From: a virus
Length of the DNA stretch: 25,718 bases
Strand: one strand, 5' to 3'
IMG/VR virus record: IMGVR_UViG_3300050137_000053
Span: 1-25,718 of that record
Shown: positions 1 to 25,718 of the stretch, one piece after another
Position numbering within the stretch: the first letter of the stretch is position 1
How the letters are laid out: each line of letters begins with the position of its first letter
The notes under the pieces: model-generated
What the model saw: the letters and a program-made list of their open reading frames with translations, nothing else
Databases searched by the model: none
Told to the model about the DNA's origin: nothing
Made by a program: the position numbers and the translations under genes

Positions 1-90
1 GTGCTCCCAAAAAAGAAATCGACGGCATCAAGTTCCAAGCGCAGCTATTCTCCCTGGTGCTAAATTATGCTGATGGCCGATCAGAATAAC
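1..90 (+). repeat. Duplicate of 295-384 (terminase tail and start of next gene)
   Basis: These 90 bases repeat positions 295-384 with one difference seen by eye (g at 59, c at 353). The copy carries the last 20 codons of the terminase tail, ending at 63 with Trp-Cys-stop instead of Trp-Ser-stop, and then the first eight codons of the gene that starts at 361. It is joined without a gap to a copy of 834-929. The direct repeat is seen in the sequence. Whether it is biological or an assembly or amplification chimera cannot be told from one window. Confidence 0.95.
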
Positions 91-186
91 GACAAGCATG
101 GCGAAAGCACGTTCGCAGAACTGCTTGACGTTGTGATTAACGGTCGTGAAGCAAAACACTAGGAGAACAAACTTATGACCCTTCTA
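91..186 (+). repeat. Duplicate of 834-929
   Basis: These 96 bases repeat positions 834-929: the end of the gene at 708-905, its stop codon, the ribosome-binding site and the first four codons of the gene at 918. Together with 1-90 the block reads like the parental region with 385-833 deleted. The junction shares only the two bases cg between the parental sites. It fuses the first eight codons of the gene at 361 in frame to the last 23 codons of the gene at 708, giving a 31-codon ORF at 67-162. Confidence 0.95.
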
Positions 187-191
187 AACCA

Positions 192-228
192 GTTCGAGGT
201 ATTGCTCCTTGATTTCCTCTTCGGAGTG
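192..228 (-). repeat. Inverted 37-base copy of coat gene segment 6390-6426
   Basis: Read on the minus strand, these 37 bases are identical to positions 6390-6426 inside the coat protein gene. The match can be stretched to 189-228 with one mismatch. Because it is inverted it does not encode coat sequence on the plus strand. It lies between the duplicated start of the gene at 918 and the terminase tail, so it is one piece of the left-end chimera. Confidence 0.95.
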
Positions 229-357
229 GGCATGGGCGCTGATTCCAGTTCTCCCGACGATGGCGATGCCCTGGCACTGACCTTTGCTATGCCGGTGCTC
301 CCAAAAAAGAAATCGACGGCATCAAGTTCCAAGCGCAGCTATTCTCCCTGGTCCTAA
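229..357 (+). CDS. terL: Terminase large subunit, C-terminal tail only (partial)
   Basis: The last 42 codons of a large terminase gene, ending at TAA 355-357. The segment SPDDGDALALTF matches the conserved C-terminal end of TerL nuclease domains, where an Asp of the DALA/DALALTF motif belongs to the metal-binding nuclease site. It is followed by a basic Lys/Ser tail. The packaging ATPase domain and the rest of the nuclease would lie upstream but are replaced here by the chimeric block 1-228. An ATG at 175 happens to be in frame and would give a 60-residue product, but its first 18 codons come from the duplicated and inverted pieces and are not terminase. The position just before the portal region fits the P22 order. 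The start of true terminase sequence (near 229-241) is uncertain. Confidence 0.7.
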   Translation, partial: GMGADSSSPDDGDALALTFAMPVLPKKKSTASSSKRSYSPWS

Positions 358-360
358 ATT

Positions 361-711
361 ATGCTGATGGCCGATCAGAATAACGTGTTCGCGCAACGCA
401 CCGGGATGACGGCGCCGCAAGCTCCGATGGCGGGCGCTGGAGGCCCGGTTGCTTCCCCGATCATGGCTGGAGGATTTCGCCCGCAGATGCCAATGCAGCA
501 GTTTGGCGGCCCGACTCCAGGGATGCCTTCGGGAATGCCGATGGGGATGCCGCAAGGCCCGGCCGGAAATCCCATCACGGCCCAGCCCGGTGTTCCGCAG
601 ATGCCCGGTCAAATGCCGCCCCCGATGCCTCAACCGATGCCCGGCCAGATGCAGCAAATGGACCCGAACACACTGAATATGTTGCGGGCGCGCATGATGG
701 GAACGATGTGA
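361..711 (+). CDS. Pro/Met/Gly/Gln-rich low-complexity protein
   Basis: A 116-residue protein that begins four bases after the terminase stop. I do not recognise a family. After about 40 residues it becomes a low-complexity stretch of GMP/PMP/QMP steps, rich in Met, Pro, Gly and Gln, ending in a short helix-like segment (DPNTLNMLRARMMG). There are ATG codons at 361 and 367; neither has a clear Shine-Dalgarno site, so translation may be coupled to the terminase. The stop overlaps the next start as ATGTGA, so coupling probably continues downstream. Small variable proteins between terminase and portal are common in P22-like phages. A virion or packaging accessory role is only inferred from place. 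Confidence 0.75.
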   Translation: MLMADQNNVFAQRTGMTAPQAPMAGAGGPVASPIMAGGFRPQMPMQQFGGPTPGMPSGMPMGMPQGPAGNPITAQPGVPQMPGQMPPPMPQPMPGQMQQMDPNTLNMLRARMMGTM

Positions 712-905
712 AAGCGCGCGTAGTTATCGGTGGGCCGGAAATTGAGCGATTAAAGAAAGGCTTGCCGCTCGTGGTCAACATGAAACCCAACACAACTGAG
801 ATTGAAATTGTTTTAAGTCGACTGGTCAATCTCGACAAGCATGGCGAAAGCACGTTCGCAGAACTGCTTGACGTTGTGATTAACGGTCGTGAAGCAAAAC
901 ACTAG
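708..905 (+). CDS. Small hypothetical protein (GTG start)
   Basis: A 65-residue protein starting at GTG 708, which overlaps the TGA stop of the upstream gene. It has a short basic N-terminus, a hydrophobic beta-like stretch (LPLVVNMKP), and an amphipathic helix-like C-terminus (FAELLDVVINGREAKH). No known domain is recognised. The overlap with the upstream stop suggests translational coupling. The last 23 codons are also present in the duplicated block at 91-162. It may be a structural accessory protein, but nothing in the sequence shows this. Confidence 0.65.
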   Translation: MKARVVIGGPEIERLKKGLPLVVNMKPNTTEIEIVLSRLVNLDKHGESTFAELLDVVINGREAKH

Positions 906-917
906 GAGAACAAACTT

Positions 918-1331
918 ATGACCCTTCTACCCACTGGCCCCGGCAATCAAGTGAACACCCCCACCGGCGCTTTCACCGATCGCGCGGTGGCCTCGCTACT
1001 CGCTGGTCCTTACGTTCCGATTACCGCCTCGGGCGCGATCAATCCTCACCTTCCCGGAAAGTACGTGATTACCGATGCTGGAGTAGCCGCATTGACCTTG
1101 GGCGCGCCGACGGTTGGTGCGGATGACGGCGTGCTAATCGAGGTTCTTTCGCTCACGGCTTACGCCCACACCATCACTACGCCCGCCGCGGGCGACATTC
1201 GCGACGGCAACACGAGCGACCACGACACGGTGATGACCTTTAACGCGCATATCGGAGCGTTGTGCATTCTCGAAGCCTACCAAGGCGTGTGGTACGTGCG
1301 CGCCGAAATTGGCTGTTCGCTCTCAAGCTAA
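918..1331 (+). CDS. Putative virion decoration or fibre-like protein
   Basis: A 137-residue protein with a good ribosome-binding site (aggagaacaaactt before ATG 918). The body is beta-rich and Gly/Thr/Ala-rich. The segment GKYVITDAGVAALTLGAPT followed by GADDGVLIEVLSLT resembles domains in phage head-fibre and tail-fibre proteins that list physical data-like beta strands. No catalytic motif or signal peptide is visible. It is the last plus-strand gene before a 287-base gap that holds a minus-strand gene. A hairpin at 1384-1419 may end its transcript. The virion role is inferred from composition and location. Confidence 0.75.
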   Translation: MTLLPTGPGNQVNTPTGAFTDRAVASLLAGPYVPITASGAINPHLPGKYVITDAGVAALTLGAPTVGADDGVLIEVLSLTAYAHTITTPAAGDIRDGNTSDHDTVMTFNAHIGALCILEAYQGVWYVRAEIGCSLSS

Positions 1332-1383
1332 ATCATTTTCTCGGCGCTACACGTTCCTTCGGATAGGCGCAAGCGCCGGGATC

Positions 1384-1419
1384 GGGGCTGTAGTTCCTCC
1401 CTGTCACTACTACAGCTCC
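1384..1419. terminator. Hairpin between convergent genes, possible terminator
   Basis: An 11-base-pair stem with one G-T wobble pairs 1384-1394 with 1409-1419 around a 14-base loop. It lies between the plus-strand stop at 1331 and the minus-strand stop at 1410-1412, so it could end both transcripts. No T-run follows on either strand, which argues against a classical intrinsic terminator. Confidence 0.35.
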
Positions 1420-1610
1420 GGTAATTCTCCGTAGTTAAAAAGCTGGATGGCATCGAGGCGCACAATGCGCTTTTTCTTGACAGGATCGAAAGCAACGATG
1501 AGACGCAGGCGATATTCGCCGAGTTCGGTTTGGGCGTGCAGTTCTAAAGCGTGGCGCTCCTCTGCTGTGGGTTGTTCCCCGGCAAGTTGGATACCGATGG
1601 CCTTTGGCAT
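1410..1610 (-). CDS. Small minus-strand hypothetical protein
   Basis: A 66-residue protein on the minus strand in an otherwise empty gap. Composition is protein-like: a charged helical middle (TAEERHALELHAQTELGEYR), then alternating hydrophobic and basic residues (RLIVAFDPVKKKRIVRLDAI). No family is recognised. The ATG is at 1608-1610, only eight bases from the plus-strand start at 1619, so the two genes diverge and their leader regions overlap. A ribosome-binding site is not obvious. It belongs to the set of small minus-strand genes in this window, the usual arrangement of phage accessory (moron) genes. It could still be a chance ORF. Confidence 0.55.
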   Translation of the reverse strand: MPKAIGIQLAGEQPTAEERHALELHAQTELGEYRLRLIVAFDPVKKKRIVRLDAIQLFNYGELPEL

Positions 1611-1618
1611 GACTCATT

Positions 1619-1999
1619 ATGCCTAAATTCCTCGAAAATAAACTGCGCGCCGAGTACGGCGACAATTCCCACGCCATCTATGGCACCATGAACAAACTCG
1701 GCGCCATGCGGGGCAATAAGATCACGGCCAAAGGCCGCGAAATGGAAAAGAAACACGAGGCGAAAATGGCAAAAGCACCGTTTCACCGCACCGAGATTAC
1801 CCACCACGACGACGGCTCGCACACCGTTGAGCATATTCCCCACATGAAATCGGCCGGCAAGAGCGGCGCCTTCATGGAAAGCGGCCAAGCGACCACTTAT
1901 TCCGCTCCAGACGGCGAAGCGCTGATGGGCAAACTGCACGAGCATCTGAAGCTCGACGGCCCCGAGGAAGAGTTGGAAGAGCACGAAGTCAAAGCCTGA
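1619..1999 (+). CDS. Charged hypothetical protein upstream of portal
   Basis: A 126-residue, Lys/His/Glu-rich protein. The N-terminal half is basic and probably helical (KITAKGREMEKKHEAKMAKA); the middle has a His-rich beta-like stretch (FHRTEITHHDDGSHTVEHIPH); the end is strongly acidic (GPEEELEEHE). No catalytic motif is recognised. Its TGA stop overlaps the next ATG (TGATG at 1997-2001), so the two are probably translated together. Similar small soluble genes sit between terminase and portal in many podophages. Function unknown. Confidence 0.75.
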   Translation: MPKFLENKLRAEYGDNSHAIYGTMNKLGAMRGNKITAKGREMEKKHEAKMAKAPFHRTEITHHDDGSHTVEHIPHMKSAGKSGAFMESGQATTYSAPDGEALMGKLHEHLKLDGPEEELEEHEVKA

Positions 2000-2544
2000 T
2001 GCCCGCCGTCACCCTCAAAGATCGCCAGAAGATCAACCACGAATTGAAGACCCTCGGTTTCGGGGCCCTGGAAGATCGCAATTTGTACGCCCAGATTGCG
2101 ACCCTCTATCCAACCCATGAAGCGTTCCGCGGTCTGCTCATGTCCACTGCGCCCGCGGAGCGGCGAAAAGCCTATGAATGCTTGAAGCCCCACCTTTCGT
2201 TCACGCCGCGATCGCTCGAAGATTACGAAATGGAAGTGAAGCAGAGGGCGGAGCGGGAGCAGTGGGACGTTTGGGATGGTTCGGCCTTCCCGAAGCCGTT
2301 CAAGCCTGGGGAAATCAAGAGCGAAGAGCATCGATTGGCAGAGGCAGCAACTGAGGCAATCAAACTCTCTGAAGCCAAGGGATTTCTGACGCTTGAATGT
2401 GTTCGATGTACCCGCGAACAAGGTTATTCCGGTAAAACTCGCAAAGCAGCATTCAAAGATGCGCACCGCGACGGCTGGCGGGCGAGTGAACATCCGCCGG
2501 AAATGCTCTGTCCGGCCTGCGCTCCAAAAACCATCGTGCAATGA
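1999..2544 (+). CDS. Hypothetical protein with C-terminal zinc-ribbon motif
   Basis: A 181-residue protein translationally linked to both neighbours: it starts on the TGATG overlap at 1999 and ends on the ATGA overlap with the portal start at 2541. The first 100 residues are helical and charged. The last 50 carry CVRC near residue 133 and CPAC near residue 173, the spacing of a four-Cys zinc ribbon. Such zinc knuckles often bind nucleic acid or stabilise small domains. No family name is assigned. The tight link to the portal suggests a packaging or connector accessory role, which is inference. Confidence 0.8.
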   Translation: MPAVTLKDRQKINHELKTLGFGALEDRNLYAQIATLYPTHEAFRGLLMSTAPAERRKAYECLKPHLSFTPRSLEDYEMEVKQRAEREQWDVWDGSAFPKPFKPGEIKSEEHRLAEAATEAIKLSEAKGFLTLECVRCTREQGYSGKTRKAAFKDAHRDGWRASEHPPEMLCPACAPKTIVQ

Positions 2545-4718
2545 AACCCCCCGAACCCAAAGAGATCAGGGAAGCCTACGCCGATTACCGTTCGGAGTGG
2601 CAGGACATTCGCGAGCAGGGCCGCCTCGATATGCAGTCCATCAGCATCGAAGGCCCGTGGACGGCGGAAGACCGCGCCCAAAGGAAAGACGCTGGCCGCC
2701 CCTGCGTGCACCTCGACCAGATCAATCAATTTCTCAATCAGACCATCGGCAACGTTCGCAAAAGCAAGCGCTCGGTGAAAGCCATGCCCAAGGGCGATGG
2801 CGCCAACGACAAAGACGCCAAGAATCGTTCAAACCTCATCATGGGGATCGAGGAACGCTCGCAGGCCCAGCCCGTTTACTTGAACGCTTTTGAAAGCATG
2901 ATTGAGCGCAGCTATGGCTTCGCGGTGATTCGCACCGAGTACAAGGATGACGACAGTTTCGACCAGGAGATTCTCGTCAAGCCGGTGATGAACCCGGATT
3001 GCGTACTCCTCAATCCCACCTACAAACAGCCCGACGCTTCCGACGTTCCCGACGGCTTCCTTTTGGAACTCGTTCCGAAAAAGGAATTTAAGCGCCTTTA
3101 CCCCAAGGCGAAGATCACCGACTTTACGAGCGATGCCGATCCCCATCTCTCCGACTGGATCAAAGACAAATTCGTGCAGCGTGCCGAGTATTGGATGGTG
3201 CAGCACGAGACTGACACTCTGTTGCTCGTCGAAACCAACAAAGGCCCGGTTATCTTTCGCGAAGACGAGTGGAAGGCCGCGCAGGAAGCCGGAATCAAGG
3301 GGACAGTCAAGCGTGACCGCAAAATCCAGATCCCCAAAGTTGTGCAGTACCTGACCAACGGTTTCGAGATTCTCGACGATGTTCCATGGGCCGGAACGCG
3401 CATCCCGATCATCCCTTGTTTCGGGCCGGAGCGTTGGACCACCGAAGGCGGCAACAGCAAGCGCGAACTGCTCTCCATGGTCCGTTTCGCTCGCGATCCG
3501 CAGATGCTTTATGACTTCCTCGCCACCCAGGAGTGCGAAGAGGCGGGCATGGTGCCCAAGGTGCCGTTTATCGGTTACAAGGGCCAATTTGAGTCGGATG
3601 CCGAAGTTTGGGAAGAGATCAATAAAGTTCCTCATTCGAGGGTGCAGGTTGATGCGATGATCGAGGGCGTAACCGGGCAAGTTCTCCCGATCCCCACGCG
3701 CCCGCAATACGAACCTAACTTTCAGCAGTACGAGCTGGCGAAAGACTCTGCCGGCCGTTCTCTGCAAGCCGCGATGGGCATCACTCCCCTCCCCGACGCT
3801 GCCCAACGTAGGAATCAGAAATCCGGTGTGGCCCTCGACAAAATCGACGACATGGAATCGCTCGGCGCTTTCCACTTCGTGGACCGCTATGAGAACTGCT
3901 TTTTACACAACATGGGCTGGCAGATCAATGAATTGATCGAACCGATCCTCGACACTCAGCGCGAAATGCCCGTGACCCAACCCGATGGCTCGCGCAGCCT
4001 GGTGCATGTCATCGGGAACACCTCGCACCCGATTGACGACCAAGGTGCTTATAACGTGCAGGATGTTCCCGAGGACCACATTCACACCGGCAAGGGCGAT
4101 TTCGATGTAACCATTTCGACCGGGCCGAGCTATCAGTCGGAACGCGAAGAGCAAGCGGCATTCGTGGATCAACTGATTGAGAACATGCCGAATATGCCGC
4201 AGGCCGGAACCCCGGCGGCGAAGGTGCTCGCGCTCGCCATTCGCATGCGGCCCGACCTCGGACCCATCGGCCAGCAGATCGCCGAAGTCTTCGACCCGCC
4301 TGACCCATCGAATCTTCCGCCCGAGGCGAAAGCCGTCGTCTCTCAGTTGCAAGCGCAGTTGCAGCAAGTGCAGCAAGAAGCCGCCGGTCTACACGCTGAG
4401 CACGCCGGGAAAGTGCTCGAACAGCAGACGAAATTGTTACTCCAGCAGATGAAGGAAGATGGTGACAACCAGCGCGCGCAGTTGGCGAACGACATCAAAG
4501 TTCTGATCGCGGAAATTACCGCCAAGAATCAGAACGCCGCGCAAGAGATGGAGATGTACAAAGCCTTCTGGCTGGAAAACCACGGCGCTGCCCACGAAGC
4601 CGGGATGCAAGCCGCCGAACACGAGCACGCGCAAGGGTTAGCGGATCAGCAGGCTACTTTGCAGGCGCAGACGCAGGATCAGGATAATCAGGAGCAGTCG
4701 CAACATCCAGGATCGTGA
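2541..4718 (+). CDS. P22-like portal protein
   Basis: A 725-residue protein, the same length as P22 gp1 as I recall it. Portal proteins form the dodecameric ring at the capsid vertex through which terminase packages DNA and to which tail factors bind. The N-terminus (DYRSEWQDIREQGRLDMQ, then a GPW turn and a conserved RPCVHLDQINQF-like segment) and the following VRKSKRSVKAMP stretch match the P22-type portal family. From about residue 590 the protein becomes a long Gln/Ala/Glu-rich coiled coil, equivalent to the helical barrel at the P22 portal C-terminus. The start overlaps the upstream stop (ATGA). The C-terminal 21 codons overlap the convergent minus-strand gene at 4654-4923. Confidence 0.92.
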   Translation: MKPPEPKEIREAYADYRSEWQDIREQGRLDMQSISIEGPWTAEDRAQRKDAGRPCVHLDQINQFLNQTIGNVRKSKRSVKAMPKGDGANDKDAKNRSNLIMGIEERSQAQPVYLNAFESMIERSYGFAVIRTEYKDDDSFDQEILVKPVMNPDCVLLNPTYKQPDASDVPDGFLLELVPKKEFKRLYPKAKITDFTSDADPHLSDWIKDKFVQRAEYWMVQHETDTLLLVETNKGPVIFREDEWKAAQEAGIKGTVKRDRKIQIPKVVQYLTNGFEILDDVPWAGTRIPIIPCFGPERWTTEGGNSKRELLSMVRFARDPQMLYDFLATQECEEAGMVPKVPFIGYKGQFESDAEVWEEINKVPHSRVQVDAMIEGVTGQVLPIPTRPQYEPNFQQYELAKDSAGRSLQAAMGITPLPDAAQRRNQKSGVALDKIDDMESLGAFHFVDRYENCFLHNMGWQINELIEPILDTQREMPVTQPDGSRSLVHVIGNTSHPIDDQGAYNVQDVPEDHIHTGKGDFDVTISTGPSYQSEREEQAAFVDQLIENMPNMPQAGTPAAKVLALAIRMRPDLGPIGQQIAEVFDPPDPSNLPPEAKAVVSQLQAQLQQVQQEAAGLHAEHAGKVLEQQTKLLLQQMKEDGDNQRAQLANDIKVLIAEITAKNQNAAQEMEMYKAFWLENHGAAHEAGMQAAEHEHAQGLADQQATLQAQTQDQDNQEQSQHPGS

Positions 4719-4923
4719 AACCGTCGCGGATTAAGTACTGTTTCGGGAACTTAACTTTGATCGTCTCGCCGATTGCGAACTTGCGCGAGAACTCAACAAA
4801 CCGCGTCTCGTACTTTCGACACGATAGGCACTCACGGTATTCGTCGCCATAGGCAAAAGCGCCCGTCTGCTTGTTCCAGCCGTTCCAGATGTGGCCTAGG
4901 AAAAAACATACAAGTCGTGTCAT
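4654..4923 (-). CDS. Zinc-motif protein fused to a coat-like segment
   Basis: An 89-residue minus-strand ORF between portal and scaffold. Residues 6-35 have the C-x4-H plus CxxC pattern (Cys6, His11, Cys32, Cys35) of small phage zinc-binding proteins. Residues 49-68 then match residues 41-60 of the coat protein encoded at 6099-7343 at 15 of 20 positions, counted by hand (shared core TI.VKFP.Q.LIRDG). The DNA is clearly diverged between the two, so this is not a recent duplication or a simple assembly error. The last 20 residues are Pro/Ala/Asp-rich and antisense to the portal end. A run of G (ttgggggc) before the ATG is a poor ribosome-binding site. It may be an accessory gene that captured a coat fragment from a related phage, or a recombination scar. 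The zinc part looks genuine; whether the fusion is expressed is open. Confidence 0.6.
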   Translation of the reverse strand: MTRLVCFFLGHIWNGWNKQTGAFAYGDEYRECLSCRKYETRFVEFSRKFAIGETIKVKFPKQYLIRDGFTILDVATAPDYPDPASAPAK

Positions 4924-4979
4924 GCCCCCAAGTTTAGCTCTTCTCGCCCCCGCAGCGTAAAGCGGAAAAAAGGAAAATC

Positions 4980-6098
4980 ATGAGCACACCCGCCGTCACC
5001 CCGGAAGCCCCGGCAGTTTCCACCGCGTCGCCCGAACGTGCAACCGTTCGGCAGAGCGAGCACGCCACCATCCCCTCGACCGACAAGCATTATCGTTTGA
5101 CCGGAGAGATGCCGGCAGCGAAGCCCGCTGAAGCAGAGCCGAAGACTGAGACCACTCAAGTTCCGCCAGTGAAAGAGGGAGAATCGGCGACTCCCGGTGC
5201 ATCCGAAATCGCCGCGGGCTCGGAACCCGCGAAACCTCCGCAGAAGACAGCAGCCACCGGCGAAAACCGCTGGGCGAAGATCACTCGCGAAAATCGCGAA
5301 CTGCGCGAACGTCTGGAACGCCTCGAAAAACCTCCTCAGCGTGAAACTCAGCAGGAATCGCAACCTGCGATCGAGGCGAAACCGAAAGCCAATCTCAAGC
5401 CCAAGATCGACGACGTAGACCCGAAAACCAACCAGCCGAAGTTTAAATCCTTTGCCGAATATGAAGAGGCAAAAGATCAGTGGCTAGTGGAAGAGGGCGA
5501 ACGCCGGGCAGTGGAGAAGTTTTCCCAGACCACGCAAGCGAGCGAGCAGGATCGACAAAAGCAGGCGATACAGCAGGGTCTGACCGAGCACGTCACAAAA
5601 CAGCGTGAAGTTCACCCGGACTACGACGCCACCATGGAAGCCGCGTTGGGAACGAAAGAAGCCGACGGCCGTTCTGCGATTTTCTATCAGGACGGCTCGC
5701 ACTTTGATCGTTTCTTTCTCGCGCACCCGGATCGCGGTGTCTCGTTGCTGTACCACCTCGCCAAAAACATTGACGATCCCGCCATTCGAGAGATTTTTGC
5801 GCGCAACCCGCAAGGCACCGATTACAAGCTCGGCCAGATCGAGCAGATTTCGCGCCTCGCCGTGGTTGCGCATAGCGTGGACGCCGCCACAGCGAAACCC
5901 GTGACGAACGTGAACGCTCCGACCGAAATCACTTCTGTGAAACCCGTGACCCAGGCCCCTCGGCCTCCCCACCAAACTTCCGGCAAGGGAGCGGTGGGAA
6001 AAGATCCCGTCGCCGAGGCCCTCGAAACCGGCGACTCCGAGAGCTATATACGCGAAGAAAACCGCCGTGCTCTCGAACGTCGCAAAAAAGGAAAATAA
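4980..6098 (+). CDS. Putative scaffolding protein
   Basis: A 372-residue, highly charged protein directly upstream of the coat gene, the standard place of a scaffold. Scaffolds direct coat assembly into a procapsid and leave before or during packaging. The first 95 residues are Pro/Ala/Thr/Glu-rich and probably disordered. Residues 95-125 form a helix (RWAKITRENRELRERLERLEK). Residues 141-180 carry the segment IDDVDPKT...AEYEEAKDQWL typical of scaffold-like phage proteins. The C-terminal residues 340-372 are basic and helical (IREENRRALERRKKGK), like the coat-binding end of P22 gp8. Usual P22 scaffold length is about 300. There is a good ribosome-binding site (aaggaaaa) and the coat ATG follows the stop immediately. 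A diverged copy of residues 141-176 occurs in the minus-strand gene 17406-17567. Confidence 0.82.
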   Translation: MSTPAVTPEAPAVSTASPERATVRQSEHATIPSTDKHYRLTGEMPAAKPAEAEPKTETTQVPPVKEGESATPGASEIAAGSEPAKPPQKTAATGENRWAKITRENRELRERLERLEKPPQRETQQESQPAIEAKPKANLKPKIDDVDPKTNQPKFKSFAEYEEAKDQWLVEEGERRAVEKFSQTTQASEQDRQKQAIQQGLTEHVTKQREVHPDYDATMEAALGTKEADGRSAIFYQDGSHFDRFFLAHPDRGVSLLYHLAKNIDDPAIREIFARNPQGTDYKLGQIEQISRLAVVAHSVDAATAKPVTNVNAPTEITSVKPVTQAPRPPHQTSGKGAVGKDPVAEALETGDSESYIREENRRALERRKKGK

Positions 6099-7343
6099 AT
6101 GGCCAACCAGTTTCTCAACACTTCCTGGATCTCGATGGAAGTGCTCCGCAACCTCAAGAACGCCTTGAAGGTGGCGGAGTATTTCAACACCGACTGGGAG
6201 AAGGACTACAACAAGACCTTCGCCGTCGGCACCACCATCCAGGTCAAATTCCCGCAACAGTTTCTGATCCGCGACGGCCTCGGCTACAACCCGCAAGGCA
6301 TCGACCGGATTTCAACCACCATCTCGCTCGACCAACCTTTCGGCATTGATTTTCAGTGGGACGATTACGAGGCGGCAGTCAAGGCCGAACACTCCGAAGA
6401 GGAAATCAAGGAGCAATACCTCGAACCGGCAGGGGTGCAGATCGCGCAGGAAATGGATTCGCGCGCTGCCTTCTTCGCCAAAAACAACACCTCGCAGATC
6501 GTCGGCATTTTGGGATCGGACCCGACCTCGGTCAAGTTCCTTGACGATGCCCGCGCCCGGCTTTTGCAAAAGGCCGCGCCTCCGGGAAAACGCTGCGCCT
6601 TGGTCTCGTCTTCAATGCAGACCAACTCCATCAACACGCCCGTGACTTCACTCTTCCAACCGAGCGATGAAATCACCATGGCGTTCAAGGAAGGCGCGTT
6701 GGGGCGGCTGAAAAGCTTCGACGTTTTCGAGGAGCAGTCGCTGTACTCGCAAACCGCCGGAACTTGGGCGGGAGCAGTTACCGTTCACGGCGCCGGCCAG
6801 AGCGGAACCTCGCTTGCGATTAGCTGCACCGCCAGCGACACCTTCAACCAGGGCGATAAGTTCTCCATTTTGAACGTCAACATGGTAAACCCGCGCACCC
6901 GGAGAAGTCCCGGACCGCTGACCCCGCAGACTTTCACCGTAACTCAGTCCTTGGTTGGCTTGGGTGCTGGCAACGCGGCCGATGTGCTGCAAATCCTGCC
7001 CGCGATCTACGGGCCGGGCTCGCAGTACCAGAACGTCGATAATTTGCCCGCGGACACGGCGGCGATGACGCTCTTCCCCGGAACTCCATCCCCGAACGGC
7101 GTGACCGGCACCATCGGCCTCGCTCTCACCAAGCAGGCTTTCGCCATTGTCGGAATGCGTTTCTATCTGCCGAAGGCGGTCGAAGCGCGTTCGCAGGCGG
7201 AAGACAAGCAGACCGGCATTCCGGTTCGCTTCGTCAAAGCCTGGGACCCGGTTCGGTCCATGCAAATCCACCGTTTTGACACTTGCTGCGGTTTCGGCAA
7301 TCTGTACCAGGACAACGGTGCAGTAGCGATTCTGGGAGCCTAG
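6099..7343 (+). CDS. P22-type major coat protein
   Basis: A 414-residue protein, close to the roughly 430 of P22 gp5, and the major capsid subunit of the HK97 fold. Supporting features are a helical N-terminus (EVLRNLKNALKVAEYFN), the strand segment FAVGTTIQVKFPQQFLIRDG at 41-60, a long acidic helix (DYEAAVKAEHSEEEIKEQYL), and a central region around residues 215-290 with Gly-rich strands and the NQGDKFSI / VNPRTRRS pattern of the P22 insertion domain. The end (IHRFDTCCGFGNLYQDNGAVAILG) also fits this family, which often closes with a DILYG- or GV-type strand. The start follows the scaffold stop with a good ribosome-binding site. Part of the gene (6390-6426) is repeated in inverted form at 192-228. 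Confidence 0.92.
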   Translation: MANQFLNTSWISMEVLRNLKNALKVAEYFNTDWEKDYNKTFAVGTTIQVKFPQQFLIRDGLGYNPQGIDRISTTISLDQPFGIDFQWDDYEAAVKAEHSEEEIKEQYLEPAGVQIAQEMDSRAAFFAKNNTSQIVGILGSDPTSVKFLDDARARLLQKAAPPGKRCALVSSSMQTNSINTPVTSLFQPSDEITMAFKEGALGRLKSFDVFEEQSLYSQTAGTWAGAVTVHGAGQSGTSLAISCTASDTFNQGDKFSILNVNMVNPRTRRSPGPLTPQTFTVTQSLVGLGAGNAADVLQILPAIYGPGSQYQNVDNLPADTAAMTLFPGTPSPNGVTGTIGLALTKQAFAIVGMRFYLPKAVEARSQAEDKQTGIPVRFVKAWDPVRSMQIHRFDTCCGFGNLYQDNGAVAILGA

Positions 7344-7344
7344 G

Positions 7345-7353
7345 AAAAGGAGA
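7345..7353 (+). promoter_or_regulatory. Shine-Dalgarno-like site with no start codon
   Basis: A strong AAAAGGAGA sequence two bases after the coat stop, but no start codon follows within the usual 5-12 bases; the next gene begins about 50 bases later with a weaker site of its own. It may be the leftover ribosome-binding site of a lost gene. Confidence 0.35.
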
Positions 7354-7401
7354 TTTCAAAAGTCAGATAGTTTCTGTTTATCCGACATTTGAGACAAAAA
7401 C

Positions 7402-8211
7402 ATGAAAACAAAAATACTCAGCATCACCCTCTCGCTCATCTTGGCTCTCGTCATCGCTGGTCCCTTCTACGTGATGCACCGCGCCGACGCCCAAGCCACC
7501 GCAACCAATCTCCTACTCACCGCCACCAGTCTTTCGGCGTCGGTGACGCAATCGACCACCACGTTTACGGTAGCTTCGGCAACCGGCATTACCGCGAATA
7601 CAACCCTGCTTTACATCGAAGACGGTACGGGCGGCAATCCCGAAGCCGATTTTGTGAATGCCGTCAACGGCACGCAGATTAGCGTGACGCGCGGCTACAA
7701 CGGCACTCAGGCGCGGGCGCACTTGTCCGGGTCGGTGGTGCTGGCGGGGCCGCCCTATTACTTTGTGGCGGTCGATCCGTCCGGCTCCTGTACTGCCTCA
7801 AGCTCGGTCACGCCTACGGTAAACATTCAAAGCGGGCGCCAGTGGATTTGCTCGAGCATCACAGCTTCATGGGTGCCGGGCTTTTTCAATGAGGCAAAAC
7901 CGGCCGGCGTGACCACTGCGGTCGCTGCGGTTTCGGGCGGCGCGGCGGTCAATCCCTCGGGCCCGCTGTTCCATGTCACCGGAACCAGTGGATACTCGAT
8001 CACGGCTTGGGGCTCATCGACCTCGCTGGGTTCATTGGGGGGCGGCGGTTCGGCCACTCAACCTTACGGCGCGCCGTTCTGCACCATTCCCGACGCTACC
8101 TGGGTCACGACCGCGACCAATAACATCGCGCTCGCATCCACTGCGGTCGTGAACAAGAAGCTGTGTTTCACGTTCGACGGAACCAACAAGAAATATATTC
8201 CGTCGTACTAG
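7402..8211 (+). CDS. Decoration-like protein with Sec signal peptide
   Basis: A 269-residue protein right after the coat gene. The N-terminus is a clear Sec signal: MKTK, then a hydrophobic core of about 17 residues, then an Ala-x-Ala cleavage site (ADAQA, around residue 31). The mature part begins with beta strands and carries ISVTRGYNGTQARAH, a motif common in phage capsid decoration and other virion beta domains. A Gly/Ser linker near residue 213 is followed by a C-terminal beta domain with two Cys. Phage capsid proteins are normally made without signal peptides, so this combination is odd: the product may leave the cytoplasm or be membrane-tethered. It is followed by an intrinsic terminator at 8246-8287. 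The name is provisional. Confidence 0.8.
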   Translation: MKTKILSITLSLILALVIAGPFYVMHRADAQATATNLLLTATSLSASVTQSTTTFTVASATGITANTTLLYIEDGTGGNPEADFVNAVNGTQISVTRGYNGTQARAHLSGSVVLAGPPYYFVAVDPSGSCTASSSVTPTVNIQSGRQWICSSITASWVPGFFNEAKPAGVTTAVAAVSGGAAVNPSGPLFHVTGTSGYSITAWGSSTSLGSLGGGGSATQPYGAPFCTIPDATWVTTATNNIALASTAVVNKKLCFTFDGTNKKYIPSY

Positions 8212-8245
8212 TAACCAGTTAGTAACCCTGTTTAGCCTCCACCTC

Positions 8246-8287
8246 GCAAGGGGAGCGCGGAAGCCCTTCGCTTCCCTTGCCTTTTTC
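8246..8287 (+). terminator. Intrinsic (rho-independent) terminator
   Basis: A 12-base-pair GC-rich stem with one G-T wobble (8246-8257 pairs with 8269-8280) and an 11-base loop, followed at once by c and five T. It lies 35 bases after the stop at 8211 and just before the ribosome-binding site of the next gene. It would end or attenuate transcription coming from the coat region. Confidence 0.8.
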
Positions 8288-8312
8288 ACTCTTCACCCAG
8301 GAGAATATCGCC

Positions 8313-9179
8313 ATGGACCCAGAGAACTCGCCTTATCCGCTGCAAGAAAACTCCTTTGAACCGCGCACGAATGAGATTTACCCGCCGGGCGTAGACCTTG
8401 CCGAGAAAACCGTTGATCCGCGCACGGGCGATTACCGCAACGACCAGATTCCGGCCGTGATGCCGGTTACGATAGCAGTTGGCGGCACCGGCTATGCCAT
8501 CAACGACACCGGCACGTTTGCCGGGGGAGTCATCTATAAAGTCACCGCCATCGGAGAAAACGGAGCGGTCACTGCTGTTTCCATTTCTCCTCAGCATCTT
8601 CGGTTGCTCAACGACCGCTCTCGCGCCAATGTTGCAACCACAGTGACCACGGGCTCGGGAGATGGCACTCTCAGGCTCAACCTCACCGCCCGGGATTCTG
8701 GGCAGAGGGTACTCCACGCCAACCCGTTTTTCTTGTCGCGTACCAAGGCGACTCATTACGGCGACCAGATTCAGTTCGCCACGCATCCCAACCGATCGTT
8801 ATCCATCTTCGACGCCACGGTGCTTTGCGCCTGGCTTGCTTTCCTAATTGACGACGACAAGGCGGTCAGCGTCGAACTCGACAACTTGCGCCAGCGGCCC
8901 TATGTCAAAGCGGTGGCTGCGCCCCATGAAGTAGAAAACATGGACATGTCGCTGGGTAATGCTCCGATCCCCATCGACTACTCGCAGACGGGAACGCCAG
9001 CGCCGGTCGAAAACGAGAACTTTGACAACAGCCCGGTCGTTATGCCCGAAACAATCGCAGTCGCAGAGGCAAAGGCGACACAGGAAAGGAACAATGAAAA
9101 AACCATCGCGCAAACTCAAAGTCAAGAAAGTAACACCGCTCAGCAAAGGCGTGCACCACGTCGAACTGGAACTGTATAA
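8313..9179 (+). CDS. Virion protein with Gly-rich beta repeat
   Basis: A 288-residue protein. ATG 8313 is chosen because aggagaatatcgcc precedes it; an in-frame upstream start at 8277 would lie inside the terminator. Residues about 50-120 form one copy of a beta repeat (GTGYAINDTGT ... VTAI ... TTVTTGSGDGTL.LN.TA) that occurs twice in the gp10-like protein at 10612. Inside this copy, about 8592-8627 aligns better with the other copies in the +1 frame, which suggests two compensating indels. The later part has a helical segment (IFDATVLCAWLAFLIDDDKAV) and a Gln/Arg-rich disordered tail. The last 86 bases overlap the next gene in another frame. Function is unknown; a head or tail accessory role is inferred from the shared repeat and location. 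Confidence 0.78.
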   Translation: MDPENSPYPLQENSFEPRTNEIYPPGVDLAEKTVDPRTGDYRNDQIPAVMPVTIAVGGTGYAINDTGTFAGGVIYKVTAIGENGAVTAVSISPQHLRLLNDRSRANVATTVTTGSGDGTLRLNLTARDSGQRVLHANPFFLSRTKATHYGDQIQFATHPNRSLSIFDATVLCAWLAFLIDDDKAVSVELDNLRQRPYVKAVAAPHEVENMDMSLGNAPIPIDYSQTGTPAPVENENFDNSPVVMPETIAVAEAKATQERNNEKTIAQTQSQESNTAQQRRAPRRTGTV

Positions 9180-9297
9180 CGCTCCTCCGTTGCCGGCCGC
9201 TCCGATTCCCGAGGCGGTAATCGAGTTGCCTCCTCCGGCGGACGTTCCCGAGGAGCAGCGTCACTGGTACGACTGGATCGTCAAAGCGGTCGCCTAA
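9094..9297 (+). CDS. Small basic/Pro-rich protein overlapping upstream gene
   Basis: A 67-residue protein starting at ATG 9094 with a good ribosome-binding site (aggaaaggaaca). It overlaps the end of the gene 8313-9179 by 86 bases in a different frame. The N-terminus is strongly basic (MKKPSRKLKVKKV), the middle is Pro/Ala-rich, and the C-terminus carries aromatic residues (RHWYDWIVKAVA) that could form an amphipathic helix. No family recognised. The strong start signal and the absence of other coding in 9180-9297 support it as a gene. A longer in-frame ORF reaching back to 8959 lacks a comparable start signal. Confidence 0.65.
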   Translation: MKKPSRKLKVKKVTPLSKGVHHVELELYNAPPLPAAPIPEAVIELPPPADVPEEQRHWYDWIVKAVA

Positions 9298-9393
9298 CCC
9301 GTGCCGTTAAACGAAGCCACCCGCAAGCCGCGCCGTGAGCGCACCACGCTCGAAGCGCAGCTTGCGGGAACTCATACCCAAAAGGAACTATCT

Positions 9394-9777
9394 ATGTCCC
9401 AGAATTCTTTTCTCAGCGACAAAACCGGAATCGACGCACTGAGTCCGGCGCAGAAGGCCGCGCTGCTCGACGAATTGCAGCGGAGCGCCCCGGTGGGCCG
9501 CGAAATCGACCTCTCGAAGCCGGTCACCCCGCGCTACGTCCATCAGGAATTCCCGAAAATGGTTTATAACCACGAATCGGGTGACGTGCTCACGGTGGGC
9601 GACGAAAGGATGTTGAAGGCAGCCGAGCGCCGCGGCTTCAAGAATCAACCCTCGCCGAATCACGATTACTCGCGAATCGTCAACGGCCGCGCCGCCAAGA
9701 AAAGCGCTCCGCCGCCGCGCGCCCATAGCCTGACCGACGAAGAGATCGCGGAACTCGACGCCGCCGACGCCAAGTAA
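9394..9777 (+). CDS. Hypothetical protein before tail factor gene
   Basis: A 127-residue protein from ATG 9394, which has aaaaggaactatct in front. An alternative GTG at 9301, one codon space after the previous stop, would add 31 basic residues but has no clear ribosome-binding site. The protein has a helical N-terminus (LSPAQKAALLDELQRS), a central stretch with PRYVHQEFPKMVYNHESGD, and a helical acidic C-terminus (LTDEEIAELDAADAK). The middle (QEFPK.VYN..) looks like conserved short phage proteins found near head-tail genes. Function unknown. Confidence 0.7.
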   Translation: MSQNSFLSDKTGIDALSPAQKAALLDELQRSAPVGREIDLSKPVTPRYVHQEFPKMVYNHESGDVLTVGDERMLKAAERRGFKNQPSPNHDYSRIVNGRAAKKSAPPPRAHSLTDEEIAELDAADAK

Positions 9778-9780
9778 CCC

Positions 9781-10608
9781 ATGCCGATTTCCCCTCCAGT
9801 TACGCCCCCAGCCCCGCTCGGTTACAGGGTGCTCGATCTCTGCGCCGACGCTCTGATTGAGATCGGGGCGCTCTCTCCCGGAGAGGTTAACAATGTTCCG
9901 CCGGATGAAGCGCAGTGGGCTTTTCGCAAACTCAACGACTTGATCGACGAGTGGAGCGCGCGAAAAGCCTATGTCTATTCCTATGCCTTTCTAGAATACA
10001 CATTGGTCGCCGGGCTGAGTCCGCACACCATTGGGCCTTCTGGATTAGCGACCTTTTCGACGGCGGGTTTGCCGCGTCCGGTGCGCATGGAATCGGCGGC
10101 GCTGCTGCTGAATGTTGGTACGCCTGGAGTCGTCGATCAGATCATGAATGTCCGCGATCATGTCTGGTGGGCGTTGAATCAGGTCAAGCAGATTCAGACC
10201 AACATCCCGACCGACGTTTTCTATAATCCGACGTTCCCGGATGGCCAACTGAATTTTTGGCCCGTCCCAAACGCTCAATATAAAGTGCGTTTGCAGTTTT
10301 GGACCGCGATCTCGCAGTTCGTCACTATCCAGGACAACATCGGCGGACCAGGTGGACCGGGAACTTTGCCCCCCGGTTGGCGCAATGCGTTGAAATTGAC
10401 GCTCGCCGAAAATCTGCTAAGCGGATCGAATCGCGGGGAGAATCCCAGTCTGACCATAGCGGCGCTTCGGGCGCGGAAAGCCGTGCTCGGGAATAACGAC
10501 AAATCGCCGCGCATGAGCACGCAGGATTTCGGGATGCCGCAGAGCGGGAAGTCGCGGCCCGACTTTAACTGGGCGACTGGTGGCGGTGTTGGCGGGCCTC
10601 CCGAGTAA
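9781..10608 (+). CDS. P22 gp4-like tail accessory factor
   Basis: A 275-residue protein. In P22, gp4 binds the portal ring after packaging, closes the channel and starts tail assembly. Here the N-terminal helix region (VLDLCADALIEIGALSPGE, then AQWAFRKLNDLIDEWSARK) has the pattern of this head-completion family: a helix, a Gly turn, and the L..L...W helix. The later part (FYNPTFPDGQLNFWPVPN, LPPGWRNALKLTLAENLL) is also typical of the longer members in environmental podophages. P22 gp4 is about 166 residues, so this is a long version. It lies directly upstream of the gp10-like gene, as in P22. The C-terminus is Gly/Pro-rich and probably flexible. Confidence 0.85.
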   Translation: MPISPPVTPPAPLGYRVLDLCADALIEIGALSPGEVNNVPPDEAQWAFRKLNDLIDEWSARKAYVYSYAFLEYTLVAGLSPHTIGPSGLATFSTAGLPRPVRMESAALLLNVGTPGVVDQIMNVRDHVWWALNQVKQIQTNIPTDVFYNPTFPDGQLNFWPVPNAQYKVRLQFWTAISQFVTIQDNIGGPGGPGTLPPGWRNALKLTLAENLLSGSNRGENPSLTIAALRARKAVLGNNDKSPRMSTQDFGMPQSGKSRPDFNWATGGGVGGPPE

Positions 10609-10611
10609 TTT

Positions 10612-12582
10612 ATGAAAGCCTGGGGCTTTTGCGGTCCGACTTACATGAGTCAGTCGCCGAACATCGACGACGAAGACGCCATGAACTGCTATTGCGAGCA
10701 GTCGGAATCGCCCGCTGCGAAAACGGCCATCGCTCTACTGCACACACCGGGGAAAAAAGTCTTCGCTTCGATGGCTGGCGAGGCTTCGATTCCCGGTCTT
10801 TTCACCGTCAACGGGCGCACCTTCGCCGCCGCCTCGAAGCTCTATGAATTGACCGGCGCCGGTCCGGTTGTCCGCGGCGTGCTGGCGGGTTCGCCAGTGG
10901 CCCCGCCCATGATGACGGCGAACGAAACCCAGTTGGTGATTCTCGCGAACGGCAATCTCTTCGTGATGACCTACAAGGGGGCCATCACCGCCGCAGCCAT
11001 CATCACCGTGGGGGTGATTTCAGTTGCCACGGTAACAGCCGGTCACGCGGGAACCGGGTACGCCATTAATGACACCGGCACGATCGCTGGGGGCGCAGGC
11101 GGAGTCTACACCGTAACCGCCATCACCGGTGCTGGCCCCACCGGGCCGGTTGAAACGGTTGCCATCTCGCCGGGATCGACCGGCTACTCGACCACGCCGA
11201 ATCTCGCAACCACGGTGACCACCGGGTCGGGCGATGGCGCTCTGGAGTTGAATATCACCGCGGGTTATGCTGGGCAGAATTACGCGCCGGGCGATCAGGG
11301 AACGGTTGATGGCTCGGTTTCAGGATCTGGCGCAACTTACACCGTGACCGCCATCGGGCCGGGCGGCTCGGTTGTCGGCTTCAAATTGACGCCGGGCTCG
11401 GGCTATGTGGTCGAGAACAATAACCCGACCGCGATCACGAGCGGAAACGGCGACGGCACGCTTCAATTCAACATCACCGCCGTTCAGGACAACAATTTTT
11501 ACCCGGTGGACATGACCCAGTTCAACGGGCTGATCGCGCAGATCGGCTTCGTCGATGGCTACGTGATCGCCACCTTGCAGAATTCCCACACCTTCCAGCA
11601 ATCGAACCTCGAAGACGCGACGGTGTGGAACGGCCTCAACATCTCGACCATTTCCTACTTCCCGGACAACATCACGTCCATGATCTGTGACCACCGCACC
11701 ATTGTTTTCTTCTCGGCCAAAAAAGCGGTCGTCTATTACAACTCCGGGGCTGGATTCCCTGTCTTCATTCCGATTCAGGGGGCGTTTATTGAGACTGGCT
11801 CGGGCGCGGCCTTCGCCACGGTGCAGATCGATCCCAGTGTGTTTTGGCTTTCACAAGATGACCGCGGCGCTTTGATCGCCAACCGTTCGCAAGGCTACAA
11901 CGCGCAAAGAATCTCCACCCACGCAACCGAGCTAGCTTGGCAGCAATACGGGGTCACGTCCGACGCGGTGGGCTGGAGTTATCAGGAATACGGTCACTCG
12001 TTTTGGGTGCTTAATTTTCCGAGTGCGAACGGCGGGGCGGGTGCGACTTGGGCTTACGACCTTTCCACCGGATATTGGGGCAAGCGCGGTTTCTACAATT
12101 CAGTCACGGGAACTTACACCGCGGATCGTGCCATGTGCCATACCTTCAATTTTGAGAAGCATCTTGTCGGCGACTGGGCTACGGGAACGGTCTATGAGCT
12201 TTCGAGTTTGTTTTACGACGACTTCGGCAACGCCATCCGCGGCTACCGCCGATCGCCGACCATCTCCGACGAAAACAAGTGGATTTATTTCAAACAGATC
12301 GAACTTGATGTGGAAGTAGGTTTGGGCGCGCAGCCGCCATTGCTTGACGGCGACGGCCAGCCTCGCCCTCCGCAAGTGATGCTCCGCTGGTCAAACGACG
12401 GCGGAAAAACCTGGTCGAATACCTACACCCTGAGCGTGGGAGCGCAAGGCGGCTATGACACGCGCGTCATTATGCGCATGCTGGGCCGGGCGCGCAAGCG
12501 AGTTTGGGAAGTATCGTGGTCGGATGCCTGCCCATGGAGATTCGCCGACGCTTATTTAGAGGCGGAACCGCAGATGGCCTAG
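10612..12582 (+). CDS. P22 gp10-like tail hub protein with beta-repeat insertion
   Basis: A 656-residue protein. P22 gp10 (about 470 residues) joins gp4 in the short tail and stabilises packaged DNA. Family hallmarks are TPGKKVFA and FTVNGRTFAAASKLYEL near the start, the VDGYVIATLQNSHTFQQSNLEDATVW region after residue 300, VFWLSQDDRGAL, and the GYNAQRISTHATE ... GHSFWVLNFPSA ... TWAYDLSTGYWGKR series. Between residues about 130 and 293 there is an inserted pair of Gly-rich beta repeats (each ending TSGxGDGxLxxNITA), homologous to one in the gene at 8313. Removing the insert leaves about 490 residues, near the P22 length. The stop at 12580-12582 overlaps the convergent minus-strand stop on the palindrome CTAG. 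Confidence 0.88.
   Translation: MKAWGFCGPTYMSQSPNIDDEDAMNCYCEQSESPAAKTAIALLHTPGKKVFASMAGEASIPGLFTVNGRTFAAASKLYELTGAGPVVRGVLAGSPVAPPMMTANETQLVILANGNLFVMTYKGAITAAAIITVGVISVATVTAGHAGTGYAINDTGTIAGGAGGVYTVTAITGAGPTGPVETVAISPGSTGYSTTPNLATTVTTGSGDGALELNITAGYAGQNYAPGDQGTVDGSVSGSGATYTVTAIGPGGSVVGFKLTPGSGYVVENNNPTAITSGNGDGTLQFNITAVQDNNFYPVDMTQFNGLIAQIGFVDGYVIATLQNSHTFQQSNLEDATVWNGLNISTISYFPDNITSMICDHRTIVFFSAKKAVVYYNSGAGFPVFIPIQGAFIETGSGAAFATVQIDPSVFWLSQDDRGALIANRSQGYNAQRISTHATELAWQQYGVTSDAVGWSYQEYGHSFWVLNFPSANGGAGATWAYDLSTGYWGKRGFYNSVTGTYTADRAMCHTFNFEKHLVGDWATGTVYELSSLFYDDFGNAIRGYRRSPTISDENKWIYFKQIELDVEVGLGAQPPLLDGDGQPRPPQVMLRWSNDGGKTWSNTYTLSVGAQGGYDTRVIMRMLGRARKRVWEVSWSDACPWRFADAYLEAEPQMA
11047..11490 (+). 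repeat. Two tandem beta-repeat units inside the gp10-like gene
   Basis: Two consecutive units, about 11047-11265 and 11266-11490. Each has a GxxYAxxDxGT-type opening, a VTAI strand, a PGSxGY turn, and a closing TSGxGDGxLxxNITA strand. A third related unit is at about 8470-8690 in another gene. The units are diverged at DNA level, so the duplication is old or the units were acquired separately. Confidence 0.75.
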
Positions 12583-12836
12583 CGAATGATGATTGTCTTT
12601 CGTCGTTTCGGCTCGTCAAATGAGCGTGTCAATAAATCGGCTGTGTCGCCAAGGTTCCATCGATCCCAACCTCTTGATGTTCGGATTTCTTGGGACTCCA
12701 CGAAATCGATTGGGGCGACGTGATCGGCAAGGGCACGTCTGTAATCCTCTTCTGGTTCGTCAGCGAGTGGTTGCCGGAATCGATGAACCTCGGCGGCCTG
12801 TTTTAGTGAATCGAGATTTGGAAAATCCATCGGCAT
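12579..12836 (-). CDS. Small acidic/basic minus-strand hypothetical protein
   Basis: An 85-residue minus-strand gene filling the gap after the gp10-like gene; the stop codons of the two convergent genes overlap on CTAG. The sequence looks like a genuine folded small protein: MDFPNLDSLKQAAEVHRFRQ, an acidic step (DEPEEDYRRALADHVAP), IDFVESQEIRTSRGWDRW, then a basic tail. I associate this FPNLDSLK...DYR.ALADHV pattern with small unnamed phage proteins, but cannot name a family or function. The plus-strand ORF in the same place is Arg/Cys-rich and looks like a shadow. Its placement fits an accessory gene inserted between tail genes. Confidence 0.68.
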   Translation of the reverse strand: MPMDFPNLDSLKQAAEVHRFRQPLADEPEEDYRRALADHVAPIDFVESQEIRTSRGWDRWNLGDTADLLTRSFDEPKRRKTIIIR

Positions 12837-12854
12837 AGCTTCGGATTATAACTG

Positions 12855-13202
12855 ATGCCCACCAAGCAAATTCTCCCGCCGCCACCGACCACCATGGGGT
12901 CAAGCCTTTCCCCGACTGATTACCAGTGGCTTTTAATCTCGCATGGCTTGCAGCCGCATAATTTGGTGGACACTTCGAAGGGTGATGAGGAAGAGACGCC
13001 ACCGCCAGCAGGCCTCAATCCGGCCACCGGGCAATCGGCCCAGTGCAAGGAGATCACCTACACGAAAACTTCAGCGGACGGGAACACGTTCACCTTGAAG
13101 GGCGTCGAAGGCGGACCCTTCACCTTGACCGGAGCTCCGGGGACTCCCGGCAGTTTTATGAAGATAAAAAGCGATGGTACTCGCTGGTGGAAAGTTGGAT
13201 GA
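12855..13202 (+). CDS. Hypothetical virion protein at the tail-needle position
   Basis: A 115-residue protein. It lies between the gp10-like and gp14-like genes, where P22 encodes the gp26 tail needle. It lacks the long trimeric coiled coil of a needle. Visible features are a Pro-rich start (ILPPPPTT), a helix (SLSPTDYQWLLISHGL), an acidic/Pro linker, and a beta C-terminus with tandem FTLKGVEGGPFTLTGAPG strands ending in KSDGTRWWKVG, a motif often seen in phage surface proteins. No strong ribosome-binding site is present. The stop overlaps the next start (ATGATG). It could be a small plug or fibre-type protein; this is inference from location. Confidence 0.7.
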   Translation: MPTKQILPPPPTTMGSSLSPTDYQWLLISHGLQPHNLVDTSKGDEEETPPPAGLNPATGQSAQCKEITYTKTSADGNTFTLKGVEGGPFTLTGAPGTPGSFMKIKSDGTRWWKVG

Positions 13203-13651
13203 TGTTCGAGCGCACCGCAGACGCGAAGCAGATCCGCGCCATCGCCACCCATCCCAAAGTTTGGCCAGGGATCGGTGACGATCTGGCCGGCGACCCGGAG
13301 AAGTGGACCCCGGTTCTGCATGAAGGCGTCTGGTACGTGCTCGCTTTTGACGGAGATATTTTGCGCGGCATGTTCGTATTTTTCCCGGAGAATTCCGTGT
13401 GCTGGCAAGTGCATATCTGCATGTTGCCTGCCTCGTGGGGAACGGGGGCGCGGGCTCTCCGGGAAGTCTTTCAGTGGCTGTGGGCGAAAACGCCATGCCT
13501 GAGGATCACGGGCTCGGTCCCGCTCTGGAATGAGGCGGCGATTCACTGCGCGTTGCGGGCCGGGATGACGGCCTACGGGGTGAATCGGCACAGTTCTCTG
13601 AAAAATTCTCGGCTTCATCACCAACTACTCTTAGGAATCTCCAAGGCATAA
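13199..13651 (+). CDS. GNAT-fold protein, P22 gp14-like position
   Basis: A 150-residue protein with start ATG 13199 overlapping the upstream stop (ATGA); 13202 is an equally possible start, and a longer in-frame ORF from 13043 would run through the upstream gene. The order of elements resembles the GNAT acyltransferase fold: an N-terminal helix with I.AIATHP.VWP, strands VWYVLAFDGDILRGMFVFFP, the WQVHICMLPASWGTGARALREVFQWL segment in the acyl-CoA-binding place, and a C-terminal LRITGSVPLWNEAAIHCALRAGM step. P22 gp14, a head assembly protein of similar length, belongs to a GNAT-like family and stands at the same place in gene order. Catalytic activity is not shown; the CoA pyrophosphate loop is only partly like the Q/RxxGxG/A consensus (GTGAR). 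Confidence 0.75.
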   Translation: MMFERTADAKQIRAIATHPKVWPGIGDDLAGDPEKWTPVLHEGVWYVLAFDGDILRGMFVFFPENSVCWQVHICMLPASWGTGARALREVFQWLWAKTPCLRITGSVPLWNEAAIHCALRAGMTAYGVNRHSSLKNSRLHHQLLLGISKA

Positions 13652-13654
13652 TTT

Positions 13655-14416
13655 ATGGGCTTCATCGGACAGATGGTCGGGGGGGTGCTTGGGGCGAACG
13701 CGGCTGGAACCGCCTCCGGCCAACTCGCGCAAGGCGCGCAGCAGGCGCAAGCGCTCGAACTCAAAAACCAGCAGGCAGCGCAGGGCTCGCAGGCCACCGC
13801 GACGGCGGCGAATCAGGCAGCCGAACAGCCTTATCAGCAGCTCGGCTCAACGTCGGCGGCGGGACTGCAAGCGCTGCTGCAAAAGGGCTTCCAGGCCCCC
13901 ACACTTCAGCAAGCGCAGCAGACTCCCGGTTATCAGTTCCAACTCAACCAAGGCACCCAGGCACTCAATGCGGGCGGCGCGGCGACCGGCAACCTCATGT
14001 CCGGGACGCAGGGGACGGCCTTGCAGAAATACGGCCAGGGCCTCGGACAGTCTGCTTATCAATCGACCTATAACAACGCCTTGCAGCAGTACATGTCGAA
14101 CTATCAGTCGCTCATGGGCGGGACGAATGCCGGTCTGACCTCCACCGGACAAATGGGTCAACTCGGGCAGGCCGGGGCGCAGAATCTGGCGAACATCGAC
14201 TTGACCGGCGGCCAGCAGCAGGCATTGCAGCTCAACAATGCGGCGGCGGCCAGAGCACAAGGCACGCTCGGCTCAGCGGCGGGTTGGGGCCAGTTCGCGG
14301 GCGGAGTCGGCTCTATGTTGGGGGGCATGGGGCTCAGTATGCCTAGCTTCGGCGGCGGCGGGGGCGGCGGTTTGCCCAACAGCTCGAGTAGCGGTTTTGA
14401 GAACGAGATTTACTAG
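13655..14416 (+). CDS. Ejection-type protein (gp7-like position)
   Basis: A 253-residue Gln/Ala/Gly-rich protein with almost no charged residues. The first 30 residues form a small-residue hydrophobic helix (IGQMVGGVLGANAAGTASGQLA). The middle has the TPGYQFQLNQGTQALNAGGAATGN pattern, which I know from many podophage proteins placed with the DNA-ejection set, and the last 60 residues are Gly-rich with a poly-Gly run. In P22, gp7, gp20 and gp16 leave the capsid with the DNA and form a conduit through the cell envelope. Here it is the first of three similar genes in the same order. A run of seven G at 13679-13685 lies within the first codons. Exact equivalence to gp7 is inferred. Confidence 0.75.
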   Translation: MGFIGQMVGGVLGANAAGTASGQLAQGAQQAQALELKNQQAAQGSQATATAANQAAEQPYQQLGSTSAAGLQALLQKGFQAPTLQQAQQTPGYQFQLNQGTQALNAGGAATGNLMSGTQGTALQKYGQGLGQSAYQSTYNNALQQYMSNYQSLMGGTNAGLTSTGQMGQLGQAGAQNLANIDLTGGQQQALQLNNAAAARAQGTLGSAAGWGQFAGGVGSMLGGMGLSMPSFGGGGGGGLPNSSSSGFENEIY

Positions 14417-14429
14417 GAGATCAAAGGCT

Positions 14430-14666
14430 ATGGCTGACACTCGACTCGTAATTTCAGTTTTGAATGCGGAAGGCAAGAACGAGTATGCGATAGATGGGCT
14501 CTGGCCCGAAGACTGGTGGGATACAACGAAACATCGTGAACTCTGGGAAGCCTATGTGATTCCGGCCTTTCAGCAACTCCGGCAGCAAGCGGCTTACCGC
14601 GCGCACGGTGATGATTGCAAGTGTCGCATCTGCTCGGGCGAAATTGACGAACCAAAGATAGCGTAA
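14430..14666 (+). CDS. Small protein with CxCxxC motif
   Basis: A 78-residue protein from ATG 14430. taggagatcaaaggct precedes the start, and a longer in-frame ORF would lie inside the previous gene. The N-terminal half is beta-like (TRLVISVLNAEG), followed by a Trp-rich stretch (IDGLWPEDWWDTTKHRELWEAYV), and the end holds Cys-Lys-Cys-Arg-Ile-Cys (residues 63-68). The Cys cluster could bind metal or be redox-active, but there are only three Cys. It lies between two ejection-type genes, so it might be a minor virion or assembly factor. No family recognised. Confidence 0.7.
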   Translation: MADTRLVISVLNAEGKNEYAIDGLWPEDWWDTTKHRELWEAYVIPAFQQLRQQAAYRAHGDDCKCRICSGEIDEPKIA

Positions 14667-14671
14667 CTTCT

Positions 14672-16327
14672 ATGGGAACCATACCAGCACCCAACGTCTT
14701 TCAAGATTCCGCGGAAATCGCGCAGATGCCGCAGAACGCCATGGCGGAGTACGCCCGCATCGGCGCGCTGAAACAGCAGACCGCGCTCATGCAGCAGCAG
14801 CAGGCGGCGGAACAGCAGCGGATGCAGCAGCAGGGTGCGATGTTTCCGGGGCAACTCAAGGGGCAGCAGCAAACCCTTCAGCAACAGAACATCGCTCTCC
14901 AGCAACAGCAGCTCGATCTTAAGGACCGGCAAGGATTCGCGCAGGTTCTTAGCGATACCTTTCGCCAGCCAGGCGCATCAACCGGAGGCGCAAGCGCGTC
15001 GCCTTCCGCACCGTCAACCGCTCCCCCGCGCACTGTGGTTAGAAATCCTGCGACCGGCGCGCCGGAATTTTCCGATGTGATGGCGCTTCAGCAGCCGACC
15101 GCTCCCGGTCAATCTGGCACAGCGCCTGCTCCTGCTCAATCTTCGACGCCCGCCGCGAGCGCGCCGACTTCCGAGACTCCCGCGCCGACAAATTCGGGTG
15201 ACCGCCTTTCTTCTTTGCTCGACCGCATTCAAGACCCGAAATATGGGATTTCCGCTCAGGGGCAGATGGGATTCCTCAAGCAGTACACCGAAATGCGGAA
15301 AGATGTTGCAGGAGCGGACAAGGCCACACTCGACGCGCACGCCGACGCCAATAAGCAAATATCGCAAGGCTTGCAGGCCGTACTTGAAGCGCCTCCCGAG
15401 GATCAGGCGGCGCAGTATTCACTTGCGGTCAATGCCTTGCGGCGCGATCCAACGATGGCGAAATACGCACAGTCCCTTCCTCCGCAGTATCCCGGCCCGG
15501 CGCAACTGCAAATCTTGAATCACTCGCTGATGCTCGAAAAAGATGTGATTGACGATGTGAAGCAAAAGAATGAAGGGCCGGGGCAAATTGCTCATAGCCA
15601 AGTGGAACAGCAGAACGTAATTCCGGCCGGTGGAGGACTCTCGCCAGCAACCCAGCAGAAAGTTCAACAAGATGTTGCTGTAGCGACCAATCCGCAAATT
15701 CAGGCGGGAAAGGTTGCCGTTGCCACCGCCGAAGGCATAGCCCGCGCCAACATCGAAGCCCAAATTGCGCGGGGCTCGAACGCCGCTCTCGCGATGGTTC
15801 CTCCGCATCTGGTCGCACCCGCCACTGCAGCCGCGACGAAGGCCGGGGAAGATTACGCCCAGGCGCAGTCAGTCAGCCAGCGGTTGCAGGCCATCATGGA
15901 CGACGCGAAGAAAGGCAATGTGGTTTCCTACCAGTTGCTCCCTGAGGAAGGCGCGTTGCAGGTGGTGACGGCTCAAGGCATCCACCGCATCAACATGGCC
16001 GAGATTCAGAATTACGGCGGCGGTTCCTATCTGCAAGCCCTCGAAGGTCACATCGGAAAAGCTCTCAGCGGCAAATCGATCCCCGATTCCGTGCTGAACG
16101 ATATGGGCGACATGCAGAGGATCATGGCGGAAGGCTCGCAGACGAAATACCAGAACACCTTGAGCACGATCAATCAGACTTACGGCTCGAAGTTCCAGCC
16201 AGTGCAGATGGCTCCGATGGCGCGAAATCAGGCGCAGTCGGGCGGGGGGGGCGTTACCGTGGCTGGCTTCACCTTCCCTGACCAGAAATCAGCCGATGCC
16301 TTCAAGAAAGAGGCCGGGATTCCGTAA
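14672..16327 (+). CDS. Ejection-type protein, Gln-rich coiled coil
   Basis: A 551-residue protein in the place of P22 gp20. Residues 30-85 are a Gln-rich helix or coiled coil (QQQQAAEQQRMQQQ). Residues 95-185 are a Pro/Ala/Ser/Thr-rich linker that contains VVRNPATGAPEFSDVM, a motif also found in the next gene. Residues 195 to about 500 are helical with many Ala and Gln. The C-terminus has VTVAGFTFPDQKSADAFKKEAG, a short motif like those at the ends of peptidoglycan-associated and ejection proteins. No lysozyme or transglycosylase active site was seen. A run of eight G at 16244-16251 lies just before the C-terminal motif. Its stop overlaps the next start (TAATG). Role in DNA delivery is inferred from place and composition. 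Confidence 0.75.
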   Translation: MGTIPAPNVFQDSAEIAQMPQNAMAEYARIGALKQQTALMQQQQAAEQQRMQQQGAMFPGQLKGQQQTLQQQNIALQQQQLDLKDRQGFAQVLSDTFRQPGASTGGASASPSAPSTAPPRTVVRNPATGAPEFSDVMALQQPTAPGQSGTAPAPAQSSTPAASAPTSETPAPTNSGDRLSSLLDRIQDPKYGISAQGQMGFLKQYTEMRKDVAGADKATLDAHADANKQISQGLQAVLEAPPEDQAAQYSLAVNALRRDPTMAKYAQSLPPQYPGPAQLQILNHSLMLEKDVIDDVKQKNEGPGQIAHSQVEQQNVIPAGGGLSPATQQKVQQDVAVATNPQIQAGKVAVATAEGIARANIEAQIARGSNAALAMVPPHLVAPATAAATKAGEDYAQAQSVSQRLQAIMDDAKKGNVVSYQLLPEEGALQVVTAQGIHRINMAEIQNYGGGSYLQALEGHIGKALSGKSIPDSVLNDMGDMQRIMAEGSQTKYQNTLSTINQTYGSKFQPVQMAPMARNQAQSGGGGVTVAGFTFPDQKSADAFKKEAGIP

Positions 16328-17394
16328 TGCCTGATCTCAGCGCATTGGCGGCAAAATACGGTGGAACTCCCGCGATGCCACCGGGAACGGATCTTGCCGC
16401 GCTTGCGGCCAAGTACGGAGGCAGGTCAGTTTCCCGGCCCGAAGAAGAAGCTGAAATTCCGAGCACTACCACGGGCTTTGAAGCCTCGGGGCAGATGGCA
16501 CCGAAGAGTGCCGTGGATGCCGGGCTTAAAGCGCAGGCCCTTGGTACGGGAGCAATTTTGGGGGCCGGAATAGGCATTCCGGCCCTTGGCCCTGAAGTTG
16601 GGGCGCTTGCGAGTGCTGCGATTCGTCCGGTTGCGCAACTTGCCGCGAAACATCCGATCATCTCGAATGCAGTAGCGAGCGCCGCGATCTCCCAGGCAAG
16701 GCAGATCCCCTATGTAGGAAAATTGATTCCCCCCGGTGCTGAATTCCTGCCGTGGCTCAGGCGAGTGGGGGGCGCGGGCGAAGAACCAGTGCCGGGAGAA
16801 GAGCCGAGTACATCTCCGTCAGGACCTTCCGCCACTCCGAAGCCCACTGCGCCGTCGCCGCGCACGATTGAGATTGATCCTGCTACCGGACGTCCTGAAT
16901 TTTCCGACGTTATCGTCGCGAAGCCGTCCGCACCAATGGCGAAGCCAGCCGAAGTGCAGCAGGCGCTTGAAACTGCGCTCGGCGGAAAGCCTTTACAGCC
17001 CGGAGTATCGCTGCGCAATCAGCCTGCCGCGCAAGCCATCGCCGCCGGGAAATTGCCGGAGGGGTTTACTCCAGTACAGTCGAGCGTCATCAAGGGCTAC
17101 AAGTACGATCCAGCCGCGCAGGAATTTACCGCGATCACGAACAATGGGCAGACTTATACGCACGGTGAAGTAACTCCTGATCAGGTCGCTGCATTCGAGG
17201 GCGCAGATTCAAAAGGGCGGGCATGGACAGCGGCAATCCGCAACTCAAGTCCGCTTGTGCGGAAAAACGGAGTGCCAGTGAAAACGGCGACGATGCAGAA
17301 CGCAGCGGGCGAAGTGATTCCGAAGAGTGCGGCGGGGATGGATGATCTCACGGATATTTTGCAGCAGTCGCTAAAGAACGCGCAGGGGAAGTGA
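16327..17394 (+). CDS. Ejection-type protein with KTSC-like domain
   Basis: A 355-residue protein overlapping the upstream stop (TAATG). The N-terminus holds two DLxALAAKYGG repeats (residues 3-13 and 22-32). Residues 75-140 form a Gly/Ala-rich hydrophobic region, possibly membrane-active. A Pro/Ser/Thr linker follows, with IEIDPATGRPEFSDVI shared with the upstream gene. Residues about 253-315 (SSVIKGYKYDPAAQEFTAI, then TYTHGEVTPDQVAAF and ADSKGRAW) match the KTSC domain pattern: a Y/D-rich strand pair, a YxxxxVP-like turn and an A.SKG..w helix. KTSC domains are small and of unclear function, sometimes linked to nucleic-acid proteins. This is the gp16 position of P22. Delivery into the host with DNA is an inference. 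Confidence 0.75.
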   Translation: MPDLSALAAKYGGTPAMPPGTDLAALAAKYGGRSVSRPEEEAEIPSTTTGFEASGQMAPKSAVDAGLKAQALGTGAILGAGIGIPALGPEVGALASAAIRPVAQLAAKHPIISNAVASAAISQARQIPYVGKLIPPGAEFLPWLRRVGGAGEEPVPGEEPSTSPSGPSATPKPTAPSPRTIEIDPATGRPEFSDVIVAKPSAPMAKPAEVQQALETALGGKPLQPGVSLRNQPAAQAIAAGKLPEGFTPVQSSVIKGYKYDPAAQEFTAITNNGQTYTHGEVTPDQVAAFEGADSKGRAWTAAIRNSSPLVRKNGVPVKTATMQNAAGEVIPKSAAGMDDLTDILQQSLKNAQGK

Positions 17395-17405
17395 GTGGGG
17401 GAGGG

Positions 17406-17567
17406 CTATTCTTCTGCTGGGTGTAAGGCTTCAAATCTGCGAATAGCTTCTTCGATGAGCCATTCGTCTTTGACTTCCTCATACTCGGCGTAATTTGCGA
17501 ATCTCAGCTTGCCGGTCTTGGGGTCGATGTCATCGATTTGTGGCTTGCGGGTGAGAGTTATGAACAT
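17406..17567 (-). CDS. Scaffold-segment mimic, 53 residues
   Basis: A 53-residue minus-strand gene, ATG at 17565-17567 and TAG at 17406-17408, with a modest ribosome-binding site (agtagggtaaatc). Residues 9-44 match residues 141-176 of the scaffold encoded at 4980-6098 at 22 of 36 positions by hand count: IDDxDPKT, AEYEExKDxWLxEE and a following RR are shared. The DNA has diverged, mainly at third codon positions with some replacement changes. Only this central scaffold piece is present, not the basic C-terminus. It is the last gene of a three-gene minus-strand set, 11 bases after the Rap1a-like gene. It may interfere with or tune scaffold assembly, or be a leftover of a second scaffold. The ORF is clear; its function is speculation. 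Confidence 0.72.
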   Translation of the reverse strand: MFITLTRKPQIDDIDPKTGKLRFANYAEYEEVKDEWLIEEAIRRFEALHPAEE

Positions 17568-17578
17568 GATTTACCCTA

Positions 17579-17983
17579 CTACTGCTCTTTTGCCACGATT
17601 GGCTTTGCCACAGGGGTCGATGTCCACAATCCCACTTCGCCGGTGGCAAGGATGAGTGAGGTAATCGCCCCTTTGTTCAGAACTTCTGGGTGATTGTTTA
17701 CGTATTTTAGAAATACGCGAATGACTTGATCTGCGCTCACGCCGTCTGCCCAGTGGAATTCCGAGATCGTGCCAGTATCTTGAACGGTGGTCCCTTGTGC
17801 CGTTTCGGTGAAAGCAATCACGTATCCAATACAGAAGCCAATCTCGTCAGGGTTGAGCGCGCCGCCTGCGTCGGCGATGACATAGGCATCGCAGTTTGTT
17901 TTAAGTTTGGCTGTTGAGTAAGAGGTAGCCAATGCGCTACTCCAAGCGATGATGCACAGACAACCGACTAGCAAACTTTTCAT
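17579..17983 (-). CDS. Secreted Rap1a/Tai-like protein
   Basis: A 134-residue minus-strand protein with a good ribosome-binding site (aaaggagagaagtc). A Sec signal peptide covers residues 1-19 (cleavage after SSALA). The mature part resembles the Rap1a/Tai immunity-protein family: Cys31 and Cys51 in an FCIGYVIAF motif, then GVSADQVIRVFLKYVNNHPEVL followed by a hydrophobic helix. In Serratia such proteins sit in the periplasm and neutralise amidase effectors of type VI secretion. Two Cys usual in the family (in CxP before GVS and in the final FPC) are absent here, so any disulfide pattern is reduced. Its start overlaps the stop of the zinc-ribbon gene. Base composition appears lower in GC than the flanking virion genes. 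It may protect the infected cell or block peptidoglycan-active entry factors of rival phages; this is inference. Confidence 0.75.
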   Translation of the reverse strand: MKSLLVGCLCIIAWSSALATSYSTAKLKTNCDAYVIADAGGALNPDEIGFCIGYVIAFTETAQGTTVQDTGTISEFHWADGVSADQVIRVFLKYVNNHPEVLNKGAITSLILATGEVGLWTSTPVAKPIVAKEQ

Positions 17984-18090
17984 GACTTCTCTCCTTTGGG
18001 CTTGTAGTCCAACCGACTTTTACAACGTGGGCAAGCTTTGGGGGAGGATTTGCGCGGCGTCCACTGGTAATGGCAATGAGGACATTTCAC
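17980..18090 (-). CDS. Small zinc-ribbon protein, GTG start
   Basis: A 36-residue minus-strand gene. GTG 18090 is the only start, because an in-frame stop lies two codons upstream. It encodes CPHC, a WTPR turn, then CPRC and a basic tail: a compact four-Cys zinc ribbon (Cys3, Cys6, Cys20, Cys23) with the PRK..PKACPRC signature seen in small archaeal and bacterial zinc-ribbon proteins. The stop TGA overlaps the ATG of the Rap1a-like gene (ATGA), so the two are probably translationally coupled. Such ribbons often bind nucleic acid or act as regulators. A promoter on the minus strand would have to lie within 18091-18147. Confidence 0.7.
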   Translation of the reverse strand: MKCPHCHYQWTPRKSSPKACPRCKSRLDYKPKGEKS

Positions 18091-18097
18091 GTCTCAC

Positions 18098-18126
18098 AGA
18101 CTAGCGGTTACTACCACTAGTTGCAA
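18098..18126 (-). promoter_or_regulatory. Weak candidate promoter for the minus-strand set
   Basis: On the minus strand TTGCAA (18121-18126) and TAGTCT (18098-18103) are 17 bases apart, as in a sigma-70-type promoter, but both hexamers match the consensus poorly. It lies in the short divergent gap before the zinc-ribbon gene. If used, the transcript would begin almost at the GTG. Confidence 0.2.
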
Positions 18127-18147
18127 TAGCACGTTTGGGCTACACCC

Positions 18148-19593
18148 ATGATTGACCGAAAAATGACCAACCGCCTCCACGCTCTATTTTTCGTGCTGTG
18201 TGCAATCTTTTGCGCATCCTTCGCCCAGGCCCAGACCGCCGTAGTCGTGTCCCCCTGGCCGCAGTTTGTTTCCTACCTGCAAAACGGCCAACCGAACGCC
18301 TTCGGCTGCGTTTTTACCTACGAAATCGCCTCGACGACGCCACTGTCGACCTACACGGATTTCAGCGGAGCAACCCTGAATGCTAACCCGGTGATCCTCT
18401 CAGCTGGCGGAACAGCGTCGGTGTGGATTGCGGCGGGCGAAGCATATCGCTATGTGATCAAGAGCGCCGGCGGCTTGAACTGCGCTTCTGGGACCACCGT
18501 TTACACCGTCGACGGCATCGGCGGCGGCGGGTCGACCAACGCCACCACGGTGATCACCTACTCCGCCACCCCCAATTTCCCCGTTGCCGCCGAAAATCAG
18601 CTATTTATTCTCACTTTGACCGGGAACGCCTCCGCCCAGCCACTGACCTTCGTCGGCATCACCCCGCCGGCCGAGATCTTCTTTCAGATTATTCAGGATG
18701 CGGTCGGGGGGCGAACTTTCTCCTGGCCGGCGAATTCGGTAGGCGGCTGCGTCATCGGTTCGGCCCCCAATCAGGTCACTACCCTCGAGATGGTCTACGA
18801 CGGCACGAATGCTACCGCAGTAGGCCCGTGCGTGACCGGAAACGGGCCTACAAGCGTCGTTTCCCAGCTAACCAGTACCGTGGCGACCGGAACTCCGCCG
18901 CTTGTAGTGGCTTCCCAGACCGAAGTCACGAATCTCAACGCCAATTCGCTCGAGGGCTATGACTGGGCCAGCCCGGGCACGATCGGCTCGACCGCGCCCA
19001 ACACGGCTGCCGTTACCACTTTGGAAGTCGGCGGCTCGGTTCCGCAAGTCGGGGTCCAGGGCGGCGGATCGGGCGGGGATACGAAACTCTTAGCCGCGGG
19101 GACGACCTCGGTCACTCCGGGAGTGGTTTTCTGTACCGACACGAACGGCGGAGCTACCACAACAGGCTGTAATGCCGCTTTCAACCCGCCGCAAAGGGTT
19201 GAACTCGCCTCCCAGGTGACGCTCGTCTCGACTACCCAGACCATCGTTCTGACTGAAACCGTGACCTTCCCAAGCGGGCCTGGGACCTACCGCGCCGACA
19301 TTCGCTATGGTGCCTGGTTTTCGGCGGCCAACAATGCGTGTGCGGCGGAAGTCATCGACACTACCAACGCGAAAGCCTTCGCGCTCTCCGGGCAGAATTC
19401 CAACGGCTTTGGCTATATGGCGCTCTCGGGATCGGAAATCTCGACGAACACCTACGCGGCCGGCGCCACTCCAACCTTCACTCTACAAGTGCAGTGCAAT
19501 GCCGCGCAGTATGTGACTGTGAATCCCTCGCCTTTCACTTTCTCGCCAGCAGAAGCGACCTATCTTTCCGTGACCCCGGTGCTGAGCAATTAA
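18148..19593 (+). CDS. Tail-fibre-like protein with Sec signal peptide
   Basis: A 481-residue protein. ATG 18148 or 18163 may be the start; both leave a signal peptide with hydrophobic core and an AQA-Q cleavage site near residue 28. The mature N-terminus (GQPNAFGCVFTYEIASTTPLSTYTDFSG, then NANPVILSAGGTASVWI) is the head-binding-type domain seen at the start of many tail fibre and tailspike proteins: a YT..AGTT..ATYTD..G...NP..L...G strand order. This is followed by beta-rich modules with FFQIIQDAVGGRTFSWPA and a C-terminal fold without coiled coil. Having a virion-attachment domain behind a Sec signal is contradictory for ordinary assembly. The next gene starts directly after its stop. Confidence 0.8.
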   Translation: MIDRKMTNRLHALFFVLCAIFCASFAQAQTAVVVSPWPQFVSYLQNGQPNAFGCVFTYEIASTTPLSTYTDFSGATLNANPVILSAGGTASVWIAAGEAYRYVIKSAGGLNCASGTTVYTVDGIGGGGSTNATTVITYSATPNFPVAAENQLFILTLTGNASAQPLTFVGITPPAEIFFQIIQDAVGGRTFSWPANSVGGCVIGSAPNQVTTLEMVYDGTNATAVGPCVTGNGPTSVVSQLTSTVATGTPPLVVASQTEVTNLNANSLEGYDWASPGTIGSTAPNTAAVTTLEVGGSVPQVGVQGGGSGGDTKLLAAGTTSVTPGVVFCTDTNGGATTTGCNAAFNPPQRVELASQVTLVSTTQTIVLTETVTFPSGPGTYRADIRYGAWFSAANNACAAEVIDTTNAKAFALSGQNSNGFGYMALSGSEISTNTYAAGATPTFTLQVQCNAAQYVTVNPSPFTFSPAEATYLSVTPVLSN

Positions 19594-22500
19594 ATGAAAT
19601 TCTTTCGCGTTCTCGCCCTGATCGTTTTACTCGCGCCGTTCGCGCTCAGTCAAAACGTAAGATTTTCTACTTCTTTTCCGTCCGTTTCTTCCTCGACCGC
19701 GATCCCGTATCTGATCGCCAACACGCCGCCGAATTCTCCCGTCCTAGCGGTCTGCAACTCTCCCGCGAATCAAGTTCCCTGTACGAACTATGCAACTACT
19801 TTCACGAGCACGGGCGCGGCCTGCCCGAACGGAGCGCAAAATACTCCCGATCCGCAGCCCTCTGCCTGCCAGAGCATGGGCGACGCGCAAGGCAATATCG
19901 GCTTCTGGGCACCCGCGGGAAAGTACGATTACACCGTCTGCATCCAGAATTCAGCTAGTTGCTTTGGGCCGTACACGGTCACGATTGGAGGAAGCGGCGG
20001 CGGCGGCGGAGCATCGCCCGCAGGAGTCAATCAAATAAATGCCAGTAACAATACGGGAAGCGCGTTCCAAGGCATTGCCAACGTCGCCGCCGGTTCAGTC
20101 CTAGCTTCCACTTCGCCTACCACGCTGCCGGCGCCACAAGTCAAACCGATCTACGATGTCCGCGATCACGGCTTTGTAGACGACAACTCCACCGACAACA
20201 TCGCCAACGTCAGAGCATTGGTGACCGCTATCGGATCGACTCCTGCGACGATTCAGTTTCCGGTGGCAAGCTCCGGCATTTACAAAATGAGCTTTGGCCG
20301 GTTCCCGGCCAATGTAACGCTGGACTTTTCGGCGGGCGGAGCGATGGGCTCGATCGTCAACACCACGCCTCCAGGTAACGGCGTGCTGGTGAACAAAACT
20401 GGGGCGGAGTGCAACAGCAGTCAAGTAACTTGTACGACTGCGAACGCGACCAACGGCAGTACCACGCTGGCGCTGATCACCGGCAACACGGCCGTCGCTT
20501 TGATCGAGATTTATCCCGGTTGGTCGCTTTCGACCACCGACGTGAGGGATAACTGCGGAAACGTCTACCACGAGGTACAGCAATCGACGCCCGGCCAGCC
20601 GCGTAATAGCTCGGCCTGGGTAGCATCGAGCGTGATTGGCGGAACCTGCACGCTCACCGAGACAGCCAACGGCACGATGCAGAATGCACAAGTGCTCATC
20701 CGGCAATATTCTGGTCTAGGGCCAGTCGTGGGGGTGGACGGGATTGGAGCGACCAGCAACGCTCCGCAGAACCCGATGAGTTCTGGGACGGGAACTTTCC
20801 TTGCCCACGATTTATTGATTGGCTACGGCGGCAGTTGGGACACTTCACAGACGTGTTCTGCCGGGGCCGGATATGGCAACAACCAGCAAACTGCCTCCGG
20901 CTTTCTCTGTGCCGAAGATATCCTCAATGGTTCAGCGGGCGTGCTGTCCGCGACCCAAAACATCTCCACCGTTCCTGAAAATCTTGTCTATAATTTGATC
21001 GGACTTCGCCCTGTCTCCACCACGATTTACGTTGCCGGCGCAATCGTCGATCCCGACTTCCATCAGATTTGCTACAACTGCACCGGGACCAACGGAACTT
21101 TAAGTCTCGCCAACAACGCGGTCATCAATCGCGTTTATCCCGAATGGGTTGGCGGATCGGCGGCGGCCTCCGACAATTCCGGAGCTATCAATGCTGCGGT
21201 CGCCTACGCCTTCAACAACAACGGCGCGCAGTACAACAAGACGCTCGACCTCTCTCACGGCATCTATCACGTTACCTCGGAAACGCAGTGGTACAACGTC
21301 AACGGGAACCAAGGATCGCGCTTTGTAGTGGACTGCGGTTCGGCGGGTGGAATTCAGCAGGACGGCGCTAACCTCCGACTGATAGATGCCGAGTCCATGT
21401 CTTATGGTCGATTCGATAACTGTACTTTCATCGAAGGTGGAGGGTCCACCGGCCCGATGCTCGACATTGACTGGGACAGCGTTACAACACCACACGGCAC
21501 GACGATCCAGTTTCTAGACTTTTACGGCGTCACCTTCGGTGGCGGGAACAACACGGCTGTCGGCCTCCAGCTCGCCAAGAGCGGCGGAAATGCACAAGGC
21601 AGCAACGTCTATTGCCACGATTGCGAAGGCATCGGGTTCTCCACGGCAGTGTGGCAGGTTGGAACGGCGGCGCATCTCGCGCAGAATGCGCTTGCCATCG
21701 GCTGGGCGGGTGGCGACATGCAGGACTGTCCCGCTGGCGGCTTCGCTGATTACGGCGGCGGCTATATCGACATCAACGGCACGACCTTTGAATGTTCGAA
21801 TGCTGCTGCCAACCTTGCCACCACGCAAACCGGAGCCGACTTTCAGTGTTATAACGCGCAAGGTTTATGCACGATGGAGAATGTTCGTGCCGAAGATCGG
21901 CTGCTTTGCTGGGGATGTACTTCGATCACGAACAGCAATGGAACGACAGCGGCGTGGTATCCAACTCCAGGCACGAGCTTACCTGTTGGCTGGATGGTTG
22001 AGGGGAGCAATGTTGCGGGTGACGGCGTTCTCTATCAAGTCACGGTTGACGGTGGTTCTGGTGCCCCTTTTAGTGGAATCGGTAAGCCGGGACATGAACT
22101 CATAGCCAGTAGCGGTTCCGCTACTAGTATCACGGATACCTATGAAGACGTTTCCGGTTCGGTGGCCTACAACATCTTTGTCCCTACCGAAGTCCTTACT
22201 CAAACCAGCTCAGGCGCAACCTCGACTCTGGTTGGCACGGTCGCTTCGCATTACACCATCGCGGGAGCGCTAAGCGGCAGCACGTTGTTTCAGTATGGAG
22301 AGACGGTAACCCAGGCGAGTACAGGCTCGCATGGTCCAGCGGGATCAGGCATCGGCACCAACAACATGAATCTCGCGACCTTGACCGGAGCGCCTGACGC
22401 TAGCCATAACTGGGTCGGTGGCACGAGCGGAGCAATCTATGTCCCTTCCGCTGCACCAGTTGCTGAAGCGACCACGATGTTGACCACCGCCATCAGCGGC

Positions 22501-24420
22501 AGCCCGGACGGAACGCACGCTTGGGTTGGTGGAACCAGTTCTGCCGTCTTCACTCCAACCGCATCGCCCGTCGCCGATGCAAATTGGACAACCAACTCCT
22601 TCAATGGGATGAGGGTAGCAATTGATTCTGGAACGAGTAACGGGTGTTACGGGATAGTCACCAGCAACAGCGCAACCGTCATCAATTTCTCCGCTGGACT
22701 TACTACGTACTTCTCCCATGTGGCTTGTCCGTCGCCTGATTCCACCAGCGCTTTCCTTGTCGAGCCGGGCTGGAACGGCGGCACGGTTACCTCTGGGGGG
22801 ATGACTCTAGTTGCAGTGAACGATGACGCTATTAAGGGCTCCGGCACGATAGAAAATGTTACCGTGGATGGCGAGCTAGTCAACTGGACCCCGCTCCCTG
22901 GTTCTACTATTAAGGGGTTGCTGGTCACGCGGAGCGATTGGCTGGACACAAGCACTAACGGCTATGTGCAAGCGAACACGCCTTTGGACTGGGATGTTTC
23001 ACTTGTGCAGCGGGTTGGCATCGGTGGAAACCGTTATTACAGGAATTGGAACTATGATCCAACTGGATCCGGCGGTCCGTATGCAGGCGGTGCGAAAAGC
23101 TACGTGGGACCATTTCAACGAAACCTTGGCACTTATCCGTTGGTCTGGAGTTGCAGAGCCGCGGGCGGAAGTTTCTGTACTGATGTCTTTATCGGCGCGC
23201 GTAGCACGCCCGCGATTGACGACTTCCATCTGGAGTTTGGCGGCATTCTTGAATCCGCAACGCCTTTTGGCACGGACCAGAATGCAACCAACTCACAGTT
23301 CGGATGCGGACGCGGCACTGGCGCCGGGACCCCCGGAGTCTGTCAGTGGCTCGTATCTGCCGCTGGCTCCTCGGGGAGCACGCCGCAGACGGAAGCGGCG
23401 GGGATGACGCTGGGGCCGAGTGGCCTGACACTGGCGAGCGGATTATCTATCACGCTCACGGGAGCCGGCGCTGGCTCCTACGTCAAAGCGGACGGGAGCG
23501 GGTACGGAACGCCGGGAGGTGGGGGCGGAACCTGGGCGGGACTCACAGGCGATCTCACTGAAACTCAAGTCATACCCTTCGACGGGCCAACTGTTGGCAC
23601 GGCGGATAGTGGCATTTCAAGGCTTGCGCCCGTCAGTTTGGCGGTAGGGAACGGAACCACTGGAAGTTATAGCGGGACATTCACGGCGACTCAATTCTGC
23701 CTCACACCTTCATCCTGTATTACGGCATGGCCGGTCGGGAGCGGCGGCACGGTTAGCGGACCTGGTAGCAGCACGGTGAATAATATTGTGTTGTGGAATA
23801 ACACGACTGGAACGCTGGTCTCCGACGCAGGCTTTGGCTTTCCATTAGATAAATCGCACGTCGGGACGCTGGCAGCCGGCTCTAATGGGCTAGGCACGTT
23901 CGCCACGCAAAACTACGCCGCGCCGCCCGCCATCGGCGGCTCTACTCCGGCAGCAGGTGCGTTCACAACCCTAGCTGCGAGTTCGACAGTTTCCGGCCCT
24001 GGCTTCTCGACATATCTTGCCTCGCCTCCGGCGATTGGCGGCACGACTCCGGCAGCGGGAGCCTTCACCACGCTAAAAGCGACGACAAATGCCACAACTA
24101 CCAACTGCGCGGCGGCGGGCTCCGCGGCGAATCCTTCCGTCGTAGCTTGCAGTGCAGCGCCAGCGGGTCAATTTGCCTGCCATCCAGACGCCTCAACCGG
24201 AACGTGTCAGGTCAATACCACAGCGGTGCTCGGTACCGCCGACGAAATCTTTATCCAGCCAAGTTCGGCGGCAACTATCGCAGGGGTGACTTGCAACACG
24301 ACCGCTGACACGGAACTGACGCTTGTTCGGTTAGCAAGTCAAGCGGCGGGCTATTTTGTCGCCAACCTTGGAACCTACAACACTAACTACCAGTGCTTCA
24401 ACTACTGGGTGGTGAACTAA
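19594..24420 (+). CDS. Large beta-helix tailspike with Sec signal peptide
   Basis: A 1608-residue protein starting directly after the upstream stop. Residues 1-20 form a signal peptide (MKFFRV, hydrophobic core, ALSQ). A short Cys-containing beta domain (GFWAPAGKYDYTVC) and a Gly linker follow. At about residue 184 begins a pectate-lyase-type beta-helix (YDVRDHGFVDDNSTDNIANV), the classic start of tailspike depolymerase domains, then many Asn/Gly/Ser-rich strand repeats. A WVGGTS...P.A.PVA motif is repeated at residues 940 and 977. Near the end PPAIGG.TPAAGAFTTL occurs twice (34-residue period), a motif common at tail-fibre ends. Substrate (a surface polysaccharide) and activity are inferred. 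P22 gp9 is 667 residues, so this is very long. Cys content is high for a cytoplasmically made virion protein. Confidence 0.82.
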   Translation: MKFFRVLALIVLLAPFALSQNVRFSTSFPSVSSSTAIPYLIANTPPNSPVLAVCNSPANQVPCTNYATTFTSTGAACPNGAQNTPDPQPSACQSMGDAQGNIGFWAPAGKYDYTVCIQNSASCFGPYTVTIGGSGGGGGASPAGVNQINASNNTGSAFQGIANVAAGSVLASTSPTTLPAPQVKPIYDVRDHGFVDDNSTDNIANVRALVTAIGSTPATIQFPVASSGIYKMSFGRFPANVTLDFSAGGAMGSIVNTTPPGNGVLVNKTGAECNSSQVTCTTANATNGSTTLALITGNTAVALIEIYPGWSLSTTDVRDNCGNVYHEVQQSTPGQPRNSSAWVASSVIGGTCTLTETANGTMQNAQVLIRQYSGLGPVVGVDGIGATSNAPQNPMSSGTGTFLAHDLLIGYGGSWDTSQTCSAGAGYGNNQQTASGFLCAEDILNGSAGVLSATQNISTVPENLVYNLIGLRPVSTTIYVAGAIVDPDFHQICYNCTGTNGTLSLANNAVINRVYPEWVGGSAAASDNSGAINAAVAYAFNNNGAQYNKTLDLSHGIYHVTSETQWYNVNGNQGSRFVVDCGSAGGIQQDGANLRLIDAESMSYGRFDNCTFIEGGGSTGPMLDIDWDSVTTPHGTTIQFLDFYGVTFGGGNNTAVGLQLAKSGGNAQGSNVYCHDCEGIGFSTAVWQVGTAAHLAQNALAIGWAGGDMQDCPAGGFADYGGGYIDINGTTFECSNAAANLATTQTGADFQCYNAQGLCTMENVRAEDRLLCWGCTSITNSNGTTAAWYPTPGTSLPVGWMVEGSNVAGDGVLYQVTVDGGSGAPFSGIGKPGHELIASSGSATSITDTYEDVSGSVAYNIFVPTEVLTQTSSGATSTLVGTVASHYTIAGALSGSTLFQYGETVTQASTGSHGPAGSGIGTNNMNLATLTGAPDASHNWVGGTSGAIYVPSAAPVAEATTMLTTAISGSPDGTHAWVGGTSSAVFTPTASPVADANWTTNSFNGMRVAIDSGTSNGCYGIVTSNSATVINFSAGLTTYFSHVACPSPDSTSAFLVEPGWNGGTVTSGGMTLVAVNDDAIKGSGTIENVTVDGELVNWTPLPGSTIKGLLVTRSDWLDTSTNGYVQANTPLDWDVSLVQRVGIGGNRYYRNWNYDPTGSGGPYAGGAKSYVGPFQRNLGTYPLVWSCRAAGGSFCTDVFIGARSTPAIDDFHLEFGGILESATPFGTDQNATNSQFGCGRGTGAGTPGVCQWLVSAAGSSGSTPQTEAAGMTLGPSGLTLASGLSITLTGAGAGSYVKADGSGYGTPGGGGGTWAGLTGDLTETQVIPFDGPTVGTADSGISRLAPVSLAVGNGTTGSYSGTFTATQFCLTPSSCITAWPVGSGGTVSGPGSSTVNNIVLWNNTTGTLVSDAGFGFPLDKSHVGTLAAGSNGLGTFATQNYAAPPAIGGSTPAAGAFTTLAASSTVSGPGFSTYLASPPAIGGTTPAAGAFTTLKATTNATTTNCAAAGSAANPSVVACSAAPAGQFACHPDASTGTCQVNTTAVLGTADEIFIQPSSAATIAGVTCNTTADTELTLVRLASQAAGYFVANLGTYNTNYQCFNYWVVN
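23923..24075 (+). repeat. Two-copy PPAIGG...AGAFTTL repeat
   Basis: The 17-codon motif at 23923-23973 recurs at 24025-24075 (period 102 bases, 34 residues), separated by 17 codons. It is the IGGTTPAAGAFTTL-type motif known from distal parts of tail fibres. The repeats are similar but not identical in DNA. Confidence 0.85.
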
Positions 24421-24569
24421 TGAAACGTCTTCTTCTCATCCTCGCGCTGTGCTGCTTGAGCCTGCCGGCCTGGGCCACGACTTACTACGTGGACAACTGC
24501 GTCAACACCGGCTCCGACTCCTACGACGGCACGGAGCAGACGCACACAAGTGGAAGCATGCCACAATGA
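24420..24569 (+). pseudogene. Truncated remnant of a secreted beta-helix fibre protein
   Basis: A 49-residue ORF starting on the TAATG overlap with the tailspike stop. It has a full signal peptide (MKRLLLILALCCLSLPAWA) and then TTYYVDNCVNTGSDSYDGT, the usual first strand of YYVD..GSDS.DGT-type right-handed beta-helix proteins, where a Pro-Trp segment and hundreds of residues should follow. Instead it stops after GSMPQ, and the TGA overlaps the ATG of the next gene, which itself begins with a similar signal peptide. This looks like the 5' scar of a fibre gene replaced by another. It might still be translated as a short exported peptide. Confidence 0.7.
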
Positions 24570-25718
24570 AACGCTATCTAATCATCGCGTTGTTGCTTAG
24601 TTCGGCGCTGGCCTTTGGTGCGGGAGGAACTTGCCCGTCGAGTGCGAGCTACATCAACCCTGCCAATCCGAACGGTTCATTGGTTACACTGTCCAGTCTC
24701 GGGATCACGAGTTGCTACTACGCCTCGAAGTCGCTGGGTGCGGATACGAACACTGGAACGGATGAAGCACACCCCTGGGCGCATTTGCCTGAAATGCCGA
24801 GCTGCACGAACAACTGCGCTGCGTTGTCTTACGGCTCTCCCACCTCGGCTGCCGGGACCGGCTTTATTCTGCGCGGCGGCGATATCTGGGTTGGAACGGA
24901 TCTTGGGATGCAGTGGCTGCTTTATGGCACTAGCAGCCATCCGGTTTACACCGGCATTGATCCGGGATGGCCTTCGTCGGGATGGACGCGGCCTGTGTTT
25001 ACCTGTGGGGCAGCGCCTTGCTCGTCTACATTAGGAAGTAACGGCTTCTGGACGGATGGAACGGGTTCGCCGATGGGTTACAACATCGTTGACGACATTG
25101 AATTCACGGGGCTTTACCAATACTGCACCGACACGAGTTCCGCCCCTAATTGCAATTCCACGAGCGTTGGGGCGGCTTACGTTCGCTCCTACGGGAACAA
25201 CAACATTTTCACTCGTAACTACGCACATAGCTGGTCCCATGCTTCCACGTCTGGGCTGTGGGACAACGAATCAGCGTTCACGTCCAGCAGTTGCTGCGGT
25301 GGAAACGGCCTTGCGTCCGCCTGGTTTAACATAGTTGATGGCTCCGACACTTCCAAAGATATGTTGAACGCTTACTCAGGTGACTGGAAGGAAGTAGGAT
25401 GGGGAGTTATTAACTATGTAACCAACGGGGCTGAAGGCTCGCAAACGATAGTCCATGATATGTGGATCGGGAATGTTGTCGTGTGCTTCGCCGGGGCGTG
25501 CCACCAGAACGCTATTCAGCAGACCGGGCCCGCAAGTGGAACGCTGGGCCTGTTTTACAATATTGTTATCACAGGCGTGACTTCAGGTGGGACCACAAAG
25601 CTGTGGCTTAATCAGAATTCCTCCATCGGCTCCAGCGGGGTTACTTATGCGTTCAACAATGTGTTGTTTAACAATGTGGCTGGAAATGATGTAGATAACT
25701 GCCAAGAAGGTACGAACT
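24566..25718 (+). CDS. Secreted beta-helix-like fibre protein (cut by window end)
   Basis: An open frame of 384 codons that runs past the window edge. It begins with a signal peptide (MKRYLIIALLLSSALAFGAG) and a Cys-rich start, then CYYASKSLGADTNTGTDEAHPWAHLP, the same YY.....G.D.N.GT...PW layout that opens right-handed beta-helix proteins. Further on it has many Asn-rich strand turns (IEFTGLYQYC, NNIFTRNYAHSWSHA, WIGNVVVCF), as in parallel beta-helix tail fibres or lyases. Cys pairs are frequent (SSCC, CGAAPC), fitting disulfides in an exported protein. The ATG overlaps the stop of the remnant upstream. Host-surface recognition or degradation is inferred. Confidence 0.78.
   Translation, partial: MKRYLIIALLLSSALAFGAGGTCPSSASYINPANPNGSLVTLSSLGITSCYYASKSLGADTNTGTDEAHPWAHLPEMPSCTNNCAALSYGSPTSAAGTGFILRGGDIWVGTDLGMQWLLYGTSSHPVYTGIDPGWPSSGWTRPVFTCGAAPCSSTLGSNGFWTDGTGSPMGYNIVDDIEFTGLYQYCTDTSSAPNCNSTSVGAAYVRSYGNNNIFTRNYAHSWSHASTSGLWDNESAFTSSSCCGGNGLASAWFNIVDGSDTSKDMLNAYSGDWKEVGWGVINYVTNGAEGSQTIVHDMWIGNVVVCFAGACHQNAIQQTGPASGTLGLFYNIVITGVTSGGTTKLWLNQNSSIGSSGVTYAFNNVLFNNVAGNDVDNCQEGTN

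Follow-up and report, generated by a model that had tools for sequence, protein, structure and literature searches.

The capsid-like segment belongs to an intact small gene

The window analysed here, the whole 25,718-nucleotide stretch of the IMG/VR virus record IMGVR_UViG_3300050137_000053, carries a P22-like portal, scaffold and coat gene in succession (Table 1) and, on the minus strand beside the portal stop codon, a short reading that resembles part of the coat protein. The locus raises the question of whether this reading is debris of a rearrangement, as the term inverted coat fragment in an earlier note on this DNA might suggest, or part of a gene with a use of its own. In a six-frame translation self-comparison, 15 of the 25 residues of the segment were identical to coat residues 36–60 (E 3.5e-7). 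A recount returned the 15 of 20 residues that had been reported as common to the stretch and coat residues 41–60, and the divergence in DNA was likewise found, the segment being 75% complementary to the coat gene over 59 nt. The similarity stops at 4720, close to the portal stop at 4716–4718, as had been noticed. The word fragment is misleading, since an intact 89-residue open reading frame (ORF) has the stretch at its C-terminal end, as one module of a small gene that belongs to a recurring class and is not dead. The ORF scored 91 against the coat, a score equalled by none of 5000 shuffles, the best of which reached 55, and it matched a profile of the coat N-terminus with an E value of 8e-9 when 18,127 ORFs of the window and 62 loci were scanned. 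The full-length coat fold is absent from the ORF, in which coat residues 36–60 alone are represented.

The origin of the segment from a coat gene is borne out by the coat profiles; the further proposal that a separate, related coat gene was the donor could not be demonstrated, the window's own coat ranking fourth among 75 coats compared with the segment (score 91; best 95). A short motif common to unrelated zinc proteins, the other source of similarity to be considered, is ruled out, because the coat profiles match and the same segment occurs in proteins that have no zinc head.

Such a head is found at the N-terminus of the window's ORF, with the pattern C-x4-H...C-x2-C. It matches phrog_2670 weakly (E 0.029) and over residues 3–42 only, the coat-like part lying outside the match, and its four cysteine and histidine residues are invariant among five relatives. 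The structure model of the 89-residue protein is of low confidence (mean pLDDT 61.7), the head being its best-predicted part, whereas most of residues 46–80 fall below a pLDDT of 50 and the coat-like part has no predicted structure by itself. The ORF had no match in Pfam at E 1 and so none above the curated score of DUF1660 (PF07874), for which two relatives, L033 and L027 (L-numbers denote loci or contigs of related phages compared with the window), scored 16.0 and 25.4 bits, respectively, against a cut-off of 21.4 that only the latter passed. Five zinc-ribbon-like heads were recovered at E <1e-10 from the window and the 62 loci collected first; each is encoded on the other strand from the coat gene. 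Two of the proteins, L029 8613–8906 (minus strand, 40% identity) and L033 8135–8422 (minus strand, 37% identity), are homologues at the same locus, between portal and scaffold, in which the zinc-ribbon-like head is likewise followed by the coat segment, and two others, L027 and L038, retain a short remnant of the coat segment at most. Used as a single-protein query, the window's ORF had no match in viral contigs or in 50,697 phage records, and the L033 protein matched its own contig alone; the aligned zinc-ribbon heads contain no part sufficiently conserved to serve as a query.

Table 1. Coordinates of the features discussed; positions refer to the window unless a locus is named.
Feature	Position	Strand	Basis
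P22-like portal	2541..4718	+	PF16510 E 6.6e-95
Cassette, absent from L001/L002 (48 other bases there)	about 4686..4927	.	blastn alignment breaks
New portal C-terminal codons and stop, cassette-supplied; antisense to the C-terminus of the small ORF	4686..4718	+	L002 comparison
Remnant of the old portal end, CAA GTT TAG	4929..4937	+	identical to L001/L002 portal end
89-aa ORF, zinc-ribbon-like head and coat-like segment	4654..4923 (stop codon included)	-	homologues at same locus
Zinc-ribbon-like head, residues 1-42 (C6, H11, C32, C35)	4798..4923	-	phrog_2670 match, invariant C/H, model
Coat-like segment (= coat residues 36-60)	4720..4794	-	self-comparison, coat N-terminus profile, shuffles
Coat residues 36-60, counterpart of the antisense segment	6204..6278	+	six-frame self-comparison
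Scaffold	4980..6098	+	phrog_8865 E 2.2e-11
P22-like coat protein	6099..7343	+	PF11651 E 9.6e-23; phrog_283 E 1.1e-50
53-aa antisense ORF with scaffold-like segment	17406..17567	-	E 1.5e-13; 0/5000 shuffles
66-aa antisense ORF with weak coat C-terminus-like segment	1410..1610 (stop codon included)	-	shuffles, coat scores
Sense genes with segment like coat 345-402	L004 4505-5026; L029 4348-4872; L025 4735-5274; L015 4232-4741; L036 1867-2235	+	

A cassette that rebuilt the portal end

The boundaries of the insertion, which the earlier note had proposed to locate by comparison with related phages, were obtained from L001 and L002, two contigs that are identical wherever they overlap and whose portal and coat proteins are 96% and 98% identical to those of the window. 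The blastn alignment of the window with L002 stops at 4685 and picks up again at 4928. The L002 portal has a longer tail that ends in Gln-Gly-Gln-Val-stop; in the window, a new tail and a new TGA lie inside the cassette and the old CAA-GTT-TAG follows downstream. The suspicion that the portal C-terminus had been rebuilt at this junction was therefore right: its last codons were replaced by the cassette and the old stop was left behind.

Bases 1–295 of the window look like a chimeric contig end, being a patchwork of near-identical copies of 295–385 and 828–929 that includes, at 189–228, a 98% inverted copy of coat positions 6390–6429, and a similar assembly artefact might be suspected at the portal. 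At 4686–4927, however, the coat similarity is just 75% in DNA and the ORF is intact, homologues occupy the same place in independent contigs and the remnant of the old portal end is neat, so that a chimera at this locus is hardly credible.

Other small ORFs of the window lie antisense as well. The scaffold-like segment of the 53-residue ORF (17436–17546) is 62% identical to 5397–5507, and the ORF returned no relative when used as a query; it adjoins a 134-residue antisense ORF (17579–17983, minus strand) that matches the Rap1a immunity proteins (PF18602; 30.6 bits against a cut-off of 27.7). The score of the ORF at 1410–1610 against the window's own coat was reached by 27 of 5000 shuffles, its best coat being that of L051 (score 70), and this stretch is absent from L002, which has other sequence in its place. 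An 85-residue antisense ORF (12579–12836, minus strand), devoid of a PHROG match, lies in about 271 bp that L002 lacks and that form a clean insertion. On the sense strand, small genes upstream of the portal carry, near their C-terminus, a segment like coat residues 345–402 at five loci; capsid imitation extends beyond antisense genes. Two different late proteins of the window, finally, contain one repeated module (GTGYAINDTGT..., at 8454–8705 and 11020–11481, plus strand).

Relatives with a twin-arginine-like head

Besides coat proteins, the profile of the coat N-terminus matched ten of the 18,127 ORFs, all of them antisense, and several of the ten share a second type of head, M-x-RR-x-F-L ... 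IP-x-x-RVWSFP. Its best score was 16.1 bits against a cut-off of 16.7 for the twin-arginine model TIGR01409, and 12.6 against 22.7 for PF10518; the heads are thus under both curated cut-offs and are hence named only twin-arginine-like. A search of viral contigs with this head yielded 53 loci and, overall, 77 ORFs, 55 of them unique. The tested heads were absent from named phage and plasmid records, and among genome contigs they occurred at one place only, L118, where a phage-like region lies within a metagenome bin that carries the label Betaproteobacteria.

Strand could be assigned relative to a P22-type coat gene for 39 of the 55 unique ORFs, the fetched DNA of the other 16 having no such coat in view, and all 39 lie opposite to it. 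In two contigs with other capsid types, L089 and L117, the small gene and the capsid gene are on the same strand. When 60 small genes were placed (the 55 twin-arginine-like and the five zinc-headed), 26 lay between a connector gene like window 9781–10608 (g1/g15) and a gene like 10612–12582 (g5/g16), six between the g2 and g1 genes, and four in the gap between portal and scaffold, namely those of the window, L029, L033 and L106, the last being twin-arginine-headed. The twin-arginine-like head is present in 14 of 22 long contigs; an integrase is encoded by 13 of the 22, because of which many of these phages look temperate. A diversity-generating retroelement was rejected, PF00078 being found in none of the 22 contigs.

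About half of the payloads match virion proteins, mostly the coat

The part that follows the head, or payload, was compared with 42 gene-family profiles from these phages (55 payloads, one of them of only 17 residues, and 220 shuffled or reversed controls; Z 2310). At E <1, 29 of the 55 payloads and none of the controls matched a virion-protein family; 23, 20 and 14 did so at E values of 0.1, 0.01 and 0.001, respectively, with no control matching throughout. Twenty-four of the 29 contain coat pieces and five match the connector, the portal or other late-gene families, mostly weakly; the remaining 26 of the 55 had no match among the 42 profiles. Among 1323 unique antisense ORFs, 28 had a profile match, 22 of them to the coat, one family of the 42. 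Of the remaining six, the one in L089 is an ordinary gene: where a contig had no P22-type coat, its orientation was taken from the small gene, and the orientation so assumed was wrong for L089.

The coat pieces concentrate in four segments, residues 1–65, 98–125, 230–275 and 370–409, while residues of about 145–225 and 280–360 are unused, yet on average similarly conserved. After removal of the near-duplicate L015 (leaving 24 segments) and of six further similar segments, the 18 collapsed segments were clustered both with respect to uniform placement (p 0.0004) and to position-dependent detectability (p 0.0008). In a coat model built from 24 sequences, whose best matches are the Sf6, CUS-3 and P22 capsids, the used segments contain the N-terminal helix, the strand preceding a low-confidence loop (52–70) and the beginning of the long helix, as well as strands within 236–257 and the hairpin at the C-terminus.

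Constant tails beyond the payloads, considered as a third module, were dropped because they are antisense readings of the 3' end of the neighbouring connector gene; for the same reason some of the pairwise payload matches (15 of 55 at E <1e-3) are tail matches, and the profile test was preferred. A terminase-motif look of the payloads of L006, L066, L076, L083, L084, L086 and L090 was confirmed neither by PHROGs (L066 not included) nor by the local profiles.

Capsid type, selection and expression

Compared with permuted coats, 26 coat segments from 23 contigs were more similar to the coat of their own contig (0 of 20,000 permutations). The preference was no longer clear when six contigs with divergent coats were removed (p 0.10, 20 segments), so within the main coat clade the payloads neither clearly prefer nor avoid their own coat, which ranked first for three of the 26 segments and had a median rank of 19 of 75. 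In the two phages with other capsid types the payload is again a piece of the phage's own head protein: that of L089 matches its major head protein (E 4e-6; phrog_1357) and that of L117 its head protein (0 of 2000 shuffles; phrog_14242, E 8e-4). The payloads therefore track the capsid type rather than the individual coat, and the anatomy of the class is a head joined to a capsid-related piece of matching type.

This matching, together with the scaffold segment in one antisense ORF, is what would be expected of a helper in the phage's own morphogenesis, whose capsid-like tail would dock the protein on the phage's coat or scaffold, where it would help to package cargo or to control quality. We regard such a role as improbable: the genes are patchy, being absent from L001 and L002 and, for the twin-arginine-like head, from part of the long contigs, the low ranks of the own coat are ill explained, and an antisense placement suits co-expression with the late genes poorly.

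The heads evolve as translated protein, with mean differences of 9.8, 6.9 and 18.0 per 30 codons at codon positions 1, 2 and 3 (1326 pairs of 52 heads), and the excess at third positions is also significant between the heads of the window and L029 (p 0.0014). Among payloads, the L010–L066 pair differs at 6, 2 and 16 sites at the three positions (p 0.0009). The window's payload differs from its own coat at 7, 6 and 13 sites (p 0.06 for the third-position excess), the excess not being significant against L033 (p 0.11) or L029 (p 0.28), so that any purifying selection on it is putative. The payloads could be a by-product of recombination, in which small genes, zinc-ribbon or signal-like, captured DNA of virion genes and came to read through into it, the likeness to the coat being without function. 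The tails that read neighbouring genes in antisense, the many payloads that lack a family match and the low conservation of payloads in the zinc-headed trio (5 to 9 identities of 24 to 27) would fit such an origin, which, payload conservation being modest, we consider unlikely though deserving of weight; the fact that three phages have this one segment after the zinc head, the selection on the L010–L066 pair and the non-random coat segments, with capsid much over-represented, speak against it.

No sigma-70-like promoter was found in 4600–5200 with the consensus sigma-70, which may not be that of the host, and no clear ribosome site precedes the 89-residue ORF. Shine–Dalgarno-like sites are not enriched upstream of the class (11 of 52 twin-arginine-like ORFs against 154 of 595 background antisense ORFs).

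A possible role in blocking head assembly

The temperate look of these phages, the antisense placement and the precedent of the prophage protein Tab (see below) make interference with the assembly of same-type heads the most likely function, although we propose it tentatively. The coat-like segment would form the C-terminal end of a moron, a small accessory gene, lying antisense in a P22-like late operon; in it, a head (zinc-ribbon-like in the window, usually twin-arginine-like in relatives) carries a short peptide akin to the capsid protein of the matching type. Being antisense to the late operon, the gene could be expressed from signals of its own in lysogeny, while the late genes are off. 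If a phage of the same type superinfects, the peptide might then bind its coat or scaffold, offering coat- or scaffold-derived contacts that spoil head assembly, and the head would set the stability or location of the small protein. The product would thus be a resistance factor itself of viral origin, acting in the manner of Tab with a capsid-derived bait.

The intact ORF, its counterparts with head and coat segment in the corresponding gap of L029 and L033, and a cassette with clear bounds relative to L001 and L002 argue for this interpretation. So do the opposite-strand placement of all 39 assignable relatives, the excess of coat pieces among payloads and antisense ORFs, their clustering in four coat segments, the agreement of payload with capsid type and the codon pattern of the heads. 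Against it count the twin-arginine head, which, if it exports, would take the peptide out of the cytoplasm, where heads assemble, and the need for the phages to avoid poisoning themselves. The missing promoter and Shine–Dalgarno signals, the 26 unmatched payloads, the same-strand placement in L089 and L117, the weak signal of selection on the window's payload and the lack of a clear preference for the own coat in the main clade count against it as well.

The peptides might instead be decoys for a host defence, imitating a capsid element that a sensor of the CapRel kind detects and so blunting or pre-empting the response. CapRel is known to be triggered by a major capsid protein (PMC9712102), and the payloads keep recognisable capsid motifs and track capsid type; yet these hosts have no known sensor of this sort, the payloads draw on four separate coat segments rather than one, and a short activating peptide could equally trigger the sensor, which leaves a decoy rather improbable.

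If blocking of head assembly is generalised, temperate phages would own a modular kit of constant heads and swappable virion-protein pieces whose capsid-derived peptides make for immunity to phages sharing the capsid type, as a prokaryotic equivalent of capsid-derived restriction factors; we find this broader idea somewhat doubtful. Were it true, phages would possess a ready-made library of inhibitors of capsid assembly, tracking capsid type, whose short coat segments would reveal the vulnerable contacts of HK97-fold heads, and a class of unannotated small antisense genes would be accounted for. The corresponding search rule is to look in late operons for antisense ORFs that locally resemble the coat of the same capsid type.

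Comparison with known systems

The closest parallel is Tab, the tail assembly blocker of the Pseudomonas prophage JBD26, a protein of 83 residues, encoded on the minus strand within the late operon with a promoter of its own, that blocks virion assembly of related phages (PMC10884400). The window's gene is likewise small, on the minus strand and within the late operon. In contrast, Tab targets the tape measure protein, bears no similarity to proteins of known function and is accompanied by an anti-Tab gene, whereas the payload of the window is capsid-related.

The small prophage proteins of DUF1660 and phrog_2670 share the C...GH.W...C..C pattern of the window's head, but the window's protein stands apart from them in its lack of a Pfam match and in a coat-like part that the phrog_2670 match leaves out. 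With the P22-like coat (PF11651, phrog_283) it shares a homologous segment of 25 residues, not the capsid fold. In the proteins submitted, none of the Pfam, PHROGs and NCBIfam models extended over the whole head-and-payload architecture, and the portions of the open-licence literature consulted contained no description of proteins that join a head to a capsid fragment. The novelty is that of architecture; the mechanism may be a variant of Tab-like interference. In eukaryotes, the restriction factor Fv1 derives from the capsid of an endogenous retrovirus and comprises a near full-length gag. The idea of a virus-derived capsid piece directed against related viruses would be common to both, while the class described here consists of short peptides borne by various heads.

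Follow-up and report, generated by a model that had tools for sequence, protein, structure and literature searches.

The mimic gene and its cassette

The stretch of DNA analyzed here (the window) is an entire virus record of 25,718 bases, with portal and coat proteins of the P22 type (Pfam 7e-95 and 1e-22). Flanked by two plus-strand genes of the virion region lies a minus-strand cassette of ~750 bp, read in the direction opposite to the virion genes, in which a zinc-ribbon ORF is followed by a Rap1a-like gene and then by a small ORF that resembles a piece of the phage's own scaffold, and that we call the mimic. The mimic occupies positions 17406-17567 on the minus strand, with an ATG at 17567 and a TAG ending at 17406, and it encodes 53 aa (MFITLTRKPQIDDIDPKTGKLRFANYAEYEEVKDEWLIEEAIRRFEALHPAEE). 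Its ribosome site is weak, an AGGG 6 nt 5′ of the ATG. The AF2 model of the monomer is a turn followed by a single helix at residues 26-48 (pLDDT 82.6). Pfam and NCBIfam matches of the mimic to YL1_C and post-PEP-CTERM were dropped, their scores being under the cut-off.

The cassette is headed by the zinc-ribbon ORF (17980-18090, minus strand; 36 aa, GTG start), which has two CxxC pairs (CPHC...CPRC) and numerous weak Pfam zinc-ribbon matches, none of them above cut-off. It overlaps by 4 nt the gene for a Rap1a-like secreted protein of 134 aa (17579-17983, minus strand; Pfam PF18602, E 5e-7, 30.6 bits vs. a cut-off of 27.7). This protein has a signal-peptide-like N-terminal stretch and its gene an AAAGGAG ribosome site, and it has no close relative in the viral contig or phage collections. 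The gap between its stop and the ATG of the mimic is 11 nt.

The original prediction had described the ORF as having a start and a stop of its own and as standing in an operon. Start and stop are as predicted, and we can add the weak ribosome site and the strand, which is minus. The operon stands as far as gene geometry goes (the 4-nt overlap and the 11-nt gap), but no sigma-70-type promoter was recognized for the cassette, and terminator-like matches are at chance level. From the sequence, we infer that the mimic is a translated gene.

A variable slot between conserved virion genes

On the left, the cassette is bordered by a virion-region gene with a C-terminal KTSC domain (16327-17394, plus strand; Pfam PF13619 6.5e-7), which is 95% identical in L006/L007. 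On the right, it is bordered by a virion-region gene of 481 aa (18148-19593, plus strand), to which the counterparts in G001/G002 are 93% identical; six further records have a homologue. In the slot between them (window 17394-18148; L006, L031-L036), all relatives read have differing opposite-strand genes where the content is known: G001/G002 encode a membrane protein and a protein of ~120 aa, G007/G008 and G010 small secreted proteins, and G014 and G015 proteins that look receiver-domain-like by eye. The slot has no Rfam match. The mimic sits at the position of an accessory gene (a moron), where the content varies and the slot between conserved virion genes is fixed.

The mimic is absent from both nearest relatives, which have a different cassette in the slot. 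One of these two is G001, where the flanking proteins are 93-98% identical and no free module exists. The original prediction held that absence from close relatives would count against the gene. Absent it is, but because the slot is variable in all relatives read, this absence argues for an accessory gene and not for a non-gene. The lineage is probably temperate, since a tyrosine recombinase (integrase) is present in 11 of the 12 relatives tested.

Some minor observations concern the same records. The ends of G001, which is 43.6 kb long and classed as linear, share 126 identical bases (L121:9-134, L122:18969-19094); it is probably a complete circular genome. G020 and G022 encode other Rap1a proteins (L131, L132) close to their early genes, outside the slot. 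In the window, the adjacent virion-region proteins at 14672-16327 and 16327-17394 share a stretch of ~45 aa that is ~50% identical (NPATGAPEFSDV and IDPATGRPEFSDV), and differ elsewhere.

The module within the scaffold

The scaffold gene of the window (4980-6098, plus strand) encodes a P22 gp8-like protein of 372 aa (phrog_8865; PHROG 8865 E 2.2e-11). Residues 8-43 of the mimic align to it without gaps at window positions 5394-5510 (plus strand). In a within-genome search, 22 of the 36 residues are identical (E 7.8e-15), as originally predicted, and the BLOSUM62 local score is 138, whereas the highest of 2000 shuffles is 51. On this sequence comparison, it is certain that the mimic is homologous to the scaffold segment. 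The parental module spans scaffold residues 139-177 and consists, according to tblastn, AF2 and the VIA structural comparison, of a turn and the tip of a long column helix.

When 18 full-length scaffolds from the lineage are aligned, the module is among the two best-conserved stretches, behind the C-loop and the hook. The mean pairwise identity is 0.65 in the module and 0.44 over the whole scaffold, and it reaches 0.71 in the best stretch of the C-terminal part. Past the module the similarity stops, and the 53 aa of the mimic lack the base domain, the C-loop and the coat-binding hook.

What does this segment do in a scaffold? In P22, the column domain of gp8 comprises residues 85-162, tetramers form via residues 122-136, and the column region bundles scaffold subunits into three- and four-helix arrangements that lie on the portal and above it; contact with the portal is made by the base domain and the C-loop, and contact with the coat by the hook (PMC12005531).

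Three comparisons, in part independent of one another, place the module on that column. A profile of the 18 scaffolds searched against solved structures matches P22 gp8 with a marginal E-value of 0.014, putting the module on gp8 ~102-145 and the conserved scaffold W168 on gp8 W134. (The module alone, in a sequence search of the PDB, gives weak matches to unrelated helices only.) The AF2 model of the scaffold has a disordered N-terminus, a helix at 97-116, the module, a 54-residue helix at 158-211, a helical domain at 215-304, and, after a disordered linker, a hook at 343-371, which is the domain order reported for gp8. In the VIA comparison, the top four entries are all P22 scaffold, with Z of 5.6-6.6 (modest for helical proteins), and the register, model residues 134-300 on gp8 95/98-245, agrees within a few residues with the sequence alignment. 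A Y/F-x2-A/V-x3-W spacing is conserved between the mimic (Y29, V32, W36) and gp8 (F127, A130, W134), inside the tetramer interface.

Each of these signals is modest, yet the profile, the predicted fold and the PDB fold matches together agree. Given the mapping to gp8 ~102-145 and the domain map of gp8, the mimic corresponds to the column tip, with the helix 122-136 through which tetramers form. This fits two earlier expectations, that the segment is distinct from the end that binds coat (as an internal module, it is separate from the hook) and that scaffold-scaffold contacts are its likelier target.

The module elsewhere

The original prediction had also proposed a search for the same ORF in related contigs. 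No other free-standing copy turned up in the collections scanned, which were IMG/VR, GTDB species genomes, annotated phages and plasmids, and the free copy is so far confined to one metagenomic contig. In IMG/VR, the module and patterns derived from it match full-length scaffolds of one lineage and two exonuclease tails, all in contigs that have this scaffold; in GTDB species genomes, annotated phages and plasmids the module was not found in any form. Apparent bacterial matches in Sphingomonas were rejected as an unrelated cellular protein, and exonuclease-tail matches in Rhizobium phage RHph_TM16 and Flavonifractor phage Chenonceau (E 0.5-0.9) look like chance.

The first of the two tails belongs to record IMGVR_UViG_3300025469_000012 (G008), which also encodes the scaffold. 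Its YqaJ exonuclease (L030:2325-3212, plus strand; 295 aa, YqaJ 1.3e-23) has the full module as its last ~55 residues (module E 2.7e-15). The exonuclease of G014 (L071/L116; 52% identical) ends in a diverged module, KPKVEDYSCFDDYDTDKSIWLILESLRL, which matches with E 6e-15 a profile of 15 rows that include this tail itself. The tail is lacking in the exonucleases of G020 and G022, both of which have this scaffold, and in those of L107 and L108, which are more distant. Since the two related exonucleases of G020 and G022 do without the tail, it is not essential. At the level of sequence, the comparison shows a module that was either attached to another protein or lost from it, with boundaries about equal to those of the free copy. 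Because the same module ends the G008 exonuclease, the segment is seen to move as a unit.

The presence of the module on an enzyme without a role in assembly raises the question of whether it serves as a general helix-bundle tag, forming homo-oligomers of its own. The free copy would then self-assemble or partner with other proteins, the tail would stabilize the exonuclease oligomer, and the scaffold would not be the target. Lambda-type exonucleases are trimers, and the equivalent region of P22 gp8 makes both trimers and tetramers. We consider this reading unlikely, though it deserves real weight: the module occurs only in contigs with this scaffold and is absent from the bacterial, plasmid and other phage collections, which favors a partner linked to the scaffold.

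A separate observation concerns the early genes. A stretch of ~120 bp, 83-85% identical in G008, G001 and G020 (L030:3228-3348, L122:18885-19005, L127:3292-3408), lies near them; it has no Rfam match and may be an element for regulation or packaging.

Constraint on the mimic and its origin

Between the mimic and the scaffolds, codon positions 1, 2 and 3 are identical in 28.9, 27.7 and 17.1 of 38 codons, compared with 29.0, 30.0 and 19.8 of 38 for scaffold vs. scaffold. From this codon pattern, constraint on the mimic at the protein level is likely. A segment captured recently from an unsampled scaffold, with no selection on the mimic itself, would give the same pattern. In neutral simulations starting from L009, the frame remains open with at least as many identical residues in 1.3% of runs if half of the third-position changes fall on the mimic branch, and in 28% of runs if a quarter of them do.

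A recent duplication of the window's own scaffold was rejected as the origin. Third codon positions are identical in 15 of 38, and the L009 scaffold is closer than the window's own (27/38 vs. 23/38 residues). In a tree of the 38-residue core, the mimic, on a long end branch, and the G008 exonuclease tail group weakly with scaffolds from a different sub-clade (86/77) than the one that holds the window's own scaffold (99/92). The tree is not decisive, as AU tests do not reject alternative origins of the mimic.

Could the mimic then be a non-functional remnant, a fragment of a scaffold gene that recombined into the variable slot and is open by chance or has not decayed yet? It occurs once, it is short enough for a chance open frame, and the long end branch, the weak grouping with another sub-clade and the undecided AU tests would all suit a fragment of this kind. 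Yet third codon positions have diverged with positions 1 and 2 kept, the ORF has its own start and stop and lies close to the upstream gene, and its homology ends at approximately the same boundaries as in the exonuclease fusion. On balance, a remnant seems improbable to us, if not dismissible.

Proposed function

The reading we prefer, which we give about an even chance, is that the mimic is an accessory peptide of scaffold oligomerization, which inserts into scaffold bundles and caps their growth or poisons them. The moron gene would encode a detached oligomerization module, a short turn plus the tip of the long column helix. Its 53-aa product would most likely insert into scaffold bundles with the column contact present and the base domain, portal loop and coat hook missing, and scaffold growth would end at the point of insertion, because the mimic has the column contact but not the base, C-loop or hook. 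We infer both the binding of the mimic to the scaffold through the column bundle and the capping.

Capping might serve to tune the phage's own assembly or, by means of a swappable cassette and in a lineage that is probably temperate, to spoil the assembly of related phages that share the cell. An anti-competitor role is speculative; we lean weakly toward it because the cassette is swappable and the mimic is closer in similarity to the scaffold of another sub-clade. In an extended version that takes in the exonuclease, the helix would be a portable docking part, acting as a free capping peptide against rival phages and, as a tail, bringing the exonuclease to the assembling head or packaging it there. 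This combination strikes us as distinctly doubtful.

The module could also be a tag that some third party recognizes (a protease, a chaperone or a host protein); scaffold, exonuclease and mimic would have this party in common, and the mimic would titrate it. Its presence on two unrelated proteins of one phage group invites such an idea, but the P22 structure already assigns to this region a scaffold-scaffold role, and we know of no such third-party partner; we regard the tag as very unlikely. Binding of the mimic to the portal with modulation of portal incorporation, the other target named by the original prediction, is extremely unlikely: the P22 portal is indeed recruited by the scaffold (PMC12005531), but the segment belongs to the column domain, and the portal is touched by the base domain and C-loop that the mimic lacks.

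Comparison with known systems

For the preferred capping peptide, the closest functional analogue is CpmB of SaPI1, likewise a small protein that bears a single functional part of a phage scaffold. It is encoded by a satellite, competes with the scaffold of phage 80alpha, and carries a C-terminal coat-binding helix-and-hook along with a dimer domain of its own (PMC5644958). The mimic, in contrast, carries the oligomerization segment without the coat-binding helix-and-hook, and is part of the phage's own genome. Known scaffold mimicry is that of satellites copying the coat-binding end. If our reading is true, a separate gene for the oligomerization segment would offer another means of controlling or sabotaging the assembly of heads, one that acts on scaffold-scaffold contacts.

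Like other morons, the cassette is swappable, on the opposite strand and foreign to its neighbors; unlike them, it includes a gene homologous to the phage's own assembly protein. Among YqaJ/lambda-type exonucleases (PF09588), the module is a C-terminal addition in G008 and G014 that the others compared do not have, and the fusion shows the segment to be self-contained and movable.

With P22 gp8, the window's scaffold has the domain order in common, and the module lies on the gp8 column, including 122-136. In P22 the segment is described only within gp8, whereas the window has it as a free gene too, and relatives have it as the tail of an exonuclease. The mimic would be a natural minimal peptide, with which the function of the P22 column helix becomes directly testable. 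In one scaffold of the lineage (L115, 947-2098), a second, partial copy of the module loop (DIDPATGKPKYPDSP) occurs farther downstream.
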